A DNA stretch of 64,000 bases from a virus. Positions 1-64,000 of the stretch are shown here, piece by piece (position 1 is the stretch's first letter; the number at the start of each line of letters is the position of its first letter). Below the pieces are notes generated by a model. The model was not told the origin of the DNA. It ran no database searches and saw nothing but the letters and a program-made list of their open reading frames with translations. Location of the stretch: positions 1 through 64,000 of IMG/VR virus record IMGVR_UViG_3300022866_000322, one strand, 5' to 3'. The translations under genes were made by a program, and so were the position numbers.

Positions 1-1
1 T

Positions 2-181
2 CCTATGTCACTGATGCTACAGCATCTGTTGATGTGCTACAAGTATGGGTTGAAGCAGTTGTACTATTTTAATACATACGACGGGCAAGGCGAAGTAAAC
101 ATCGACGCACTAGGTGAATCAAAACAGCAAGAACTTGATAGGTTGGAATATCAAGAAGAATGCGAGAGTTGCGTAATTTGA
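2..181 (+). CDS. nrdA: Ribonucleotide reductase alpha subunit, C-terminal fragment (partial at window start)
   Basis: An open frame enters from the left edge and stops at 179-181. It ends in CESCVI, the redox-active cysteine pair on the mobile tail of class I RNR large subunits, which is re-reduced by glutaredoxin or thioredoxin. The stretch [19 protein letters not shown] fits the end of the NrdA barrel. nrdB starts 10 bases downstream and a glutaredoxin gene lies nearby, so this is the start-side end of an RNR operon. Only about 59 codons are visible. Confidence 0.88.
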
Positions 182-191
182 GAGAAAAAAT

Positions 192-1319
192 ATGAGTGTA
201 TTTAATATTAACAGTAATAAAGATCACACCAAGTCTTTGGCATTTCTTGACAAAGCAGGCACACCAGCAATACAGCGATTTGACACACTAAAGTATCGTC
301 AATTTGACAAGTTAACAGATAAACAGTTGGGATTCTTTTGGAGACCTGAAGAAGTTGATGTGTTGCGTGATGCAAAAGACTTTAAGGAACTTACTGAGTA
401 CGAAAAGCATATCTTCACCAGTAACCTTAAAAGACAGATCCTACTGGATAGTGTCCAAGGACGCTCTCCTAATCTAGCATTTTTACCTATTGCTACTATT
501 CCAGAACTAGAAACTTGGATTGAAACTTGGGCGTTTAACGAAACGATTCATAGTCGCAGTTACACACACATTATTCGTAATGTGTACAGTGACCCAAGTG
601 TAGTGTTTGATGGACTACGTGATATCAAAGAAATTGCAGATTGCGCTAAAGACATTAGCCACTACTATGATGACTTGATTGAATCTGTACAATATTATAA
701 TTTACTTGGTGTAGGCAAGCACAAGGTCAACGGCAAGGAAGTTGTAGTTGATCGTTATGCCTTGAAGCGGAAACTATGGTTGTGCTTAAACAATGTCAAT
801 GCACTAGAAGGTATCAGATTCTATGTATCATTTGCTTGCAGTTGGGCATTTGCTGAGCTTAAGAAGATGGAAGGCAATGCTAAAATTATTAAACTGATTG
901 CACGTGATGAAAACTTGCACCTAGCAAGCACACAAACACTTATTAAGTTGTTGCCGTCAGACGACAAGGACTTTGCAAAGATCCGCGAAGAAACCAAAGG
1001 GGAATGTGAAACAATGTTCCTCAATGCCGCGTCACAAGAAAAAGATTGGGCCAAGTACTTGTTTAAAGATGGAAGCATGATTGGACTCAATACAGAACTA
1101 TTGTGTCAGTACATAGATTGGTTGACCTGCAAGCGTATGTCAGCCGTGGGACTTAGCTGTGGCATTAAAACAGGAAGTAACCCACTGCCGTGGACACAAA
1201 AGTGGATTGCCGGTGCAGAAGTGCAGGTGGCACCACAGCAAACTCAAATATCATCATATATAATTGGTGGAACCAAACAAGACGTGGACTCAAACACGTT
1301 CAGTGGCTTTACTCTTTAA
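192..1319 (+). CDS. nrdB: Class Ia ribonucleotide reductase beta subunit NrdB
   Basis: This is the small RNR subunit, which generates the tyrosyl radical needed by NrdA to make dNTPs. At 375 aa it has the normal family length. The diiron ligands are visible: Asp in ILLDSVQGR, Glu and His in ETIHSRSY, Glu in the EGIRFY helix, and Glu and His in ARDENLHL. The Tyr in ETIHSRSY sits where the radical Tyr of class Ia enzymes is expected, so this is not a Tyr-less variant. It follows nrdA directly, and its stop codon abuts the start of a homing endonuclease gene. T4-like marine phages commonly carry nrdAB to feed DNA replication. Confidence 0.95.
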
Positions 1320-2450
1320 ATGTGGAGTAACCCAGTTACAATTGACAATGAGATTATGTCTATGGCAAAAGCTCTCGATTGTAATTGGGTAGGAGCAGTT
1401 AAAGTTAACGCACAGTCTGCATACGAGTATAATAACTGCCATAACAATGTTAGAATACACTCTAGTATATACGGCGGCAAGAAAGTAATTGGCTATTATT
1501 TTATAAAGGGGTTCAATGTTGTGCAGGCCATAAGACACAGTGTATGGCAAGATAACACGTTAGTAGACGTAACACCATATAAAGATAACAGAGAACACAT
1601 TATTTTTGCGTTAAGTTCAGACCAATCCAACGATTACTCGATACCTAACTGTTACTCTCAGTCTCTTGCTAAATATTTAAAACAGGAGAGTGACCGAATG
1701 TATTATGTATATCAAATAGTGGATCCGAGAAATAACCAACCATTTTATATCGGCAAAGGTACAGGTGACAGAGCAACAACACATTTACGGACTGTGTCCG
1801 ACACTAGAAATGTTTACAAAGAAAATAAAATCGCGAGTATAAGAAAGTCCGGAGCAGAGCCAGTAATTGAATACATTGCTGAAAACATATTAGACGAGGA
1901 ATTAGCGTATGATATCGAGGCCACTGCAATTAAAAAGTATGGTAGAAAAGGATATGACAAGAATGGCATATTAACCAATATATGTCCTGATGCCCGCCCA
2001 CCTAATCAGAAAGGTAGAACATACGAAGAAATATACGGGGTTAACAAAGCAAAGCAACAACGAGAATTAAGATCACGCCTTCAGAAAGAGAGAGGTGGAT
2101 ATGGCCCTAAGCAACACAGCATCGAAACACGAAAACGATTTAGTGAATTAAATTCTGGTGCCGGAAACCCAATGTACGGTAAAACACAAAAAGAAAGTAC
2201 CAAGGCATTAATTAGCAAAAAAGCAAAGTTGCGAATCGGTAAAAAAAATAAAAATAGCCACACTTACAGACTAACATCTCCAACAGGGGATGAGCACATA
2301 TTATACGGCGGTGAATCTACTGATTTCTGTAAAACACATAATTTAAGTTGGAGTACTCTTAAAATGCAAATTGAAAAGAAATGGGGTATTCCAAAAAAAG
2401 GCAAAACTAAAGGTTGGAAGTTAGAAGACTTAACAGCTACTAGAACATAA
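1320..2450 (+). CDS. GIY-YIG homing endonuclease with an extra N-terminal domain
   Basis: This 376 aa protein starts on the base after the nrdB stop. Residues from about 127 carry a GIY-YIG nuclease domain (YYVYQIVD...PFYIGKGTGDRA). The C-terminal half has lysine-rich NUMOD3-like DNA-binding repeats (GAGNPMYGKTQKEST, followed by a KKNKNSHTY helix-turn region). The first roughly 115 residues match no family I recognise and may be a separate domain fused to the nuclease. Free-standing homing endonucleases beside nrd genes are typical of T4-like phages. The coupled position suggests it is translated by read-over from nrdB. Confidence 0.85.
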   Translation: MWSNPVTIDNEIMSMAKALDCNWVGAVKVNAQSAYEYNNCHNNVRIHSSIYGGKKVIGYYFIKGFNVVQAIRHSVWQDNTLVDVTPYKDNREHIIFALSSDQSNDYSIPNCYSQSLAKYLKQESDRMYYVYQIVDPRNNQPFYIGKGTGDRATTHLRTVSDTRNVYKENKIASIRKSGAEPVIEYIAENILDEELAYDIEATAIKKYGRKGYDKNGILTNICPDARPPNQKGRTYEEIYGVNKAKQQRELRSRLQKERGGYGPKQHSIETRKRFSELNSGAGNPMYGKTQKESTKALISKKAKLRIGKKNKNSHTYRLTSPTGDEHILYGGESTDFCKTHNLSWSTLKMQIEKKWGIPKKGKTKGWKLEDLTATRT

Positions 2451-2543
2451 ATGAAAATAGACAGAGGAATATACGTAGGTGGCTACAGCTTGGTACCAGA
2501 TCAACTAATTAGGACTAATCGGGGTTTGACAAATAATTTTTAA
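2451..2543 (+). CDS. Very short hypothetical protein (30 aa)
   Basis: An ATG directly after the endonuclease stop opens a 30-codon frame beginning MKIDRGIYVGGYSL. There is no clear ribosome binding site of its own, so translation would depend on coupling. The end overlaps the -35 box of the glutaredoxin promoter. It may be a genuine mini-gene or the remnant of a longer gene interrupted by the homing endonuclease. Confidence 0.3.
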   Translation: MKIDRGIYVGGYSLVPDQLIRTNRGLTNNF

Positions 2544-2553
2544 CAAGTATAAT
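2526..2553 (+). promoter_or_regulatory. Sigma70-type promoter before glutaredoxin
   Basis: TTGACA at 2526-2531 and TATAAT at 2548-2553 are separated by 16 bases, with the glutaredoxin ATG 8 bases after the -10. The short leader leaves little room for a ribosome binding site. Confidence 0.6.
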
Positions 2554-2560
2554 TAAGCGT

Positions 2561-2806
2561 ATGATTACAATATATTCAAAAAACAATTGTCCTTTTTGCA
2601 CAAAGGCCAAAGCACTACTAGAGATCAAAGGTATAAAGTACACCGAAGTAAACATTGAACAAGATGCAGATGCAAGGAAACGCATCGTTGACGCTGGCTT
2701 GCGTACAGTACCTCAGATTTATATCAATGAACAACTGCTACCTGGAGGATACAATGGGTTAGCAGATCAAACAACTGAATTTTTCGATAAGCTCAAGGAG
2801 AGTTAA
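2561..2806 (+). CDS. grx: Glutaredoxin
   Basis: This 81 aa protein has the dithiol active site CPFC at residues 10-13, the TVPQIYI cis-proline strand and the GGYNGL glutathione-binding turn. It reduces NrdA and other disulfides using glutathione. Its position just after nrdAB indicates a role in regenerating the phage RNR. Length and motifs are complete. Confidence 0.93.
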   Translation: MITIYSKNNCPFCTKAKALLEIKGIKYTEVNIEQDADARKRIVDAGLRTVPQIYINEQLLPGGYNGLADQTTEFFDKLKES

Positions 2807-2807
2807 C

Positions 2808-3104
2808 ATGTTATTAGAAAATAGTAAATGGGAAGGACAGATCTGCGCACTAAAACTAATCACTGGGGAAGAGATAGTTGCAAAGATTACCAGCGAAACA
2901 GCAGATCACTACAACGTCGAGAAGGCATGCAATGTAGTACCTGGTCAGCAAGGTGTTGGATTAATTCAAGCACTGTTCACAGCAGATCCACATACCAGTG
3001 CGTCTATTCAAAAAAATCATGTTGTTATGATTGCTGAATGCATTGATCAAATCAAAACACACTATATCAAGACCACAACTGGGTTGGAAATTGTTAGGCC
3101 TTAA
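2808..3104 (+). CDS. LSm/SH3-like small beta-barrel protein
   Basis: A 98 aa protein starting 1 base after the glutaredoxin stop, behind AAGGAGAG. The segment ALKLITGEEIVAKI...YNVEKACNVV has the strand-turn-strand layout of Sm-like barrels (a strand, G-E-[EI]-[IV] turn, then a strand with N-V). Similar proteins are frequent in T4-like marine phages. RNA binding is possible but not shown. The fold assignment is from pattern only. Confidence 0.5.
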   Translation: MLLENSKWEGQICALKLITGEEIVAKITSETADHYNVEKACNVVPGQQGVGLIQALFTADPHTSASIQKNHVVMIAECIDQIKTHYIKTTTGLEIVRP

Positions 3105-3410
3105 CTAGCCGCCGGCAAACACAGTAGGTGATCCGCTTATCATAGCACCGGCGTCGGCACTATCACCTATTCTACCTACTCCAATACCATTGAGGAAAAC
3201 ACTACCTGAACCAGCATTTAAAAATGCCACGTGAGGTACGCATGAATCTCCACTGGGTATTAGGTGAGATACTGTCGGAGCACCAACTACTATAATGTCA
3301 ATACCGTTAGCATGAACAGTGCCGTCGTTGTTTGGCGAAGCAATGGTTGTTGTGGTATCACATCCATGTCCGGTTGTTAGTGTGTCACCTACTCTACATA
3401 TTGCTGGCAT
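3105..3410 (-). CDS. PAAR-domain tail spike tip protein
   Basis: This 101 aa protein starts MPAICRVGDTLTTGHGCD and contains the repeated short hairpins, the Cys/His positions (C5, H14, H33, C57 region) and the Pro-Ala-Ala-Arg-type start of PAAR proteins. Such proteins cap the central baseplate spike of myoviruses and type VI secretion systems and sharpen it for membrane puncture (T4 gp5.4 is the equivalent). It is transcribed leftwards and converges with the LSm-like gene, the two stops being adjacent. A TATAAATAC late-promoter motif precedes it on the minus strand, as expected for a virion gene. Confidence 0.85.
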   Translation of the reverse strand: MPAICRVGDTLTTGHGCDTTTTIASPNNDGTVHANGIDIIVVGAPTVSHLIPSGDSCVPHVAFLNAGSGSVFLNGIGVGRIGDSADAGAMISGSPTVFAGG

Positions 3411-3415
3411 AATAT

Positions 3416-3424
3416 GTATTTATA
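3416..3424 (-). promoter_or_regulatory. T4-type late promoter for the PAAR gene
   Basis: Read on the minus strand the motif is TATAAATAC, 6 bases upstream of the PAAR start codon. It matches the T4 late promoter core TATAAATA. Confidence 0.6.
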
Positions 3425-3526
3425 CCAAAAAATTTGATTATACCCCACTATTATAGTATAATAGCAGTTGTTAACTTACATCCGACTCGCTTTTAAATAC
3501 TGGATGCGGTAAGATAGGAGAAAAAC

Positions 3527-4153
3527 ATGAAGCAAGATCTAACCAAATGGTCAAGATTAGTAACATTTTTTCTAGGAACGTGGCTGGTAGTATATGCAAT
3601 TATTGCAGTCACTAGTAATGTTAAAGCGCCAGCAAACCAAGCAGTGGGCGCAGAAACTATCGAAATTATTAACACAGCAGTAAAGCAATCGCCTGTTGAC
3701 ATGAGACAGGTTAGGCGAGAATTGGATTGCCTTGCTAGGAACATATACTGGGAAGCTCGTAGTGAGCCAGTTGAAGGTATGATTGCTGTGGCACAGGTCA
3801 CTCTTAACCGAGTGGCACACAACAGTTTCCCTGATGATATATGTGATGTGGTATATCAAGGCCCAACCAAAGCATCCTGGAAAGACAAGAGTGTATATTA
3901 TCCTGTAAAACATCGTTGCCAATTCAGTTGGTACTGTGATGGTAAATCAGATCGCATTTCGTCAGTTAATCAAACTATCTTTGACCGTTGCTATGAAGTA
4001 GCCAGACAGGTATTAATTGAAGGCAAAAGATTACCTGGCTTAAAACAAGCAGTATTCTATCATGCAGATTATGTTAGCCCTGTCTGGCGTTATCCTAAAT
4101 TGGCTAAAATAGGCACACACATATTTTACGGTGATAGAAACAGCCAAAACTAA
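3527..4153 (+). CDS. Membrane-anchored SleB-type cell wall hydrolase
   Basis: This 208 aa protein has an N-terminal membrane segment (about residues 13-29). It is followed by a SleB/Hydrolase_2 domain containing ARNIYWEARSEPVEGMIAVAQV with the conserved Glu, then LNRV and CQFSWYCDGKSD. The family cuts peptidoglycan. The N-terminal anchor would place the enzyme in the periplasm, so it could be the phage endolysin in signal-anchor form or an envelope-remodelling enzyme. The start follows AGGAGAAAAAC. A TTTAAATACTGG late-like motif lies at about 3493-3504. Confidence 0.85.
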   Translation: MKQDLTKWSRLVTFFLGTWLVVYAIIAVTSNVKAPANQAVGAETIEIINTAVKQSPVDMRQVRRELDCLARNIYWEARSEPVEGMIAVAQVTLNRVAHNSFPDDICDVVYQGPTKASWKDKSVYYPVKHRCQFSWYCDGKSDRISSVNQTIFDRCYEVARQVLIEGKRLPGLKQAVFYHADYVSPVWRYPKLAKIGTHIFYGDRNSQN

Positions 4154-4173
4154 ACTGCTAACATAGTAGCCAA

Positions 4174-4182
4174 ATAAATACT
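4174..4182 (+). promoter_or_regulatory. Late promoter motif before the cytochrome c gene
   Basis: ATAAATACT lies 15 bases upstream of the cytochrome start, followed by GGAGG as ribosome binding site. It resembles the T4 late core. Confidence 0.55.
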
Positions 4183-4196
4183 ATTGGAGGTTTAGT

Positions 4197-4628
4197 ATGT
4201 CAAAGATTTTATTTTTTCTATTGTTTATTCCCACATTGTTATTCTCAGCTGATCTTCATCAGATGAACGAAAATGATCTGGCACTAGATATTACGAACTC
4301 AGACACAGTACAAAATGGTCGAGAGTGGTACGACAGACGTTGTTCCTTCTGTCATGGTGGCCAAGGCAAAGGTGGCAAAGGTCCTTGCTTAACATGTGGC
4401 AAGTTTACATACAGTTCAAATACCAACATGGGTATATTCACAACCATTAGTGTGGGCATTACCAATCAGAGTTTAGGCGGCACAATGGGTGCATTTGGTA
4501 CAACCATTGACGGTATGGATATAGTTGCTATTGTAACTTACTTACGGTCAGAAGAAAGACGCAGAATTGAGTCTGGTGAAATTAAAGATCCATACATTGT
4601 GCAAGAACAGATGGTCTTCCCGGAATAA
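4197..4628 (+). CDS. Secreted monohaem cytochrome c, cytochrome cL (XoxG/MxaG)-like
   Basis: This 143 aa protein has a signal peptide (residues 1-18, cleavage near FSA) and one class I cytochrome c domain. Haem attachment is CSFCH at 49-53. Met97 in GGTMGAFG is a candidate sixth ligand. The order NG...RRCSFCHGG, GKGGKGP, TYSSNT, GIFTTI, G...MG recalls cytochrome cL, the electron acceptor of PQQ methanol dehydrogenases, in which CSGCHG is followed by a GP.L, a Y.SNT, a GLF.TI and an MMGP segment (recalled from memory). An extra CLTC pair at 64-67 is unusual. It would act in the periplasm. It could instead be a generic c-type carrier. Confidence 0.87.
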   Translation: MSKILFFLLFIPTLLFSADLHQMNENDLALDITNSDTVQNGREWYDRRCSFCHGGQGKGGKGPCLTCGKFTYSSNTNMGIFTTISVGITNQSLGGTMGAFGTTIDGMDIVAIVTYLRSEERRRIESGEIKDPYIVQEQMVFPE

Positions 4629-4639
4629 AGGATAGTAGA

Positions 4640-4867
4640 ATGAGCAAGCCTATTGCAGATGATTTTGAAGTAATCGAAGCGCAACAAGAGCAAGACATAG
4701 ATGCAGAAGACTATGGCTTTGTATTTGATTCAGACGGCAACTTGAAGTATGCCTTTGTCCCAGAAGCAATTTTTGACAATAATCCGCCGAAAATTATCAA
4801 ACAAATTATGAAACTGTTGGATGTTACTGACCTTGAACAGTTTAATAACGACATTACCCTGCACTAA
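4640..4867 (+). CDS. Small acidic protein of unknown function
   Basis: A 75 aa acidic protein with the core EDYGFVFDSDGNLKYAFVPE and a C-terminal helix. It follows the cytochrome gene by 11 bases and probably shares its transcript. I do not recognise the family. Confidence 0.6.
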   Translation: MSKPIADDFEVIEAQQEQDIDAEDYGFVFDSDGNLKYAFVPEAIFDNNPPKIIKQIMKLLDVTDLEQFNNDITLH

Positions 4868-4890
4868 AACCACAACAAAGTGACACCAAA

Positions 4891-4908
4891 CAGCCCAATC
4901 CTGGGCTG
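4891..4908 (+). terminator. Hairpin after the cytochrome transcription unit
   Basis: CAGCCCA and TGGGCTG form a perfect 7 bp stem with an ATCC loop. No T-run follows, so it may be a processing or 3'-protecting hairpin rather than an intrinsic terminator. Confidence 0.45.
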
Positions 4909-4964
4909 AAACCACTCTAAAAACACTCCAAAAAGTCTTTGTATACAATGACGTATAGTTTTGG

Positions 4965-5012
4965 TTGACGGCTTGTCCAAAAACATCTATAATACGTAGT
5001 ATATTAACTAGT
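4965..5012 (+). promoter_or_regulatory. Repeated early promoter, copy 1
   Basis: TTGACG (4965-4970), 17 bp spacer containing TTGTCC, TATAAT (4988-4993), then ACGTAGTATATTAACTAGTA. The -10 and downstream block recur nearly unchanged before six other gene groups in this window. It drives the 47 aa gene at 5030. Confidence 0.85.
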
Positions 5013-5029
5013 AACAGCAAGGGGCTAAT

Positions 5030-5173
5030 ATGTATAAAGTAGATTTTTACAGCTTTGGTTATTCAAAACAGTTTGACACCTTAGAGCAAGCGGTTGAGAA
5101 CGCTACAAAATCTGGCTTTTCGTGTACTGTTTGGTTAGGTGATGCATTACTCCGTTGTTTCAAAACAATCTAA
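5030..5173 (+). CDS. Small early protein (47 aa)
   Basis: The ATG at 5030 follows AAGGGGC and opens MYKVDFYSFGYSKQFDT. The protein looks globular with an alpha/beta start and no known motif. It is the only gene between promoter copies 1 and 2, so it has its own early transcript. A role in host takeover is suggested by the position only. Confidence 0.6.
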   Translation: MYKVDFYSFGYSKQFDTLEQAVENATKSGFSCTVWLGDALLRCFKTI

Positions 5174-5201
5174 GTTGTTGATTACAAAGGATTTTTTTTG
5201 G

Positions 5202-5250
5202 TTGACGGTTTGTCCAAAAACATCTATAATACTACGTATATTAACTAATA
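5202..5250 (+). promoter_or_regulatory. Repeated early promoter, copy 2
   Basis: TTGACG (5202-5207), 17 bp spacer with TTTGTCC, TATAAT (5225-5230), then ACTACGTATATTAACTAATA. It lies directly before the 76 aa gene at 5262. Confidence 0.85.
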
Positions 5251-5261
5251 AGGAGCTAAAG

Positions 5262-5492
5262 ATGCAGTTAACAGTTAAAGAGTTTGTAAATTACTGCAAC
5301 GACTTTTACGGTATGGGTGGCTTATACGACATGGCCTTTACTAAAAAAGAAATAGCCCATGCAGTAGACATTTACTTTAGTCGCATGTCAGACCAAGTAA
5401 ATTGGGGCGGTGGTGATACTGTAGACCGTGAACGTGTTTACGAGATTATGCGTGAAATTTATACTTTTGAATACAAAGTGGAGGTAGCGTAA
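5262..5492 (+). CDS. Early small protein, paralogue of the 41176 gene
   Basis: A 76 aa protein starting at the ATG after AAGGAGCTAAAG. A longer in-frame start at 5139 lies upstream of the promoter and is rejected. It shares NYC..FYG.GG.YD at the N-terminus and GGGDTVDRERV at the C-terminus with the gene at 41176, which sits behind the same promoter type. The function is unknown. The next gene overlaps its stop by 1 base. Confidence 0.75.
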   Translation: MQLTVKEFVNYCNDFYGMGGLYDMAFTKKEIAHAVDIYFSRMSDQVNWGGGDTVDRERVYEIMREIYTFEYKVEVA

Positions 5493-5665
5493 TGACCAAT
5501 AAAGAAATGGTACACTTTATTAATTCAATTGAGTACGATCTTATTTGTGCTGGTACAGAACAAGATAAGATGGACTTGCGTAAGAAATTAACTTTTAAAC
5601 GTGAACAACTTGAACGTGAAATTCAATTAGAACAGCATCACTTCGATACACAACTGTCTTACTAA
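5492..5665 (+). CDS. Small coiled-coil protein (57 aa)
   Basis: The start overlaps the preceding stop (TAATG), so translation is coupled. The residues KMDLRKKLTFKREQLEREI form one long charged helix. No family is recognised. Confidence 0.6.
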   Translation: MTNKEMVHFINSIEYDLICAGTEQDKMDLRKKLTFKREQLEREIQLEQHHFDTQLSY

Positions 5666-5674
5666 GAGGGCAAG

Positions 5675-5989
5675 ATGTACAAGTTTATAATTTATCAGAT
5701 GGAACGTGATAGTGACTTGTATCACAACAAGAGTTTTTATGGAAGAGATAGCCTGTTCTTCAACAAGGATCATGCAAGGCAGGCAATGGCTAAACGACAA
5801 TATAAAAGGGTGGCATGTATACACGCTCATAATTTAAACGAAGTGCGGCACAAGGCCACCACTTCAGGCTACTTGCTCGATCATGTAGCCAAATTAGAAA
5901 TTGGCTACATGATAGAAAGTGAAACATATGGCAATCAGTACATTGTTGCTAATGCCGGGTTTGACAGTTTGAACGAAATTATTTTATAA
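5675..5989 (+). CDS. Hypothetical protein (104 aa)
   Basis: It starts MYKFIIYQMERDSDLYHNKS behind AGAGGGCAAG and continues the same short-gene operon. It looks soluble with alternating helices and strands and has no catalytic motif I recognise. Confidence 0.6.
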   Translation: MYKFIIYQMERDSDLYHNKSFYGRDSLFFNKDHARQAMAKRQYKRVACIHAHNLNEVRHKATTSGYLLDHVAKLEIGYMIESETYGNQYIVANAGFDSLNEIIL

Positions 5990-6004
5990 ACAAGGAGAAC
6001 CAGT

Positions 6005-6223
6005 ATGTCCAAAATTGCAGGAAGGTCAGACAAAGCAATCGAAGTATGCGGCGGCGATCAGTATTTACTGATACTGATGGCATCACAAAGGACTCGCGAG
6101 ATTGCACAAGGTGCCGAGCCTAGAGTTACGGAAATCCAAGACGAAAAGGCAGCCAGTACTGCTATTAGAGAGATCGAACAAGGTTTGTATACAGTGGATG
6201 AATATAATCAAGATTCTAAATAA
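6005..6223 (+). CDS. rpoZ: RNA polymerase omega subunit (RpoZ) homologue
   Basis: This 72 aa protein carries the omega signature: Q/R-[FY]-x-L-[IV]-L-x-A-S-x-R-[TA]-R-[EQ]-[IL] as YLLILMASQRTREIAQG, then EP.V, then STAIREIEQGLY. In bacterial omega these helices latch onto the beta-prime C-terminus and support RNAP assembly and ppGpp sensing. The usual N-terminal segment is shortened but the core is whole. It lies in an operon of small early-type genes behind AAGGAGAACC. A phage copy could replace host omega in RNAP and change promoter choice. Confidence 0.82.
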   Translation: MSKIAGRSDKAIEVCGGDQYLLILMASQRTREIAQGAEPRVTEIQDEKAASTAIREIEQGLYTVDEYNQDSK

Positions 6224-6236
6224 CAGGAGAAACATT

Positions 6237-6416
6237 ATGGCTAATTATGCTATGGCACCAAGAAAACGTTGGTATGTTGCAGAAGATGGTAAGGTAATTA
6301 CACAACCATTTCCTAATAATCAGTATCAATGTGAACTTATAATAACGCAGTTAAACAATGGGTTAGAAGAAACTGCACTTCGCAATCTAACTGTCGAATC
6401 GGAGGTAATTGAATAA
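6237..6416 (+). CDS. Hypothetical protein (59 aa)
   Basis: The start chosen is the ATG after ACAGGAGAAACATT, giving MANYAMAPRKRWYVAEDGKV. An upstream in-frame start lies inside rpoZ and has no ribosome site. The stop overlaps the next ATG by 1 base. Function unknown. Confidence 0.6.
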   Translation: MANYAMAPRKRWYVAEDGKVITQPFPNNQYQCELIITQLNNGLEETALRNLTVESEVIE

Positions 6417-6613
6417 TGACTGACGTTTTAGAGTTTATATATGAGTTAAAGAAAATCAAACACTCTATTCACCCCAACATGACTTTGCAGGAACAGGCAA
6501 TGATCAAAGAAGATATTGATAGACTCATTGATACATACAACTCAGTAGCTGATGATTATAATGCCTGGGGCAATCAAGAAGCACTCAAAATGACTTACAG
6601 GGAAACAACATGA
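6416..6613 (+). CDS. Hypothetical helical protein (65 aa)
   Basis: Starts at the TAATG junction with the previous gene and overlaps the next ATG by 4 bases. The sequence is mostly helical (FIYELKKIKHSIHPNMTLQE). Function unknown. Confidence 0.6.
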   Translation: MTDVLEFIYELKKIKHSIHPNMTLQEQAMIKEDIDRLIDTYNSVADDYNAWGNQEALKMTYRETT

Positions 6614-6681
6614 GCTTTAAAGAAATACTAAAAGCCGCAGAGCAAAGTACTCAAGACAGCTTGTATCAAATATATCTTTAA
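6610..6681 (+). CDS. Mini-protein (23 aa)
   Basis: An ATGA overlap starts MSFKEILKAAEQSTQDSLYQ. It is likely coupled to the upstream gene. Too short to assign. Confidence 0.35.
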   Translation: MSFKEILKAAEQSTQDSLYQIYL

Positions 6682-6695
6682 AAGGAGAAAACAAC

Positions 6696-6812
6696 ATGAA
6701 CAAAGATATGAACTTTGAAAACATGAACATCGAAGAAACAAAGAAAGAAGCAGAGCAAGGTCATGCCACGGCTAAACAATCTTTAAAAGGAATGCCCGGT
6801 GAATTTATATGA
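6696..6812 (+). CDS. Mini-protein (38 aa)
   Basis: A strong AAAGGAGAAAAC site precedes MNKDMNFENMNIEETKKEAE. The C-terminal part (GHATAKQSLKGMPGEFI) is more variable in character. Function unknown. Confidence 0.45.
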   Translation: MNKDMNFENMNIEETKKEAEQGHATAKQSLKGMPGEFI

Positions 6813-6836
6813 GATACACAAAACAATGAGGAAAAA

Positions 6837-7115
6837 ATGAATATGTTTAAATATCCAGTCACTTTAACGAAAGATGGCGACACCATCTTGGCGACATTTC
6901 GGGATGTTCCAGAAGCCATTACTTTTGGTGCTGATAAAGAAGAGGCGTTACTCAATGCCGTTGATGCTTTAGAGGCTGGGTTATCTTTTTACGTTGAGGC
7001 GAATAAAACTCTACCCGTACCGAGCAAGGTCAAGCGCAACGAGGTGACGGTGTGCCCATCCGCTTTAGCGTGTGCAAAATTGGGTGTATACCAAGCCATG
7101 ACTGCGGATAGATAG
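6837..7115 (+). CDS. hicB: HicB-like antitoxin, shortened at the C-terminus
   Basis: This 92 aa protein has the HicB partial RNase H fold: MFKYPVTLTKDGDTILATFRDVPEAITFG...EEAL.NAVDALEAGL. Full-length HicB usually continues after the ...AKL.[LV]Y.AM segment with a helix-turn-helix or ribbon-helix DNA-binding domain. Here the frame stops almost at once (KLGVYQAMTADR). No HicA-like double-stranded-RNA-binding toxin gene lies next to it. It may neutralise a host HicA toxin as an orphan antitoxin, or be a decaying acquisition. Its CG-containing codons look somewhat different from the neighbours. Confidence 0.8.
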   Translation: MNMFKYPVTLTKDGDTILATFRDVPEAITFGADKEEALLNAVDALEAGLSFYVEANKTLPVPSKVKRNEVTVCPSALACAKLGVYQAMTADR

Positions 7116-7172
7116 CGGTCTGGTGCTCAATACAATTTAAGACCAGGAGAAGCTAGGGCAATCGAGAAGCAC

Positions 7173-7180
7173 TTAAATAC
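7173..7180 (+). promoter_or_regulatory. Late promoter motif
   Basis: TTAAATAC lies 36 bases before the acidic protein gene at 7217. It fits the late core used across the window. Confidence 0.4.
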
Positions 7181-7216
7181 CTAGACTAAAAATTATTAAC
7201 CTTACTAAGTATTATT

Positions 7217-7528
7217 ATGCAGATATTATACAAAAAAGAACTAGAGCAATTGCTGGATAAAATTGCTACAGGAAAAACTGACGTTAACCGGCTCCAAGAG
7301 GACGAACTAGAGGAGTTGATGGACTACATTCACGAGCGAGCTGAGGAGTTGGATGATCCTGACTATGACGAGATTAAGCAGCAGTTACTCCAGTTGTTTG
7401 ACCTGCTCGGACATGTTATTGATAACAGGATTGAAGCGGAAGATAATGAAAAGTTTATAGACTCTATACGAGGAAGTATACAAAGAGGCAATTTTTACTT
7501 TGAATTGGGCAGTTTTATAGTGCATTAA
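7217..7528 (+). CDS. Acidic helical protein (103 aa)
   Basis: Strongly acidic with heptad-like spacing (ELEQLLDKIATG, EDELEELMDYIHERAEEL). It resembles small acidic scaffold-type or DNA-mimic-like proteins in composition only. No family is recognised. Confidence 0.6.
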   Translation: MQILYKKELEQLLDKIATGKTDVNRLQEDELEELMDYIHERAEELDDPDYDEIKQQLLQLFDLLGHVIDNRIEAEDNEKFIDSIRGSIQRGNFYFELGSFIVH

Positions 7529-7592
7529 CTAAATATACCAAAATCAGTTAAACTGTCACATAACTACTCTCTTATTCCTTTAAATATCCTGT

Positions 7593-7613
7593 AGCCGCAA
7601 TTTAATCGCGGCT
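7593..7613 (+). terminator. Hairpin between 7217 and 7635 genes
   Basis: AGCCGC and GCGGCT pair around a 9-base loop. A TTTAAATATC late-like motif lies just upstream at about 7580, so the hairpin would sit at the 5' end of the 7635 transcript. Confidence 0.35.
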
Positions 7614-7634
7614 CATTAAATGGAGATATAAAAA

Positions 7635-7868
7635 ATGGAAATATTAGCCACAATCAAAACGTGGGCAGGTGAATTAGCTGAAGTAGTTGTTTCAGTCCTA
7701 GCATTAAGTATTGTTTTAGAACTATTAATGGGCAACTCAGCAATTCCGTTCTTGCCAACCCCAAGTGTTATCGGTAACGTGACAGATGTTGTTAACACAT
7801 TGGGTGGTCAAGGTCTAGTAGGCTTGTTAGCTGTTTGGGTCTTGTATACCGTTTGGAAAGCTAAGTAA
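7635..7868 (+). CDS. Small two-helix membrane protein
   Basis: A 77 aa protein with hydrophobic segments at about residues 14-33 and 55-72, and a Lys-containing tail (VWKAK). Such a layout is compatible with a holin or another small phage membrane protein, but no diagnostic motif is present. It is monocistronic, ending in a terminator. Confidence 0.6.
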   Translation: MEILATIKTWAGELAEVVVSVLALSIVLELLMGNSAIPFLPTPSVIGNVTDVVNTLGGQGLVGLLAVWVLYTVWKAK

Positions 7869-7896
7869 TCGCTTTTTAAATTTTTCAAGTTAATCA

Positions 7897-7925
7897 ATAA
7901 ACCCGCTGGAGCGGGTTTATTTTTG
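7897..7925 (+). terminator. Intrinsic terminator
   Basis: ATAAACCCGC pairs with GCGGGTTTAT around a TGGA loop and is followed by TTTTG. It is a strong, symmetrical hairpin. Confidence 0.85.
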
Positions 7926-7938
7926 ACTAAATATTAGT

Positions 7939-8286
7939 ATGAGAATAACAGACATTATACGCACTGTGCTAGACATAGTTGACCAAGCAGAACAGCCAGC
8001 ACAGGAACCTATGATTGCTATCGCTGTCAGTGAGCCAGACCAAGAGACCATGGACATGCAAACACTAGCTGGCATATTAAAAGTAGGCGATGATGGCGCA
8101 TGTGATGTCTGCGGACGTGATCCATGTGGTTGCGACAATGCAGGATATGCCAACGAGCCTAAGGAAATTATCGCTCCTATGCAAGCCGCATTTCCTTCAG
8201 GTGACGATGTACACAAGGCTAAGAACCCTGCAGACATTAGAACTGATGCAACCAGCATGTATCCAGATTACCAAGCAAGGAAATAA
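7939..8286 (+). CDS. Hypothetical virion-associated type protein (115 aa)
   Basis: The N-terminus MRITDIIRTVLDIVDQAE resembles the short helical leaders seen on other genes here. A CDVCGRDPCGC cluster at about residues 55-65 may bind zinc. The C-terminus is Asp/Ala rich. It sits immediately before two structural-type genes. Function unknown. Confidence 0.6.
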   Translation: MRITDIIRTVLDIVDQAEQPAQEPMIAIAVSEPDQETMDMQTLAGILKVGDDGACDVCGRDPCGCDNAGYANEPKEIIAPMQAAFPSGDDVHKAKNPADIRTDATSMYPDYQARK

Positions 8287-8289
8287 CAC

Positions 8290-8727
8290 ATGGCCAACAT
8301 TACCATCACAGTCAAAGGTCTCACAGGTAGACAAATACCTATAACACTAGACGACGGGTTACAGCTTGACGACGTCCCAGCACTGATCAGAGCACAGGAA
8401 GAAGAAAGTGCAAGTTTAACTGACGCCATGTACGGTGATATCTTTCTAAACACCAACCCACTCATAAACATTACCAACAATGGTACTGATACATTAGCAA
8501 CTCTTGGGTTTGGTACTGGTACGTTCTTGATATGCAAGGCCAAAGCAGACGGTACACTGGAAGCTCGCCAAATACAGAAACTAGAAATTGCATCAGCCAA
8601 ACGAGAATTCTTAGGTGACCCTGCTACATACGACAGAACTGAGTTACCTACAAGATATGTTGGCAACAACGTGGTCGACAATGCCAACTCAGGTGGATTG
8701 TTGTTAGGCCGACCTTGGGCAGAGTAA
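8290..8727 (+). CDS. Putative virion protein (145 aa)
   Basis: Repeated short beta-type segments (ITITVKGLTGRQIPITLDDG, GTDTLATLGFGTGTF) and the absence of catalytic motifs suggest a structural protein. It is in a tight three-gene run, 3 bases after the previous gene and 3 before the next. The assignment rests on composition and context. Confidence 0.55.
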   Translation: MANITITVKGLTGRQIPITLDDGLQLDDVPALIRAQEEESASLTDAMYGDIFLNTNPLINITNNGTDTLATLGFGTGTFLICKAKADGTLEARQIQKLEIASAKREFLGDPATYDRTELPTRYVGNNVVDNANSGGLLLGRPWAE

Positions 8728-8730
8728 CCA

Positions 8731-9456
8731 ATGGCCAATATGGCAAATAGAAAGTACTTTGACTTTAGCGCCGCAATAGCACTTGACGATACTGGTGGCA
8801 ACTCAGTACAGAATATTTTTGGCTACCAGACAGCCGCAACCACAGCCTTTAGAGCACTATGGGGCAAAACCGCAACATACGTTTTTCCTCCTGCCGCACA
8901 ACAGATGCAGATCAAAAGCACCGAAAGCGCCGACACTATGCAGGTTCTACTTATCGGTCTTGATGCTAACTATGATGCCATCCAAGACACAGTTACACTG
9001 GCAGGCACAGCAGTGCAAACAACCACAGCAAGTTTTTTTAGAATCAACACCGCAATTATTCTTACAGGATCAAATGCAGGAACCATAGACATAGGTAACG
9101 ACCTTGGGGGCTCTGCTACATTCTACAAAACCATACTGCCAGGAAATGGCAGATGCCAAGAGAGTTTTTATACAGTACCGAGAAATCATTGTTTCTTGTT
9201 GTATCGCATCGACGCATTCAGTGCTGATAGTACTGCTGGTAAACCTGCTATCTTTAGAAATTATGTTAGCAATGCGGCAGGTAGAGTATTGAACGTAGCA
9301 CGAACTACTTTTGCTGACAACATGCACATCCAACGTCAGATGCCTTTCAAGTACGACGAGAAGTCTGATATACAGTTCCAAGCGGCCACCGCAAGCGGCT
9401 CACACGAAATCGCAGTGTTTGGCGAAGGTGTGTTGCATAACCTAACGCAGGTTTAA
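8731..9456 (+). CDS. Putative virion surface or fibre protein (241 aa)
   Basis: The sequence is rich in Thr, Ala, Asn and beta-strand patterns, with jelly-roll-like character (NGRCQESFYTVPRNHCFLLYRIDAFS). It lacks enzymatic motifs and begins MANMANRKYFDFSAAIALDD, typical of phage structural proteins. It ends the run before a late promoter. Decoration or fibre role is inferred. Confidence 0.55.
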   Translation: MANMANRKYFDFSAAIALDDTGGNSVQNIFGYQTAATTAFRALWGKTATYVFPPAAQQMQIKSTESADTMQVLLIGLDANYDAIQDTVTLAGTAVQTTTASFFRINTAIILTGSNAGTIDIGNDLGGSATFYKTILPGNGRCQESFYTVPRNHCFLLYRIDAFSADSTAGKPAIFRNYVSNAAGRVLNVARTTFADNMHIQRQMPFKYDEKSDIQFQAATASGSHEIAVFGEGVLHNLTQV

Positions 9457-9514
9457 TTGGCAAAAAATTCAGTTGACTAACTGCCCTGTTCCTTATATAA
9501 TTAGTCAACTACCC

Positions 9515-9525
9515 AATAAATATAC
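9515..9525 (+). promoter_or_regulatory. Late promoter before the coiled-coil membrane protein
   Basis: AATAAATATAC lies 4 bases before the ATG at 9529. If used, the leader is nearly absent, so an upstream start site or a leaderless message is implied. Confidence 0.5.
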
Positions 9526-9528
9526 ACT

Positions 9529-10890
9529 ATGCTATTAGCCATACTTACATTCGTTACAGCAATATCCATTTCGTTCATTGCGGCTTGGTACAGTATTGCT
9601 GGCTTGATTGCAGTGTTCAGTGCCGCAGTCATGCCTGTGATTATCATGGGTGGCGCACTAGAAACTGGTAAGATTGTTGCTACAGTTTGGTTACACCAAA
9701 ATTGGCATCGTGCACCAAGACTGTTTAAATGGTACTTGATCCCGGCAATTACTGTGTTGATGTTTATCACCTCAATGGGTATTTTTGGCTTCCTGAGTAA
9801 AGCACACATTGAACAGACTTCACTAAGTGAAGAACAGGTAGCACAGATCAAATCGCTTGAGAGTAAAATGACTCGTTCGGAAGCCAAGATAGTTCGTTGG
9901 ACCGACGAGCTTACCCGGTTATCTAAAGGTGAAGATGTACGTGTGGACAACCTGGTTGATCGTGACAACGATGCACTAAAAGAAATCCGTGTGCAAGTTA
10001 ACAAAGAAAAAACCAATGCTCGTGCTGATGCAGAAAAGCAAATACAGTTACAGAATGATAGATTAGTACAAGCCGCAGAGCGCAAGTCAGCAGACATAGC
10101 CGCCGCACAAGAACGTAAGACAGCAAACATCGCCACAGCACAAGCCCGTAAGACAGCAGACATTGGCGCCGCCCAGGCTCGATATGAAAACTCCTTTAGT
10201 AAAAAAGGCCTAGATGAAGCAGTAGCCAATGCCAAGAAGATTGAGTTAGAAGCAACAGAGCAAGCCAAGAAGATTGAGTTAGAAGCAACACAGCAGGCCA
10301 AAGCAAATGAGCTTTCAGTTGCCAGTGCGGCACAGCGTGAGATCAAAAGTATCAACGCCAAGTTAACAGAAACACTTAGCAGTATTGATGCCAAGTACGG
10401 ATCAGAATTACAATCAGTTAATAATAGAATACAAAAACTACGTGACCAGTCAAACACTAAAACTGTAGATATTGACGGTAGGGTAGAAGAACTTGAGAAT
10501 TTTGTTGACAAAGAACAAACGGAGATTGATCAAATACGTGAAGAAGTTTTTGTGTTCGAAAAAGAATACAGGAAACTAGAAGCAGAAGTAGGACCAATAA
10601 AATACATTGCCGCATTTATATACGACCAAAGTCCAGATCAAAACCTACTGGAAAAAGCAGTACGCTGGGTCATAGTGTTGTTGGTTGTTGTGTTTGATCC
10701 ACTAGCACTTACACTTATACTTGCTAGTACCAAACAGTTTGAATGGGCTCGCAATAAAAAAACACACGGTGCTGACACTGTAATAGTTAAAGAAGTATAT
10801 GTAGAACAGAATCTAAAAACAGGCGCACCTGACGATATAGCAGAACTAGAGCGTAACGTAGACGACAAACTAAGGAAAAAGAATGGCTAA
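9529..10890 (+). CDS. Membrane protein with long coiled coil (453 aa)
   Basis: Hydrophobic segments lie at about residues 1-22, 24-46 and 67-90, and one near 375-400. The 270-residue middle is a charged coiled coil with internal repeats (AAQERKTANIA, TAQARKTADIG; KKIELEATEQA, KKIELEATQQA). The C-terminus DDIAELERNVDDKLRKKNG is related to the end of the next gene product. It probably spans the inner membrane with a large helical stalk. The role is unknown; a virion or lysis-related function are both possible. Confidence 0.75.
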   Translation: MLLAILTFVTAISISFIAAWYSIAGLIAVFSAAVMPVIIMGGALETGKIVATVWLHQNWHRAPRLFKWYLIPAITVLMFITSMGIFGFLSKAHIEQTSLSEEQVAQIKSLESKMTRSEAKIVRWTDELTRLSKGEDVRVDNLVDRDNDALKEIRVQVNKEKTNARADAEKQIQLQNDRLVQAAERKSADIAAAQERKTANIATAQARKTADIGAAQARYENSFSKKGLDEAVANAKKIELEATEQAKKIELEATQQAKANELSVASAAQREIKSINAKLTETLSSIDAKYGSELQSVNNRIQKLRDQSNTKTVDIDGRVEELENFVDKEQTEIDQIREEVFVFEKEYRKLEAEVGPIKYIAAFIYDQSPDQNLLEKAVRWVIVLLVVVFDPLALTLILASTKQFEWARNKKTHGADTVIVKEVYVEQNLKTGAPDDIAELERNVDDKLRKKNG

Positions 10891-11068
10891 ACCACAACAG
10901 GAAATTGATGAAATTTGGGCAAAGTACAAGAATGCCCTATCACAACTCAACGAGGCTTTGGACGAGAATGAAGCACTGCAAAGTGAACTTGATCTTGACT
11001 TTACAATGCCAGCAGATATTGCTGAGCTTGAGGCAAAAGTTGAAGCACGACTAGGAACTAATGCCTAA
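10883..11068 (+). CDS. Small coiled-coil protein sharing motifs with both neighbours (61 aa)
   Basis: The N-terminal half (EIDEIWAKYKNALSQLNEALD) is related to the start of the next protein (SVNQLWDKYRLALQRLDWALD). The C-terminal half (ADIAELEAKVEARL) is related to the tail of the previous one. It overlaps both neighbours by 8 bases. This suggests local duplication and that the three products interact. Confidence 0.65.
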   Translation: MAKPQQEIDEIWAKYKNALSQLNEALDENEALQSELDLDFTMPADIAELEAKVEARLGTNA

Positions 11069-11669
11069 CGACTACCAGGAGTCAGTAAACCAACTCTGGG
11101 ACAAATATAGATTAGCACTACAAAGACTTGATTGGGCACTTGATCAATTAGACAAGCAAAAGCCCAATCAAATCGTTGCGGAGCCAAAGCCCAGTCCAGC
11201 AGAAGTGTCAATAGACGATTTTGTTATAGGTGAAGAAGAAGCAACAGATCCTAATATCGCTATAAAGCGTGGCTTGGATGATGTAGTCAAGTATCAAAAA
11301 AAGAACTACAACATAGAAGCATTCAAAGCATTGCATCCATTACTTCCTATTTACAGTGTTAAGGTAAGAGCTGATAACGATACTGTGGTGAACACAGCCG
11401 AGTGTGGATTTGGAAACCAGTTTCCGATTAGGCCAAACAAAGGTGATATGTATATTAGGACAGATTTCTTACCAAATAAATTGTATAAATGGAACAATAA
11501 GAAGTGGATAGAGCTTGACAAATCAACGACAGACAGTTATACTTACAATGAGGCGTACATACAGCATTTGATTGATAAATTGCAGTCGGGAGAATATACC
11601 GCAGATGATTTAAGTGACGCCGAACTAGAACAAATACAACAGATAGTGGGGAAAGATGGATTACAGTAA
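11061..11669 (+). CDS. Hypothetical protein with N-terminal coiled coil (202 aa)
   Basis: Residues 1-40 repeat the motif of the upstream mini-protein. The middle is Pro/acid rich, and the region around NQFPIRPNKGDMYIRTDFLPNKLYKWNNKKWIE looks like a small beta domain as found in phage fibre-attached proteins. It overlaps the next gene by 14 bases. Confidence 0.6.
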   Translation: MPNDYQESVNQLWDKYRLALQRLDWALDQLDKQKPNQIVAEPKPSPAEVSIDDFVIGEEEATDPNIAIKRGLDDVVKYQKKNYNIEAFKALHPLLPIYSVKVRADNDTVVNTAECGFGNQFPIRPNKGDMYIRTDFLPNKLYKWNNKKWIELDKSTTDSYTYNEAYIQHLIDKLQSGEYTADDLSDAELEQIQQIVGKDGLQ

Positions 11670-12015
11670 TTTTATAACACCACCAGATTTTGTAGAAGAC
11701 GATTTTCACACAGTAACAGTAGTTGATGCGTCTCCTAAGGATGTTGAACTATTAGGCCAAATAGCCAAAGGTACAAACAATGCATACAATGTATATTTGT
11801 ACCATCAGGGCATGGATGATACTGATTGGTTGGCTAAAGCAATTGAAAAAAGTGACGCCGTGATTGTTAATACCGCGGAACCTTACGACAACGAGGATCT
11901 TTGCAAAAACAGCAACGTTTATTACTACGGACCAAAGACTTACATTACTGATGCAACTAAAGTCGACACACCATTTGACTATTTTGCACAGCTCGAAAAA
12001 CAACAAACTAAATAA
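11656..12015 (+). CDS. Hypothetical alpha/beta protein (119 aa)
   Basis: The pattern HTVTVVDASPKD, NVYLYHQGMDD, DAVIVNTAEP, NVYYYGPKTY looks like alternating strands and helices of a small Rossmann-like fold. No nucleotide-binding glycine loop is visible. Function unknown. Confidence 0.6.
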   Translation: MDYSNFITPPDFVEDDFHTVTVVDASPKDVELLGQIAKGTNNAYNVYLYHQGMDDTDWLAKAIEKSDAVIVNTAEPYDNEDLCKNSNVYYYGPKTYITDATKVDTPFDYFAQLEKQQTK

Positions 12016-12021
12016 AAAACT

Positions 12022-12270
12022 ATGGCAACCAACTTTGAAAAAAAACCAGGCAGACCTTTTGGCAATAAGGTAATAGTCCAGTACGACAATGTAGAAAAAG
12101 CTATGCGTAAACTAAAGAAAAAAGTTAGCGAAAGCGGAGTACTACAAACTTTACGCTCAAAAGAATCTTTTGAAAAACCCACTACAAGACGCAAGCGGAA
12201 ACATGCCGCCGCAGTTCGCAGATGGAAAAAGCAACTACTAGAAGAGCAGTTGCCTAAAAAGATGTACTAA
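12022..12270 (+). CDS. rpsU: Ribosomal protein bS21 homologue
   Basis: This 82 aa basic protein carries the bS21 layout: V.Y.NVEKAMRKLKKKV..SGVL..LR..E.FEKPT..RKRK..AA..R. bS21 sits near the anti-Shine-Dalgarno end of 16S rRNA and helps recruit mRNA. Phage copies of S21 are known from marine phages. It may exchange into host ribosomes to favour phage messages. It follows the previous gene by 6 bases and ends next to the next ATG. Confidence 0.88.
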   Translation: MATNFEKKPGRPFGNKVIVQYDNVEKAMRKLKKKVSESGVLQTLRSKESFEKPTTRRKRKHAAAVRRWKKQLLEEQLPKKMY

Positions 12271-12513
12271 ATGCATATCCAGTGGGTCCTTCCACGTGCA
12301 AATGGAATACATGCAGTGGGATGGGCTCGCACTGAAATAGAATACGATGTTAGGACTTGGGCTGAAAAACACGATATAGATATCAAACACATTGGTATTA
12401 AGAACTGGTGTGTTCAATTGTGTTTGTCTACAGAACAAGACTATGTGGATTTTTTAGTATCATTTAATCCAGAACACTCCCGAAGTGAATCGTATGAACT
12501 AATAAGAGATTGA
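12271..12513 (+). CDS. Hypothetical protein (80 aa)
   Basis: Starts immediately after the bS21 stop without its own ribosome site, so coupled translation is likely. The protein (MHIQWVLPRANGIHAVGW...IKNWCVQLCLSTEQDYVDFL) looks like a small alpha/beta fold. Function unknown. Confidence 0.55.
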   Translation: MHIQWVLPRANGIHAVGWARTEIEYDVRTWAEKHDIDIKHIGIKNWCVQLCLSTEQDYVDFLVSFNPEHSRSESYELIRD

Positions 12514-12540
12514 CATCTAGTCTTGTATCCTGTATAAATA
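12510..12540 (+). promoter_or_regulatory. Combined sigma70-like and late promoter before hsp20
   Basis: TTGACA (12510-12515), 17 bp, then TATAAATA (12533-12540). The -10 position is itself a perfect T4 late core, so hsp20 could be transcribed both early and late. Confidence 0.65.
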
Positions 12541-12609
12541 TACTTGTAGTGCCGATTATCGGGCTACAACATCACAAGTCATAACTTGCTTAACATAAAG
12601 GAGAAAACT

Positions 12610-13068
12610 ATGACATCATACAAACTTAGTACGACCAACCTTCCCGGATTTACTGCTTCACTTAATCGTCATGCCATCGGCTTTGACAACTTGTTTAATG
12701 AACTGACCCGAACACACTTGGGCAATTCAAAAGCAGATAATTATCCTCCATACAACATCATCAAAATTGACGAACACAACTGGGCGATCCAGGTTGCAGT
12801 TGCAGGGTTTGGTGAAGATGAGTTGAACATTGAATTCAAAAGCAATGTGTTGACTATCACCGGGGAGAAGCAGGAAGCAGAAGCAGAAGAACACGAATAC
12901 CTGCACAAAGGTATTAGTGCTCGCACATTCACTCGCACATTTACTCTCAACGAGAATGTTGAGATCAAAGGTGCAACAGTAGTAAATGGCATCCTGGCAG
13001 TCAGCTTAGAGCATGTTGTTCCGGACGAACAAAAGCCTAAAAAGATTGCAATTACCTTTACTAAGTAA
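12610..13068 (+). CDS. hsp20: Small heat-shock protein Hsp20
   Basis: This 152 aa protein has the alpha-crystallin domain: NIIKIDEHNWAIQVAVAGFGEDELNIEFKSNVLTITG, the GISARTFTRTFTL strand, the VNGILAVSLEHVVP segment and the C-terminal IAI anchor motif. It holds unfolding proteins. Hsp20 is common in marine T4-like phages and may assist capsid assembly or stressed host proteins. The start follows AAAGGAGAAAACT; an upstream start at 12586 has no ribosome site. Confidence 0.92.
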   Translation: MTSYKLSTTNLPGFTASLNRHAIGFDNLFNELTRTHLGNSKADNYPPYNIIKIDEHNWAIQVAVAGFGEDELNIEFKSNVLTITGEKQEAEAEEHEYLHKGISARTFTRTFTLNENVEIKGATVVNGILAVSLEHVVPDEQKPKKIAITFTK

Positions 13069-13089
13069 TATAATATAGTTATAAACGCC

Positions 13090-13109
13090 GGGGGGAGGCA
13101 ACTCCCCCC
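13090..13109 (+). promoter_or_regulatory. Very stable hairpin between hsp20 and clpS
   Basis: GGGGGGAG pairs with CTCCCCCC around a GCAA (GNRA-type) tetraloop. No T-run follows. It may protect the hsp20 3' end, or set a partial stop before clpS. Confidence 0.6.
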
Positions 13110-13141
13110 ACTTACTAACTAGATGACCGAGAGTGTAAGCT

Positions 13142-13447
13142 ATGAGTGAAAAAACTGAAGTAAAACAATCTACAAAATCTAAAACAAGTATCAAACCACC
13201 TAATCTTTACAATGTAATCTACCTCAATGACAATAAGACCACAGTAGAGTTTGTTGTAGAGAGTCTGAAAGTAATTTTCCATCATAGTGAAGAAATAGCA
13301 AAAGAATTAACTGTTAAGATTCATAACGACGGTAGTAGCGTAGTAAAAACACTTACATATGAAGTTGCTGAGCAAAAAGGTGTAGAAGTAACAATGCTTG
13401 CTCGTAACAACGGATTCCCCCTCGAAGTTAAACTACAGCCAGCATAA
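13142..13447 (+). CDS. clpS: ClpS-like N-degron adaptor
   Basis: This 101 aa protein matches ClpS: a flexible charged N-terminus, PP.LYNVIYLNDN.TT.EFVVESL, then ...IHNDGSSVVKTLTYEVAEQK, and a final ..ARNN.FPL.V...P. The Asn-Asp pair in LND and the His in KIHNDG are the residues that grip the N-terminal amino acid of substrates. ClpS delivers such substrates to ClpA-ClpP. A clpP gene lies in the same window. A phage ClpS could redirect host degradation. It is followed by an exoribonuclease gene 8 bases later. Confidence 0.85.
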   Translation: MSEKTEVKQSTKSKTSIKPPNLYNVIYLNDNKTTVEFVVESLKVIFHHSEEIAKELTVKIHNDGSSVVKTLTYEVAEQKGVEVTMLARNNGFPLEVKLQPA

Positions 13448-13455
13448 AAAATATT

Positions 13456-13989
13456 ATGGATATAATGTTAGATATTGAGACGTTAGGTACTCGTCCGCAG
13501 AGTGTCGTGTTGACTGTGGGTGCTGTTAAGTTTGACCCATACGCATCGGATGTGAATACAGACGACGGATTGTATGTTAGGATAGATGTAGACGAACAAA
13601 TAGCACTAGGCAGACATGTACACCAGGATGTAATTGATTGGTGGGGCAAGCAAGCAGAAGATGTTCGAGAAGAAGCCCTCGGTGATCACGAACGTGACAG
13701 TGTATCATCTTTTTTAGGAAAACTTAATAAGTTCCTAGTAGGGACTGATAACATATGGTGCCAAGGGCCTGCATTTGATGCAGTTATTCTTGAAGATTTG
13801 TATCGTGACATGGATACGCCCATGCCGTGGAACTTTTGGCAGATAAGAGATAGTCGTACATTGTTTAAAACTTTTGGAGATCCTAGAGATAAGGACGCTA
13901 AAGGTGCACACAATGCTTTAATAGATTGTTATTATCAAGCAACAGCAGTTCAACAAATTTATAAACAACAAGGATTGAAGAAACGATGA
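13456..13989 (+). CDS. DEDDh 3'-5' exoribonuclease (Rv2179c-like)
   Basis: This 177 aa protein has motif I DIETLGT, motif II in WCQGPAFDAVIL, and motif III HNALIDCYYQA, the acid and His residues of DEDDh exonucleases. The WWGKQ and RDSRTL segments match the Rv2179c-like group. Two-metal-ion hydrolysis of RNA or DNA 3' ends is expected. T4 DexA is a distant functional parallel. It overlaps the next ATG by 4 bases. Confidence 0.85.
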   Translation: MDIMLDIETLGTRPQSVVLTVGAVKFDPYASDVNTDDGLYVRIDVDEQIALGRHVHQDVIDWWGKQAEDVREEALGDHERDSVSSFLGKLNKFLVGTDNIWCQGPAFDAVILEDLYRDMDTPMPWNFWQIRDSRTLFKTFGDPRDKDAKGAHNALIDCYYQATAVQQIYKQQGLKKR

Positions 13990-14318
13990 ATATTGTATGG
14001 GAACAACCCACAGACGAGATGTTTGAAAAGTATCTCATCTTAGAATTAGAGCCAAATGTGATTGATGGTAATCTATTAGACACATGGTGTGTAGTAGAAG
14101 CAACCAAGGTACCACTAGCAGAAGTTGTAATGTTGGATCATTGGAAGAAATTACATGGCGATTTCGTGCAAGCAAACAAAGACGGTGATGCTAAACTATG
14201 TAATGACCTAGCAGAACACTTGACTGGTAAGTTTGGTGGAGAGTTGGATACGTTCTATGAAGAAATTTGTAAACGTTACAATCAGTCCACTAAAATCGTA
14301 CTCCAAGACCAATCTTAA
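13986..14318 (+). CDS. Hypothetical protein (110 aa)
   Basis: Coupled to the exonuclease through an ATGA overlap. The sequence has a likely Trp/Asp-rich alpha-helical core (VVMLDHWKKLHGDFVQANKDGD). The 3' end overlaps the converging minus-strand gene by 29 bases. Function unknown. Confidence 0.6.
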   Translation: MNIVWEQPTDEMFEKYLILELEPNVIDGNLLDTWCVVEATKVPLAEVVMLDHWKKLHGDFVQANKDGDAKLCNDLAEHLTGKFGGELDTFYEEICKRYNQSTKIVLQDQS

Positions 14319-14655
14319 CGTTATTAATAGAAGCCGCTCCATTAACTACTAGCCTAGTCATCAAGTACACAGGTCTGTGTTCCCCTTGAAAATAATCTGT
14401 CAGGTAGTAGTGTGTAACATAGTTTACTAGAAAAAACAAATCCACTGTATCCTTGTCTGGGTGCTCTCCCAGCACTGGATTGCGTTCCCGATATCCTTCA
14501 TCATATCTACTAGCCATATCTCTTGTGGTCAAGTGGTCAACTGCAATAGCTGTGGTTGACATCCAGAATAATTCTTTATCGTATTTGTCCCAGTCTGCGT
14601 ATTCTGCTTGTGCTATAAATGGCACTAACAGCAGTAATAGTAGTAGTTTTCTCAT
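14290..14655 (-). CDS. Secreted protein of unknown function (121 aa)
   Basis: The start chosen at 14655 gives a clean signal peptide (MRKLLLLLLLVPFIAQAEYA). The longer frame from 14724 would bury it. The mature part ends VNGAASINNVKIGLGVRF; an aromatic last residue is typical of outer-membrane beta proteins, but the protein is too short for a full barrel. A minus-strand TATAAATA motif lies 6-13 bases upstream. Confidence 0.65.
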   Translation of the reverse strand: MRKLLLLLLLVPFIAQAEYADWDKYDKELFWMSTTAIAVDHLTTRDMASRYDEGYRERNPVLGEHPDKDTVDLFFLVNYVTHYYLTDYFQGEHRPVYLMTRLVVNGAASINNVKIGLGVRF

Positions 14656-14660
14656 GTAAT

Positions 14661-14668
14661 TATTTATA
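14661..14668 (-). promoter_or_regulatory. Late promoter, minus strand
   Basis: TATAAATA when read on the minus strand, placed just upstream of the secreted protein start at 14655. Confidence 0.55.
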
Positions 14669-14695
14669 GCCCATGAGTAAACTGTAAAAATTTGG

Positions 14696-14703
14696 GTAAA
14701 TAC
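14696..14703 (+). promoter_or_regulatory. Late promoter motif before the curli cluster
   Basis: GTAAATAC lies 22 bases before the ATG at 14726 and ahead of the whole downstream run to 16707. AAGGAGCT provides the ribosome site. Confidence 0.45.
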
Positions 14704-14725
14704 ACTAAAGAAGGAGCTATTCAAA

Positions 14726-15007
14726 ATGACAGAAATACTTCAATTGATTGCCGAAGTTGGTTTTCCTATCGCCGCGGCACTGGCCGGCGGGTACTTTGTA
14801 TTCCTTACTATGCGCTTTATCCTTGACGGTGTAATGGGCAGTGTAAAAGGACTTACAGGAATAATTAACGCATTGGACAATCGTGTTAAGACCATGAACC
14901 ATGACGTGATTCGTATTGACACACTCATGAGCAATGCATTTGGGGTAACACCAGACTTGAACCGTATTGCTAGAGCAGACGGCAAGAACGATGCTCGTCG
15001 CGACTAG
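14726..15007 (+). CDS. Small N-anchored membrane protein A (93 aa)
   Basis: One hydrophobic helix (about 10-35, VGFPIAAALAGGYFVFLTMRFIL) followed by a short coiled coil. It is paralogous to the next gene, sharing ..[GY]GFPI[IA]A..LGYFV and D..[IL]R[IL]. The layout recalls BhlA-type holin-like anchors, but this is not diagnostic. It precedes the curli genes. Confidence 0.65.
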   Translation: MTEILQLIAEVGFPIAAALAGGYFVFLTMRFILDGVMGSVKGLTGIINALDNRVKTMNHDVIRIDTLMSNAFGVTPDLNRIARADGKNDARRD

Positions 15008-15023
15008 AATGAGAGGCTACTAA

Positions 15024-15353
15024 ATGGACATTGATGTAGCCGGCGCAATAAACCAATATGGTTTTCCGATTATAGCCGCGTGTGGGTTAGGGTACTTTGT
15101 ATATTACATATGGACCTGGGCAACAAAAGAAATTGATCCTGTACTAAGCGAAGCACAAATGACGCTGATTGCGTTGATTGACAGAATTCGTATGCTTGAT
15201 AACGATTTAATTAGACTGAACCAAAAGTTAAACATGATTCTTGAACTAGATGCAAAAGCTAGAGCAAATTTACAAAAAGCACAAGAATTAGAACTAAAAC
15301 TAAAACAGGTCAAGGACCAAGGAGCTAAAACAAAAAATGAATCATCAAAGTAG
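15024..15353 (+). CDS. Small N-anchored membrane protein B, paralogue of A (109 aa)
   Basis: Same architecture as the upstream gene: QYGFPIIAACGLGYFVYYI membrane helix, then a coiled coil rich in Leu and Lys to the end. The two may form hetero-oligomers. Its 3' end overlaps the csgF-like start by 17 bases, so it is co-translated with the curli genes. Confidence 0.65.
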   Translation: MDIDVAGAINQYGFPIIAACGLGYFVYYIWTWATKEIDPVLSEAQMTLIALIDRIRMLDNDLIRLNQKLNMILELDAKARANLQKAQELELKLKQVKDQGAKTKNESSK

Positions 15354-15879
15354 TTATGAAAAGGCAGCCTGGCAGAAGTTTAAAAAGTCCAACCCAGTAA
15401 CCTATACTATATCAACAGTGTTGAGTTTTGGCTTTTGGAGTTTTATTATGGGATTCCTTGTGGGCATGTTTTTTATCAGTGCGGCAACAGCAGGCGACTT
15501 AACTTATAAGTTTAATAACCCTAGTTTTAACGGTATAGGCTACAGTAGTCATGTGTTGACCATTGAAAACCTAACACACACTAGAAGAGCAGAAATCAAA
15601 TCTAAGTTAGAGTCCGCGGCAAGAGAAATTGAGCGTGAAAAAGAAAACTCTAATGTTAATAAGTTCTTGGCTAATTTAGAAAGTAGAATCTATGCTGAAC
15701 TTAGTAAGCAAATTTCAGACAAACTGTTTGGGGAAAATCCACAAAGTAGTGGTACTATTGATCTACTAGGCAATACAGTGGCTTATGAAATGACCGACGA
15801 CCTAGTAACATTAAACGTAACGCAAACAGATGGATCAGTTACGAAGGTTGAAATTCCTGTTGCCAGTTTTGCCTTTTAA
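15337..15879 (+). CDS. csgF: CsgF-like curli assembly factor
   Basis: This 180 aa protein has a long N-terminus with a membrane or signal segment (about 28-52, ending SAATAG). A CsgF-type mature region follows: GDLTYKFNNPSFNG at the new N-terminus, and after a helix, LFG...GTIDLLGNTVAYEMTDDLVTLNVTQTDGSVTKVEIPVASF. In E. coli the N-terminus of CsgF plugs into the CsgG pore and its C-terminus nucleates curli. CsgG follows 9 bases downstream. The unusually long N-terminal extension (about 35 residues before the hydrophobic core) is odd. Confidence 0.82.
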   Translation: MNHQSSYEKAAWQKFKKSNPVTYTISTVLSFGFWSFIMGFLVGMFFISAATAGDLTYKFNNPSFNGIGYSSHVLTIENLTHTRRAEIKSKLESAAREIEREKENSNVNKFLANLESRIYAELSKQISDKLFGENPQSSGTIDLLGNTVAYEMTDDLVTLNVTQTDGSVTKVEIPVASFAF

Positions 15880-15888
15880 AGGAGATGC

Positions 15889-16707
15889 ATGCTAGGTAGA
15901 ATATGTGTGGCGTTATTGGTTTTTTTGTTAGTTGGTTGCGCCTCGACTAATCCAAAACTTGGCAGACCAGCTGAGCTTGCTGAAACCCCAGTCAAGAAAC
16001 ATTTAATTAATTTCCCTGCAATTAAAGGCGGACAGCCTGTGACAGTTGCAATATACAGTTTCCAAGATAAGACTGGACAACGTAAACCAGCAGATAACAT
16101 TGCCAACATCAGTACAGCAGTAACACAAGGTGCAGAAGTATACTTAATAGATGCACTAATGGCACTAGCAGATGGTGAGTTTTTTGATGTTGTAGAGCGC
16201 AATGGCCTGGACAACCTAATCAAAGAAAGACAGATTATACGTAATGCACGAAGTGAGTTTGATGAGAAACAGAAATTGGGTGCAATGAAGTTTGCTGGTA
16301 TTATAATCGAAGGCGGCATTATTGGTTATGATACAAACAAATTTACAGGTGGTATTGGCGCCAGGGTTATGGGCATTGGTGCACAACAAGAATGGCGTGT
16401 AGATGTAGTCACAATAGGGCTTAGAGCGGTAAGTGTACTGTCGGGAGAAGTATTGCTAAATGTGAGCACCGAAAAGACGATTTTAAGCACTAGTCTTGGC
16501 ATAAACGTGTTTAAATTCTACGATCAAGGCACACAAGTTCTAGAGGTAGAGTCAGGTACCAGTACCAATGAACCAGTTAATTATGCAGTAAAACAGGCAG
16601 TTGAACAAGCAGTAATTGAGTTAACCAAAGAAGGAAAACGTAAAAAACTATGGGATTACACTATGCTAGATGATAAATCAACAGGATGGAGTAATTACGT
16701 AGACTAG
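15889..16707 (+). CDS. csgG: CsgG curli secretion channel lipoprotein
   Basis: This 272 aa protein has a lipobox ending at Cys17 (FLLVGCAST). The CsgG fold follows: VTVAIYSFQDKTGQRKPADN, A..LIDAL...FFDVVERNGLDNLIKERQIIR, AG.IIEGGIIGYDTN, GG.GAR..GIG......VDVVTIGLRAVSVLSGEVL. CsgG forms the nonameric outer-membrane pore that exports curlin subunits. The neighbouring CsgF-like and curlin-like genes make a secretion set, although CsgE and the CsgD regulator are not seen in the window. Confidence 0.92.
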   Translation: MLGRICVALLVFLLVGCASTNPKLGRPAELAETPVKKHLINFPAIKGGQPVTVAIYSFQDKTGQRKPADNIANISTAVTQGAEVYLIDALMALADGEFFDVVERNGLDNLIKERQIIRNARSEFDEKQKLGAMKFAGIIIEGGIIGYDTNKFTGGIGARVMGIGAQQEWRVDVVTIGLRAVSVLSGEVLLNVSTEKTILSTSLGINVFKFYDQGTQVLEVESGTSTNEPVNYAVKQAVEQAVIELTKEGKRKKLWDYTMLDDKSTGWSNYVD

Positions 16708-16743
16708 CGTATAACATACATATTTAATGATAGCAACTTATTA

Positions 16744-16789
16744 TTTAAATACTAACGTGCGATAATACTAAGATATTGGCACGTATAAT
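16744..16789 (+). promoter_or_regulatory. Promoter region of curlin-like gene 1 with inverted repeat
   Basis: A late core TTTAAATACT (16744-16753) is followed by ACGTGC (16755-16760) and its partner GCACGT (16779-16784) that runs into TATAAT (16784-16789). The inverted repeat lies between the two possible promoters and could form a hairpin or bind a regulator. Confidence 0.5.
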
Positions 16790-16816
16790 GGGGACCACCC
16801 AAAAGGAGCGACACAC

Positions 16817-17515
16817 ATGACAAGGATAGCATTAGCATTCATGTCTTTATTAATAAGCAGTCCGGCATGGGCTGACAACTTGATCTATATTGATCAGGTT
16901 GGATCATCAGCCACAATCACTATAGATCAAGACGGTTCTGGAAACAGCGTTGGCGCAAGCGGTGACGACAGCAAGAGCGATGGCGCCAGCACCATATTAG
17001 ACATTGACCAAGTTGGATCAAGCAATGCATTAGATTACGATGTTTACGGCGACAACGCCAGTGTAACAGCAACCACTAATGGCAATAGTTCAGACATTGA
17101 CATACAGGTAGGTACTACAGGAGGCACCAACGGTGGCAGTGATGATGTTACAATCAGCATCACCAATCCAGGCAACACAAACACTGTTGGTGTAAACGTT
17201 GGCGCTACACAAAGTCTTGTTGACGATGTTAACGTAGACATTGACCTAACCAGCGGCAGTGGCAGTAATACTATAACAGTAACTGAGGATTCCACAGCAA
17301 CTAGTATCCTAGACAAAACCACAGACATTGACATTGACGGCAGTACCAACACCGTTACAGTTACCCACAGTGGTGCTTCACAACACGACACTCTGCTTAA
17401 TCATACCGGCAGCAGTTCAACTCTAAGTATTACTCAATCAGGTGCAGAGGCGAGTACAGTAGATGTTAACACAAATGGTTCAACTTCTAGCGTTACTATT
17501 AACGTTTCAGATTAG
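16817..17515 (+). CDS. Secreted curlin-like repeat protein 1
   Basis: This 232 aa protein has a signal peptide (cleavage near AWA) and a mature region of repeated short strands rich in Asn, Gly, Ser, Thr and Asp: IDQVGSSATITIDQDGSGN, LDIDQVGSSNALDYDV. The Q/N-G repeat rhythm is typical of curlin (CsgA/CsgB) subunits, although it is more Asp-rich than E. coli CsgA. It is the likely export substrate of the adjacent CsgG. Its last 53 bases overlap the start of the FecR gene. Confidence 0.78.
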   Translation: MTRIALAFMSLLISSPAWADNLIYIDQVGSSATITIDQDGSGNSVGASGDDSKSDGASTILDIDQVGSSNALDYDVYGDNASVTATTNGNSSDIDIQVGTTGGTNGGSDDVTISITNPGNTNTVGVNVGATQSLVDDVNVDIDLTSGSGSNTITVTEDSTATSILDKTTDIDIDGSTNTVTVTHSGASQHDTLLNHTGSSSTLSITQSGAEASTVDVNTNGSTSSVTINVSD

Positions 17516-18530
17516 TACGTGTTATGCAGGGATCGGTACAGTTGAAAAACAAACCGGCCCTGCACAACTTACACGCGATAATGACAAAATCACAGTAGAA
17601 AAAGATCTGGGTGTAGAGATGCTGGACACAATAAGCACCGCCGACGGTATTATTGGTATTGGCTTCAATGATGATACCAAAATACAAATTGAAAAACACA
17701 GCAAATTAATCATTGATGATTTCATATATGATGCCGCTGACCCTACAAAAAGTAAGCTCAAGATGAAAGTGGGCTTGGGCACAGTTAAGTATGCATCAGG
17801 TAAGATTGCTAAAAACAACAGACAAAGCGTAGACATACAAACACCAACAGCACGTATTGGTGTGCGTGGTACTGCATTCAGCATGACCGTAGACGAAATA
17901 GGCAGGAGTCTTGTTATACTGTTGCCCAACGCAGATGGCACTGTGGGAGAGATATCTGTTGAAAGCGATATAGGGCAGGTAATACTTAACCAGGCATATC
18001 AAGCAACAATGGTCAACACACGAGAAAATGTACCAACACCACCTGTCCTATTGGACCTAGATGTAAATCAAATTAACAACCTGTTAATTGTACAAAAGCC
18101 AAAAGAAAAAGAGGACGAGACTCAGGCTGAACGTGAACAGTCCATATTAGATTTTAATGAACTTGACGTTAATCTTCTTGACAACAATGAATTAGATGAA
18201 GACGAGTTAGTGTTCACAAGACTAGACTTTAACCTACTTGATGTTGATATGTTGGGTAATATTTTAGATTTAATGAATGCAAAACTGCTTAAAGAGGTAG
18301 ACTCGTTCTCAACTAATCCTATTAGGCCAGGAGCATATGAACAAGGTAACACACAGATTGTGCTGGATGGTGAGTGGCTTATATATAGAAACGTTGACGG
18401 TAGGATTTTTAGCATTACACTTGACCAAAACAGCAGTACACAAATGAACTTGAATCAAGCAGGTAGCCCAATAACATTACACACAACGGAGAACGCAAGT
18501 GACACGGTTATTACTATTAATCAAAATTAG
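17463..18530 (+). CDS. Secreted FecR-domain protein
   Basis: This 355 aa protein has its signal peptide (MLTQMVQLLALLLTFQISTC..A) encoded inside the 3' end of the curlin-like gene in another frame. The FecR domain spans about residues 22-190: VEKQTGPAQLTRDN, ISTADGIIGIGFNDDTKIQIEKHS, YASGKIAK....DIQTPTARIGVRGTAF. The second half has repeated FN[EL]LD.NLLD segments. FecR domains act in the periplasm in signalling or ligand binding. FecR proteins often neighbour CHASE2-cyclases in bacteria, and one is present downstream. Confidence 0.88.
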   Translation: MLTQMVQLLALLLTFQISTCYAGIGTVEKQTGPAQLTRDNDKITVEKDLGVEMLDTISTADGIIGIGFNDDTKIQIEKHSKLIIDDFIYDAADPTKSKLKMKVGLGTVKYASGKIAKNNRQSVDIQTPTARIGVRGTAFSMTVDEIGRSLVILLPNADGTVGEISVESDIGQVILNQAYQATMVNTRENVPTPPVLLDLDVNQINNLLIVQKPKEKEDETQAEREQSILDFNELDVNLLDNNELDEDELVFTRLDFNLLDVDMLGNILDLMNAKLLKEVDSFSTNPIRPGAYEQGNTQIVLDGEWLIYRNVDGRIFSITLDQNSSTQMNLNQAGSPITLHTTENASDTVITINQN

Positions 18531-18837
18531 TTTAGTTTTACTATTAGGTGCATGTGTACCGCATCATGTTTATGATCAACCACACTCATACTATGATGGT
18601 ACCATGAAAATTGTAATCATGGATCCAGAAACCATACAAACCACATGGGAACAGTATACTGGAAAAACCACAAAGGTTAAAGGATGGGCTCGCTGGAGTG
18701 TAACAGAAGAAGGCAAGAAATGGTGTGAGGTATTTGTACCTTATGTGCAGCCAGATCTTGACATGCGTGTGTGGTTGCACGAAATGCGTCACTGCACAGA
18801 AGGACACTTCCACAAAGGGCCAGCAGAGTATGAATAA
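18499..18837 (+). CDS. Small lipoprotein with HEMRH zinc-peptidase motif
   Basis: A GTG start inside the FecR gene end gives a 112 aa lipoprotein with lipobox Cys19 (LLLGACVP). The segment VWLHEMRHCTEGHF contains HExxH, the zinc ligands and general base of gluzincin-type peptidases, with further His residues nearby. It overlaps the FecR stop by 32 bases and the next start by 8. It may process curlin-like or FecR proteins at the membrane. Confidence 0.72.
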   Translation: MTRLLLLIKISLVLLLGACVPHHVYDQPHSYYDGTMKIVIMDPETIQTTWEQYTGKTTKVKGWARWSVTEEGKKWCEVFVPYVQPDLDMRVWLHEMRHCTEGHFHKGPAEYE

Positions 18838-19603
18838 ACTGCTACTATTACTATCGTTAATTATTAGCACAGCAAGTGCTGATAACTTAATATCTATTGA
18901 CCAAGTAACCAGCGGAAACTCTAATAGCATAACGGTCACTGTGGATGGTAGTGATAACGAAATTGATTACAGTTTTGGTGGTGCCAGTAATACTGTGGCT
19001 ATAGATCAGAAGGGCGATGATGCTTATGTTGGGTATACAGCTACATGGGGCAGTGGTGCTGGATGGGGAGGCGACCTAGACGGTGACTCCAACGATATGG
19101 ACATTAAACAGTTATGCAACCAATTAGCATGCGAAGGCGACAGGTTTGAATTCCATGTTGCTGGTAACAACAACAGTATTAAAATAGGGCAGGGATATCA
19201 TGTGCAGGCCGACGGTACTTTTCAATCACCTGACAGTGTAGAATACGGTGGCCACAATATAAGATTGGATGTACACGGATCAAACAACAGTTTCATAGGA
19301 AGTCAACGAGCAGGCGGCGACAACCATAGTAATATTACTAACATTTATGGTAGCTATAATGACGTTTACGCAAGACAAGAATACAACTTTGACAAATCTA
19401 TAGACCTAACAATATCAAACAGCAACAATGATGTAGATATCATACAAGGTGGAAGTGCTAGTCATTCAGCAACAATTTCCCTGTCAGGCACATACGGAAC
19501 AGATTTAGATTTGACACAATACAGTAGCACAGCACAAACATATAGCCTATCGCAATCATGTGCGACAGTAGGCGGATGTTCTGTGTCAGTTACCCAAAAC
19601 TAA
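18830..19603 (+). CDS. Secreted curlin-like repeat protein 2
   Basis: The start at 18830, overlapping the lipoprotein stop, gives a signal peptide (MNKLLLLLSLIISTASA) followed by DNLISIDQVTSGNSNSITV, nearly the same mature N-terminus as curlin-like protein 1 (DNLIYIDQVGSSATITI). The rest has Asn/Gly/Ser/Asp repeats and four cysteines. A longer in-frame start at 18725 lacks a signal peptide. It is a second candidate CsgG cargo, perhaps a nucleator or minor subunit. Confidence 0.75.
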   Translation: MNKLLLLLSLIISTASADNLISIDQVTSGNSNSITVTVDGSDNEIDYSFGGASNTVAIDQKGDDAYVGYTATWGSGAGWGGDLDGDSNDMDIKQLCNQLACEGDRFEFHVAGNNNSIKIGQGYHVQADGTFQSPDSVEYGGHNIRLDVHGSNNSFIGSQRAGGDNHSNITNIYGSYNDVYARQEYNFDKSIDLTISNSNNDVDIIQGGSASHSATISLSGTYGTDLDLTQYSSTAQTYSLSQSCATVGGCSVSVTQN

Positions 19604-19608
19604 ATACC
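19600..19608 (+). promoter_or_regulatory. Late promoter motif before the CHASE2-cyclase
   Basis: CTAAATACC covers the stop of curlin-like gene 2 and lies 16 bases before the cyclase ATG, with AAGGAAAA as ribosome site. Confidence 0.45.
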
Positions 19609-19624
19609 TAGTCAAGGAAAAAAC

Positions 19625-21715
19625 ATGAAAAAATGGTTAGTGGCGTTGATCGCCCTGGGTGCGGTATTGAGTATTAGGTGGACGGATCCGTGGATAGTAG
19701 AAGTTATCCGCCTCAAAGCACTGGACACACATCAACGTAGTGTCCCACAAGAAACAATTCAGTTAGACAGCGACATTCCTATTGCTGTGGTTAGAATAGA
19801 CAACGATGATATTGACCGCAACGGACAGTGGCCTTGGCCTCGTGACATACTAGCCAATGAAATTATACGACTATACGAGAATGGTGCGGGGCTTGTGGTA
19901 CTGCCCATGCTGTTTGCTGAGGAAGATCGCTTTGGTGGCGACCCTGCATTTATAGATTTGTTACAGAATGCACCTGTTATTGTTGGGCAAGTTCCTGCGC
20001 TGAGAGGCAAGGGTGTACCAGTACCACGTGGCATTGCTATTAAGGACAACAGCACAACAGGCAAAGCATGGGAAGATTGGCTATTCCGTTATGGACAAGC
20101 AATAGGTCCAACAAAAGAAATTGGTGAGAGTGCTTGGGGCGTTGGTATGATGTTGAGCAGTACAGAAGCTGATGGAGTTGTACGTAAACTTCCGCTTGTT
20201 GTTCGCATACCCAGCAAAGAGCCTACAGACAGCGCACAGATATTTCCCAGCATACCCACAGAGATTGTGCGTGTACTGGCAGGTGACATCAGTTACCAAA
20301 TGAAGCTGGGTGACGCAGGTGTGGAAGCAGTGCGTATCCCACAGTTTAGCACAATTAAGACAGACGCAAACGGTAGCATCTACGTAGACTACAAATACAA
20401 AGTACAGGAGTTTGCATTTGACAATTTGCCCAACTTCAATGGCGGTATTGTTATACTAAGTTTAACAGCGTCGGGGTTGGACAACACCATTGCAACTCCA
20501 GTTGGCAGAAGTTATGATCATGATTTAATTGCCGCAAGTGTTTACACAATAGTTAATGGTATCAACATAAGTCGCCCATGGTGGTCAGACCTTGGTGAAC
20601 TGGCAACAGCACTGGCAATAAGTTTGGTAGTAATGATACTGGTACTTAAACTAAACTGGTACTTTGGTGTTGGTGGCATTGTGGTATCATTAGGTGGCAT
20701 ATTCTACGGTAGTAGGACAGCATACTTGAACGATGGCTATTTGCTGGATTGGAGTTTCCCAATATTTGCAGTGTTCCTCACATGGAGTATAGCGGCATTC
20801 CTGCGCTTCATGGATGAGTTTAGACAAAAGCAAGAAATCAAAAAACAGTTTGCAGGCTATGCAAGTCCTACAGTGGTACGTATGCTTCAAGAGAATCCAG
20901 GTCTAATCAAGGATGGCATGAAGCGTGAAATCAGTATTTGTTTTAGTGACCTACGTGGCTTTACTCCACTAGGTGAAAGTTTTGGCGATGATGTAAAAGG
21001 ACTTACCAACTTGATGAACGGCTACATGGATGCTATTACGCAACCAGTACTGGATCGTGACGGAATGATCATAAAGTACATTGGTGATGCGTCAATGCAT
21101 GTACACAATGCACCCAACGATGATCCACGCCACCATCACTCAGCAGTTAAAACAGGATTGGACATGCTTACAGCAGTGGAAAAGTTCAATGATAAAATTG
21201 TAGCAGAAGGAAGACCACCGATTGGCATGGGTGCTGGCATTAATAGCGGACTAGGTTACTTGGGTGAAATGGGTAGTACGTCAAGACACAGTTATGATGT
21301 GTTAGGCGATGCTGTTAGTACTGCGGCACGTATTGAGAGCAAGTGTAAAGAATATGGATGTTTGTTACTTGTAGGCGAAACCACATACGATGCAACCAAG
21401 AATGATTTCTTTTACTTAAAGGTAGACGAACTTGCAGTAAAAGGTAAAACTGTGGGCATACGCATCTACACTGTACTAGGTGAAAAAGAACAAACAACTG
21501 CATGGCAAGCAAGCAAACAGTTACACATCGAAATGCATCAATATTATAGAGAGCAGAGTTTTAACAAAGCAATCACTTTATGCAACAAACTAAAAGGCTC
21601 ATTTGATGGACAAATAGATGGGTATTATGATATGTGGATTGAACGCTGTGAATATATGCTAACACAAGATCTACCTGCTGCCTGGGACGGAATATTTGTG
21701 GCTACAACCAAGTAG
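19625..21715 (+). CDS. CHASE2 sensor membrane protein with class III adenylate cyclase domain
   Basis: This 696 aa protein has an N-terminal anchor, a periplasmic CHASE2 domain (about 25-320; VVRIDNDDIDRNGQWPWPRD), three membrane helices (about 325-395) and a class III cyclase domain (about 425-620). The metal Asp residues are D442 (FSDLRGFT) and D488 (KYIGDAS). Lys484 and Asp558 at the purine-selecting positions suggest ATP as substrate, giving cAMP. Arg569 of the transition-state pair is kept, but the usual Asn is Ser565, which could lower activity. It follows the FecR and curlin-like genes and may sense their state at the surface. Confidence 0.93.
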   Translation: MKKWLVALIALGAVLSIRWTDPWIVEVIRLKALDTHQRSVPQETIQLDSDIPIAVVRIDNDDIDRNGQWPWPRDILANEIIRLYENGAGLVVLPMLFAEEDRFGGDPAFIDLLQNAPVIVGQVPALRGKGVPVPRGIAIKDNSTTGKAWEDWLFRYGQAIGPTKEIGESAWGVGMMLSSTEADGVVRKLPLVVRIPSKEPTDSAQIFPSIPTEIVRVLAGDISYQMKLGDAGVEAVRIPQFSTIKTDANGSIYVDYKYKVQEFAFDNLPNFNGGIVILSLTASGLDNTIATPVGRSYDHDLIAASVYTIVNGINISRPWWSDLGELATALAISLVVMILVLKLNWYFGVGGIVVSLGGIFYGSRTAYLNDGYLLDWSFPIFAVFLTWSIAAFLRFMDEFRQKQEIKKQFAGYASPTVVRMLQENPGLIKDGMKREISICFSDLRGFTPLGESFGDDVKGLTNLMNGYMDAITQPVLDRDGMIIKYIGDASMHVHNAPNDDPRHHHSAVKTGLDMLTAVEKFNDKIVAEGRPPIGMGAGINSGLGYLGEMGSTSRHSYDVLGDAVSTAARIESKCKEYGCLLLVGETTYDATKNDFFYLKVDELAVKGKTVGIRIYTVLGEKEQTTAWQASKQLHIEMHQYYREQSFNKAITLCNKLKGSFDGQIDGYYDMWIERCEYMLTQDLPAAWDGIFVATTK

Positions 21716-21716
21716 A

Positions 21717-22943
21717 CTAACTGAGCATTAAGTTTCGTACTTGCTCATAGTTAATTACGTCACTTGGTAAGCGATGTCGTTCTATGCGATCATGGTTATA
21801 CCAATTGACCTGTTTCTTGAAGTTACCTAACAGTTCATCTACGATTATTTCTTTGAACTTTCCGTAAAAGTGTTGATGATTATATTCCAACACTTCTTGC
21901 ATTTGTTCCTGCTGTTGTGCAATGTCTTTGTTTTTAAGTTTAGACAATTGCTCTACAATCATGTTGATACGCAATGTTGGATCTTGTTCTTGGTCGTAAC
22001 TTTCATCTATCCATTGATCGAATGTACGAAAGCCATAACGTTTCAAGTATGCCAAGTTACCAGGTGCGCCCACAAGTATGAAAGGACGCTTGCTTACAAT
22101 TGGTTTGAATATTTTTTCAGTAAGGTGTAAACTATCACCATAGTATACAGTTTCTGTTACCACGTGCCACAGTGCATCATATCCGTAAGATGTTAAATCA
22201 GCACTAGCATTGTTGTAGTCAACAGTATCAAGCACACTAGGAGTTGCTTGTTTAGCCAGGTGTTTAAATATGTGCTTCTTGGCGTCAACTGGTAATCTAC
22301 TGTTGGTGTTGAACAGTTCATTCTTAACTAAATCACTTGTTAACAGAGGGGCTGAAATGTGTCCAAGATCTGTTAAGCCTCTTTGACTTATCTGCGAAAG
22401 CAAGTATAATCTGTAGTTACGATTATTAGTCAACAAGTGATTTAAACAAATAAATAGTTTTGTAGGTTTTACGTATGAATAGTCAAGATACTTATAGTTC
22501 CTAAACCAATCAAGAGCCGCAAATCCATGAAAAAAGAAATACCAATCTGCTACACCCCATTCCCTAAGGTACTTTCGTTTTTGTTGACTGACTTCAGAGT
22601 TAGCTAATACATGAAAGTTAACATCAGATATCATCATATTAACTGAAGGGTGTGACGGACTTGACGGCCATATATAGTTTTCAGTTGGGTGACCGGGATC
22701 AATGGTATGCGTATGGTACGCATCAAAGTAACGAACTTGATCTAAGTCATTGTAACTTAGTGGTTCTTCATGCCACCAAATACAACGTCCAACAGTTGAA
22801 CCGTAAAAGTCTTCGCAATGCTGGGAGTACATAAAATGTTCGATGTTAGTACTGAAACTTGGAAAGAACCCAGCGTCGTACAACGACAGTGGTTTTAATA
22901 ACTGTTCATATAAAAATAAACTAAACTTATCAACGGAGATCAT
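21717..22943 (-). CDS. Putative GT-B type glycosyltransferase
   Basis: This 408 aa protein shares the C-terminal motif TEK..KP...[KR][RL]F...G...YL...GF+TFD..IDESYD with the gene at 35966. This is the nucleotide-sugar binding half typical of a viral glycosyltransferase family related to fucosyltransferase-like enzymes. It lies on the minus strand, back to back with a nucleotide-sugar dehydrogenase. It could modify virion proteins, DNA-linked groups or host surface glycans. The donor and acceptor are unknown. Confidence 0.72.
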   Translation of the reverse strand: MISVDKFSLFLYEQLLKPLSLYDAGFFPSFSTNIEHFMYSQHCEDFYGSTVGRCIWWHEEPLSYNDLDQVRYFDAYHTHTIDPGHPTENYIWPSSPSHPSVNMMISDVNFHVLANSEVSQQKRKYLREWGVADWYFFFHGFAALDWFRNYKYLDYSYVKPTKLFICLNHLLTNNRNYRLYLLSQISQRGLTDLGHISAPLLTSDLVKNELFNTNSRLPVDAKKHIFKHLAKQATPSVLDTVDYNNASADLTSYGYDALWHVVTETVYYGDSLHLTEKIFKPIVSKRPFILVGAPGNLAYLKRYGFRTFDQWIDESYDQEQDPTLRINMIVEQLSKLKNKDIAQQQEQMQEVLEYNHQHFYGKFKEIIVDELLGNFKKQVNWYNHDRIERHRLPSDVINYEQVRNLMLS

Positions 22944-22945
22944 TA

Positions 22946-24181
22946 ATGCAAATAGGTTTTATAGGGTTAGGTAAATTAGGGCTTCCATGTGCTGAAGCAA
23001 TGGCCACACAGTATTCTGTGACTGGCTACGATATTTACAACAAAACAAGTGACACCATAAAAATATCACCCTCACTGGAAGGTGCAGTTAAAGGCAAAGA
23101 CATTGTATTCGTAGCAGTGCAAACTCCACACGATCCTGTGTACGACGGAAGTCGACCTATTACACATTTAGCAAACAAAGACTTTGACTATACTATAGTT
23201 AAACAAGTTTTAACAGACATAAACCAACATGTTGGACAGGAAACACTAGTAGTGCTAATCAGCACAGTATTACCCGGCACTACAAGGACACAGTTGCGTG
23301 ATTGTGTGTCAGAAGCACGTTTTGTTTACAACCCCTACCTTATTGCTATGGGTAGCGTTGCATGGGATATGGTTAATCCTGAAATGGTTATTATTGGTAC
23401 AGAAGATGGATCAGAAACAGGTGACGCAAAAGAACTTATTAACTTTTATAAGCCGTTAATGGAAAATGATCCCAAGTATAATGTTGGCACATGGGATGAA
23501 GCAGAAAGCATAAAGATATTTTACAACACATTCATCAGCACAAAAATTGGCCTGGTAAACATGATACAGGATGTTGCAGTGAAGAACGGTAACATTGATG
23601 TTGATGTGGTTACAGAAGCATTAGCAGGTAGCACACTGCGTATTGTAAGTCCCAAGTACATGAAAGCAGGCATGGGAGATGCAGGACCTTGCCACCCAAG
23701 AGACAACATTGCACTGCGTTGGTTAGCAGAAAGATTAGATCTCGGATACGATATATTTGACACTGTGATGCATGCTAGGGAAAAACAAGCAGAAAATGTT
23801 GCCAGTTACCTAACAGCACTGCAAAAGAAAAACAACATGCCGGTACGCATCATGGGCAAAGCATACAAGCCCGACGTTGATATACTGGATGGCAGTTATA
23901 GTTTGTTGATTGGGTATTACCTGGAAAAACAAGGTACAGACTTTGCTTATGTTGATCCGCTTACTAACGATATAGCAACCGATACCGACCAACCTGTTAT
24001 AGCATTCCTGGCGCACAACAGACAAGTCACATATGGATATACTGGAAATAAAAAGCGACAAGAATTCTATTGTGATGTTGCTACAGGAAGCATCATAGTT
24101 GATCCATGGAGAACATATCCGAAAATAGACAACAACTATAAAGTAATACATTATGGAAACACTAGATTTAAAACAGTTTAA
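22946..24181 (+). CDS. UDP-glucose/GDP-mannose dehydrogenase family protein
   Basis: This 411 aa protein has the NAD-binding Rossmann motif GFIGLGKLGLP, the middle motif E..K...NTF.S.KI...N, and GMGDAGPCHPRDN holding the Cys nucleophile of the four-electron oxidation. A C-terminal UDP-binding-like domain follows. It would make a uronic acid nucleotide sugar. It starts 2 bases from the divergent glycosyltransferase start, and the next gene overlaps its 3' end by 29 bases. Confidence 0.88.
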   Translation: MQIGFIGLGKLGLPCAEAMATQYSVTGYDIYNKTSDTIKISPSLEGAVKGKDIVFVAVQTPHDPVYDGSRPITHLANKDFDYTIVKQVLTDINQHVGQETLVVLISTVLPGTTRTQLRDCVSEARFVYNPYLIAMGSVAWDMVNPEMVIIGTEDGSETGDAKELINFYKPLMENDPKYNVGTWDEAESIKIFYNTFISTKIGLVNMIQDVAVKNGNIDVDVVTEALAGSTLRIVSPKYMKAGMGDAGPCHPRDNIALRWLAERLDLGYDIFDTVMHAREKQAENVASYLTALQKKNNMPVRIMGKAYKPDVDILDGSYSLLIGYYLEKQGTDFAYVDPLTNDIATDTDQPVIAFLAHNRQVTYGYTGNKKRQEFYCDVATGSIIVDPWRTYPKIDNNYKVIHYGNTRFKTV

Positions 24182-24677
24182 TATTGATAGCAATATCATT
24201 GATGATGAGTACAAAAACTTAGATTACGTCATTGAAAAGTTCAATGATAGTGCAACACTAGAACATTGGCGCAATATGGGGTACAATGGGACTATCGGTG
24301 GGCAATTATGTGATATGCGTTCCCCACAACCAACCTGGAACAACCAAATAGTTAACACATTTGAGAAACTGTTTAACTGGAAAGATGTTTGTACCAGTTA
24401 CTATAAAATGTGGCCAGGCTCAAGTTTGCCTAAGCACCAAGACACGTACAAAAAGTATATAGAAATCTTTAATCTAAAAGGACAAGAGCAGTCAATTTGG
24501 AGATCCATAGTGTTTTTGGAAGACTGGCAAAGTGGACATTATCTTGAAATAGATAACGTCCCGCACACAGGCTGGAGTAAAGGATCTGTGATAACTTGGC
24601 AGTACAACACACCACATATTGCGGCTAACTTGGGCATGACGCCGCGTTATACACTACAGGTAACAGGACATACATGA
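24153..24677 (+). CDS. 2-oxoglutarate/Fe(II) oxygenase-like protein
   Basis: This 174 aa protein shows the facial triad pattern H.D (LPKHQDTY) and a distal His followed by Arg (TPHIAANLG.TPRYTLQVTG) in a double-stranded beta helix context (SIVFLEDW.SGHYLE). It resembles phage aspartyl/asparaginyl hydroxylase-like proteins. A substrate cannot be named. It overlaps both neighbours and so belongs with the dehydrogenase and amidinotransferase genes. Confidence 0.72.
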   Translation: METLDLKQFNIDSNIIDDEYKNLDYVIEKFNDSATLEHWRNMGYNGTIGGQLCDMRSPQPTWNNQIVNTFEKLFNWKDVCTSYYKMWPGSSLPKHQDTYKKYIEIFNLKGQEQSIWRSIVFLEDWQSGHYLEIDNVPHTGWSKGSVITWQYNTPHIAANLGMTPRYTLQVTGHT

Positions 24678-25600
24678 TACACACCTATAACGAATGGGAC
24701 AAACTACAGGAAATAGTAGTTGGTCGTGCAGATTGTGCTAACTGGCCCACAGATGATCCTGTGTTTGCTAAAGAAAGCGAAAAGACACTGTGGAAAGAAA
24801 CCCCAGTGCCCACAGGCCCAGTACCACAGTGGGTTATTGATGAGGCCAATGCGGATCTGGATAACCTCGCTGGATTTCTAACACAGTGGGGAGTTACTGT
24901 ACATAGACCCACTGACATGAACTTCCAAAAACTTGGTGGTATGTACAACTACTGTCCCAGGGACAGACTGTTGGTGTACGGTGATAAGATTATTGATTGT
25001 GCTATGATGTATCCCTGTAGGGATATGGAAATAGAAGCACTGGGCATGGTCACTGAAGGACACGAAGTTATTCGCATGCCACGCGATCAAGGCATGGTAC
25101 TTGACGCTGCCAATGTTTGTCGCCTTGGTGATACACTGTTGGTGTTGGAAAGTGAAAGCGGAAATAAAAGAGCAATTTCCTGGTTGGCAAAACAGTTGCC
25201 TGATGCTATTATACAAACATGCAATTTTTACAGCGGAGTGCATATAGACAGCACCATTACCCCACTGCAAGAAGGCATAGTCATAGTCAACGGCAACAGA
25301 GTTAACAAGGATAACCTACCAAGTGTATTTAAAGACTGGGAAGTTATCTTTGTTAACGAAGTTGTTCCTCAAAGTTTTTATCAATACCCATACGCAAGTA
25401 AATGGATCGCAATGAACATGTTAGTAGTACAACCTGGTACGGTCATTGTGGATCGGGCGCAAACTGAACTAATAGAGTTACTTGAAAACAAATATAAAAT
25501 GATTGTAATTCCCATGCAGTTGAGACATTCAAGAACGCTAGGGGGCGGATTCCACTGTGTTACACTGGATATAAATCGCACATTGCTAATAAATAGTTAA
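24674..25600 (+). CDS. Glycine amidinotransferase-like enzyme
   Basis: This 308 aa protein has the amidinotransferase pentein fold: EW..L.EIVVGRAD near the N-terminus, an acidic site around PRDQGMVLDAANV, the catalytic His in SGVHIDSTITPL, and the nucleophile Cys in GGGFHCVTLD at the end. The family moves an amidino group from arginine to an amine such as glycine or a sugar-linked amine. Its place after a nucleotide-sugar dehydrogenase suggests possible modification of a sugar or of a small guanidino compound. Starts in an ATGA-type overlap. Confidence 0.88.
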   Translation: MIHTYNEWDKLQEIVVGRADCANWPTDDPVFAKESEKTLWKETPVPTGPVPQWVIDEANADLDNLAGFLTQWGVTVHRPTDMNFQKLGGMYNYCPRDRLLVYGDKIIDCAMMYPCRDMEIEALGMVTEGHEVIRMPRDQGMVLDAANVCRLGDTLLVLESESGNKRAISWLAKQLPDAIIQTCNFYSGVHIDSTITPLQEGIVIVNGNRVNKDNLPSVFKDWEVIFVNEVVPQSFYQYPYASKWIAMNMLVVQPGTVIVDRAQTELIELLENKYKMIVIPMQLRHSRTLGGGFHCVTLDINRTLLINS

Positions 25601-25650
25601 TATACATAATAACTAAAAAAGAAGTAGACCAAAGCGAACCAGGTGGCAGA

Positions 25651-26394
25651 ATGAAATTTGAATCATATACTGGGTGTTTATTGAATGCATATGAGCACCA
25701 TGTTAGGCAAGCAGATGTAGTAAAGCGTAAACAGGAAATACTGTCGGGCGTAGGAGAGTTCTACAACATAGTACCTGACACTATTTTATACATTGGATTT
25801 AGTCCTGCTATTTTAGTTCAGCAAGCGGGACAGATTTACGTTACACACGTAAACGAACAGGTTTTAAATTTTTTAACAGAACGAAAAGTTCCGTTTATAC
25901 ATATACCAGAAGACCAGTTAGTCGACTACAAAAACAATTTCCAAGTTGTAGTAGCACTAGATGAGTACTTTACGTTTGCTGAGTCAGACGAGGGACAGAA
26001 ACTATCAGTGGCTGAGATTTGTAACCTAGCCACGGAATACTTGATAACTACATGTAAGGATTACAAGAATCAAAGTTTCAAGGATCGTGAGTTTAGTGTT
26101 CCTGCACTGATTAGAAACAGTGGCAAGAACCAAATATTCTTAGAGTTACACGATTATGATTTACAAGATAGAAACAGTTGGAAAACCACAGTACATGAGA
26201 TACTTGGTAGTGATATAAATGTTGCAGGACCATTTGCACGACGTGCAATGTTTTTTAAGCAATTGGCAAAGTTTGCTTATGATGCAGGAGCAACTAATTT
26301 CACAGTACATAAGAATTTAATGTACAAGAGTTTAATCAAGAAAAATTACGAACATGTAATTTCAATTCAATTTGACGGTGAGCATGGATCTTAA
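25651..26394 (+). CDS. Hypothetical protein, possible methyltransferase-like fold (247 aa)
   Basis: The region DTILYIGFSPAILVQQAGQIYVTHVNEQVLNFL resembles motif I and II of SAM-dependent methyltransferases, with FQVVVALDEYFTFAESD as a possible motif IV. The conserved glycine loop is imperfect. It overlaps the following fibre-like gene by 11 bases, so a role in fibre modification or assembly is possible. Confidence 0.5.
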   Translation: MKFESYTGCLLNAYEHHVRQADVVKRKQEILSGVGEFYNIVPDTILYIGFSPAILVQQAGQIYVTHVNEQVLNFLTERKVPFIHIPEDQLVDYKNNFQVVVALDEYFTFAESDEGQKLSVAEICNLATEYLITTCKDYKNQSFKDREFSVPALIRNSGKNQIFLELHDYDLQDRNSWKTTVHEILGSDINVAGPFARRAMFFKQLAKFAYDAGATNFTVHKNLMYKSLIKKNYEHVISIQFDGEHGS

Positions 26395-27628
26395 TACACA
26401 AATAACTGATATAGTAGACGGAATAGTAAAACAAGTAGAAGCAGGTGTAGCAAAAAAAGTTGATCAGTTAATAGCTGATTCAATTAAAGCTCGCTTATCT
26501 ACCTTTAACTTTACTGATGCAATCCAAAAAGCGGCCACAGAAGCACTGGATAGAAAAGCCTCCGAGTATAATGTTGATAGCAAAAAACTTGAAACACGTA
26601 TTTTTGACCGGATCAACGAGACTATTACGGAAGTACAAAAACAAACAGATCAAACTGTTAAAGAAACAGTGGCTCAACGTATCCAAGAAATAGACTTTGG
26701 TAAAGCAGTAGTTAACGCAACTAGTATAGTAGTCAAAGATCAATTGAATGAAGTTATATTTCCTGATTCAAGTATTAAACCTGAATCGTTAGATTTGTCT
26801 ACATTTAAGTTTAGTGGAGACAACATACACGGTGGTATAATCACAGAATTCAGCAGTACTGGTATCGACGATCGTGCTACCAACATTGCAGTTACTATAT
26901 TAGATGATGTAACAGTTGTTGAAAACAATTTGCTTACAAAAGATTTAACTGTACAAGGTAACGTAACCATAAATGGAACACTGGACAAGGATTGTAGTTT
27001 TTATCAAGAACTGATTGATACTACATCAACCAACACTGTTAGTAAACTTAACAAAACCTTATTTGATGGATTTAGTAAAACTGTGTTTAATACAATTAAA
27101 GACAAAGGACTTGACCTAAACAAAATAACCATAAACGGCAAAGATGTTGTTATTGGTAATGCACTAGGATCCAACATAACCAATAGTAATTTACAAGAAC
27201 TGGGTATGCTCAAAGAATTGCAAGTGTCCGGCGAAGCATTTTTGAGTGGATCATTGTATACTGTTAAGGGTCGCGTAGGCGTTAACACGTTTGAACCAAG
27301 TGCGGCGTTAGCAGTATGGGACCAAGAAATTGAAATTACTACAGGTAAGAAGGAAACAGACATAGGACGCATAGGAACTCCTAGGAAACAGTCGTTGGTG
27401 CTTAGTGCAAACAACAAAAACAATATTGTGTTAAACACAGACGGAAGTACAAAAGTTGACGATTTACGCATAGGGCAAGCCATGCGATTTACAGAAGGCA
27501 ATCGAGCGCCAAACTATGCCAGTACAAAAGGACATGTAGTCTGGAACAACAACCCTAGTCTTGGCGGACCAATGGGATGGATCTGTTTAGGGTTAGCCAA
27601 CTGGGCAAACTTTGGCATAATTGACTAG
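26384..27628 (+). CDS. Fibre-like virion protein
   Basis: The ATG start at 26384 is preferred over TTG at 26372. The product of 414 aa has an N-terminal coiled coil (VDGIVKQVEAGVAKKVDQLI), then beta-repeat segments (VTILDDVTVVENNLLTKDLTVQGNVTINGTL) typical of trimeric tail fibres. A C-terminal tip domain (GHVVWNNNPSLGGPMGW) completes it. It probably takes part in host recognition or baseplate-linked fibres. The radical SAM gene starts on its stop codon. Confidence 0.75.
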   Translation: MDLNTQITDIVDGIVKQVEAGVAKKVDQLIADSIKARLSTFNFTDAIQKAATEALDRKASEYNVDSKKLETRIFDRINETITEVQKQTDQTVKETVAQRIQEIDFGKAVVNATSIVVKDQLNEVIFPDSSIKPESLDLSTFKFSGDNIHGGIITEFSSTGIDDRATNIAVTILDDVTVVENNLLTKDLTVQGNVTINGTLDKDCSFYQELIDTTSTNTVSKLNKTLFDGFSKTVFNTIKDKGLDLNKITINGKDVVIGNALGSNITNSNLQELGMLKELQVSGEAFLSGSLYTVKGRVGVNTFEPSAALAVWDQEIEITTGKKETDIGRIGTPRKQSLVLSANNKNNIVLNTDGSTKVDDLRIGQAMRFTEGNRAPNYASTKGHVVWNNNPSLGGPMGWICLGLANWANFGIID

Positions 27629-28932
27629 TGGCCAATCAAAAAGTATTTTGCAGTGTACCTTGGAGCAATCATCACTTCTACTGGGATGGTTCCTACGGTG
27701 TATGTAGTAGCGAAAGTAAGCGGCCCAACAAAGGCGAAAGTTTAAACAACACAAGTTTAGTACAATGGTATGACAGCGATACTATGCAAGACTTTAGACG
27801 CAGAGTATTGTCGGATCAACCGTTAGAAGAATGCAGTGTATGTTATAAAGAAGAAGCACAAGGTTACCAAAGTCGTAGGATCAAAGAGAACTACAAACTG
27901 GGCATATTTACAGAACATACCAGTAATGCATTCCAACAAAGTTTTGAACAAAGTACATGGCGCGAAAAGTTTCATGCGGACGGAACTACTGATGTGTTAC
28001 CTATAGACTGGCATATAGACTTGGGAAACGAATGCAACTTTGCATGTAAGATGTGCATTCCAGAGGCTAGTAGTAAAATAGCAAGTGCATATAGATCCTG
28101 GGATATCGAGTACAATAAGAAACCGAACTGGGTTATAGATAAACAAAGTTGGGAACAGTTGCTAACTAACTTAGACACTGTTAAAGATCGCCTTAACAGA
28201 GTGCATGTCATTGGTGGCGAGCCTTTGATAAACAAAAGATTCCATCAACTTATAGACTGGTTACTGGAAAATAATTATCACCATATTAGTATAAGCACAG
28301 TGACCAACGGCACTAATGTAAATTTAGAGCTAGTAGAAAAACTTAAACAGTTTAGATTAGCACATTTAGAAATAAGCGCAGAAAGTATTAACCAAACAAA
28401 TGATTACATTCGTCAAGGTTGCGATTACGTTGGACTGTGGAAAACTATACACGAACTTGTTGAGTTGCAATCAGACAAGTTTCAGGTAGTACTTAGATCA
28501 GCGCCACAGTTGCTTAGTGTGAATGATTATTATCAGTATTTAGATAAAGCATATAGTCTAGGGCTTGCTGTTGATAGTGTGCCACTAACTTACCCTTCAT
28601 ACATGGCAGTGAATGTGCTACCTTGGGATATCAGACAACAACTAAAACCTAAGTATCAACAGCTACTAGATAAATTGCAAACAAATGTAGATCAAACAAG
28701 TTTCGAAACTTTAGCAGTAGGAAGGGATACATCTAGGCTTTCACAAAAGTTAGCCAGAGAATGCCGCGGAGTGATCACAATGTTAGATAGTGAAGCACCC
28801 CATAACGTAGAAGAACTAAGAGTAGAGCTGATTCAATGGCTACAGCGTTGGGACAAAAAATACAACTATAACGCTATTGCACTTTACCCACAGTACAAAG
28901 ATTTTTTGAAAAGTTATGGATACTCTGTATAA
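27628..28932 (+). CDS. Radical SAM protein 1
   Basis: A GTG start overlapping the previous stop gives a 434 aa protein. The SAM-binding cluster is CNFACKMC (C136, C140, C143), followed by GGEP at the SAM glycine motif and a TIM-barrel pattern. N-terminal cysteines C8, C26, C69 and C72 form a module shared by three other proteins in the window, which may hold a second Fe-S cluster. Such phage proteins are often annotated as twitch-domain radical SAM enzymes. The substrate is unknown; the adjacent fibre protein is a candidate. Confidence 0.85.
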   Translation: MANQKVFCSVPWSNHHFYWDGSYGVCSSESKRPNKGESLNNTSLVQWYDSDTMQDFRRRVLSDQPLEECSVCYKEEAQGYQSRRIKENYKLGIFTEHTSNAFQQSFEQSTWREKFHADGTTDVLPIDWHIDLGNECNFACKMCIPEASSKIASAYRSWDIEYNKKPNWVIDKQSWEQLLTNLDTVKDRLNRVHVIGGEPLINKRFHQLIDWLLENNYHHISISTVTNGTNVNLELVEKLKQFRLAHLEISAESINQTNDYIRQGCDYVGLWKTIHELVELQSDKFQVVLRSAPQLLSVNDYYQYLDKAYSLGLAVDSVPLTYPSYMAVNVLPWDIRQQLKPKYQQLLDKLQTNVDQTSFETLAVGRDTSRLSQKLARECRGVITMLDSEAPHNVEELRVELIQWLQRWDKKYNYNAIALYPQYKDFLKSYGYSV

Positions 28933-29371
28933 CGTAAACATTGAGGTTTGTGTTAACCCCATAATACACAAGACTGTGCCACGCATCAGTTACGGGTTCG
29001 ACAACACAACAATCAACACCATAGATCTAAGAACCCCTTGCATGCTGTCTCTTAACCATGACTTTGACAAAGGACCACACAGTTTTTGGGTACAGTTCCT
29101 GAACAAAGACTACAGCGAAAGCAAACCAGACCAAGGTATTGACATGGCCGTGGAAATTGACAGCGTAGCTATCCATGACATCAAATTGGACAGGCTCAAA
29201 TGGGCAGGCAAGTTTTATCCAATGTATCCGAAAGATTGTGAACACAATGACCCAGTATTACAGCCACATACCTACTTGGGCTGGAACGGAAAATGGGTAA
29301 TAGAGTTTTATACACCAGTGTTTACCTGGATTCACCGCTTGGAAAACCTAGGTTGGCTATATTCTACTTGA
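28916..29371 (+). CDS. Hypothetical beta-rich protein (151 aa)
   Basis: It starts inside the end of radical SAM 1 (17-base overlap). The sequence has beta-sandwich-like segments (VNIEVCVNPIIHKTVPRISYGFDN, LGWNGKWVIEFYTPVFTWIH) rich in Trp and His. It might bind carbohydrate, but this is a guess from composition. Function unknown. Confidence 0.55.
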   Translation: MDTLYNVNIEVCVNPIIHKTVPRISYGFDNTTINTIDLRTPCMLSLNHDFDKGPHSFWVQFLNKDYSESKPDQGIDMAVEIDSVAIHDIKLDRLKWAGKFYPMYPKDCEHNDPVLQPHTYLGWNGKWVIEFYTPVFTWIHRLENLGWLYST

Positions 29372-29396
29372 CTTTTTAGTTAAATACTAGTATACT
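29368..29396 (+). promoter_or_regulatory. Sigma70-like promoter overlapping a late core
   Basis: TTGACT (29368-29373), 17 bp, TATACT (29391-29396). The late core TTAAATACT (29380-29388) lies within the spacer. It serves the gene at 29428. Confidence 0.6.
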
Positions 29397-29427
29397 GTTT
29401 TATTCTAAACAACTTCTATAAGCAACT

Positions 29428-29718
29428 ATGTCTGATCAATTGACGATCCATAAAGACGGTAAAACCAAAAAAGTAGAATTCAGTTGGGACCGTAGTAACA
29501 GATTCAGCCTCGAAGAACCATTCGACGATGACATGCCAGACTACTATATCATAATACATGATTTTCAATGGTGGCTAGACAACGAACTTGAAGTCTGTGG
29601 GTGGATGGATAACAACTTGCCCAAAGGCAGCAGACATAGGGAAGGCGCATTGATAGTGGTACCAACAGTAGCAGACGCAAGCAAGTTCTTGCTCAGATGG
29701 CAAGGCAAAAAAGGATAA
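29428..29718 (+). CDS. Hypothetical protein (96 aa)
   Basis: Soluble protein with DDDMPDYYIIIHDFQWWLDN and a C-terminal basic tail (LLRWQGKKG). No family recognised. Monocistronic start behind its own promoter; the stop lies within a hairpin that precedes the next gene. Confidence 0.55.
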   Translation: MSDQLTIHKDGKTKKVEFSWDRSNRFSLEEPFDDDMPDYYIIIHDFQWWLDNELEVCGWMDNNLPKGSRHREGALIVVPTVADASKFLLRWQGKKG

Positions 29719-29737
29719 CAATGTTAGCATTGTTATC
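29714..29737 (+). promoter_or_regulatory. 10 bp perfect hairpin across a gene junction
   Basis: GATAACAATG pairs with CATTGTTATC around TTAG. It covers the stop codon of the 29428 gene and lies 20 bases before the next ATG. It could limit or couple translation. No T-run follows. Confidence 0.5.
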
Positions 29738-29756
29738 AACAAAAAGGGTAACAATA

Positions 29757-30092
29757 ATGTTAAAACAATTATTATTAGTAGTTGCTGTACTTGCGATACC
29801 ACATGCTCATGCACAGCAGAGAGAAAGAACGCACCTGGAACAGTTTGCGCAACCTGAATTGTGTGTATACAAAGCCAAACTTGCCGCGGCAGGTGCTTGG
29901 TTAAGAATTGAGAAGCATGCCACAACCTGTGACAATATCAAATACTTCTGGCATGGTGATGAAACTGAATACGAAATAACCCTAGTTAAAGAAGCAACCT
30001 GCAAAGGATTTGAAATAGTCTTGGAGCTAAAGTCAGATCCGATGAAGGCGGGTGATGCTGCTTACTTAGATTGCATGGCAAAGGCCCCATAA
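29757..30092 (+). CDS. Secreted small protein (111 aa)
   Basis: The start at 29757 gives a signal peptide (MLKQLLLVVAVLAIPHAHA). Upstream in-frame ATGs at 29697 and 29721 would add residues without a ribosome site and bury the signal. Four cysteines in the mature part (LCVYK, TTCDNIK, ATCKGFE, LDCMAK) suggest two disulfides in the periplasm. Function unknown. Confidence 0.65.
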   Translation: MLKQLLLVVAVLAIPHAHAQQRERTHLEQFAQPELCVYKAKLAAAGAWLRIEKHATTCDNIKYFWHGDETEYEITLVKEATCKGFEIVLELKSDPMKAGDAAYLDCMAKAP

Positions 30093-30117
30093 AAAACAAC
30101 TGTACGGAGAATAGATA

Positions 30118-30834
30118 ATGCGTGTGAAAATTGGAAATTATATAAATGATTTTGGCCCATACCAACTAGCAGAACTACTTTGCTTTTGGACAAAAGACGT
30201 AGAAGACGAATGCGGAATGAAAGGTAAACCTGTCTGGGTTCGCAATTTTGGTGAATGGCTTGCTCACGGTAGTGTAGAACCTGCTGCAGAGGTTGGTGAT
30301 ATTACCAGTTGGGATCGAGGTCGACACAACACTTTGCTATCTAAGTTCTTAGCTTGGATTCACAGCAAAAAAGAGCAAACAGTCCAAGTACACATTGATC
30401 GGTGGGATACCTGGAGTATGGATCACACACTGGCGCATATTGTGCTACCTATGCTCAAGCAACTTAAAGAAACCAAACACGGCGGCCCTTGTGTTGACCT
30501 AAAGGATGTGCCAAAAGAACTGCACGGTAAGAAACTAACCAAGAAGCAACGTGCAAGTGGTGAAGTTGACGACAAGTATTTTGAACGGTGGGACTGGGTA
30601 TTAAATGAAATGATCTTTGCGTTTGATAGCAAGATCAATGACGACTGGGGAGAACAGTTTCAATCTGGGGTAAGTGACATACAGTGGAAGAAACTAGAAG
30701 GCGGCGCCAGTGAATTGATGAACGGACCCAATCATACTATGGTTTATGACCACGACGGAATGAAATTACACGAAGCTCGTATACAAAATGGATTCCGCCT
30801 GTTTGGAGTCTACCTCCAGAACTTGTGGGATTAG
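30118..30834 (+). CDS. Conserved phage protein of unknown function (238 aa)
   Basis: Starts behind ACGGAGAATA. The combination of N-terminal VKIGNYINDFGPYQLAELLCFW, DRWDTWSMDHTLAHIVLPMLKQLK, ERWDWVLNEMIFAF and C-terminal NGFRLFGVYLQNLWD matches a protein I recall from many T4-like phages, without an assigned role. It is soluble and Trp-rich. Confidence 0.75.
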   Translation: MRVKIGNYINDFGPYQLAELLCFWTKDVEDECGMKGKPVWVRNFGEWLAHGSVEPAAEVGDITSWDRGRHNTLLSKFLAWIHSKKEQTVQVHIDRWDTWSMDHTLAHIVLPMLKQLKETKHGGPCVDLKDVPKELHGKKLTKKQRASGEVDDKYFERWDWVLNEMIFAFDSKINDDWGEQFQSGVSDIQWKKLEGGASELMNGPNHTMVYDHDGMKLHEARIQNGFRLFGVYLQNLWD

Positions 30835-30836
30835 AG

Positions 30837-31337
30837 ATGAAGAAAATACTGGTCACAGTTCTTGTTGTCATTGGCTTTGTAATTGGAGTTGGCCTGACAG
30901 ATGAAAATTTGGAAAAGAATCTCCTTGAACAAGCATCACAAGATTTGGGAATAGAAATACCCAGTTTTACGTCAGACAAATATCCTCATGTCATGATAGT
31001 CCCACGTGATCAAGTTGAATCGGTGGTGTGCAATAATAAATGTGATGCACTTGCCGCCCAGTGGGGCAACATAGTCTACATCGCAGACGAAGTGGATTTA
31101 AACACAGTAGAAGGACAAAGCATAATGTACCATGAAATGATACATGCACTACAATATGCAAAGTACGGTAAAGCACCTAGTTGCCAGGAATGGTCCAGAA
31201 GAGAAATAGAAGCTTATGTACTGCAGGATCAATGGGTACAAAAACAAGGCGAAGATATTCCTTGGTTAAGAGAGATACTACCGTCGCTGGAAGTACGATG
31301 TCGACTTATTTCCAACCAACTAAGAAACGCAGAATAA
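30837..31337 (+). CDS. Membrane-anchored zinc metallopeptidase-like protein (166 aa)
   Basis: The ATG at 30837 gives an N-terminal hydrophobic helix (LVTVLVVIGFVIGVGL). A HExxH motif lies in MYHEMIHALQYAKYGK, and EIEAY further on may supply a third ligand. The domain would face the periplasm. It overlaps the converging gene at 31320 by 18 bases. Confidence 0.7.
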   Translation: MKKILVTVLVVIGFVIGVGLTDENLEKNLLEQASQDLGIEIPSFTSDKYPHVMIVPRDQVESVVCNNKCDALAAQWGNIVYIADEVDLNTVEGQSIMYHEMIHALQYAKYGKAPSCQEWSRREIEAYVLQDQWVQKQGEDIPWLREILPSLEVRCRLISNQLRNAE

Positions 31338-31769
31338 GTTATTCTGCTTGACCCAACGTATTCTTCTATCATACTTGAATGTATCTTGTGTAACTATTTG
31401 TGTTGACCCCATTTCTGTGTCAACAATACTAGGGCAACTGTAAACAGTTTTTCCTGCGTTTGCGAGAGTTGTAAAACTTGGATTTGATGGGTCATGTAAA
31501 CACATGTCCCATGCGGCACCGCCTACTAGGAATGTTTCCCCTACTAATTCTGTTACCGTTTTAACTACAGTTATGTTATTTTGAAAGTGTTCATAGAAGC
31601 ACTCATGTGTTCTATAATCTTGGTTTGCGAAAAAGTATACATTATCAAAAGAATATTCAGATATGAACTTGATAATGTTTTGGTAAAACTGACGAGCTTT
31701 GTAATTCTTGCTCACATGGATCCATTTATCTTCCCAACAGTCCACGAGCAACAGCCCGTCGAATTTCAT
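31320..31769 (-). CDS. Hypothetical alpha/beta protein (149 aa)
   Basis: Pattern GLLLVDCWEDKW, NVYFFANQDY, TFLVGGAAWDMCLHD suggests a hydrolase-like alpha/beta fold, but no catalytic set can be named. It overlaps the next minus-strand gene by 4 bases and is co-transcribed with it. Confidence 0.55.
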   Translation of the reverse strand: MKFDGLLLVDCWEDKWIHVSKNYKARQFYQNIIKFISEYSFDNVYFFANQDYRTHECFYEHFQNNITVVKTVTELVGETFLVGGAAWDMCLHDPSNPSFTTLANAGKTVYSCPSIVDTEMGSTQIVTQDTFKYDRRIRWVKQNNLFCVS

Positions 31770-32197
31770 CTACAAATTTTGCTAATGTGTTCTTGCTGTA
31801 TAAAACTTACTTCGGACCAATCCATCCACTCTTCAGTGCCAGGTGGGATCAAGTAAATCTTAATCATGTTGCCTCTGTCGTCACCTAGTGCAATAGTACT
31901 TAGAGCAACATGTACAGGCTTGCTGTCAGGAAAGTTTTCTGGTGAACAATCCACAAAGAACAACATTCTACGCATATGAACTTCGGGATTGTTGATGTAT
32001 GGCCCATTTATTTCCCAGTAACCTTCAAATACACCAGGCTTACCTAAAACTTCATCAATTTCCTCATGCCTGAATGTTAATTCGTCCATTGGTTCGTGAA
32101 TATGTAGAGCAGGATCATCAATGTATTCACGTTGTGCTAAACTGCATAAAGGTAATAACAATGCTAGGGCAATTACTAACTGCTTGATTTGATTCAT
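31766..32197 (-). CDS. Secreted protein (143 aa)
   Basis: The start at 32197 gives a signal peptide (MNQIKQLVIALALLLPLCSLAQ) behind GAGAGGATATTTT. The frame extends to 32278, but that start would precede the signal. The mature region contains HIHEPMDELTFRHEE and VHMRRMLFFVDCSP. Function unknown. The promoter for uvsE lies just upstream in the other direction. Confidence 0.6.
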   Translation of the reverse strand: MNQIKQLVIALALLLPLCSLAQREYIDDPALHIHEPMDELTFRHEEIDEVLGKPGVFEGYWEINGPYINNPEVHMRRMLFFVDCSPENFPDSKPVHVALSTIALGDDRGNMIKIYLIPPGTEEWMDWSEVSFIQQEHISKICR

Positions 32198-32231
32198 AAA
32201 ATATCCTCTCGATGTATTACTTATTTGCGCA

Positions 32232-32260
32232 TTGACAACAGATAAAAAAACCAGTATAAT
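32232..32260 (+). promoter_or_regulatory. Consensus sigma70 promoter of uvsE
   Basis: TTGACA (32232-32237) and TATAAT (32255-32260) with a 17 bp spacer, a perfect match to the bacterial consensus. The ATG follows 6 bases later, leaving almost no leader. Confidence 0.8.
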
Positions 32261-32266
32261 ACACGC

Positions 32267-33313
32267 ATGTTTACACAAAATCTAAAACGTATTGGCTTTG
32301 CATGTAAGTACTTGGATCCTGATCAAACGCAGAAGAAAAAAGTACTTGAAGAGATTCAGCGTCCATTCAATACCAAGTCAACTACTGTGTCCTGGCTAGA
32401 TAGGCAAACACGTGATGTCGCAGAACAACGACTGTGGGATATTATGGTACACAACATACAGTCGTATTACAACCTAATAGAATATGTAGGAGGATTACCT
32501 GATGAGCTACGGATGGTCAGACTTGGCAGTGATTGTCTTCCAGTATACACTCATGATAAATGGTCTTATTACTGGAGGAATCCTGATGTACGTGAGTACT
32601 GCTCAACTGCGTTTGCGAAAGTCGGTGACTTGGCTCGCCTTTTGGATGTGCGGATTAGTTTTCATCCTGGCCAGTTTACTGTTCTTGCAAGCGATAACCC
32701 GGATATTGTACGTCGCAGTATAGAAGAGTTTGAGTACCACACTGACATGGCCAGATGGATGGGCTTTGGTAAACAGTTCCAGGACTTTAAATGTAATGTG
32801 CATATATCAGGTAGGCAAGGTCCAGATGGTGTAAGACAAGCATACAAAAAACTTAGCCCAGAAGCACGTAACATAATTACCATTGAGAACGAAGAAAACT
32901 CGCATGGACTTGATACTTGTCTTGAACTAGCAGACCTTTTACCTATTGTGTTGGACATACATCATCATTGGTGTAGAGAAGGTGAGTACATTGATCCAAG
33001 TGACGAAAGAGTTAAACGTGTAGTGGACAGTTGGCGTGGTGTCCGCCCAACCATGCACTACAGTTACAGTCGTGATGAACACTTACCTGATAACTTCGAA
33101 CATGATGTGTTACCCGACATGAAATTATTATTAGACACAGGGTACAAAAAACAAAAACTGCGAGCTCATAGCGATTTCTATCCTAATCAGACTGTGAATG
33201 CATGGGCACTGAGTTTCCACGATAGGTTTGATATCATGGGTGAGTCAAAGATGAAAAACTTGGCAAGTTTTGCCTTACATAATCAACATAAATATACACA
33301 TGAAAACTTATAG
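32267..33313 (+). CDS. uvsE: UV damage endonuclease UvsE/UvdE
   Basis: This 348 aa TIM-barrel protein starts RIGFACKYLDPDQ and shows RISFHPGQFTVL, NVHISGRQG, ITIENEE, IVLDIHHHWC and KLRAHSDFYP, the metal-binding His, Glu and Asp segments of UVDE. It nicks DNA 5' to UV photoproducts, so it repairs sunlight damage to phage or host DNA. The strong promoter suggests early expression. Its last bases overlap the next gene start. Confidence 0.9.
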   Translation: MFTQNLKRIGFACKYLDPDQTQKKKVLEEIQRPFNTKSTTVSWLDRQTRDVAEQRLWDIMVHNIQSYYNLIEYVGGLPDELRMVRLGSDCLPVYTHDKWSYYWRNPDVREYCSTAFAKVGDLARLLDVRISFHPGQFTVLASDNPDIVRRSIEEFEYHTDMARWMGFGKQFQDFKCNVHISGRQGPDGVRQAYKKLSPEARNIITIENEENSHGLDTCLELADLLPIVLDIHHHWCREGEYIDPSDERVKRVVDSWRGVRPTMHYSYSRDEHLPDNFEHDVLPDMKLLLDTGYKKQKLRAHSDFYPNQTVNAWALSFHDRFDIMGESKMKNLASFALHNQHKYTHENL

Positions 33314-33938
33314 TAACTTATTGTCGTTAAAAGAGTGCGATGATTTCAAAATGTTCTGGGAACAAAATAAGAGCAATTCTTATGTAAACTGGGAGATAGA
33401 AAACGAAGTACTAGATAGAAGGTTAGACGTTACTCCTGACCATACAGAACAATGGAGTATTATAAAACGCATAACAGACCAAGTTTTCAATGAAACATAC
33501 GATATTTGGTCCGCCTACCAAGAACAATCTTTTTGTCACGATATTCATATAGACGATTGCATGAAAGATCGGTTAGAATATCAGAGATATACTATTATTT
33601 TAAGTTTAGATAGTGTACCTCAATTTAAAACTATAGTTTGGCAAGACGAGTGTGTTGATAACGAAGAACTATTGAAAAAAATAAGGCTGTGGGAATTAAA
33701 AAAGAACAAAAAAATAAGTAGCATTAGCGAGCATCAAGACTTAGAACATACAATCGAGCATAATGAAAATTACTTTTGCGACTATCTAAATCTAGATGGT
33801 ATCTATACTTACGAGCAGGGCGGTGGCGCGGCATTCAAAGCAACACAAATCCATTGCACTAGTAATTGGAAAAAATACAAACAATTTACTAGTAGACAAC
33901 TGTTACAGATACACGTACTAGCAGATCACATACAATAA
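33300..33938 (+). CDS. Possible 2OG-Fe(II) oxygenase-like protein (212 aa)
   Basis: The start at 33300 overlaps the uvsE stop. H.D in HDIHIDDC, a distal His in [11 protein letters not shown] and Arg in [10 protein letters not shown] are placed as in small phage 2OG oxygenases, and [20 protein letters not shown] resembles the core strands. The middle contains a lysine-rich insertion ([14 protein letters not shown] region). The match is weaker than for the gene at 24153. Confidence 0.5.
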
Positions 33939-33970
33939 AAATTTGCCCTATTATCGGGTTTACTGGCGCA

Positions 33971-33979
33971 ATAAATACG
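33971..33979 (+). promoter_or_regulatory. Late promoter motif before the SulP gene
   Basis: ATAAATACG lies 4 bases before the ATG at 33983, again leaving a very short leader. Confidence 0.5.
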
Positions 33980-33982
33980 TGC

Positions 33983-35545
33983 ATGAATACTATACTTGGC
34001 CGCATGGCTTCCCTTAAGAATGATACACTATCCGGTTTAACAGTTGCACTAGCATTAGTTCCAGAAGCAGTTGCTTTTGCATTTGTTGCAGGAGTTGGAC
34101 CACTGGTAGGACTTTACGCCGCTTTTATTGTAGGATTAATCACAGCAGTTATGGGCGGTAGACCCGGAATGATCAGTGGAGCAACAGGAGCACTAGCAGT
34201 GGTTATGGTGGCACTGGTTGCGAATCACGGTGTTGAATATTTGTTTGCCACTGTGGTTCTCATGGGCATGATTCAGATACTTGCAGGCGCACTCAAAGCA
34301 GGTAAACTGATACGCATAGTACCTTACCCTGTTATGCTGGGTTTTGTTAATGGACTTGCTATTGTTATCTTCCTAGCACAGTTAAAACAGTTTGGTGTAG
34401 ATGGTGAACCTGGATGGTTAGCCAACACATTCCTAGCAGGATCAATTGTTGACGTAGCATGGTTACAAGGATCAACCATGTACTTGCTGTTGGCTCTGAT
34501 TGGTGTAACCATGTTGATAATTCAGTACTTGCCACGACTAACAGGAGCAATACCTTCGTCACTGGGAGCAATACTGGTTGTGTCTATTTTGGTTTGGGCA
34601 TTTGCGCTGGACACAAGAGTAGTAGGAGACATTGCAAGTATCAGTGGCGGATTACCTAGTTTCCATATACCAGCAGTTCCTTTTAACTTCGAAACACTTA
34701 TGATTATTTGGCCTTACTCAGTTGTGTTGGCCGCTATAGGATTGATTGAATCTTTGCTCACACTTCGCCTAATAGATGAAATGACACAAACACGTGGGCG
34801 TGGCAACAAAGAGTGTGTAGCGCAAGGTGTTGCTAACACTGTTACAGGGTTCTTTGGTGGTATGGGTGGTTGTGCAATGATTGGACAGAGCATGATCAAC
34901 ATCACATCAGGCGGACGTGGACGTTGGTCTGGTATAAGTGCTAGTCTGTTCCTGCTGTTGTTTATACTAGCGGCGGCACCACTTATCGAACAGATACCAA
35001 TTGCGGCACTGTTGGGTGTTATGTTTATTGTGGTAATTAAAACATTTGAATGGTCCAGTTTTCGTATAATCAAACGTGTACCACGTAGCGATGCATTTGT
35101 GTTGATAACTGTGAGTGCTGTTACAGTGTTTACTGACCTGGCATTTGCTGTTATGGTTGGTGTTATTATAAGTGCATTGGTATTCAGTTGGCAACATGCC
35201 AAACACATTAGTGTTACAGCACGTGAGAATCACTACGGTAGTACAGTATACGCAGTGCATGGTCCTTTGTACTTTGGATCAGTAACATCATTCTTAGAAG
35301 GCTTTAATCCTAGCAAGGATAACAATCATGTTGTGATTGATTTTGCTGACAGCAGAGTTATTGACCACTCAGGACTAGAAGCAATTGATACACTAAGCGA
35401 ACGTTACATAAGCGCAAACAAAAAACTATCCCTAGTGCATCTCAGCCCAGACTGCAAGCAGTTGTTAGAACGTGCAGGCAATCTAGTTGAAATAAATGTT
35501 ATCGAAGATCCTAACTACTTTGTAGCAGAAGACAAACTGGACTAA
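33983..35545 (+). CDS. SulP family anion transporter with STAS domain
   Basis: This 520 aa protein has the SulP transmembrane core (about residues 15-395; [78 protein letters not shown]) and a C-terminal STAS domain (about 408-505; [20 protein letters not shown]). The family carries sulfate, bicarbonate or similar anions at the inner membrane. It is complete. A whole ion transporter is an unusual cargo for a phage. Substrate cannot be told from sequence. Confidence 0.93.
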
Positions 35546-35551
35546 TTTCTT

Positions 35552-35581
35552 TTGACAAGAGCATATCTCATATGCTATAAC
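35552..35581 (+). promoter_or_regulatory. Promoter with an inverted repeat in its spacer
   Basis: TTGACA (35552-35557) and TATAAC (35576-35581) with 18 bp between. AGCATAT and ATATGCT (35560-35576) form a 7 bp inverted repeat with CTC centre inside the spacer, an operator-like position. Confidence 0.6.
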
Positions 35582-35608
35582 TACGTATAATATTTGTTGC
35601 GTCACAGC

Positions 35609-35639
35609 ATAAATACCATTGTACATCGATCATGTACAA
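35609..35639 (+). promoter_or_regulatory. Late core followed by an 8 bp inverted repeat
   Basis: ATAAATACC (35609-35617), then TTGTACAT (35619-35626), CGATC, ATGTACAA (35632-35639). The repeat would form a hairpin at the 5' end of a late transcript, or bind a dimeric protein. Confidence 0.5.
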
Positions 35640-35676
35640 GTTCTTTTAACAACACAGGAGGTTACAAACAAGAAGA

Positions 35677-35796
35677 ATGATAGAAAGTCTACTAGAAAAA
35701 CTCAAAAAGTTTTACAATAAATTATTACAAGCACAGAAGTACAGAGCAAGAGCAAAATTATCAAGGTCTAAACATTTAGGTGGCTACGTATGGTAA
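35677..35796 (+). CDS. Small basic helical protein (39 aa)
   Basis: ATG at 35677 opens MIESLLEKLKKFYNKLLQAQ, an amphipathic basic helix ending LGGYVW. AGGAGG lies 19 bases upstream, rather far. It overlaps the next gene by 7 bases. Function unknown. Confidence 0.5.
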   Translation: MIESLLEKLKKFYNKLLQAQKYRARAKLSRSKHLGGYVW

Positions 35797-35933
35797 AGAT
35801 ACTTAAAGCAATCAAAAGTTGGTTTGACGATTCGGACCGTGCCGCACTAGAAAGATACCTAGGCCAAGCACAAAACTACGCAGATCTAGAAGATAGAATG
35901 CGCAAGTGGCAAAGCAGAAGCACATTCGTATAA
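35790..35933 (+). CDS. Small DUF3563-like protein (47 aa)
   Basis: The segment LERYLGQAQNYADLEDRMRKWQ resembles DUF3563 proteins (E.YLAQA.D..DLE.R.R..). These are short proteobacterial and phage proteins with no known role. It overlaps the preceding gene and ends just before a terminator. Confidence 0.6.
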   Translation: MVKILKAIKSWFDDSDRAALERYLGQAQNYADLEDRMRKWQSRSTFV

Positions 35934-35940
35934 AACACTA

Positions 35941-35967
35941 AAAGGCGATTAAAAGATCGCCTTTTTT
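35941..35967 (+). terminator. Bidirectional intrinsic terminator
   Basis: AAAGGCGAT pairs with ATCGCCTTT around TAAAAG, followed by a T-run. It separates the small-gene unit from the converging glycosyltransferase. Confidence 0.85.
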
Positions 35968-37066
35968 AATCTACATAAGGAAGCAATTCGCTTTCTAGTA
36001 GCCTGCTTACCTCATTATACCAGTCATGCGTAAAAATAAGATTCTTATTATGATCAACAATAGGTTTAACCTGTTCAAGTATAACCTCAGGATCCTGCTG
36101 GCACAACCACTCGCATTGTTGCATAGCCATGGACCAACGCTTCTCTGGGTTTGGCTCTGTATCGTAGCTCTCATCAATGATACTATCAAACGTTTTAAAA
36201 CCAAACGTTCTCAGATTCTTTAAGTAGTATTGTCCTGCAAGTGCAACAAATAATCTACCTGCCATAAGTGGTTTGGTAACTTTCTCTGTGTAGAAACTAA
36301 AATCATTCTCTGCATTAGTTTCTGCAATTAAGCTGTAGTTGGTTTGATTGTATATCTTGGTTGGTATTATTTGACTTATGCCCAACTCATGCCCATGATA
36401 CTTTACCCTATCCACACTGTGGTTAAGTGTGCCGTTTTCGATAGTTTCAATACCATCTTCGTTCATATCAAATCCAGACTGGGATAGTGGTTGATCAATC
36501 CTGTGATAGTATGTTGTATAGTAAAGATCCACATTAAGACTTGCACGTATAAAGAAATATGCAAAGTCTCTATGATCTCGTTGGGCTCCTAACAGCACAT
36601 CAAACATTTTGTCTTTGGATCCTGATGCTAGTTTTTGTTCCAGGAGTCCAGGTTTTATGTCTTTGTAGAAATGCAATGGCTGACTAAACCAATCCATCCA
36701 CGGATACACTTTTGCGTGAACAAACTTATGCTGAAATATACCATTCACATATATGCTAATTTTTGGTTTGTCTAAGCGTGTAAGTTGTTCTGCTGTAGCA
36801 CGATGTAATTCACTACAGAACACAAACAAATGATCAACCTGTTCATAACATTGCTTTAGTCTAACCATCCATTCGCTTTGATCCGGGAACGGAACATGGA
36901 AACTAGCAAGTTTTACTTCGTGTCTGCTGGCCAGGAAACGGCCAAAAGAAACGGCACCTTGGTAATAGTGCCGTTCTTCATTAAACCTAACATTAGGTAA
37001 CTGGTTAAAATGATATTGACTTACTCCACCACCGTCGTGGAACACTCCAACATCCTCAGTGATCAT
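35966..37066 (-). CDS. Putative GT-B type glycosyltransferase, paralogue of 21717
   Basis: This 366 aa protein has the same C-terminal signature as the gene at 21717: YTEKVTKPLMAGRLFVALAG, GFKTFDSIIDESYD. The N-terminal half is a different Rossmann-like domain with HLFVFCSELHRATAEQL. The donor sugar is unknown. Its start overlaps the upstream lysine-rich gene by 4 bases. Confidence 0.7.
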   Translation of the reverse strand: MITEDVGVFHDGGGVSQYHFNQLPNVRFNEERHYYQGAVSFGRFLASRHEVKLASFHVPFPDQSEWMVRLKQCYEQVDHLFVFCSELHRATAEQLTRLDKPKISIYVNGIFQHKFVHAKVYPWMDWFSQPLHFYKDIKPGLLEQKLASGSKDKMFDVLLGAQRDHRDFAYFFIRASLNVDLYYTTYYHRIDQPLSQSGFDMNEDGIETIENGTLNHSVDRVKYHGHELGISQIIPTKIYNQTNYSLIAETNAENDFSFYTEKVTKPLMAGRLFVALAGQYYLKNLRTFGFKTFDSIIDESYDTEPNPEKRWSMAMQQCEWLCQQDPEVILEQVKPIVDHNKNLIFTHDWYNEVSRLLESELLPYVD

Positions 37067-37356
37067 TTGCTAGGTTTTTTAGTAGTAGTCTTTTTGGTTT
37101 TTGTTGTCGTGGCTTTGGCTTTGGCTTTAGCTGGAGCCTTCTTTTTTGTGGCTGTTGTAGCTTTTTTTGCTTTTGGTTTTCTTGTAACCTTGGGTGCTTC
37201 TTTGGTTTTTTCAAAATCGTCTGCTACAGGAAAGGGCCAGGCTGCAAGCTCACCTGACTTGGATTTCTTTTGTTTGAGCATGACGTGACCTGTGTCTTTA
37301 TCCATCTCCCATTCGTTCTTATTACTAAATAACCAATTAAATAACTTTGAAAGCAT
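37063..37356 (-). CDS. Protein with histone H1-like Lys/Ala/Thr tail (97 aa)
   Basis: The start at 37356 follows AAGGAGAAACAA on the minus strand; a longer start at 37380 lacks this. Residues 1-50 form a small Trp-containing domain (LSKLFNWLFSNKNEWEMD). Residues 60-97 are almost only Lys, Ala, Thr and Pro, as in H1 or bacterial histone-like tails, which bind DNA or RNA by charge. Likely nucleic-acid associated. Confidence 0.65.
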   Translation of the reverse strand: MLSKLFNWLFSNKNEWEMDKDTGHVMLKQKKSKSGELAAWPFPVADDFEKTKEAPKVTRKPKAKKATTATKKKAPAKAKAKATTTKTKKTTTKKPSK

Positions 37357-37509
37357 TTGTTTCTCCTTGAATATATTCATAAGTATTTATTTTTTACTCA
37401 ATTGGTTGAATAAAAATATTAACAAAAACAACCAGCCTCAACAGATAAGAAATAACATCTCCAAAACTCCATGATTATCGTTTAGTTGTCCAAAAAGGAT
37501 ATGTTTTAA

Positions 37510-37541
37510 TTGACATAGCCTTTTTTCTATGCTACTATAAC
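37510..37541 (+). promoter_or_regulatory. Sigma70-like promoter
   Basis: TTGACA (37510-37515) with TACTAT at 17 bp (37533-37538) or TATAAC at 20 bp. A fragment resembling the repeated promoter spacer (GTTGTCCAAAAAGG) occurs just upstream at about 37485-37498. Confidence 0.5.
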
Positions 37542-37565
37542 TCTGTTATTAACAAACCTTAAACA

Positions 37566-37727
37566 ATGACTAACATGACTAAACTAAACAGAGCCGCAGA
37601 CGAAGCAGTATATATTTTGCAACTTAGTTCACAGCAGGCTAAACGGTACATACAGCGCAATGCACGATGTACTGAAAAAGAAGCCAGCCTTGCGTTTTCT
37701 CAAACAGTTACATTTCACAAGTCGTGA
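37566..37727 (+). CDS. Small hypothetical protein (53 aa)
   Basis: Starts MTNMTKLNRAADEAVYILQL. A single helical domain with many polar residues. Its TGA overlaps the GTG start of the next lipoprotein gene, a coupling arrangement. Confidence 0.55.
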   Translation: MTNMTKLNRAADEAVYILQLSSQQAKRYIQRNARCTEKEASLAFSQTVTFHKS

Positions 37728-38017
37728 TTGATTGGATTGGTGCAATTGTACTAGTCGCAGTGGTTACTATTTCATTAACTGCATCAGGTTGCGCAACAGA
37801 AAAGTCAAGCAAACTGTCCAATATGGACAAGTGGCAAGCTAATTGCGCCAATGCTGGCGTCGAACGCCAGCTGTTCCTAAAAAACATTATATTACTTGAG
37901 CGATCGGATCTAGAGGCAGATGCGTTGTCGAGAGAAAAGGTTGCACGTTTAAATGAACTGTTATTAGAATCGGATAGACTATGCGGCGTAAATGGATTTT
38001 ATTCACAGCAATCCTAG
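37724..38017 (+). CDS. Lipoprotein (97 aa)
   Basis: A GTG start overlapping the upstream stop (GTGA) gives a signal with lipobox SLTASGC, Cys23. The mature part is a helical domain with two cysteines (ANCANAGVERQ, RLCGVNG). It overlaps the next lipoprotein by 37 bases. Its small size and pairing with the next gene recall i-spanin/o-spanin pairs, but membrane topology does not fit well. Confidence 0.65.
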   Translation: MIDWIGAIVLVAVVTISLTASGCATEKSSKLSNMDKWQANCANAGVERQLFLKNIILLERSDLEADALSREKVARLNELLLESDRLCGVNGFYSQQS

Positions 38018-38316
38018 TTTCTATTACAGGGTGCCAATCAGTAAGCAACATAACAAAAACTGAAGCACGTTTAACAACAGACCAACTTGAATACTATGAA
38101 ATTGATTGTGATAGTAAAAATCAACTAGCTATGTTAGAAACTCAAAGAGTTTCGAGAACAGACTACATGAAAAATCAATTATTGATCAGAAGTCCTATTG
38201 GTTGGACCATGAGTTTGTTAGACGGAACACTTGATGAGAGATACAAGATAGATAAAGGGCAAAGAACAGCAGTGCAACGTCTAGCGGAATATCAGCATAG
38301 GTCTTGGTGTCAATGA
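37981..38316 (+). CDS. Lipoprotein (111 aa)
   Basis: MRRKWILFTAILVSITGC gives a lipobox with Cys18. The mature part carries DCDSKNQLAMLETQRVSRTDYM and resembles the neighbour in size and Cys placement, so the two may be partners in the outer membrane. The last 4 bases overlap the next start. Confidence 0.65.
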   Translation: MRRKWILFTAILVSITGCQSVSNITKTEARLTTDQLEYYEIDCDSKNQLAMLETQRVSRTDYMKNQLLIRSPIGWTMSLLDGTLDERYKIDKGQRTAVQRLAEYQHRSWCQ

Positions 38317-38912
38317 AAAAACTTTTATTTTTAGTTTGTATTTTTACATTTCAAAGTGTTTATGCTGATTGCTACTTTAGACGAGAAGTACTAAGTGTTG
38401 GGGGCTTGCCTGTTGCAGACGAACGTGAATCAGCAGTACTACAAGGTAATGATGTATACGAATGCACCTATGCCTTTAAAGTTTTAGTAAATGGTGTGTG
38501 GACACAGGCAGAGCGTACTGGGATCCACGTTAACAAAACACATGCATGTTTAATAGCACGGGATCAGGCTAGAACGTTCGTACTTACAGCAGTACCAGAT
38601 GAGTACGAAGTTGATGTATTACAAAACACAGAAATGGTGTGTGACTCTCGCAAACAAGAACGCCAACTGTACGTGGACATTGGACAAGTGGTTAACTTGA
38701 GTGATTTAATAATTGACCCAAGATTTATTAAAAATGGGCAAATACAATTGATAACACCATATGATGCACCTCACATGAGTTGTGCTATATTTTTAGAAAA
38801 CGTAATACGCAAAGATGGTGTAGCAATACAAAACAAAGGTTATGCCTGTGCAACAGGTAATGCATGGACAGTTTGGAAGAAATGGGAAGCCGCAAGGATT
38901 GACAATTCATAA
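38313..38912 (+). CDS. Secreted protein (199 aa)
   Basis: The ATG at 38313 in the ATGA overlap gives a signal peptide ending VYA. The mature part has six cysteines and mixed strands (CYFRREVLSVGGLPVADERE; YACATGNAWTVWKKWEA). Probably periplasmic with disulfides. Function unknown. Confidence 0.65.
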   Translation: MKKLLFLVCIFTFQSVYADCYFRREVLSVGGLPVADERESAVLQGNDVYECTYAFKVLVNGVWTQAERTGIHVNKTHACLIARDQARTFVLTAVPDEYEVDVLQNTEMVCDSRKQERQLYVDIGQVVNLSDLIIDPRFIKNGQIQLITPYDAPHMSCAIFLENVIRKDGVAIQNKGYACATGNAWTVWKKWEAARIDNS

Positions 38913-38936
38913 AGTTTAATGTATAGTAGGTATATC

Positions 38937-39059
38937 ATGACAGGACAAACAAAATTTTTAATCGCCTTGGGACTACTTTTTATACTTGGTTACTACACAG
39001 TATCCAGTGAAGAAGTAAGACAAGAAGTTTTAACTGAAACTATCTCAATTGAGGAGTAG
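38937..39059 (+). CDS. Single-span small membrane protein (40 aa)
   Basis: MTGQTKFLIALGLLFILGYYTV is one membrane helix followed by an acidic tail (SSEEVRQEVLTETISIEE). No strong ribosome site. It stands between two secreted-protein genes. Confidence 0.45.
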   Translation: MTGQTKFLIALGLLFILGYYTVSSEEVRQEVLTETISIEE

Positions 39060-39062
39060 AAT

Positions 39063-39614
39063 ATGACTAGAGTAATTGCTTTAGGGCTATCTTTGTTGTT
39101 AGGTGCATGTGCTTCAACAAAAGACCCTATGATGGTAGAAATTGAAGAAGCAAAAGATCGGCGAGCTGATACCGTTGAAGCGGTACTAGACACACAGCCA
39201 GACTGGTACAAGAAAGGTTGTACGCAGATTAGCGAAATTGCATGTGCAATGGCTATAGGTGAAAGCACAAGCCTGCAAGCCAGCGAAGATATTGCAATGG
39301 AAATTGCCAAAGGCAAGATTTGTGATACAGCAGGTGGTACCGTGGATAAAGTGTCCAAAACCTATAGAACAATTGATGGTGGAGATGCTACAATAAACAG
39401 TAGAACCAGTATCAGGAGTGTGTGCGACAGTGTAGATGTGTCAGGAATACTTGTTGGTAACAAAGAAGTGTTTGCTCTAAACGACAAATACATGACCTAC
39501 ATTGAGCTTAAGATTCTACTAGAAGGTAACAGTTTTAGGGATCGTAAGCAACGAGCGCAGGTAGGAGCAAGTGCTGAAGCTAACGCTGATGCAATGTTAG
39601 AAGAACTAGAGTAA
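39063..39614 (+). CDS. LPP20-like lipoprotein (183 aa)
   Basis: Lipobox LLLGAC with Cys16. The segment IGESTSLQASEDIAMEIAKGKICDTAGGTVDKVSKTY matches the LPP20/FlgT-type N-terminal fold in which ...A...A...A.A.I...... is followed by a dimerising strand region. Such lipoproteins are periplasmic-facing. It ends in a terminator. Confidence 0.7.
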   Translation: MTRVIALGLSLLLGACASTKDPMMVEIEEAKDRRADTVEAVLDTQPDWYKKGCTQISEIACAMAIGESTSLQASEDIAMEIAKGKICDTAGGTVDKVSKTYRTIDGGDATINSRTSIRSVCDSVDVSGILVGNKEVFALNDKYMTYIELKILLEGNSFRDRKQRAQVGASAEANADAMLEELE

Positions 39615-39632
39615 CTCAAGTTAATAATTTGG

Positions 39633-39669
39633 ACGCTCCTACGATGTTAAATACTTGTAGGAGCGTTTT
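39633..39669 (+). terminator. Terminator with a late promoter core in its loop
   Basis: ACGCTCCTAC pairs with GTAGGAGCGT (10 bp, 39633-39642 with 39657-39666). The 14-base loop contains TTAAATACTT, the late core, which would drive the gene at 39672. A short T-run follows. Confidence 0.75.
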
Positions 39670-39671
39670 CA

Positions 39672-40157
39672 ATGAATATACTCAGATCAATAATGGAGCG
39701 TCCGCTTCCAAAGATTACTTTCCAAAAAAGGAAAATGTACCGACCTAGTATGGATGAAACAATATATACGTATAGATTGATCAACTACTATATATTTGAT
39801 AACGCACTAACAATGCCTGACATCACACTAGGACAACCACAAAAAACCTGGGCCTACTGTCTTTGGTATCACGAGTTACAGTCCAAAGGCACGTTTTGCA
39901 CAATACATCTCAATAAGAACTGGATTTGCAGGCAGTGGTTTGTGAACGTACTTGCACACGAAATGGTGCATCAGTGGCAATGGGACGTTTACCGTCCAAC
40001 AAAAAATCCAAACTATAACAAGTACACCCACGAAAGTTTAGCACATGGTCCTAGTTTCTTTTCGTGGAGAGATACGTTTGCAGAACACAGCATGTGTCTA
40101 AAGCGAACATTTGGTCAAAAACGTTGGTACAAACATCAGAATTTTAATAAGTGCTAA
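39672..40157 (+). CDS. SprT-like zinc metallopeptidase
   Basis: This 161 aa protein has FDNALTMPDITLG, the zinc motif LAHEMVHQWQ, and a downstream HGPSFFSWRDTF that supplies the third His, as in SprT/Spartan domains. Spartan proteins cut protein-DNA crosslinks; phage forms may act in virion maturation or genome protection. It is followed by a second HExxH protein. Confidence 0.82.
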   Translation: MNILRSIMERPLPKITFQKRKMYRPSMDETIYTYRLINYYIFDNALTMPDITLGQPQKTWAYCLWYHELQSKGTFCTIHLNKNWICRQWFVNVLAHEMVHQWQWDVYRPTKNPNYNKYTHESLAHGPSFFSWRDTFAEHSMCLKRTFGQKRWYKHQNFNKC

Positions 40158-40173
40158 AGCGATAAATATCATA

Positions 40174-40560
40174 ATGCACATTAAAGATATCATAAACGAA
40201 AGTACACTATCCGATCACGAAGATGAACTACGAGACTTTGTAAAATGGACTTGTGATAAACTAAAGATCAAAAAAATGCCACGTCTAGAGTTTCAAGATT
40301 CAAAAGAATCAGGTGATCAAAAGAAAACAGCACACTTTGATATGCAGGACGGTATGATTTGGATATACACAGGTAATCGTAACCTTGCTGATATTATGCG
40401 CAGTGTTGCGCACGAACTAACACACTACAAGCAGGACGAAAAAGGACAGGTGTCTCCAGATCAGAGTTATCCAGGATCACCTATAGAACAGCAAGCAGAC
40501 GCAGTTGCTGGATACTTGATGAAACTATACTTAGACAAAGAGCCAGGAGCGTTAGAATGA
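40174..40560 (+). CDS. Zinc metallopeptidase with a capsid-targeting-like N-terminus (128 aa)
   Basis: The ATG at 40174 is placed just after the late-type motif GATAAATATC; the earlier start at 40111 is rejected. Residues 1-9 (MHIKDIINE) resemble T4 internal-protein leaders ending in [LI]xE, the cut site of the prohead protease gp21. The body has SVAHELTHYKQ (HExxH) and PIEQQADAVAGYL. If the leader works, an active peptidase would be packed in the head and injected. Confidence 0.7.
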   Translation: MHIKDIINESTLSDHEDELRDFVKWTCDKLKIKKMPRLEFQDSKESGDQKKTAHFDMQDGMIWIYTGNRNLADIMRSVAHELTHYKQDEKGQVSPDQSYPGSPIEQQADAVAGYLMKLYLDKEPGALE

Positions 40561-40874
40561 GAGCAAGCGAGCTGTACGAATCACAAAAACTAAGTTTAGA
40601 AGAACTTAAAGCCGCTATAGACAGTGGACAAGCACCCAAGGTACAGCCAGCTGGTTGGTCTGCTCGAATGAACAGCTTTGGTGAACTAGCTGAATTAGGC
40701 TACATGACTTCAGACGAAACACCAATGCGTGGTGGCAGGGACCGCAACGCCAATGACTGGGTGGTTACACAACAGTATGTAGGTCCTGGCCCAGTAACAC
40801 TGGTACGCAGTGACGGCACAGAGGAAGTTATAAACTCTGGATGGACAAATCAGGTAGAAGTAGATAGATCATGA
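40557..40874 (+). CDS. Possible internal head protein (105 aa)
   Basis: It starts MRASELYESQKLSLEEL, again a short helical leader ending in LxE. The remainder is basic/acidic mixed with QQYVGPGPVTLVRSDG. It overlaps both neighbours by 4 bases (ATGA). Function unknown. Confidence 0.6.
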   Translation: MRASELYESQKLSLEELKAAIDSGQAPKVQPAGWSARMNSFGELAELGYMTSDETPMRGGRDRNANDWVVTQQYVGPGPVTLVRSDGTEEVINSGWTNQVEVDRS

Positions 40875-41068
40875 GAGCCCGTGAATTTGTAATAGAAAAC
40901 TTTGCTGACGGTAAAGTAAAAGGCAAAAGCAGACCAGGCAGAGTTAAAAAGTCTGGTGCTAGTTGCAAAGGCTCAGTCACTAGTTTACGAGCAAAAGCCA
41001 AGAAGTATTCAGGCGAACGTGCCAAAATGTATCATTGGTGCGCCAATATGAAGTCCGGCCGCAAATAA
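40871..41068 (+). CDS. Possible internal head protein, basic (65 aa)
   Basis: Starts MRAREFVIENFADGK, a leader ending in VIE. The rest is strongly basic (KSRPGRVKKSGASCKGS, SLRAKAKKYSGERAKMYHWC), suited to DNA contact in the head. I recall similar C-termini in marine T4-like phages. Function unknown. Confidence 0.65.
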   Translation: MRAREFVIENFADGKVKGKSRPGRVKKSGASCKGSVTSLRAKAKKYSGERAKMYHWCANMKSGRK

Positions 41069-41111
41069 AACTCTTTATAAATCAATAACTTACACTCCAA
41101 TTAAAAAACGG

Positions 41112-41160
41112 TTGACCTGTTGTCCAAAATAGTCTATAATACGTAAGTATATTAACTAGT
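41112..41160 (+). promoter_or_regulatory. Repeated early promoter, copy 3
   Basis: TTGACC (41112-41117), 17 bp with TTGTCC, TATAAT (41135-41140), ACGTAAGTATATTAACTAGT. Drives the paralogue of the 5262 gene. Confidence 0.85.
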
Positions 41161-41175
41161 AACAAGGGCTAACAA

Positions 41176-41403
41176 ATGACACAGACACAACAAAAAACAT
41201 TTATAAATTACTGCTACGAGTTTTACGGTATCGGTGGTATTTACGATTTGGGTGTTACCATAGAGGACGTCGCAGATGCGGTTGCATTATATAAAGTTAA
41301 GTGTAATCGTTACCCAGAAATGTGGGGCGATGGTGATAGTGTAGACCGTGAAAGAGTTCGTGATATCCTGGTTGTGTTATTTCATAATAAGGAGTTTGCA
41401 TAA
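41176..41403 (+). CDS. Early small protein, paralogue of the 5262 gene (75 aa)
   Basis: It shares FINYCYEFYGIGGIYDLG and GDGDSVDRERVRDIL with the 5262 product (about 36 kb apart), including position relative to the same promoter. A family of early-expressed proteins with unknown role. The next gene follows 1 base later. Confidence 0.75.
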   Translation: MTQTQQKTFINYCYEFYGIGGIYDLGVTIEDVADAVALYKVKCNRYPEMWGDGDSVDRERVRDILVVLFHNKEFA

Positions 41404-41404
41404 T

Positions 41405-41689
41405 ATGACACCATTTGCTAAAGAAGATTTTAACTGGGACGGTGACTATCTAACTTATTCCGGTGCCTATAACGGTTGCAAAATGATGATGCAAGTAAAT
41501 CCAAACGCACATCCTAGTTGGGAAGGTAAGAGATACCCAAAATTTGTTGCTAGGTTCAAAAACAACAAAGGTCAAAGGCGCCGCTTTCAAAAGTTCTTAA
41601 TTGAAAACTTTAGGTGTGAAGAATACTTCAAAGCCGCAGAAGCTACTTCACCTCTTCAAGCGTTAATGGCCAAAGGGTTTACTAGTTAG
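41405..41689 (+). CDS. Hypothetical protein (94 aa)
   Basis: Starts MTPFAKEDFNWDGDYLTYSG. The middle has KFVARFKNNKGQRRRFQKFL, a basic stretch. A longer in-frame start upstream overlaps the paralogue gene and is rejected. Function unknown. Confidence 0.6.
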   Translation: MTPFAKEDFNWDGDYLTYSGAYNGCKMMMQVNPNAHPSWEGKRYPKFVARFKNNKGQRRRFQKFLIENFRCEEYFKAAEATSPLQALMAKGFTS

Positions 41690-41722
41690 TTTCTGTAGTT
41701 TAATTTTAATAGGAGAGTAAAC

Positions 41723-41884
41723 ATGGGTTATTTTAGTGAACTTGAAACAGATGTACTTGACATGTATTGTGCTGAAGTTCCAGTTGAGCAAATTGCTGAA
41801 GAATTTGGTATCAGTACCGAGTTGGTAGAAAAGATCGGCCGCAAATGGGAAAAGGACAACGATAACGCTCTAGACTATGCATAA
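41723..41884 (+). CDS. Small helix-turn-helix protein (53 aa)
   Basis: Behind AGGAGAGTAAAC. The segment VPVEQIAEEFGISTELVEKI has the spacing of a DNA-binding helix-turn-helix. It is acidic overall and may regulate phage or host promoters. Confidence 0.6.
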   Translation: MGYFSELETDVLDMYCAEVPVEQIAEEFGISTELVEKIGRKWEKDNDNALDYA

Positions 41885-41892
41885 TATTTTGG

Positions 41893-41941
41893 TTGACCTT
41901 TACGTCAAAAGAGTCTATAATACGAAGTATATTAACTAGCA
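41893..41941 (+). promoter_or_regulatory. Repeated early promoter, copy 4
   Basis: TTGACC (41893-41898), 17 bp with TACGTCA in place of TTGTCC, TATAAT (41916-41921), ACGAAGTATATTAACTAG. The most divergent copy in the spacer. Confidence 0.8.
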
Positions 41942-41956
41942 AGAGAGGCATACAAT

Positions 41957-42121
41957 ATGGAATACGACATAAACTTGGTAGAAGTACTTATGAGACCAAC
42001 CCAAGATTTAGAAGAAGCAGTTTGTAAAGTAATGAAGTATTTCAAGTGCGATGAGGATCAAGCAGTTAGTATGGTGAATGGAGTAATGGCACATTACGAT
42101 ATGGAGGCACAGAATGATTAA
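41957..42121 (+). CDS. Small early protein (54 aa)
   Basis: MEYDINLVEVLMRPTQDLEE followed by a helical domain. The next gene starts within its last codons. Function unknown. Confidence 0.55.
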   Translation: MEYDINLVEVLMRPTQDLEEAVCKVMKYFKCDEDQAVSMVNGVMAHYDMEAQND

Positions 42122-42242
42122 TTTTGTTGCAGGTATTGTAGTAGGTATCATTATTAGTAGTGTTGGGTTTACAGTTATTGCCGAAAAAGTTGACCAAGGC
42201 ATTGGTGTGGTCCAAGAGAGTGTTAAAAAAGCAGTAGAGTAA
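42114..42242 (+). CDS. Single-span small membrane protein (42 aa)
   Basis: One membrane helix (VAGIVVGIIISSVGFTVIA) and a short amphipathic tail. Similar tiny proteins occur in marine T4-like phages. It overlaps the previous gene by 8 bases. Confidence 0.6.
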   Translation: MINFVAGIVVGIIISSVGFTVIAEKVDQGIGVVQESVKKAVE

Positions 42243-42248
42243 AAACGG

Positions 42249-42277
42249 TTGACATAAGAAGTAAATGGTAGTATAAT
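42249..42277 (+). promoter_or_regulatory. Sigma70 consensus promoter
   Basis: TTGACA (42249-42254), 17 bp, TATAAT (42272-42277). It lacks the repeated downstream block. Confidence 0.8.
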
Positions 42278-42328
42278 CGAAGATGTATTATTTGTTTTTT
42301 AATTTTAATTTTTTAGGAGTTATTGACT

Positions 42329-42670
42329 ATGACTAATAAAACTTTCGCAGTAGCAGGTGTTTCTACGCTTAAAGGTGTTACTAAGGTACGTTTCGCAAAT
42401 GATATGACACGTGTTAAAATCCTTGTTAAGGATAGGCATGAGAATATCGATCTTGTTTCACTTACAGATGCGATGAGCAAAGGTGAAGCAGTAAAAGCTC
42501 TAATGGGTATGGACACAATGATGAGTGATCCGCTCAATGCAGAAGCAATCCGTGCCGCAGATGCCAAGTACAATGGCAGTGTTAAGGTTACTAAACAAGA
42601 AGTAAGTTTGGATAGCATTAAGGCACGTGTACTAGAAGGCAGTGTAGCAGTTGAATCTGAAATGGCTTAA
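42329..42670 (+). CDS. Conserved phage protein of unknown function (113 aa)
   Basis: The ATG at 42329 follows TAGGAGTTATTG. The start MTNKTFAVAGVSTLKG.TKVRFANDMTRVKILVK recalls a conserved protein of T4-like marine phages. A compact monocistronic unit with consensus promoter and strong terminator suggests high expression. Confidence 0.7.
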   Translation: MTNKTFAVAGVSTLKGVTKVRFANDMTRVKILVKDRHENIDLVSLTDAMSKGEAVKALMGMDTMMSDPLNAEAIRAADAKYNGSVKVTKQEVSLDSIKARVLEGSVAVESEMA

Positions 42671-42687
42671 TACACTACACACCTAGT

Positions 42688-42712
42688 AAAAGGGCCTCTG
42701 GGCCCTTTTCTA
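42688..42712 (+). terminator. Intrinsic terminator
   Basis: AAAAGGGCC pairs with GGCCCTTTT around TCTG. Confidence 0.85.
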
Positions 42713-42740
42713 GTAAATACAAGTTATTGCTGTATGAAGT

Positions 42741-42990
<250 letters not shown>

Positions 42991-43016
42991 GCAGGGCTTT
43001 CGGGCCCTGCTTTTTC
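42991..43016 (+). terminator. tmRNA terminator
   Basis: GCAGGGC pairs with GCCCTGC around TTTCGG, followed by TTTTTC. Confidence 0.85.
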
Positions 43017-43035
43017 TTTAGTTCTAGGATTTAAA

Positions 43036-43512
43036 ATGGCTATAGCGATGCAATCATTACCATATGTTTATAAACTACCCGATGGTACATATATTCACGT
43101 TACTATGCGACAGTATGGCGGTATTGCGTTAAGTGGAGAAGCACTTGAGGACTTTAACAGTGACATGGCTAGATTAAACGTAGTAGAAAAGGCCCATTTA
43201 GGCAAATACCAAGTACAAAGAGAAACAATAGAAGGAACCGTTAACATAAACGGACAGTCTTACCCTAAAGTACCACTATTAAAATCTACGTATCCTAATG
43301 AATCAGAGTTGCCAGACTTCAGTGATGATTACTTTAGTATTATGTGGAAATGGGGTACTATAATGACACAAGACCCCAATATTAGGTACCATGCTCCAGG
43401 AGCATCAGGTAATAGTTACGTCAATGAAAAAGATCCCTGCATCAAAGAAGTTGGCACATATGGCGACAAGCATAAAATGTGTACATGGTCAACTATTACT
43501 AATGTACAGTAA
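43036..43512 (+). CDS. Hypothetical protein (158 aa)
   Basis: Beta-rich soluble protein (YKLPDGTYIHVTMRQYGGIALSG), with Pro/Asn-rich C-terminal half. Probably structural-type but not recognised. It precedes a gene with a late promoter. Confidence 0.55.
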   Translation: MAIAMQSLPYVYKLPDGTYIHVTMRQYGGIALSGEALEDFNSDMARLNVVEKAHLGKYQVQRETIEGTVNINGQSYPKVPLLKSTYPNESELPDFSDDYFSIMWKWGTIMTQDPNIRYHAPGASGNSYVNEKDPCIKEVGTYGDKHKMCTWSTITNVQ

Positions 43513-43516
43513 AAAT

Positions 43517-43526
43517 AATAAATACG
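43517..43526 (+). promoter_or_regulatory. Late promoter motif
   Basis: AATAAATACG, 29 bases before the ATG at 43556, with TTTAGGAGAG as ribosome site. Confidence 0.5.
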
Positions 43527-43555
43527 TTATATATATGCTTTAGGAGAGAAAACAA

Positions 43556-43930
43556 ATGGCTTACATATTCATAGCTAATGATTTAATATACACACATGAT
43601 GATGCTACTACTACACAGTTTGAATGTAGAGACTACGGTACGGTTAAAGGATTAACTGGCTCAGACTTATCTACAATGAACGCTAGATTCGGCGCTTATG
43701 ATACTGCAATGCAACCACTAATTGATGCAGGAACCTTAGTTGTTGAGGGTAGTCCAGCTGATTCAGCGGTGTTGTACAAAAAGTACACATTTACTACAGA
43801 CCCAGTACCAAGCGAAGATTGGTTTGCTGACATAGTAGCAAATGACGCAGATGCTCAGTCCGTTAATGACGAAATGCAGGCTGATGCTAACGTCACCTGG
43901 ACAACAAGATCTTGGACAGATAGAACTTAG
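43556..43930 (+). CDS. Hypothetical protein (124 aa)
   Basis: MAYIFIANDLIYTHDDATTT with acidic C-terminal half (DWFADIVANDADAQSVNDEM). Function unknown; the late promoter suggests a virion or late role. Confidence 0.55.
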   Translation: MAYIFIANDLIYTHDDATTTQFECRDYGTVKGLTGSDLSTMNARFGAYDTAMQPLIDAGTLVVEGSPADSAVLYKKYTFTTDPVPSEDWFADIVANDADAQSVNDEMQADANVTWTTRSWTDRT

Positions 43931-44000
43931 TATCTTCAATCAATACTTATTGAGAACTGGGCTATAGAGATATAGCCTAGACTCTATACTCAACCATATT

Positions 44001-45206
44001 ATGAATAAAACTTTCTGTATCCTTCCTTGGACGCATTTCTTTCACGACGCTACCGGTAAAGTCTCGCCCTGTTGTAATGCTAATTGTAGCAGAACGGACG
44101 GCGATCAAACCTCTGATTACGGGAACATGCGAGATTATGATACTCACATGGACATAATGAATCAGGACAACTTTAATACGTTACGACTTAATATGTTGGA
44201 AGGTAAAGAGACTACTGAATGCCAGCCCTGTTACGACATAGAAAAGCATGGTGGAAAAAGTTTTAGACAAAGCAAGAACACAATGTTGGATCAAATGATC
44301 ACCATGGACGAGATTGAAGAAATGACCAATCCAGATGGTAGTCTCAAAGACTTTAACATGCGATATTGGGACATTAGGTTTAGCAACGTATGTAATCTAA
44401 GTTGTCGTATGTGTGGTCCAGAATACAGCCATACCTGGGCAAAAGAAGTTGATAAACGATTCAATGGTAAACACATAGTCAAAGCACACGAGTCAGAAGA
44501 ATGGTCCGACATGATCAGTAAGTATGGCCCATTGGATGAGTTATATGACATATACTTTGCTGGTGGTGAAGTTATGTTCCAGAAAGAACACTGGCAGATG
44601 CTGGATCACCTAATAGACATTGGTAAAACAGATGTTATGGTGATGTATGTTACCAATTTAACCAAGTTGGATTACGATGGATACAAGTTACTAGACTACG
44701 TACCCAAGTTCCGCGACGTGACATTTACTGTTAGTATGGACGGCACAGGCGACCTATTGGAGTATATTAGGTGGGGTAGCAAATGGGACCAGATAGTTAA
44801 GAATCTAGATACTGTTAACAATTTGCCTAACGTACACTTGCGAGTAAATCATGTTACCATGTGGTACAATGTTCTTGCATTACCTAAAACGTTAGACTTT
44901 TTGTATGGTAACGGTTATCTCAAAGAACCGTACCAATTGGATCTATGCATTGCACAAGAACCTGAGAATCATGTGGGTGCTCTACCTGAGGATCTCAAAT
45001 TAGTAGCAATAGACAAAATAAAGCATAGCACGTACTATGTCAATGGATTGTTAAAAGACAAACTAGATGCAATATGCAATGCAATGATGACTGTGGAATA
45101 TCCTTTACCAATCGAACATACCGAGACCTTAGACACACGTCGCGGTTGTAATATCGTAGACGTTCTGCCAGAGATTGAACCTTATTACTTAATTGGTGAA
45201 AATTAA
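44001..45206 (+). CDS. Radical SAM protein 2
   Basis: This 401 aa protein has SAM cluster CNLSCRMC (C131, C135, C138) and AGGEVM at the glycine motif. N-terminal module: C6 (FCILPWTHF), C24 and C25 (VSPCC), C74 and C77 (CQPC). The layout is shared with the proteins at 27628, 53434 and 60725. The FCxLPW...P.CC start is typical of twitch-type radical SAM proteins, found in marine phages. No partner gene identifies a substrate. Confidence 0.87.
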   Translation: MNKTFCILPWTHFFHDATGKVSPCCNANCSRTDGDQTSDYGNMRDYDTHMDIMNQDNFNTLRLNMLEGKETTECQPCYDIEKHGGKSFRQSKNTMLDQMITMDEIEEMTNPDGSLKDFNMRYWDIRFSNVCNLSCRMCGPEYSHTWAKEVDKRFNGKHIVKAHESEEWSDMISKYGPLDELYDIYFAGGEVMFQKEHWQMLDHLIDIGKTDVMVMYVTNLTKLDYDGYKLLDYVPKFRDVTFTVSMDGTGDLLEYIRWGSKWDQIVKNLDTVNNLPNVHLRVNHVTMWYNVLALPKTLDFLYGNGYLKEPYQLDLCIAQEPENHVGALPEDLKLVAIDKIKHSTYYVNGLLKDKLDAICNAMMTVEYPLPIEHTETLDTRRGCNIVDVLPEIEPYYLIGEN

Positions 45207-45207
45207 A

Positions 45208-45236
45208 TTGACACAAGGGTAGTAATACCATATAGT
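45208..45236 (+). promoter_or_regulatory. Sigma70-like promoter
   Basis: TTGACA (45208-45213), 17 bp, TATAGT (45231-45236), starting right after the radical SAM 2 stop. Confidence 0.7.
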
Positions 45237-45256
45237 ATATACTCAAAGGAGGTGTT

Positions 45257-45505
45257 ATGTTATATGAACTTATTCTAGTAACCAACCTAGGTATCAACCC
45301 TGTGGCCGTTTACGACAACGAATACGAGTGCATGATGGGAGCAGAAGATTGGAAAGAACAAAACATAGCGGCAGGATGCGTACCTAAAATATCCCCAGAA
45401 GATGCATTTGAAAGACTGTTAAATATTATGAACGAGTTCGATCAAATAATCAATGATGGCTCTGCGCAGGGTATAATAAACGAATTACCGGAACAAGTCG
45501 AATAA
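45257..45505 (+). CDS. Hypothetical protein (82 aa)
   Basis: A very strong ribosome site AAAGGAGGTG precedes MLYELILVTNLGINPVAVYD. The C-terminus is acidic. Function unknown. Confidence 0.6.
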   Translation: MLYELILVTNLGINPVAVYDNEYECMMGAEDWKEQNIAAGCVPKISPEDAFERLLNIMNEFDQIINDGSAQGIINELPEQVE

Positions 45506-45516
45506 AGGACATTCAA

Positions 45517-45735
45517 ATGGGCATGGGTATTACTATACAAACACTAGACAGAATTAAACAGTCAGATCCAGATAAGCATGATCTATTACATAAATTATGG
45601 CAAAACAGTTTTGGTGAAGGAGCCACAATTGGATTTGTAGAAGCACAATGTGACGCCGCTGGTCTCAACAACACAGGCAACGAAGATATTGACTTTGTTA
45701 TATCTGCTATTAAGCTCAACATCAGTAACCAGTAA
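45517..45735 (+). CDS. Hypothetical helical protein (72 aa)
   Basis: MGMGITIQTLDRIKQSDPDK behind AAAGGACATTCAA. Helical, mildly acidic. Function unknown. Confidence 0.55.
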   Translation: MGMGITIQTLDRIKQSDPDKHDLLHKLWQNSFGEGATIGFVEAQCDAAGLNNTGNEDIDFVISAIKLNISNQ

Positions 45736-45738
45736 AAT

Positions 45739-46488
45739 GTGAAAAACAATATTGAACTGGTAATAAGCCATTACGAAGGTTCTGGCGGAAACTTTTTAGG
45801 CAGACTGTATGCCGGCAAAAATCTAGACTCACAACCAGACTTTCGTGTTGACACGAATCGTGACCCTTACTCTCTGCCTATTAACGGTAGGGACAATTGG
45901 TATGAAGAACTAGAACAGGATCTAGTAGATCACACAGTGCTGATAACGCACAACTACGATCGTGAACTTATAACGAACACCTTTCCCACTGCTAAACTAA
46001 TACAACTATACCCTTGTAGACAAGTTGGCAACTGTCTGTATAATATATCCTATAAAAAACTATCTTTAAGCATGTCTAACGCAGTAGATAACCATTATAT
46101 ACAGATCCAAGATTGGTATGAACACTACACCAAGCATACGCCAGAATACCCTTGTGTTGACCCTGTAGACCTGTCTAATAAGCCGTTTGTTGAGCAGTTA
46201 TTAGGCGTTCAGTTTACTGTAGAACAAGATAGATACTTTAACAAATACTGGAGTAATCAACTCAAGTATCGGTTGTCTATCCCCACTAAACCCTTGTCAA
46301 TGCTAGATTTGGTTAATCTTTGGGCTATTCAGAACTGGTGTACAGAATGGTCAGTAGCATTCCTACTGTATGTGTACGAGCTAACACATGATCTGTTTGA
46401 TCGTAGGAAATGGAGCATAGATCAACAGGACCTTACTAGTTGGGATAGCGTGTATCTCCTTGAAAAACAATACAATTTTATTGGTTGA
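45739..46488 (+). CDS. Sulfotransferase-like P-loop protein (249 aa)
   Basis: A GTG start (or internal start) gives SHYEGSGGNFLGRLYAG near the N-terminus, a glycine/serine loop like the PAPS-binding P-loop of sulfotransferases. VLITHNYDRELITNTFPTAKLIQLYP is like their second strand region. The assignment is tentative. No ribosome site is clear at GTG 45739. Confidence 0.45.
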   Translation: MKNNIELVISHYEGSGGNFLGRLYAGKNLDSQPDFRVDTNRDPYSLPINGRDNWYEELEQDLVDHTVLITHNYDRELITNTFPTAKLIQLYPCRQVGNCLYNISYKKLSLSMSNAVDNHYIQIQDWYEHYTKHTPEYPCVDPVDLSNKPFVEQLLGVQFTVEQDRYFNKYWSNQLKYRLSIPTKPLSMLDLVNLWAIQNWCTEWSVAFLLYVYELTHDLFDRRKWSIDQQDLTSWDSVYLLEKQYNFIG

Positions 46489-46533
46489 CCATCTGCCCAA
46501 AAGGCTCTATAATACGTAAGTATATTAACTAGT
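46485..46533 (+). promoter_or_regulatory. Repeated early promoter, copy 5
   Basis: TTGACC (46485-46490), 17 bp, TATAAT (46508-46513), ACGTAAGTATATTAACTAGTA. From 46497 to the ATG at 46549 it is identical to copy 7. Confidence 0.85.
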
Positions 46534-46551
46534 AAGGAGCTAAACAAGATG
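46497..46551 (+). repeat. 55-base direct repeat, copy A (promoter -10 through start codon)
   Basis: Identical to 48525-48579. It covers part of the spacer, the -10, the conserved downstream block, AAGGAGC and the ATG, so both transcription and translation signals were copied together. Confidence 0.9.
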
Positions 46552-46899
46552 ACTGCAACGATCGAAACATACAATGTAGAGCTGGTGCACCAAGAAGCCC
46601 TGCAAGCGGCTAACACGGCGGCTCAGGAGTTTGCTAACAGTCACTTTAACGGTGACGACGGTGGGGCTTGTGGCTTCAGCTGGGTTGATGTCTACGGCGT
46701 ACGTAGCAACAGCAAGCTGGGCAAGGCCCTGCAGACAGTGGGCTTCCGTAAGAGCTACTCAGGCTCCTTGCAACTGTGGAACAAGTGGTACATGGGCCAG
46801 AGCGTTGATGCTAGCGGAGCAGGTGCAGACGCATACGCTACCTTATTAAAAGACAAGCTGGGCTTGGACAAGTGCTACGCAGGAAGCAGGTTAGATTAA
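46549..46899 (+). CDS. Conserved early protein (116 aa)
   Basis: Contains FNGDDGGACGFSWVDVYGVRSNSKLGKAL and LQLWNKWYMGQSVD. I recall similar proteins in T4-like marine phages. The gene is visibly richer in G and C than neighbours. Function unknown; strong early promoter and ribosome site suggest high early expression. Confidence 0.7.
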   Translation: MTATIETYNVELVHQEALQAANTAAQEFANSHFNGDDGGACGFSWVDVYGVRSNSKLGKALQTVGFRKSYSGSLQLWNKWYMGQSVDASGAGADAYATLLKDKLGLDKCYAGSRLD

Positions 46900-46904
46900 A
46901 TTGA

Positions 46905-46953
46905 TTGACAGTTTGTCCGAAAACCTCTATAATACGTAGTATATTAACTAGTA
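46905..46953 (+). promoter_or_regulatory. Repeated early promoter, copy 6
   Basis: TTGACA (46905-46910), 17 bp with TTTGTCC, TATAAT (46928-46933), ACGTAGTATATTAACTAGTA. Drives the ParB-like gene. Confidence 0.85.
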
Positions 46954-46963
46954 AGGAGCTGGT

Positions 46964-48097
46964 ATGGCACAATTTGTTTTAGAATACAAAGATATAACTC
47001 GAAAGCCTAACCCTATGCGGATTCTAAATCCGTTAGCAAAGGCTAGCAACGAAGTGGTAGATCTACTTGATAGGGTTGAAACACTAGAGCGCAGTAATGC
47101 TTGGAAAAAATTAATTAAACAGTGGCAAGAACAAGATAAGATGCTGGATCCAAATCTGCTTCCTAAGGTGGCTAGAATGGGGTTAGGCAAACTGGACATT
47201 GCTAACGATATTCAACGACAACTAGACGCTAAACATTGTGCTAAGACTATTGCTGATCCTGCAAGATTTATGGAGCAGTTGGTGCAGGCACTAAATTGTG
47301 TTGTTACTAGCGACGGTAAATGGTTGAGTATAGATGGACAGCACACTGCTACAGTACTTGCATCTTTAATCAGAGCAGGACTTGTAAAAGGAGTTGATGC
47401 AGATAACTGGCGTGACTTTGAAGTTAATGTACTCTACGTAGAAACAGATGATTTGGCTTTTGCAAGAAAGGCGTTTGGTATTCTTAACGGTAAAGGTAAG
47501 AAGCGACAAAGTGCGTACAGTGATTTGCGCACAAGCGTTTATGTAGTTCGTATTGACAAGAACACAGACGACGAAGAGGATGTTGCTATAGAACGTAAGG
47601 TAGCTATTGCAGAAAAGTATGATTGCTATCCTGTTGAAGAAAAGAGTGCCTTAAACAAACATCCAGGCACGTTTACTAACGTGGGTATCTTTAAAGCAAG
47701 AAGCGATAAAGTCATCGAAGAAGCGTGTAAATGGCATAACACATACTTTCATCAAGACAATATACACGTATCATTGTTCTTTATGCTTGATGAACTTGCA
47801 AAAAATAAAGCAAAACTTACGGATAAGTTTTTGCGTGAGATTGCGGGTTTAATACAAAATATATTTGTTGACTTGGACGGTTATGCAGGAGCAGTTCATA
47901 AAGCATTCAAACTGTTCACTGAAAAGCAGTACGGTGAAGCTATGCCGTGGCGAGACGATGCGTATATCATTGGACTGTTACAGTTATACAAAGAACTAGG
48001 TGGCACTGAACGGGTTCCGCAGTTGTTGTTAGACACATATAGCGATTTACATCTTTACTTTGGTGATGAGATCGTTGAATACGCAAAGGCGGCGTAA
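46964..48097 (+). CDS. ParB/DGQHR-like protein 1 (377 aa)
   Basis: The motif WLSIDGQHTATVLASL resembles the DGQHR/ParB nuclease-like fold, in which the GQHR turn binds a nucleotide. The rest is mostly helical. It lies behind an early promoter and is coupled to a GIY-YIG gene (1-base overlap). The gene at 55643 has a related DGNTRQH motif. It may act on host DNA or chromosome structure; this is inference. Confidence 0.65.
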   Translation: MAQFVLEYKDITRKPNPMRILNPLAKASNEVVDLLDRVETLERSNAWKKLIKQWQEQDKMLDPNLLPKVARMGLGKLDIANDIQRQLDAKHCAKTIADPARFMEQLVQALNCVVTSDGKWLSIDGQHTATVLASLIRAGLVKGVDADNWRDFEVNVLYVETDDLAFARKAFGILNGKGKKRQSAYSDLRTSVYVVRIDKNTDDEEDVAIERKVAIAEKYDCYPVEEKSALNKHPGTFTNVGIFKARSDKVIEEACKWHNTYFHQDNIHVSLFFMLDELAKNKAKLTDKFLREIAGLIQNIFVDLDGYAGAVHKAFKLFTEKQYGEAMPWRDDAYIIGLLQLYKELGGTERVPQLLLDTYSDLHLYFGDEIVEYAKAA

Positions 48098-48450
48098 TGA
48101 CTAACTACTACTTCTACATTGTACAGAACTTACGTGGTAGGCTTGGCTTTGGTATTGCTAAGGACTATGTTGAACGCAATAAACAGTATAGTGCGCATAG
48201 TGGTGATTTAATAGCGTTCCCTTTGCTGTATGCTGGTCCCGAGATGAAGTGTAAAGCACTAGAACGTCAGTTTAAGAAATATACTATAGACGATATTTGG
48301 CTTGTGGATGAGTGGCGTACAGAATGGTGGAACGATTACGTCACATTGGACGATGTTAAGAACATGGTTGCTGATGCTATAGAACGTAAGCGATTACTAG
48401 AAGTAAAGTTGTTCACAACAGATTATAACTTTGAACAAGGATATTTGTAA
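48097..48450 (+). CDS. GIY-YIG nuclease-like protein (117 aa)
   Basis: YYFYIVQNLRGRLGFGIAKDYVERNKQY corresponds to the GIY and YIG strands (here FYI...GFGIA) and the following Arg helix. No separate DNA-binding domain is present, so it is unlike a full homing endonuclease. Coupled to the ParB-like gene. Confidence 0.65.
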   Translation: MTNYYFYIVQNLRGRLGFGIAKDYVERNKQYSAHSGDLIAFPLLYAGPEMKCKALERQFKKYTIDDIWLVDEWRTEWWNDYVTLDDVKNMVADAIERKRLLEVKLFTTDYNFEQGYL

Positions 48451-48512
48451 GTCGTTGATTATAAAGAGAAAAATTTGTTAGTAAGTCTTTGTCTTTACAG
48501 GATTTTCTTTGG

Positions 48513-48561
48513 TTGACTTGTTGTCCAAAAGGCTCTATAATACGTAAGTATATTAACTAGT
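48513..48561 (+). promoter_or_regulatory. Repeated early promoter, copy 7
   Basis: TTGACT (48513-48518), 17 bp with TTGTCC, TATAAT (48536-48541), then the conserved block. Confidence 0.85.
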
Positions 48562-48579
48562 AAGGAGCTAAACAAGATG
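48525..48579 (+). repeat. 55-base direct repeat, copy B
   Basis: Identical to 46497-46551 and placed the same way before the gene at 48577. Confidence 0.9.
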
Positions 48580-48972
48580 GCATACATTTCAAAAGAAGAC
48601 GTTAAAGCAATCAGAGACGAACTTAAAGCAACCTTTCCTAAGTTCAAGTTTGGTGTTCGTAAAGCAACTGGTAGCATGAGTGTTACAGTTACTGTCAAGC
48701 AAGGGCCTACCGACTTTTCAGCTTTACTACGTGAATATAGAAATGACTATGTGCAGATTAATCCTTACCACACTAACAGATACGGTGAGCACTCTAAGTT
48801 CTTTGAGAAGATTGTTGAGATCATCAAGACTGCTCCTATTAAAGGTGAAGGTTACCATAAAGGAACTGGTCACTATGATAGATCCGACGCCCAGGTTGAC
48901 TATTTTGATACTGCCTACTACATGTCTATTAATGTAGGTGACTGGGACAAACCATATGCATGTTCTAAATAA
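48577..48972 (+). CDS. LPD29-like early protein (131 aa)
   Basis: KEDVKAIRDELKATFPKFKFGVRKATGSMSVTVTVKQGPTDF matches the LPD29 type domain found in polyvalent proteins of phages and plasmids: a helix with R..LK..FP, then strands and a GP turn. The roles of LPD29 proteins are unknown. The C-terminus has YYMSINVGDWDKPY. Confidence 0.65.
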   Translation: MAYISKEDVKAIRDELKATFPKFKFGVRKATGSMSVTVTVKQGPTDFSALLREYRNDYVQINPYHTNRYGEHSKFFEKIVEIIKTAPIKGEGYHKGTGHYDRSDAQVDYFDTAYYMSINVGDWDKPYACSK

Positions 48973-48982
48973 GGAGAATCAT

Positions 48983-49162
48983 ATGTTACTGAATACAGTT
49001 GATTTGATGCACATTAGGTTTGATGACGATACCAGTTACTATTTTAAGCCAGGCACTTTCTGTTTACTTGAAGCAGGTTGGGACACAGTTAGAGACTACG
49101 AAAGAGTTACTGTTCCCAACAATGAGTACGAAGCAAAGAAAGCAGGGGTCGCAGTTGTGTAG
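48983..49162 (+). CDS. Hypothetical protein (59 aa)
   Basis: The ATG after AAGGAGAATCAT is chosen; the longer frame begins inside the previous gene. MLLNTVDLMHIRFDDDTSYY. Function unknown. Confidence 0.55.
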   Translation: MLLNTVDLMHIRFDDDTSYYFKPGTFCLLEAGWDTVRDYERVTVPNNEYEAKKAGVAVV

Positions 49163-49220
49163 TTTGTTATTAGGTGTTTTGATTTTGATTCTTTTTGTTA
49201 TTATTGTTAGGATGGGGTAA
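49122..49220 (+). CDS. Single-span membrane mini-protein in an overlapping frame (32 aa)
   Basis: It starts 41 bases before the previous stop in another frame. A basic head (MSTKQRKQGSQLC) is followed by one membrane helix (LLLGVLILILFVIIV). The layout is typical of tiny inner-membrane phage proteins. Confidence 0.45.
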   Translation: MSTKQRKQGSQLCSLLLGVLILILFVIIVRMG

Positions 49221-49221
49221 G

Positions 49222-49464
49222 ATGAAGGCACTCAGAGAAAAAACAGTGTACAAGGACTTTACTACACCTGATCATGTATACTATGTTGAAGGCAACAAAC
49301 TGTATGCCTACAAGGTTAAGGATAAGCCCGTGCATGTTTACTCAACTCCACTACAGTTTAACCAAAATGGACGCAAGTTTGACGAGCTTGTGAATGACTT
49401 TATGCTAGAAGACCCAGGTGCAGTGGTATGCAGTATGTCGGTGAATGGAGAGGTGACCAAATGA
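49222..49464 (+). CDS. Hypothetical protein (80 aa)
   Basis: Starts MKALREKTVYKDFTTPDHVY, 1 base after the mini-protein stop. Small beta-rich fold. Function unknown. Confidence 0.55.
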   Translation: MKALREKTVYKDFTTPDHVYYVEGNKLYAYKVKDKPVHVYSTPLQFNQNGRKFDELVNDFMLEDPGAVVCSMSVNGEVTK

Positions 49465-49527
49465 TTTCAAAGGGAGAAAGATAATGAGCAATGAACTCGG
49501 TGAATGGAAAGATTGTGAGAAAATAAA

Positions 49528-50034
49528 ATGAGTAATTATAAATTACACGCAGAGCGAGAGTTTCGAGCCGCCGGTTGGCTAGACGCTGACGGTAAATATT
49601 GCGACGAGATGCAAGAAGCGATTTGCAATAACGTGTTGAAACTATTAGAGGTGTTTTCTGACGAAGGACATTCGGGGTCATCGGCACCTTACGCCATAGG
49701 ATTGTTCTCGGAACTTGCAAAATTTAAGCCACTCAAGCCACTCACAGGTGAAGATTGGGAGTGGCTTGCGGTTGGTGAGGGTATGTATCAGAACATACGT
49801 TGCGGAACTGTGTTCAAACAACCAGATCGGTTCAGCGGACAACCTTATGATATAAACGGAAAAGTTTTCTGGGAATGGTATGCGGATGATGGCGGCGAAG
49901 TGTCTAAGGATTCCTACACGAACGGGGAATCAGCTGTTCCGATTGAATTCCCTTACAAACAAAAAACGGAATATGTGTTTGTGCCCACTCCAGAATATCC
50001 AAACGAATCGTTTACCTTGGAGAAAATAAAATGA
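49528..50034 (+). CDS. Conserved phage protein (168 aa), cassette gene 1
   Basis: HAEREFRAAGWLDADGKYCDEMQEAI, EVFSDEGHSGSSAPYAIGLFSELAKFKPLKPLTGEDWEW and GEGMYQNIRCGTVFK match a protein I recall from many unrelated phages, of unknown function. Its codon use and GC look different from the local early genes. Coupled to the next gene. Confidence 0.7.
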   Translation: MSNYKLHAEREFRAAGWLDADGKYCDEMQEAICNNVLKLLEVFSDEGHSGSSAPYAIGLFSELAKFKPLKPLTGEDWEWLAVGEGMYQNIRCGTVFKQPDRFSGQPYDINGKVFWEWYADDGGEVSKDSYTNGESAVPIEFPYKQKTEYVFVPTPEYPNESFTLEKIK

Positions 50035-50291
50035 ATAAAGAATTAATTATGGAAATTGCTAACAAGTCCGGCATGCTTGAAATACTCAAAGACCACGCCG
50101 CAGAATATGGAAACGGTACGCTTGAGAATACCCCATATTTAGAATTAGAAAAGTTCGCCGAGTTGATTGTTCGGGAATGTGTCATGTTTATTGATGTAGG
50201 TGCGTCAAAATTCAGTGACGGCGAATGGCTGAGATCCAGTATTAGAGATATCGGTGACATGATTAAAGAACATCTTGGGGTTGAAGAATGA
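50031..50291 (+). CDS. Conserved phage protein (86 aa), cassette gene 2
   Basis: ELIVRECVMFID, a segment frequent in small phage proteins of diverse origin, sits in an otherwise helical protein. It overlaps both neighbours by 4 bases. Confidence 0.6.
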   Translation: MNKELIMEIANKSGMLEILKDHAAEYGNGTLENTPYLELEKFAELIVRECVMFIDVGASKFSDGEWLRSSIRDIGDMIKEHLGVEE

Positions 50292-50476
50292 GAACACCTA
50301 GATTCTATGTCGCTGATGAAATCAACAACTGGAGTGTCCGCAGTCCTGATAGTCTTGGTTTTTGGAAATGTGTGAGACCTATGAGTTGGCCCGGGATCAA
50401 TATCAGAAAACGATTAAAAATGGCCTGGTGGGTATTTACAGGTAAGGGTGATGTTCTTATGTGGGAGATTGAATAA
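50288..50476 (+). CDS. Small protein (62 aa), cassette gene 3
   Basis: MRTPRFYVADEINNWSVRSP, Trp-rich (MAWWVFTGKGDVLMWEIE). Overlaps both neighbours (ATGA and TAATG). Function unknown. Confidence 0.55.
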   Translation: MRTPRFYVADEINNWSVRSPDSLGFWKCVRPMSWPGINIRKRLKMAWWVFTGKGDVLMWEIE

Positions 50477-51849
50477 TGAGCGGTGACCATAATCAATATC
50501 AAAAAGCAACTGGATGTGAAATGATGAGAACACAACCACAGGACATTATTGCCAGGCTAGAAGCAGACAATAGCAGACTTGCCAAAGAGGCTGTGCTGGC
50601 AGACGCAATGAACCAAGGCTTGGACGAGTTCTTTGCGGGTCTTAAAATGTGTTTGGACAAGTTATACACATTTGGTGTTAAACAGGTTCCTGAAAAAAGC
50701 CAGAATGAAGGACAAGGGTTAACTTGGGACGTTTTCTTAGACCTAGCACATGAGCTCAATGCCAGAGTTCTTACGGGCCATGCGGCACGTGATGCTATTC
50801 AGTTGTGCATGGATGTTGCTACACAAGAACAATGGAACAAGTTCTATAGACGTATCCTTATTAAGGATCTTCGTTGTGGTGTGTCAGAAAAGACAGTAAA
50901 CACCGTGGCTAAAAAACAAAAGCGTCCTGAGTATGCTGTACCGGTATTCACTTGCCAACTAGCACACGACAGTGCCAACCACGAAAAGAAGATGGCTGGT
51001 GAAAAACAAATTGAAGTTAAACTAGATGGTGTTAGGGTTATTACTTTTGTAAAGCCCAATGGCGTTGTTGAAATGTTTAGTCGTAATGGTAAACAGTTTC
51101 ATAACTTCGGACATATCTGCGAACAGATCAGTGCAGTAGTCAGACAAGTGTCATTTGATATTCCTATGGTGTTAGATGGAGAAGTAATGAGTGCTAACTT
51201 CCAAGACTTAATGAAACAGGTACACCGCAAAGATAACGTTGCGGCAAATGATGCTGTACTACACTTATTTGATATGATCCCTGCAGGGTTCTTTAGTAAA
51301 GGTTTGTGGGACAAGCCACAGCACGAGCGAAGTGCTATGGTTAAAGCATGGGTCAAGTCAAACAGTCAACAGTTACCTAATGTAGAAGTTTTAGATTGGG
51401 AAACTTTAGATTTAAATACACAACAAGGACAAAGCCGTTTTGTGGAACTTAATAAAGCGGCTGTGGATGGTGGCTACGAAGGCGTAATGATTAAGGACAT
51501 AGATGCACCTTATGAATGTAAACGCAGTCATGCTTGGTTGAAAGCCAAACCGTTTATTGAAGTTACCTTAGAAGTAACTGAGATAGAGCAAGGCACGGGG
51601 AGAAACGAAGGCAGACTAGGTGCATTTGTCTGTCAGGGGGAAGATGATGGGAAGGAAATCCAAGTTAATGTGGGAAGTGGATTCACAGATGCTGACCGCG
51701 ATGAATTTTGGCAAGGACGAGATTCTATTATTAATCATTTGGTGGAAGTACGTGCTGACGCAGTAACACAAAATCAGGATGGTACTTTCAGTTTACGATT
51801 CCCACGGTTCTTAAGATTCCGTGGATTTAACATTAAGGAAAAAGTATGA
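50476..51849 (+). CDS. ATP-dependent DNA ligase with a foreign-looking N-terminus
   Basis: This 457 aa protein has ligase motif I EVKLDGVR with the AMP-accepting Lys182, motif III-type DIPMVLDGE, motif IV YEGVMIKD, motif V AWLKAKP and an OB domain. It seals nicks in phage DNA. T4 gp30 is the functional parallel, with its Lys at about 159. Residues 1-30 (MSGDHNQYQKATGCEMMRTQ, DIIARLEA) look like the start of a separate small phage protein that continues the cassette of the three genes upstream, so the ligase N-terminus appears to be a fusion. Confidence 0.9.
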   Translation: MSGDHNQYQKATGCEMMRTQPQDIIARLEADNSRLAKEAVLADAMNQGLDEFFAGLKMCLDKLYTFGVKQVPEKSQNEGQGLTWDVFLDLAHELNARVLTGHAARDAIQLCMDVATQEQWNKFYRRILIKDLRCGVSEKTVNTVAKKQKRPEYAVPVFTCQLAHDSANHEKKMAGEKQIEVKLDGVRVITFVKPNGVVEMFSRNGKQFHNFGHICEQISAVVRQVSFDIPMVLDGEVMSANFQDLMKQVHRKDNVAANDAVLHLFDMIPAGFFSKGLWDKPQHERSAMVKAWVKSNSQQLPNVEVLDWETLDLNTQQGQSRFVELNKAAVDGGYEGVMIKDIDAPYECKRSHAWLKAKPFIEVTLEVTEIEQGTGRNEGRLGAFVCQGEDDGKEIQVNVGSGFTDADRDEFWQGRDSIINHLVEVRADAVTQNQDGTFSLRFPRFLRFRGFNIKEKV

Positions 51850-52094
51850 GTAAGTATATTGAGTTTATTAAATGGTGTATCGGTGGTATCAGTCTCAGAG
51901 ATGAAGTAACCAGGATGTCGTTGTTTATTGGTATTGCATTCTTTGGATCATTGGCATTTGGAAATCCTGCGTATTGGTTCTTTGGATTTGCAGTTGCTAT
52001 CATAGTGGACCTTAGTATTGGCATGGTGCAATGGAAGTACCGAGACTTCTTACGTGAAACGCAAGACGGAGATCCAATGGATTTAGATGGCTAA
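51846..52094 (+). CDS. Small membrane protein (82 aa)
   Basis: Two hydrophobic helices (about 25-40 and 43-62), with an acidic tail (RETQDGDPMDLDG). ATGA overlap with ligase. Function unknown. Confidence 0.6.
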   Translation: MSKYIEFIKWCIGGISLRDEVTRMSLFIGIAFFGSLAFGNPAYWFFGFAVAIIVDLSIGMVQWKYRDFLRETQDGDPMDLDG

Positions 52095-52141
52095 GTAAGC
52101 AATGGGCCTTGTCAGAAACGGCAAGTGCCCGACCTATCACA

Positions 52142-52654
52142 ATGATACCCGAAAGACATAATAACCCAGATCTGGATACTTGGCGAGATCGCCAAGTACT
52201 GAGTCTCAATGAATACAAACAAGATACTGTACTAGAGCAGGAAAAAATAATGTTAGACTTTGTTAGCCAATTCCCTGGTGTACATTGGACTTGGCGAGCA
52301 GAAAAAGGACTTTTCTATAATATTTGTAGGAAACACGTAAACATTGATAAACAAGTTAATTACAACGGCATAATTGTTTTTGGAAATGGCATTGCTGTAA
52401 CGACTACTAGGACGTTGGTACACAGGATTAGAAACTTAGTGCAAAATGCCAGTACGGCTTATGTTGGTATTAATAGGTTTACTATTAGAGAGCATAATAT
52501 AGACTTCGAGTTACCTGACAGCATAGAACAATCGTTGGACCTAATTATGAAACATTGTGATCCTAGGTTTAAAAGACTACACACCTTTAATAGGGTCGAC
52601 GGTAACCATATGGTATTTGCACATCCAATGGATTGTTACGGCCTATGCAAATAA
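52142..52654 (+). CDS. Hypothetical protein (170 aa)
   Basis: The ATG at 52142 is used; a TTG at 52109 would add 11 residues. Contains VHWTWRAEKGLFYNICRKHVN and NGIIVFGNGIAVTTTRTLVHR. Related in style to nothing I recognise. Overlaps the next gene by 10 bases. Confidence 0.55.
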   Translation: MIPERHNNPDLDTWRDRQVLSLNEYKQDTVLEQEKIMLDFVSQFPGVHWTWRAEKGLFYNICRKHVNIDKQVNYNGIIVFGNGIAVTTTRTLVHRIRNLVQNASTAYVGINRFTIREHNIDFELPDSIEQSLDLIMKHCDPRFKRLHTFNRVDGNHMVFAHPMDCYGLCK

Positions 52655-53199
52655 TAAAATCCTACTCTACTGCTGGTGGTCTTTCCCGAACACAACAGTT
52701 CAGACTGTTTCACATTGCAAGACCTAGCGTGTTGCTATGGAGAAAGACCAGATTTGGTTCCGCTTTTCCGTTGGATAATATTGACATCTGGATTACAAAT
52801 AATATTCTAGACAAAAATATCACTGTGGTTGACTTTGCGGGATGGTATTTACAAGACTTTGGCTTCAACACAACTTGTATAGAGTCTGATACTATTGCTA
52901 AACAGTATTACCATGATTGCCTAATAGAAAATAATATAGCAAAGCATAGACCTGCTTATATTAGTGATTCTGATCCGATAATTCTTAGACATCCAGTAAG
53001 TTTGAAATACAAAAGCGTAAATGATTTTGTGCATTTCCTGAACACGTGGACTAAAAGTTTATTAGTACTGAACTTCGATCCGAAATTAATATTGCATAAT
53101 CATTTAAAATTTAAACTAATTGACTTGGTTAAACAAAAAACCAATTTACATATGCAAGAAATTCTACCGAATTTATGGAAGGTATCAATTAATGGATAA
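52645..53199 (+). CDS. Hypothetical protein (184 aa)
   Basis: MQIIKSYSTAGGLSRTQQFR. Alpha/beta character with DNIDIWITNNILDKNITVVD. Overlaps both neighbours. Function unknown. Confidence 0.55.
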   Translation: MQIIKSYSTAGGLSRTQQFRLFHIARPSVLLWRKTRFGSAFPLDNIDIWITNNILDKNITVVDFAGWYLQDFGFNTTCIESDTIAKQYYHDCLIENNIAKHRPAYISDSDPIILRHPVSLKYKSVNDFVHFLNTWTKSLLVLNFDPKLILHNHLKFKLIDLVKQKTNLHMQEILPNLWKVSING

Positions 53200-53437
53200 A
53201 CCTTTGCTTAGATTAACTGTGTACGCGGCCTTACTAGACTTAGTAAGTGACCCCGATTACTATTACCACAGCTCAGTTGGTAAAGAATATAGTCACTTTT
53301 CGGACAAAGGCAAGCAAGCAATTGTGGACTTTGTTGAAATCTTTGCTCATACTATGTTAGAAGTTAAGCATGAAGAAGACATAGAACGAAGCAAGGGTAT
53401 TTTGTTAAGCGAACTAAAAGGTAAACATGACTATTAA
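53192..53437 (+). CDS. Hypothetical protein (81 aa)
   Basis: The start at 53192 overlaps the upstream gene by 8 bases. Helical protein (DKGKQAIVDFVEIFAHTMLE). Its end overlaps the converging radical SAM 3 gene by 4 bases. Confidence 0.55.
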   Translation: MDKPLLRLTVYAALLDLVSDPDYYYHSSVGKEYSHFSDKGKQAIVDFVEIFAHTMLEVKHEEDIERSKGILLSELKGKHDY

Positions 53438-54588
53438 ACTTGATATCTTTTAGCTATATTATAGAATTCAGGCATATAGTCCTTTAGACTTATATTTTTC
53501 AATCGATCTTGTTCCTGCAGTTCCTTAATAGCCAAACGGAAGTTAGCCAAGTCTTTTCCCCCTTGGACCTTGGGTATAGAAGAAAGATCTATACTATTTT
53601 TTACCTCTATAGGTAGTGCATATGGAGAGAAGTAAGGAGGATCGAAAACCATATTATGATTGAAAGGTAACTTCTGACTGTTGAACCATTCAACAGTTTC
53701 TTTATAGTACATAACGTTTACATTACTAACTAGGTAACTTACACTCAACATATAGTTTAGTTCTCTAAAGAATTTAATATTATCAAGCAGTACTGACCAC
53801 TTCAACGGATGCCGCATATATTCAAAGCGTTTTTCTATACCGTCTATGCTGAGGCATATATTAACATTTCTAAACTGTGACAATATATTTTTTTGATCAT
53901 CAGTCAGCACAACACTACCGTTACTAACCAAACTTATAAAACAGTTGGTATTATTGTGCTTTAATAGTTGTTCCAATGCCTGAAAGTTTTTCTTCTCTAA
54001 TAGAGGTTCGCCTCCAACAAATGACAACATTACTAGATCTTTGTAATTGATATCATCAAACACATTTTTTGGTACAAAGTTAATGTAGGTTTCTTTTTGT
54101 TGTGCTTTACCTTTTAACCATTCTAAATGTTCCGACCAAACTTTAGCACCTGCATTATCATCTGGGTCCAGACTACGCAATCTTTCCTGGGTTTCGTTTA
54201 ACAAATATGATCCATCGTCACTTCTGAGGTTGGCCCAAAGACTACTGGCAAGACCATTACAAGTTACACAAGTGCTATTACAAAGATTGGATGTGTGCAG
54301 TTTAACGATTCTGGTGCTGTAATTGTCGTCTCTGCATTCAGCTTCAACGGCATTGATATCTTTGTCTGCATAGAAGTCAAAGATCTCATTTTTAATTTGT
54401 CTATCACTCTTAGCACCTCGATCTTCTAAGTGCCAACATTTACTACAGGCGGAGCTACGCTGGCCACCCAGCATGTCACGTTTTACTTGTTCGACATTGG
54501 TTCCTGTAGGTAATAGACAACAAGGAGTAGTCTCGGGCTTCTTGAATTCTTTGGCATAAAATGGTAAAACACAAAAGTAGTTATTCAT
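53434..54588 (-). CDS. Radical SAM protein 3
   Basis: This 384 aa protein has SAM cluster CNSTCVTC (C103, C107, C110) and SFVGGEPLLEKK. N-terminal module cysteines: C6 (YFCVLPFY), C23, C24 (TPCC), C48, C51 (CSKC). It lies alone on the minus strand among early + strand genes. Same family as 27628, 44001 and 60725. Confidence 0.86.
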   Translation of the reverse strand: MNNYFCVLPFYAKEFKKPETTPCCLLPTGTNVEQVKRDMLGGQRSSACSKCWHLEDRGAKSDRQIKNEIFDFYADKDINAVEAECRDDNYSTRIVKLHTSNLCNSTCVTCNGLASSLWANLRSDDGSYLLNETQERLRSLDPDDNAGAKVWSEHLEWLKGKAQQKETYINFVPKNVFDDINYKDLVMLSFVGGEPLLEKKNFQALEQLLKHNNTNCFISLVSNGSVVLTDDQKNILSQFRNVNICLSIDGIEKRFEYMRHPLKWSVLLDNIKFFRELNYMLSVSYLVSNVNVMYYKETVEWFNSQKLPFNHNMVFDPPYFSPYALPIEVKNSIDLSSIPKVQGGKDLANFRLAIKELQEQDRLKNISLKDYMPEFYNIAKRYQV

Positions 54589-54640
54589 TGCATTTCTATT
54601 TATATTGTGCTATACTTGTCGAAACTATTAAGAGGCATAT

Positions 54641-54934
54641 ATGAACACAGTTAAGTTTAATGAAGAAACAGTAGATCAAAGAAGAGACATTATCAAATCC
54701 ATGTTGAGTGAAGGTGTATACCGTGTTACCTTTACTAAGATTAATGGTGAAACAAGAGAGATGCCTTGTACACTTAACACAGACATGCTACCACCACAAA
54801 AGGTAGTAGAAGACGAAGAAAAAACAGAACGTAAAACAAACACAGAGAATTTGTCAGTGTGGTGTACTGATAAAAATGGCTGGCGTAGTTTTAAACTAGC
54901 CAATGTAGTAGAAGTAGCACCAATTCAACCTTAA
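54641..54934 (+). CDS. WYL_2 / Sm-like SH3 barrel protein (97 aa)
   Basis: The pattern YRVTFTKINGETREMPCTLNTDMLP and SVWCTDKNGWRSFKLANVV matches the Sm-like SH3 barrel (WYL_2, formerly DUF2693) of marine T4-like phages. It may bind nucleic acid. Behind AAGAGGCATAT. Confidence 0.72.
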   Translation: MNTVKFNEETVDQRRDIIKSMLSEGVYRVTFTKINGETREMPCTLNTDMLPPQKVVEDEEKTERKTNTENLSVWCTDKNGWRSFKLANVVEVAPIQP

Positions 54935-54944
54935 GGAGAAAACT

Positions 54945-55106
54945 ATGTTAGATTGGATCCAAGATCGTTTTGCAGAACGCACTAGTTTAGACGGCGTAGC
55001 ACTTATTGCCGTTGGTGTAGTTGTTTTGATCTTTAGCCCACTTGCCACAATTGTGTCTTATGCCGCAATCCTGTATGGTATTTGGACTTTGGTTAAATCA
55101 GAGTAG
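54945..55106 (+). CDS. Small membrane protein (53 aa)
   Basis: AAGGAGAAAACT precedes MLDWIQDRFAERTSLDGVAL, then a hydrophobic segment of two short helices, ending YGIWTLVKSE. Similar to a small membrane protein I recall from marine T4-like phages. Confidence 0.65.
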   Translation: MLDWIQDRFAERTSLDGVALIAVGVVVLIFSPLATIVSYAAILYGIWTLVKSE

Positions 55107-55114
55107 GAATACTC

Positions 55115-55143
55115 TTGACAATGTGTTAAGAGTTGCCTATACT
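55115..55143 (+). promoter_or_regulatory. Sigma70-like promoter
   Basis: TTGACA (55115-55120), 17 bp, TATACT (55138-55143). Downstream GCATGCTACAGTGTAGCAT forms a short inverted repeat at the expected transcript start. Confidence 0.75.
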
Positions 55144-55188
55144 ATAGGCATGCTACAGTGTAGCATTTAAATTAACAGGAGAAATATA

Positions 55189-55458
55189 TTGTTTAATCTA
55201 AAAACAAAGCAAGGCAAATTATTCAAAGCTCTCGTCCTTGACGGTGAGTCACTTTCCGCTAGTCAGATTACAAAGCGGTTCGCAATTAAGAACCCGACGG
55301 CTACCGTGAGTGATATTCGTTACGCAGGATTTCCAATCTATGCGAACACACGAAAAGCTGGAAATGGCGTTCGGGTCACCGAATATGCACATGGTCGAGC
55401 AAGCCGCAAGTTGGTGGCTGCTGGATACCGTGCCATGCAAATGGGTCTCGTTGATTAA
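55189..55458 (+). CDS. Winged-helix-like DNA-binding protein (89 aa), TTG start
   Basis: The only start with a ribosome site (AACAGGAGAAATATA) is TTG at 55189. KLFKALVLDGESLSASQITKRFAIKNPTATVSDIRYAG has the helix-turn-helix and wing layout, and the tail is basic. A regulator of phage genes is likely. It lies between a promoter and a terminator as its own unit. Confidence 0.7.
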   Translation: MFNLKTKQGKLFKALVLDGESLSASQITKRFAIKNPTATVSDIRYAGFPIYANTRKAGNGVRVTEYAHGRASRKLVAAGYRAMQMGLVD

Positions 55459-55481
55459 TTCTAATCCAACTTGAGGCAAGT

Positions 55482-55511
55482 AAAGGGCGGCGCAATGTCG
55501 CCCTTTTTTAT
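55482..55511 (+). terminator. Intrinsic terminator, copy A of a repeated element
   Basis: AAAGGGCG pairs with CGCCCTTT around GCGCAATGT, then a T-run. The 34 bases from 55483 to 55516 recur exactly at 56721-56754. Confidence 0.85.
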
Positions 55512-55531
55512 TGACTTTTTTACCAAAAAGA

Positions 55532-55560
55532 TTGACTTCTCTTCGCAAAAACTTTAATAT
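55532..55560 (+). promoter_or_regulatory. Sigma70-like promoter of the ParB-like gene 2
   Basis: TTGACT (55532-55537), 17 bp, TAATAT (55555-55560). Confidence 0.6.
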
Positions 55561-55565
55561 ACTAA

Positions 55566-55615
55566 GGTAGGTATAAGACCTACCAAATGTAAAATGACTG
55601 AGGTCATTGTTACAT
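55566..55615 (+). promoter_or_regulatory. Two consecutive 5' leader hairpins
   Basis: Hairpin 1: GGTAGGT / ACCTACC with ATAAG loop (55566-55584). Hairpin 2: ATGTAAAATGAC / GTCATTGTTACAT with TGAG loop and one bulge (55587-55615). Both lie in the leader of the gene at 55643. Confidence 0.65.
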
Positions 55616-55642
55616 GTTTGAAGATAACTTAAGGAGATAATT

Positions 55643-56713
55643 ATGTCAAACACAAACCTATCAGTGGTCTCTAATGACCTATTTGAATTCCAAGAAGAAC
55701 CAACATTTGAACTAACAGACTTCCCAATGCCGTCAGAAAGCACAACGATAGATCTAATAGAGTTCTTAAAAGTTCCAACATTTCCAATTAACCGTGATGT
55801 AGAGCATCGTGCTAAGAAAGCAGTAACACGCTTGACTAAAGCAATGCACAAACACGCAGAAGTTGACCTGTTACATTATACAGGACCAACTACTTCGAAA
55901 CCTGCATTTTTTAAGAATGGTTCGACATATGTTTTAGACGGAAACACTCGTCAGCACATTTGGAAGAAGCATTACTCAGACGAACAAGTAGTCAACACAA
56001 ATGTAAAGTTAATTCCAGTGCCAAAAGAAGTTGCAGTACGTACATACGAAATTAGTGATCCATATGAAGCGTGTTCGTTGTACTATATTATTGACAGCGT
56101 AGATGCTGTTGAAACAAAAGCAGACAAAATTACTGGCGCATTCCGTGCTAAGAATTTGCTGGATCGTTTTAAGAATTCAAAACTAAAAAGAGGTTCAATT
56201 GGTACAGCCCTTAATATAGGTTGTCCATATGGAGGCAAGAGCATGTTCCAGACTCCAGGTGTAAAAGATCTACACGATCAAGTAGACAAACTTGCTGATG
56301 CATTAGTGCTTATGGATAAACTAGATGCTCCAGGTAATGGACACTTTCACGTACAACCTGCAACAGGTGTTGCTATTCTAGCAGGACTTGCAATGGATTG
56401 TAGTGATGAATGGATAGAAACTGTTGATGAACTTGCTAGTACAGATATTAAACTGTATGGATACGAAGACAGTAACTTTAGTTCTAGTGCAGTCGATGCA
56501 TTAGTAAAAGGCAATGTACAAAATCCAGTAGGCGCACACAATGCTCTACCATATGACATTGGTTATGGACAAAACCGTGCGGTAGTACTTAACTATCTAG
56601 CATATTGCTGGAACTGCATTATCAAAGGCGAAGAAGTTGTCGAAGATATTACAGAAGAAATTATTGCAAATGAGTATTCTGAGCTTTTGAGAAGCGTCTA
56701 TATGGCAGACTAA
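55643..56713 (+). CDS. ParB-like protein 2 (356 aa)
   Basis: FPINRDVEHRAKKAV and TYVLDGNTRQHIWKKHY recall ParB-type nuclease/nucleotide domains that carry D-G-[NQ]-[TH]-R. The remainder is helical. It has its own promoter, structured leader and terminator, suggesting tight control and abundant expression. Related by motif to the gene at 46964. The role is unknown. Confidence 0.65.
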   Translation: MSNTNLSVVSNDLFEFQEEPTFELTDFPMPSESTTIDLIEFLKVPTFPINRDVEHRAKKAVTRLTKAMHKHAEVDLLHYTGPTTSKPAFFKNGSTYVLDGNTRQHIWKKHYSDEQVVNTNVKLIPVPKEVAVRTYEISDPYEACSLYYIIDSVDAVETKADKITGAFRAKNLLDRFKNSKLKRGSIGTALNIGCPYGGKSMFQTPGVKDLHDQVDKLADALVLMDKLDAPGNGHFHVQPATGVAILAGLAMDCSDEWIETVDELASTDIKLYGYEDSNFSSSAVDALVKGNVQNPVGAHNALPYDIGYGQNRAVVLNYLAYCWNCIIKGEEVVEDITEEIIANEYSELLRSVYMAD

Positions 56714-56720
56714 TACAATT

Positions 56721-56748
56721 AAGGGCGGCGCAATGTCGCCCTTTTTTA
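56721..56748 (+). terminator. Intrinsic terminator, copy B
   Basis: Same hairpin as at 55482. The repeated unit continues through TTGACT, which here is the -35 of the next promoter. Confidence 0.85.
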
Positions 56749-56777
56749 TTGACTAACCATTTTAATACAAGTATAAT
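56749..56777 (+). promoter_or_regulatory. Sigma70-like promoter of the phosphomannomutase gene
   Basis: TTGACT (56749-56754), 17 bp, TATAAT (56772-56777); the ATG follows 6 bases later. Confidence 0.75.
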
Positions 56778-56783
56778 CATATT

Positions 56784-57476
56784 ATGAATTATGTATTTGA
56801 TGTGGACGGCACACTTACCCCTAGCCGTAGTACAATGTATGGCCCATTTAAGGGTTGGTTCCTGGATTGGATCAAACACAAGAACGTGTACTTGATCACC
56901 GGAAGTGATTACGCTAAAACAGTAGAGCAGATTGGTGAAGATGTGGCCCACAGTGTGAACGCAGTTTACAATTGTGCTGGTAATAGCATATATGTACGTG
57001 GACAACTGGTTCACAAAAGTGACTGGCGCATAGGCGGAGATCTTGAACTATTTTTAAACGAATGGCTCGAATATAGCGCATATCCGACCCGTACAGGCAC
57101 ACATATTGAACACAGGATAGGTCTGTGTAACTTTAGTGTAGTAGGGCGCGGAGCAGACAAAACACAACGTACAGACTATGTAAAATGGGATACAGACAAC
57201 GGCGAGCGGTATGAAATAGCAGAAGCCATAACCAAGATGTTCCCGGACATAGATGCCACAGTAGCAGGTGAAACAGGCATAGACATTTACCAAAAAGGCA
57301 AAGACAAAGCTCAGGTTGCTGATGTGCTGTCGCCGTTTGTGTTCTTTGGTGACAAGACCGACCCAGGTGGCAATGACCATACCATTAGTTTACGTGCAGA
57401 AAAAGTTCACAGTGTGACCAGCTTTAGTGACACGTGGGAGATATTGCGTCTCAACTACTCTACAGAAAATACGTAG
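56784..57476 (+). CDS. Eukaryotic-type phosphomannomutase-like HAD protein
   Basis: This 230 aa protein has HAD motif I FDVDGTLTPSR, the cap-domain motif FSVVGRGADKTQRTDYVKWD, and FFGDKTDPGGNDHTI, which match PMM2-type phosphomannomutases (GDKT.PGGNDHEI). It would convert mannose-6-P to mannose-1-P for GDP-mannose. Together with the NeuD-like gene and glycosyltransferases it may serve glycan synthesis. Alternatively it is another HAD phosphatase. Confidence 0.82.
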   Translation: MNYVFDVDGTLTPSRSTMYGPFKGWFLDWIKHKNVYLITGSDYAKTVEQIGEDVAHSVNAVYNCAGNSIYVRGQLVHKSDWRIGGDLELFLNEWLEYSAYPTRTGTHIEHRIGLCNFSVVGRGADKTQRTDYVKWDTDNGERYEIAEAITKMFPDIDATVAGETGIDIYQKGKDKAQVADVLSPFVFFGDKTDPGGNDHTISLRAEKVHSVTSFSDTWEILRLNYSTENT

Positions 57477-57542
57477 TAGTAAAACACGATTTTCAGTATG
57501 TACTTTTACCATTTTTACCAGTACAATATGCATAAGTAAAAA

Positions 57543-57563
57543 GTGTTAGAGACGTTCTAACAC
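57543..57563 (+). promoter_or_regulatory. Hairpin in the pqqA leader
   Basis: GTGTTAGA pairs with TCTAACAC around GACGT, 31 bases before the pqqA ATG. Confidence 0.55.
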
Positions 57564-57594
57564 GATTATGAAACAACCTCAGAGGAGAATTACT

Positions 57595-57666
57595 ATGTGG
57601 ACAAAACCAGAATATACAGAAATGCGTTATGGCTTCGAAGTGACAATGTATTTTGCTAACCGCTAA
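57595..57666 (+). CDS. pqqA: PqqA, precursor peptide of the cofactor PQQ
   Basis: A 23-residue peptide starting [13 protein letters not shown] and ending [11 protein letters not shown]. This is the PqqA pattern M.W.KP.[YF]......GFEVT.Y. Glu15 and Tyr19 are the residues that PqqE links and the Pqq enzymes turn into PQQ. AGAGGAGAAT sits at the right distance from the ATG; an in-frame ATG at 57568 would add 9 residues but has no ribosome site. The unit ends in its own terminator. The window holds no pqqB-E, so host enzymes would be needed. The short form resembles beta/gammaproteobacterial PqqA more than the longer alphaproteobacterial form (recalled from memory). Confidence 0.9.
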
Positions 57667-57692
57667 TATACATTAATTTTTGAAGAAACAAA

Positions 57693-57719
57693 AAGTGCTC
57701 ACTTCGGTGGGCATTTTTA
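57693..57719 (+). terminator. Terminator after pqqA
   Basis: AGTGCTCAC pairs with GTGGGCATT (with G-T pairs) around a TTCG tetraloop, followed by a T-run. Confidence 0.85.
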
Positions 57720-57761
57720 TTGACATTGGGTTTTGAAATAACGATTGGGATAAATAAATGT

Positions 57762-58232
57762 ATGAAACATATACATCACATTATTCCAAAATATCTAGGC
57801 GGCACTGACGATCCCGGAAACCTAGTAGAACTCACTGTAAACGACCACGCAGAAGCACACCGTAAGTTATATGAAGAACACAATAATTGGCAAGACTATT
57901 GCGCATGGCAAGCATTATCGGGTCGAATAGGCAAAGAGGAAATACTACGTATGAAACAAGGAATGGCAAACAAAGGACGCAAACGGACACCTGAACAACT
58001 GAAACGTATGTCAGAAGCACAATTGAAACGTGTCGCAAGAAACCGTGCCGACGGAACACTAGAACGTACTAGAAAGAAGCAAAGTGAAGCCCACAAAGGT
58101 AAAAAGAAATCCCCAGAGCATATGAAGAATTGGTCCGAGTCACGTAAGGGACACAAAGTCAGTGAAGACACCCGTGAAAAAATTAGGAAAACTTTGGCAG
58201 AAACTAGAGCCAAATTGGCTTTACAAAAATAG
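57762..58232 (+). CDS. HNH homing endonuclease with NUMOD3-like repeats
   Basis: The ATG at 57762 gives 156 aa. HHIIPKYLGGTDDPGNLVELTVNDHAEAH is an HNH nuclease core. The tail has repeats KGRKRTPEQLKRMSEAQLKR, HKGKKKSPEHMKNWSESRKG, HKVSEDTREKIRK, as in NUMOD3. It is a free-standing selfish nuclease directly next to pqqA. The GATAAATAAAT motif upstream may be a late promoter. Confidence 0.85.
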   Translation: MKHIHHIIPKYLGGTDDPGNLVELTVNDHAEAHRKLYEEHNNWQDYCAWQALSGRIGKEEILRMKQGMANKGRKRTPEQLKRMSEAQLKRVARNRADGTLERTRKKQSEAHKGKKKSPEHMKNWSESRKGHKVSEDTREKIRKTLAETRAKLALQK

Positions 58233-58299
58233 TTTTTTATTGACTTGCTAATAACTCTTGTAGCATATCCAGAATTTAGAATGTCAAACAAGCTATAAG

Positions 58300-58326
58300 A
58301 AAAGCGGCTTCGGCCGCTTTTTTATT
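58300..58326 (+). terminator. Intrinsic terminator
   Basis: AAAAGCGGC pairs with GCCGCTTTT around TTCG, then a T-run. Confidence 0.88.
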
Positions 58327-58334
58327 AAATAGTA

Positions 58335-58363
58335 TTGTATTTCAATTATCTCTAGCGTATAAT
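58335..58363 (+). promoter_or_regulatory. Sigma70-like promoter
   Basis: TTGTAT (58335-58340), 17 bp, TATAAT (58358-58363), ATG 8 bases later. Confidence 0.6.
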
Positions 58364-58370
58364 ATCCTAT

Positions 58371-59072
58371 ATGAAACCAATTGTATTTGTTGGACACAGA
58401 CAAAATCTACATGATGTTCAGATGGTTGCAAAAGCCTGCAACAGACAAGTTGTGGGCCTATTAGACAAATACTTTTATGGCAACACAGACTCTGTATGTG
58501 GTGTTCCTGTGATAGGTGCAGACAGCATGCTAGAGGATACAGCATTCGTTGAAGATCATGATTTTTTCTTAACGTCTTGGTGGACCGGAAACGAAAACCT
58601 AAACAACCCAGAGCATTCAGGTGATAATTTACGCAAGACCAGAATAGATCTATTAGATCAACATGGGATTAAGTGTACTAATTTAATACATCCTAGCTGT
58701 ATAAGGATTGAGAGCAGTAAACTTGGTAATGGTATTATAGCAATGCCGCATACCGCAATAACAGATAATTGTGTTATTGGTGACTATACTGTAGTTGATT
58801 GGTATGCTCTAGTAGGGCATGATTGCAGTATTGGGCGTAATGTTATCATAGGTGCAAGAGCAACACTAGCAGGTGGTATTACTGTAGAAGATAACGTTAG
58901 GATAGGATTAAGTGCTACTGTGGTAGAAGGGCATGAACGAGACATAACACTGCACAAAAACAGTAAAATCTGGGCAGGAGCAGTTGTGTTTGACAGTGTT
59001 CCCGAGGACGCTAATTATACACACAATCATCGCATACTAAAAAGAATCAACAAGGAAAATCAAGATGTTTAA
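58371..59072 (+). CDS. NeuD-like sugar O/N-acyltransferase
   Basis: This 233 aa protein has an N-terminal Rossmann-like domain and a C-terminal left-handed beta helix of hexapeptide repeats (VIGDYTVVDWYALVGHDCSIGRNVIIGARATLAGGITV...VRIGLSATV). This is the NeuD/PglD plan. It would transfer an acyl group to an amino- or sialic-type sugar. It overlaps the next gene by 8 bases. Confidence 0.82.
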   Translation: MKPIVFVGHRQNLHDVQMVAKACNRQVVGLLDKYFYGNTDSVCGVPVIGADSMLEDTAFVEDHDFFLTSWWTGNENLNNPEHSGDNLRKTRIDLLDQHGIKCTNLIHPSCIRIESSKLGNGIIAMPHTAITDNCVIGDYTVVDWYALVGHDCSIGRNVIIGARATLAGGITVEDNVRIGLSATVVEGHERDITLHKNSKIWAGAVVFDSVPEDANYTHNHRILKRINKENQDV

Positions 59073-59796
59073 AGAACGTGTAACTTGGACCCATCACTGG
59101 GGCGACAAAACATTTAGTTTTCGCACAACCAGGAATCAATCATTTAGGTTCAATGCTGGCGAGTTTGCCATGATTGGATTGGAAGCAGATGGAAAGAAAA
59201 TACTACGTGCGTACAGTATTGCCAGCGCACCATGGGAAGAAGAACTAGAATGGCTGAGTGTTAAGGTCCAAGACGGTGAACTGACTGGCAAACTGCAACA
59301 TCTTAAAGAAGGTGACGAGGTTATCATCATGCCCAAGTGTGTGGGCACACTACGTAACGAAGCACTCACACCAGGTGGTACACTGTGGATGTTAGCCACG
59401 GGTACTGGACTCGCTCCTTTTATGAGCCTAATACGTGATGTGGATACACTGGAACAATGGGACCAGATTAATATTGTACACAGTGTTAGACACAGATCAG
59501 AACTTGCGTACTATAAACAGTTAAACACCAACTTCATTGACACAGACATACACGAAATGGTAGCACCAGTATTGAAGTATCGTCCAATTGTTACAGGCGA
59601 GGGCGATGAAAGAATCACAGTGAAACTGTGGAGAGAAACACTACCTGTGCGCAATGATGATAAGGTTATGATCTGTGGCAACATGCGTTTCAACGAAGAC
59701 ATGATTAAATGGTGTAAGCACATGGGCATGTCAGAAGGCACACTTAAGAACCCAGGCGGGTATGTGCTAGAACGAGCCTTTATTGACCCGTCGTAA
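59065..59796 (+). CDS. fpr: Ferredoxin/flavodoxin-NADP+ reductase
   Basis: This 243 aa protein has the FAD site RAYSIASAPWEEELEWLSVKV, the GKLQHLKEGD turn, and the NADP-binding WMLATGTGLAPFMSLI, and ends YVLERAFIDPS as Fpr proteins do. It moves electrons between NADPH and ferredoxin or flavodoxin. In this window it could reduce the Fe-S clusters of the radical SAM proteins, one of which is encoded nearby. Its 3' end overlaps a converging gene by 17 bases. Confidence 0.88.
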   Translation: MFKERVTWTHHWGDKTFSFRTTRNQSFRFNAGEFAMIGLEADGKKILRAYSIASAPWEEELEWLSVKVQDGELTGKLQHLKEGDEVIIMPKCVGTLRNEALTPGGTLWMLATGTGLAPFMSLIRDVDTLEQWDQINIVHSVRHRSELAYYKQLNTNFIDTDIHEMVAPVLKYRPIVTGEGDERITVKLWRETLPVRNDDKVMICGNMRFNEDMIKWCKHMGMSEGTLKNPGGYVLERAFIDPS

Positions 59797-60676
59797 CATT
59801 CACAAATGTGAACTTGCTTATCAAACTAAAGTTGTTTGGTTGAACCATTATATCACCTAAGGGGTAACTACCTTGATAATCGGTTGGGCTTTTACCCAAC
59901 CATGACTTAAATTTATCATGTTGGAAAAATCTACTCCTGGAATCATCTATGTCTATTTCTAATCCACCAGAGATTATAGGTGGAGGTCTCACATCTGATT
60001 GTGCAGGGTCATCGTGATCTGCAAATGCAGTAATAAAATCCTTACCTAGTATATCCTTTTTAATCCAAACATTGTGCCCGTGCAATCTTAGGTCTTTCAT
60101 CATACTGTCGGGTATCTCTTGGTCTACATCATCTTGATAAACTGTGCAGTCGTCGTATTGTGATGCCACTGGTGTAACTTCTACGCTACCTAAGAAAATG
60201 TTGAAATCACTTCTATTAGGAGTTACAACATATTCTTCGAGCTTGTGAATAGTTTGATTTAGTAAATTAAACAGATAATTGATTTCTTGATTTTCCCATG
60301 GGATGTAATCGAATTGGGCATCACCTGTACTCTCCCATCTATCCCGAGACTCAGTTGCTGTTACTAGGTATCTATGCAGTCTATTGAGAAACTTCTGTGT
60401 TTCGATATCAAGTTTCTGTAAAAGTTGTTTGTCAACAGATTCAGGCAACGGTATAATAGAATTAACTTTGTCGAAGACTGCTGTCAATTGATTTATTGTA
60501 GTTTCTGTGGAATCATCTTTTGGTATTACATACGGCCAGTATCTTTTATTTGGGGTAAACTGATACTTTTTACTAACCTTTAAGAAATGTTCTAACCAAA
60601 AATTTGCGAAGTCGGTGTCTAATAGTTTAAATACAAATGGCCCTAAGTCAGTAGAAAAATTTATATACTTCGACAT
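59780..60676 (-). CDS. Hypothetical protein (298 aa)
   Basis: The ATG at 60676 is preferred to a TTG at 60694. Contains LPESVDKQLLQKLDIETQKFLNRLHRYLVTATESRDRW and a C-terminal domain with DDSRSRFFQHDKFKSWLGKS. No known family. A minus-strand AATAAATATT late-like motif lies directly upstream, within the divergent radical SAM 4 promoter. Confidence 0.6.
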   Translation of the reverse strand: MSKYINFSTDLGPFVFKLLDTDFANFWLEHFLKVSKKYQFTPNKRYWPYVIPKDDSTETTINQLTAVFDKVNSIIPLPESVDKQLLQKLDIETQKFLNRLHRYLVTATESRDRWESTGDAQFDYIPWENQEINYLFNLLNQTIHKLEEYVVTPNRSDFNIFLGSVEVTPVASQYDDCTVYQDDVDQEIPDSMMKDLRLHGHNVWIKKDILGKDFITAFADHDDPAQSDVRPPPIISGGLEIDIDDSRSRFFQHDKFKSWLGKSPTDYQGSYPLGDIMVQPNNFSLISKFTFVNVTTGQ

Positions 60677-60687
60677 CCTAATATTTA

Positions 60688-60716
60688 TTGACAACTAGTT
60701 TGCCAGGCACTAAAAT
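60688..60716 (+). promoter_or_regulatory. Sigma70-like promoter of radical SAM 4
   Basis: TTGACA (60688-60693), 17 bp, TAAAAT (60711-60716). It overlaps the minus-strand late motif of the divergent gene. Confidence 0.6.
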
Positions 60717-60724
60717 AAAATTAT

Positions 60725-61909
60725 ATGAAAAAAACAAATTTGCATTGCGCCCTGTCTCATATGAACATGGCCATCCAAAATGAGACCGACTACTGTAGTT
60801 GTAACGTCAACACAGAGAGTTGGAAAGACAATCAACATGATGTTATGAGAGTACCCACGTCTCCACCAAAAACAGCGTGGAACAGTTACACAAGGAAAAT
60901 GATTAAAATTGCATTAGACAAGGGAGTTAAGCACCCTGGATGCAGTCCCTGTTGGCAAGCTGAAGATGCTGGTCGTGTATCGGTCCGACAACAGTTTAAT
61001 TTGGCACTAGACGGAATACAACCTTTAGAGAATCAACCCAGATCCATTATATTAAAACCAGGAAACGTGTGTAACATGGCTTGCCGTATGTGCAACCCTG
61101 CTACTAGCACCAGGTGGTATCAAGATGCATACAAGTTAGAAGAACCTGATGTTGACTACAACGAGTACACAAAGAAATTTGAAATAATTAGAAACAGTTT
61201 CGGAAAACAAAACACTGAATTTTGGGATACTCTTAAAGAATGGATACCTGAGTTACGTGTGATTTACATTTATGGCGGGGAACCATTCATGAATCCGCAA
61301 ACCTGGGATTGGTTAGAGCATGGTATTAAAGTAGGCGCCGCTAAAGATATATACATTGGTTTAACGACCAACCTAATGATATGGAATGAAAAATACTTAG
61401 ATATTTTAAAACAATATAAAGCAGTTGATTTAAACGTAAGCCTAGACTCATCGGATGCAACAGAAATGGAATATGTTAGGCACTTAGCAGATGCAGATAC
61501 CTTGTTCAGAAATGGCAAAAAGGTAAATGATTATTTTGCAAGTTACGATAATGTGTCTCCATGTATAACGTATACACTAACATCATTGAACATGCACAAT
61601 ATAGATTATCATGCGCAACGACTAAAAGAATTGACTGGAATAGACAAGTTGATATTCAATAATGTGTATACTCCCGAGATCTACGACTTTAGACACTTAC
61701 CAAACCCAATCAAAGAAGAACTAAAAAGTGAAATTAAAGACCCAGAAGTAAACAGCATAATAAATCAAATTATCCCAGGGTGTGATAAACTGTGGCCTGA
61801 ATTTTGTGCGCATACAGACAAGTTAGATGCAATACGAGGGCAAAGTTTTCGGGAGGCTTTTCCGGAGTGGTGGGCTAAGTTAGAACCATATTGGTATAAC
61901 TATGAGTAA
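60725..61909 (+). CDS. Radical SAM protein 4
   Basis: This 394 aa protein has SAM cluster CNMACRMC (C116, C120, C123) and YIYGGEPFMNP. N-terminal module cysteines C8 (LHCALSHM), C24/C26 (CSC), C73/C76 (CSPC). It is coupled to the next gene, a glycosyltransferase-like protein, by an 8-base overlap, and a ferredoxin reductase gene is close by. Confidence 0.87.
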   Translation: MKKTNLHCALSHMNMAIQNETDYCSCNVNTESWKDNQHDVMRVPTSPPKTAWNSYTRKMIKIALDKGVKHPGCSPCWQAEDAGRVSVRQQFNLALDGIQPLENQPRSIILKPGNVCNMACRMCNPATSTRWYQDAYKLEEPDVDYNEYTKKFEIIRNSFGKQNTEFWDTLKEWIPELRVIYIYGGEPFMNPQTWDWLEHGIKVGAAKDIYIGLTTNLMIWNEKYLDILKQYKAVDLNVSLDSSDATEMEYVRHLADADTLFRNGKKVNDYFASYDNVSPCITYTLTSLNMHNIDYHAQRLKELTGIDKLIFNNVYTPEIYDFRHLPNPIKEELKSEIKDPEVNSIINQIIPGCDKLWPEFCAHTDKLDAIRGQSFREAFPEWWAKLEPYWYNYE

Positions 61910-62456
61910 AACACTACTATACTGCACAGGATACAGTACGTCAGATCTTGATTGGGAAAAACGTTGGCGTAGATGGTACAACTATCACAAACAACAAGGC
62001 CTACAGTTTGATCAACTTTTAATAGTGGACAATGGTAGTCCAGAGCTTCCAGGCTGGGGCGATAACAGAATAATTTACAATCTTGATCGACCTTGGTTTG
62101 CAAACAAGGATATCATAATATATCGTTACGAAGATACGATAGATACTGATGACCACCTAATCAGATCTGCACAAGTTGCTAAAGAATATACCACACTGTA
62201 TGGTTTTGACAAATTGCTACACATGGAATCTGATGTGTACATTTTAAGCAAACGATTGGCTAAATTTATTAATGAACAAGACTTGGTAACTTTCCCTGGT
62301 GAACTATGTGCAGATTACATAGGAGACAACTACGGCCAGACTCATGACGTACTACCAAACAATATAGATTATGCTACTGGAATTGGTGAAGATTGGGACG
62401 ATGTACACCAAAAACATCTTGACAAGAAGCGTAATTACACATATAATAGAACTTAA
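61902..62456 (+). CDS. GT-A glycosyltransferase-like protein (184 aa)
   Basis: LLYCTGYSTSDLDW, FDQLLIVDNGSPELPGW and KLLHMESDVYILSKRL fit a nucleotide-diphospho-sugar transferase fold, with ESD in place of the DxD metal motif. It is short for the family and could be a reduced or specialised enzyme. Overlaps radical SAM 4. Confidence 0.6.
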   Translation: MSKTLLYCTGYSTSDLDWEKRWRRWYNYHKQQGLQFDQLLIVDNGSPELPGWGDNRIIYNLDRPWFANKDIIIYRYEDTIDTDDHLIRSAQVAKEYTTLYGFDKLLHMESDVYILSKRLAKFINEQDLVTFPGELCADYIGDNYGQTHDVLPNNIDYATGIGEDWDDVHQKHLDKKRNYTYNRT

Positions 62457-62482
62457 GAAATTAGGAAAGTTGTAGTAGTAAC

Positions 62483-62572
62483 GGAAGTGTGGCCGAGTGG
62501 CTTAAGGCGGGAGATTACTAATCTCTTGTACGTGCAAACGTACCGTGGGTTCGAATCCTACCACTTCCGCCA
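62483..62572 (+). tRNA. tRNA-Ser, anticodon ACT
   Basis: Acceptor GGAAGTG with CACTTCC, long variable arm GTACGT/ACGTAC, T arm GTGGG/CCTAC, encoded CCA. Anticodon stem GGAGA/TCTCT and loop TTACTAA put ACT at 34-36, where bacterial AGY-reading tRNA-Ser has GCT. It would read AGT, a common Ser codon in these genes. Confidence 0.88.
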
Positions 62573-62602
62573 AATGTTTTAACAAGATACAATGGAGATA
62601 GT

Positions 62603-62758
62603 ATGACAGTTAATAAGAAGAACAGCCCATTAACATATGAATCAGGCAAGCTAAGACTCGGTCCATTAAGCACAGGAAAACTAGAAGAAATGTTGAAAAC
62701 TTGTAGACCAAGACACAAGAACAAAATTATTAACGAGATAGCAAAGAGAAGTAAATAA
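62603..62758 (+). CDS. Small basic protein between tRNAs (51 aa)
   Basis: MTVNKKNSPLTYESGKLRLG then PLSTGKLEEMLKTCRPRHKN. Behind AATGGAGATAGT. Basic and helical; resembles small proteins of marine T4-like phages. Function unknown. Confidence 0.6.
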   Translation: MTVNKKNSPLTYESGKLRLGPLSTGKLEEMLKTCRPRHKNKIINEIAKRSK

Positions 62759-62764
62759 ACGCAT

Positions 62765-62841
62765 GCTGGTGTAGCTCAGTTGGTAGTAGCGCCTGCTTTG
62801 TAAGCAGGATGTCGGGAGTTCGAGTCTCTCCTCCAGCACCA
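62765..62841 (+). tRNA. tRNA-Thr, anticodon TGT
   Basis: Anticodon arm CCTGC-TTTGTAA-GCAGG, T arm GGGAG-TTCGAGT-CTCTC, encoded CCA. The acceptor stem has one T-T mismatch and the D arm one mismatch with an extra base, so it is slightly irregular. It reads ACA, a frequent codon here. Confidence 0.88.
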
Positions 62842-62846
62842 ACCTT

Positions 62847-62921
62847 GTCCGGTTCGTCTATCGGTTAGGACTCGGGATTTTCATTCCCGCAAGAGGGGTT
62901 CGACTCCCCTACCGGATGCCA
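62847..62921 (+). tRNA. tRNA-Glu, anticodon TTC
   Basis: Acceptor GTCCGGT/ACCGGAT, anticodon arm CGGGA-TTTTCAT-TCCCG, T arm GGGG-TTCGACT-CCCC, discriminator G, encoded CCA. It reads GAA, a frequent codon here. Only 5 bases separate it from tRNA-Thr, so they are co-transcribed. Confidence 0.92.
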
Positions 62922-62938
62922 AGTATAAGGAAACACTA

Positions 62939-63163
62939 ATGAAAAATGGATTGCGTTGGTTCGGCTTCATACTAGCAATGGTTAGTGCTTTCCTTTTAAG
63001 CGGAGGTAATCCTGATGTGCAATGGATGGGCTGGGCAGTTGGTACAGTTAGTTCTGCAATGTGGGTTTACTTTGGTTTTAAGGATAGTGATACTCCTAGA
63101 GCATTAATGGAAGTAATGTATTTGTTACTTGCGATGAGAGGAATATATAATTGGGTAATCTAA
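62939..63163 (+). CDS. Small three-helix membrane protein (74 aa)
   Basis: MKNGLRWFGFILAMVSAFLL, MGWAVGTVSSAMWVYFG and MEVMYLLLAMRGIYNWV are membrane segments. I recall similar small proteins in marine phages. AAGGAAACACTA precedes the start. Function unknown. Confidence 0.65.
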   Translation: MKNGLRWFGFILAMVSAFLLSGGNPDVQWMGWAVGTVSSAMWVYFGFKDSDTPRALMEVMYLLLAMRGIYNWVI

Positions 63164-63179
63164 ATAATAAAGGAACAGT

Positions 63180-63770
63180 ATGTCACTAGTACCAATGGTA
63201 ATTGAAACAACGTCAAAAGGCGAACGTGCTTATGATATCTACAGTAGATTACTCAAAGAGCGTATTATTATGCTGAATGGTCCTGTGGAAGATAACATGA
63301 GTAATTTAATTGTTAGCCAACTGCTGTTCCTAGAATCAGAAGACCCAGACAAGGATATTAATTTATTTGTTAACAGTCCAGGTGGTGTTATTACAGCAGG
63401 CATGGCTATATACGATACCATGCAGTTTATCAAATGTGATGTAGCAACCTATGTGATTGGACAAGCATGTTCAATGGGGTCATTCCTAGCACAAGCAGGA
63501 GCGCCAGGCAAGCGTCACATGTTGCCCTATGCTAGACACATGATTCATCAGCCCAGTGGCGGCACACGCGGTATGCAGAGTGATATAGAAATACAGTACA
63601 AAGAAATTACCAAGATGAAAGAAATACTCACAGAGTTGTATGTTAAACACAACACAGCAGGCAAGACATATGACGACTTTGAGATTGACATGGACCGTGA
63701 TACATTCATGAGTTCAGAAGAATCATTGGAATACGGATTAATAGACAAAATTATTGACAAAAGGCCATAA
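63180..63770 (+). CDS. clpP: ATP-dependent Clp protease proteolytic subunit ClpP
   Basis: This 196 aa protein has the full triad: Ser98 in [14 protein letters not shown], His123 in HMIHQPSGG, and Asp172 in [27 protein letters not shown] and EYGLIDKII complete the fold. ClpP forms the degradation chamber used with ClpA or ClpX. The window also holds clpS and a tmRNA whose tag ends ALAA, so all three could act in one degradation route with host ATPases. Confidence 0.94.
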
Positions 63771-63791
63771 TAAACCCGGATTATTAGCTGA

Positions 63792-64000
63792 ATGGCAACT
63801 CAAGAGCAAAAAGAAAAACTGGTAGAAATACTCAAATTCACTTCATGTACATATACGATCAGTATCTCAGGATACGGCAGGGAGCACGTGGTTGGATGTA
63901 TTCCCAATCAGTCTAGTATCAAGTACCTAAAGGACAACAACATTCAGTGGGAGCATGCACTGTTTATGGATCTTGATGAGTGGGTAGACGATGGGCATAA
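63792..64000 (+). CDS. Hypothetical protein, cut by the window end
   Basis: The frame runs from MATQEQKEKLVEILKF through SISGYGREHVVGCIPNQSSI and is open at the last base (69 full codons). Similar small phage proteins are known to me only by pattern. Function unknown. Confidence 0.6.
   Translation, partial: MATQEQKEKLVEILKFTSCTYTISISGYGREHVVGCIPNQSSIKYLKDNNIQWEHALFMDLDEWVDDGH

Follow-up and report, generated by a model that had tools for sequence, protein, structure and literature searches.

The pqqA Locus

The window analysed here, i.e., positions 1 to 64,000 of the IMG/VR virus record IMGVR_UViG_3300022866_000322, carries on its plus strand a frame of 23 codons that is a real gene for PqqA, the peptide precursor of PQQ. 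The gene and its expression signals are as follows:

57543–57563, plus strand: leader hairpin, 8 perfect pairs with a loop of 5 (−9.4 kcal/mol, z −3.6)
57581–57588, plus strand: ribosome-binding site of pqqA, AGAGGAGA, directly 5′ of the ATG (from the sequence)
57595–57666, plus strand: pqqA, PQQ precursor peptide, 23 codons (PF08042 and TIGR02107)
57691–57718, plus strand: intrinsic terminator of pqqA, 12-pair stem with a U-rich 3′ arm and tail (from folding)

The identity of the peptide, first proposed in a sequence-only reading of the window, was borne out by profile searches. Pfam PF08042 matched the frame with 37.8 bits (cut-off 21.1, E 1.8e-9), and the NCBIfam equivalog TIGR02107 did so with 45.9 bits (cut-off 20, E 3.4e-12). 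Across the whole record of 221,342 bases, this frame was the single match to TIGR02107 (E 1.2e-11); thus, it did not arise by chance. The residues cross-linked in PqqA, numbered Glu16 and Tyr20 in M. extorquens (PMC10906245), correspond to Glu15 and Tyr19 here, and the E-x3-Y spacing noticed in that reading is indeed present.

The good ribosome site, the leader hairpin and the gene's own terminator, all described in the same reading, were found as well. The terminator region (57664–57725) folds with −14.9 kcal/mol (z −4.6), and both pqqA and its terminator are kept at 87% DNA identity in a relative (L029), where they lie in a different gene neighbourhood. The leader hairpin is terminator-like on the minus strand only; since it has no U-run on the plus strand, it is not a terminator in that direction. 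A riboswitch in the leader was rejected, as nothing in Rfam scored above the gathering score.

Two identical 34-base elements (55483–55516 and 56721–56754) each consist of an intrinsic terminator joined to a −35 box, and TTGACA comes after the pqqA terminator. Such an arrangement suggests that each gene of this region is transcribed as a unit of its own. The genes near pqqA include a phosphomannomutase-like gene (56784–57476), one for an FAD/NAD oxidoreductase (59065–59796) and, directly 3′, an HNH endonuclease gene (57759–58232); in most other phages, no such gene was seen next to pqqA.

Distribution of pqqA among Viruses

A tblastn search of 50,697 phage records found 12, two of them bacterial contigs: the two Acinetobacter "phage MD-2021a" records (L007, L010) carry pqqABCDE, look like parts of a bacterial chromosome and were set aside. 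The ten phage records are those of MEP401, MEP402, MEP301, Venkman, P19250A, four Melnitz isolates and the uncultured ctXG6705. Several of these were isolated as phages of methanol-oxidising bacteria. Not one of the ten records annotates pqqA; the Melnitz (L008) and ctXG6705 (L004) records have a hypothetical protein annotated over it on the opposite strand. The taxonomy has names for further Methylophilales phages (e.g., MEP431–434), and the ten records are not taken to speak for all phages.

In IMG/VR, solitary pqqA was recovered from at least 598 contigs (confirmed relatives). About 40 viral contigs carry PqqA of the gammaproteobacterial type, and four that of the alphaproteobacterial type. 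None of the viral flanks examined, which are often short, contains pqqB–E, while 44 of 73 bacterial loci have these genes near pqqA; contamination of the viral contigs with host DNA was rejected on this comparison. Conservation in other phages, which the sequence-only reading had named as a check, is therefore seen among these contigs and the ten phage records, but it does not extend to 22 portal relatives, in whose records (many being fragments) pqqA was not found. Such a distribution marks pqqA as an accessory gene and not a core one.

A Cytochrome Probably of the Same Pathway

A second gene of the window probably bears on alcohol oxidation:

4197–4628, plus strand: monohaem cytochrome c, XoxG/cytochrome cL-like, predicted to be exported, 143 aa (CSFCH motif, PDB matches, identity to the homologue of the presumed host)

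The sequence-only reading had called this protein cytochrome cL-like, and rightly so: it has the haem motif CSFCH at residues 49–53, and its best PDB matches are of the cytochrome cL/XoxG type (2d0w, 2c8s), with cytochrome cL as the best. Its hydrophobic N-terminus, MSKILFFLLFIPTLLFSA, was read by eye as an export signal, so the phage protein is predicted to share with cytochrome cL and XoxG the character of a monohaem exported cytochrome. Unlike MoxG, it falls short of the TIGR03872 equivalog cut-off (41.4 vs. 147.8 bits), as does its bacterial homologue (33.6 bits). The predicted structure had a pLDDT of 41.5, too low for use.

The phage cytochrome is 66–70% identical to the cytochrome of a betaproteobacterial PQQ alcohol dehydrogenase operon. 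The best matches in a set of 14 bacterial genomes (70–73% across residues 16–143) came from five small betaproteobacterial MAGs, including TMED22, UBA3031 and one North Sea MAG. In one MAG (G036), the gene order is PQQ alcohol dehydrogenase (TIGR03075, 550.9 bits), XoxJ-like protein and cytochrome, and the same order recurs in another (G038); the bacterial homologue thus adjoins both a dehydrogenase and a XoxJ-like gene. The MAG dehydrogenase has DYD at the catalytic aspartate, a feature shared by the aligned XoxF but not by the ethanol dehydrogenase 1flg, which aligns there with DFS. An extra Asp in a PQQ alcohol dehydrogenase is a mark of lanthanide use. The link to PQQ-dependent alcohol oxidation drawn from the sequence alone gains support from these relatives of the cytochrome, whose operon encodes a PQQ alcohol dehydrogenase and whose bacterial carriers possess pqqABCDE.

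Thirteen viral contigs carry a cytochrome of the phage type. It was not found in the 46 other virus and phage records searched, which are either pqqA carriers or portal relatives; hence, the pairing of pqqA with the cytochrome has so far been found only in this virus.

The Virus and Its Probable Host

The virus is a large T4-like phage, and pqqA lies in the viral genome and not in contaminating host DNA. The T4-like identity is based on three proteins encoded in the record, i.e., the Gp23 major capsid protein (329.9 bits), a T4-like portal and a T4-like DNA polymerase; a search for terminase PF03237 gave no match. The record also encodes ribonucleotide reductase and DNA ligase. Outside this record, pqqA occurs in isolated phages as well. 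A chimera is unlikely, since a second assembly, which comes from a different metagenome (L019), agrees with the record at 100% identity across 8 kb. Neither pqqE nor its product was matched in the 221-kb record. A PQQ alcohol dehydrogenase encoded by the phage was rejected too: the search of the virus record came back empty, though the same search was positive in bacterial genomes.

For the host, a further gene of the window served as a marker:

33983–35545, plus strand: SulP-type sulfate permease (Pfam Sulfate_transp)

The closest permeases, with 77–78% identity, come from four of the marine betaproteobacterial MAGs named above (five in all), and elsewhere among the 14 genomes identity over long matches does not exceed 45%. 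These MAGs have pqqABCDE, most of them with at least two copies of pqqA, as well as PQQ alcohol dehydrogenases. Since the closest cytochrome, the closest sulfate permease and pqqABCDE all occur in this clade, small marine betaproteobacteria are the probable host; as for the phage itself, the assignment draws on two genes, the cytochrome and the permease. The best bacterial DNA match to the phage pqqA (63 of 72 positions) came from a marine gammaproteobacterium, and the presumed host clade stayed below 58 of 72. Thus, the phage pqqA is no recent copy from that clade.

A Proposed Role for Phage PqqA

Taken together, the two genes make it quite likely that the phage supplies, in PqqA, the consumed precursor for PQQ synthesis by the host, and that its cytochrome takes up the electrons of the dehydrogenase. 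Herein, we infer the host, the expression of the gene, the conversion of the peptide to PQQ and the benefit to the phage. As a short transcription unit of its own, pqqA would yield the peptide in quantity during infection. The peptide would then enter the host pathway, where PqqD would bind it and PqqE would cross-link Glu15 to Tyr19, and a host protease, PqqB and PqqC would complete PQQ. One PqqA is spent per PQQ, while PqqE, PqqD, PqqB and PqqC are reused; because of this, PqqA should be the first component to fail once the phage shuts down host genes, and 72 bases might suffice to repair the loss. The PQQ formed would keep the lanthanide-type alcohol dehydrogenase of the host charged, the substrate being methanol or another alcohol, and the phage cytochrome might provide an added electron outlet by carrying the electrons of this enzyme to the respiratory chain.

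Copy numbers in bacteria point in the same direction. Methylophilaceae have a median of four pqqA copies, with at least two in 96 of 100 genomes, and even genomes of 1.1–1.4 Mb still have a median of three; five copies have been described in one methylotroph strain (PMC9851590). So many copies suggest that the supply of PqqA is probably limiting. Overexpression of a partial operon led to more PQQ (PMC7936290), and, according to a result quoted in PMC9851590, a cell extract turned 70–80% of added PqqA into PQQ.

One might suppose instead that the viral peptide is a decoy, which occupies PqqD and PqqE, lowers PQQ and so shuts down host respiration. A lone substrate peptide that comes with no enzymes would also suit a competitor, and phages often inhibit host functions. 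However, this peptide passes the equivalog cut-off, and not one of the 173 distinct viral genes has lost the Glu or the Tyr of the cross-link, although the search motifs largely fixed these positions; a decoy would have no need to keep these residues. Moreover, the same phage encodes a respiratory cytochrome of the very pathway to be blocked. We therefore consider a decoy improbable.

Even less probable, in our opinion, is that pqqA is a functionless passenger acquired by chance, perhaps moved together with the neighbouring HNH endonuclease gene. The patchy occurrence among portal relatives and the HNH gene directly 3′ of pqqA would fit such an origin, as would the observation that the DNA similarity of otherwise different phages can be limited to the pqqA unit. 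Nevertheless, the viral copies bear signs of purifying selection and intact expression signals. Trp2 and Pro5, both outside the search motifs, are invariant among the 173 distinct genes, and pN/pS is 0.40 outside the motif and 0.06 inside, where the search fixed most residues. A ribosome site precedes every one of the 183 distinct viral pqqA genes, as against 55% of control ORFs, and a terminator follows within 80 bases in 87 of the 183, as against 8% of control ORFs and 2% of shuffled sequence. It is also hard to reconcile a passenger with pqqA in ten sequenced phage records of several lineages, mostly with no HNH gene at its side.

Finally, radical SAM proteins encoded at 27628, 44001, 53434 and 60725 in the window might be thought to turn the peptide into a product other than PQQ, which we find the least credible idea of all, given that three of them belong to the N_Twi family, that the virus record has no PqqE match and that isolated OM43 phages share the peptide with no radical SAM gene annotated near it.

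Returning to precursor supply, we incline on balance to see in it a general strategy that evolved repeatedly, represented by the solitary pqqA of most OM43/LD28 methylotroph phages and of some phages with pqqA of the gamma- or alphaproteobacterial type. The phage described here would be special in coupling pqqA to an electron acceptor.

Comparison with Known Systems

The sequence-only reading knew of no characterised phage pqqA. In fact, the gene is common, not isolated, and was already reported in 2020 from Lake Baikal, where VP_266 and VP_139 are T4-like Methylophilaceae phages with pqqA (VP_266) and a methanol dehydrogenase, which were suggested to enhance the oxidation of methanol (PMC7678222). 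A reservoir study of 2026 placed viral pqqA among phosphorus genes (PMC13188868). A word search of papers on Venkman, Melnitz and OM43 phages (PMC8163748, PMC9004378, PMC8024684, PMC10580990) met no mention of pqqA as a phage gene. Within the open-licence literature, three things appear to be new, namely how widely viral pqqA occurs, a gene set limited to the precursor and the pairing of pqqA with a cytochrome.

Our phage resembles Lake Baikal VP_266 in being T4-like and in carrying pqqA. Unlike the Lake Baikal phages, it has no dehydrogenase that we could find, only the precursor and the cytochrome, and its presumed host belongs to another betaproteobacterial clade. Bacterial pqqA, including the solitary copies of methylotrophs, is of the same family and length, has the same reacting residues and likewise occurs as stand-alone genes; the phage gene differs in that its carrier is a virus in which no other pqq gene was found. 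A likeness may also be drawn to cyanophage psbA, through which a phage provides a host energy pathway with a component that is quickly lost, relying on the host for the rest. However, psbA encodes a protein subunit, whereas the predicted product of the phage pqqA is a cofactor precursor peptide.

In both seas and lakes, methanol-oxidising plankton carry out an important step of one-carbon cycling. If the phages of these organisms routinely carry pqqA, a gene of 72 bases that standard gene callers miss, the alcohol oxidation of an infected cell may be under direct phage control. It is tempting to propose a rule for auxiliary genes, by which the phage carries the part that is consumed and not the machine. 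Cultured phage–host pairs exist for Venkman, Melnitz, MEP301 and MEP401, which makes the idea testable.

Other Features of the Virus

A tmRNA gene lies at 42697–43042; ARAGORN marks it with an asterisk (permuted form) and gives the tag ANENSYFEEFALAA. Melnitz is known to have a two-piece tmRNA (PMC9004378). At 19625–21715, a CHASE2 domain is fused to an adenylate/guanylate cyclase domain, which is unusual for a phage. A minus-strand open frame of the same virus (L016:8830–19977) is 3715 residues long.
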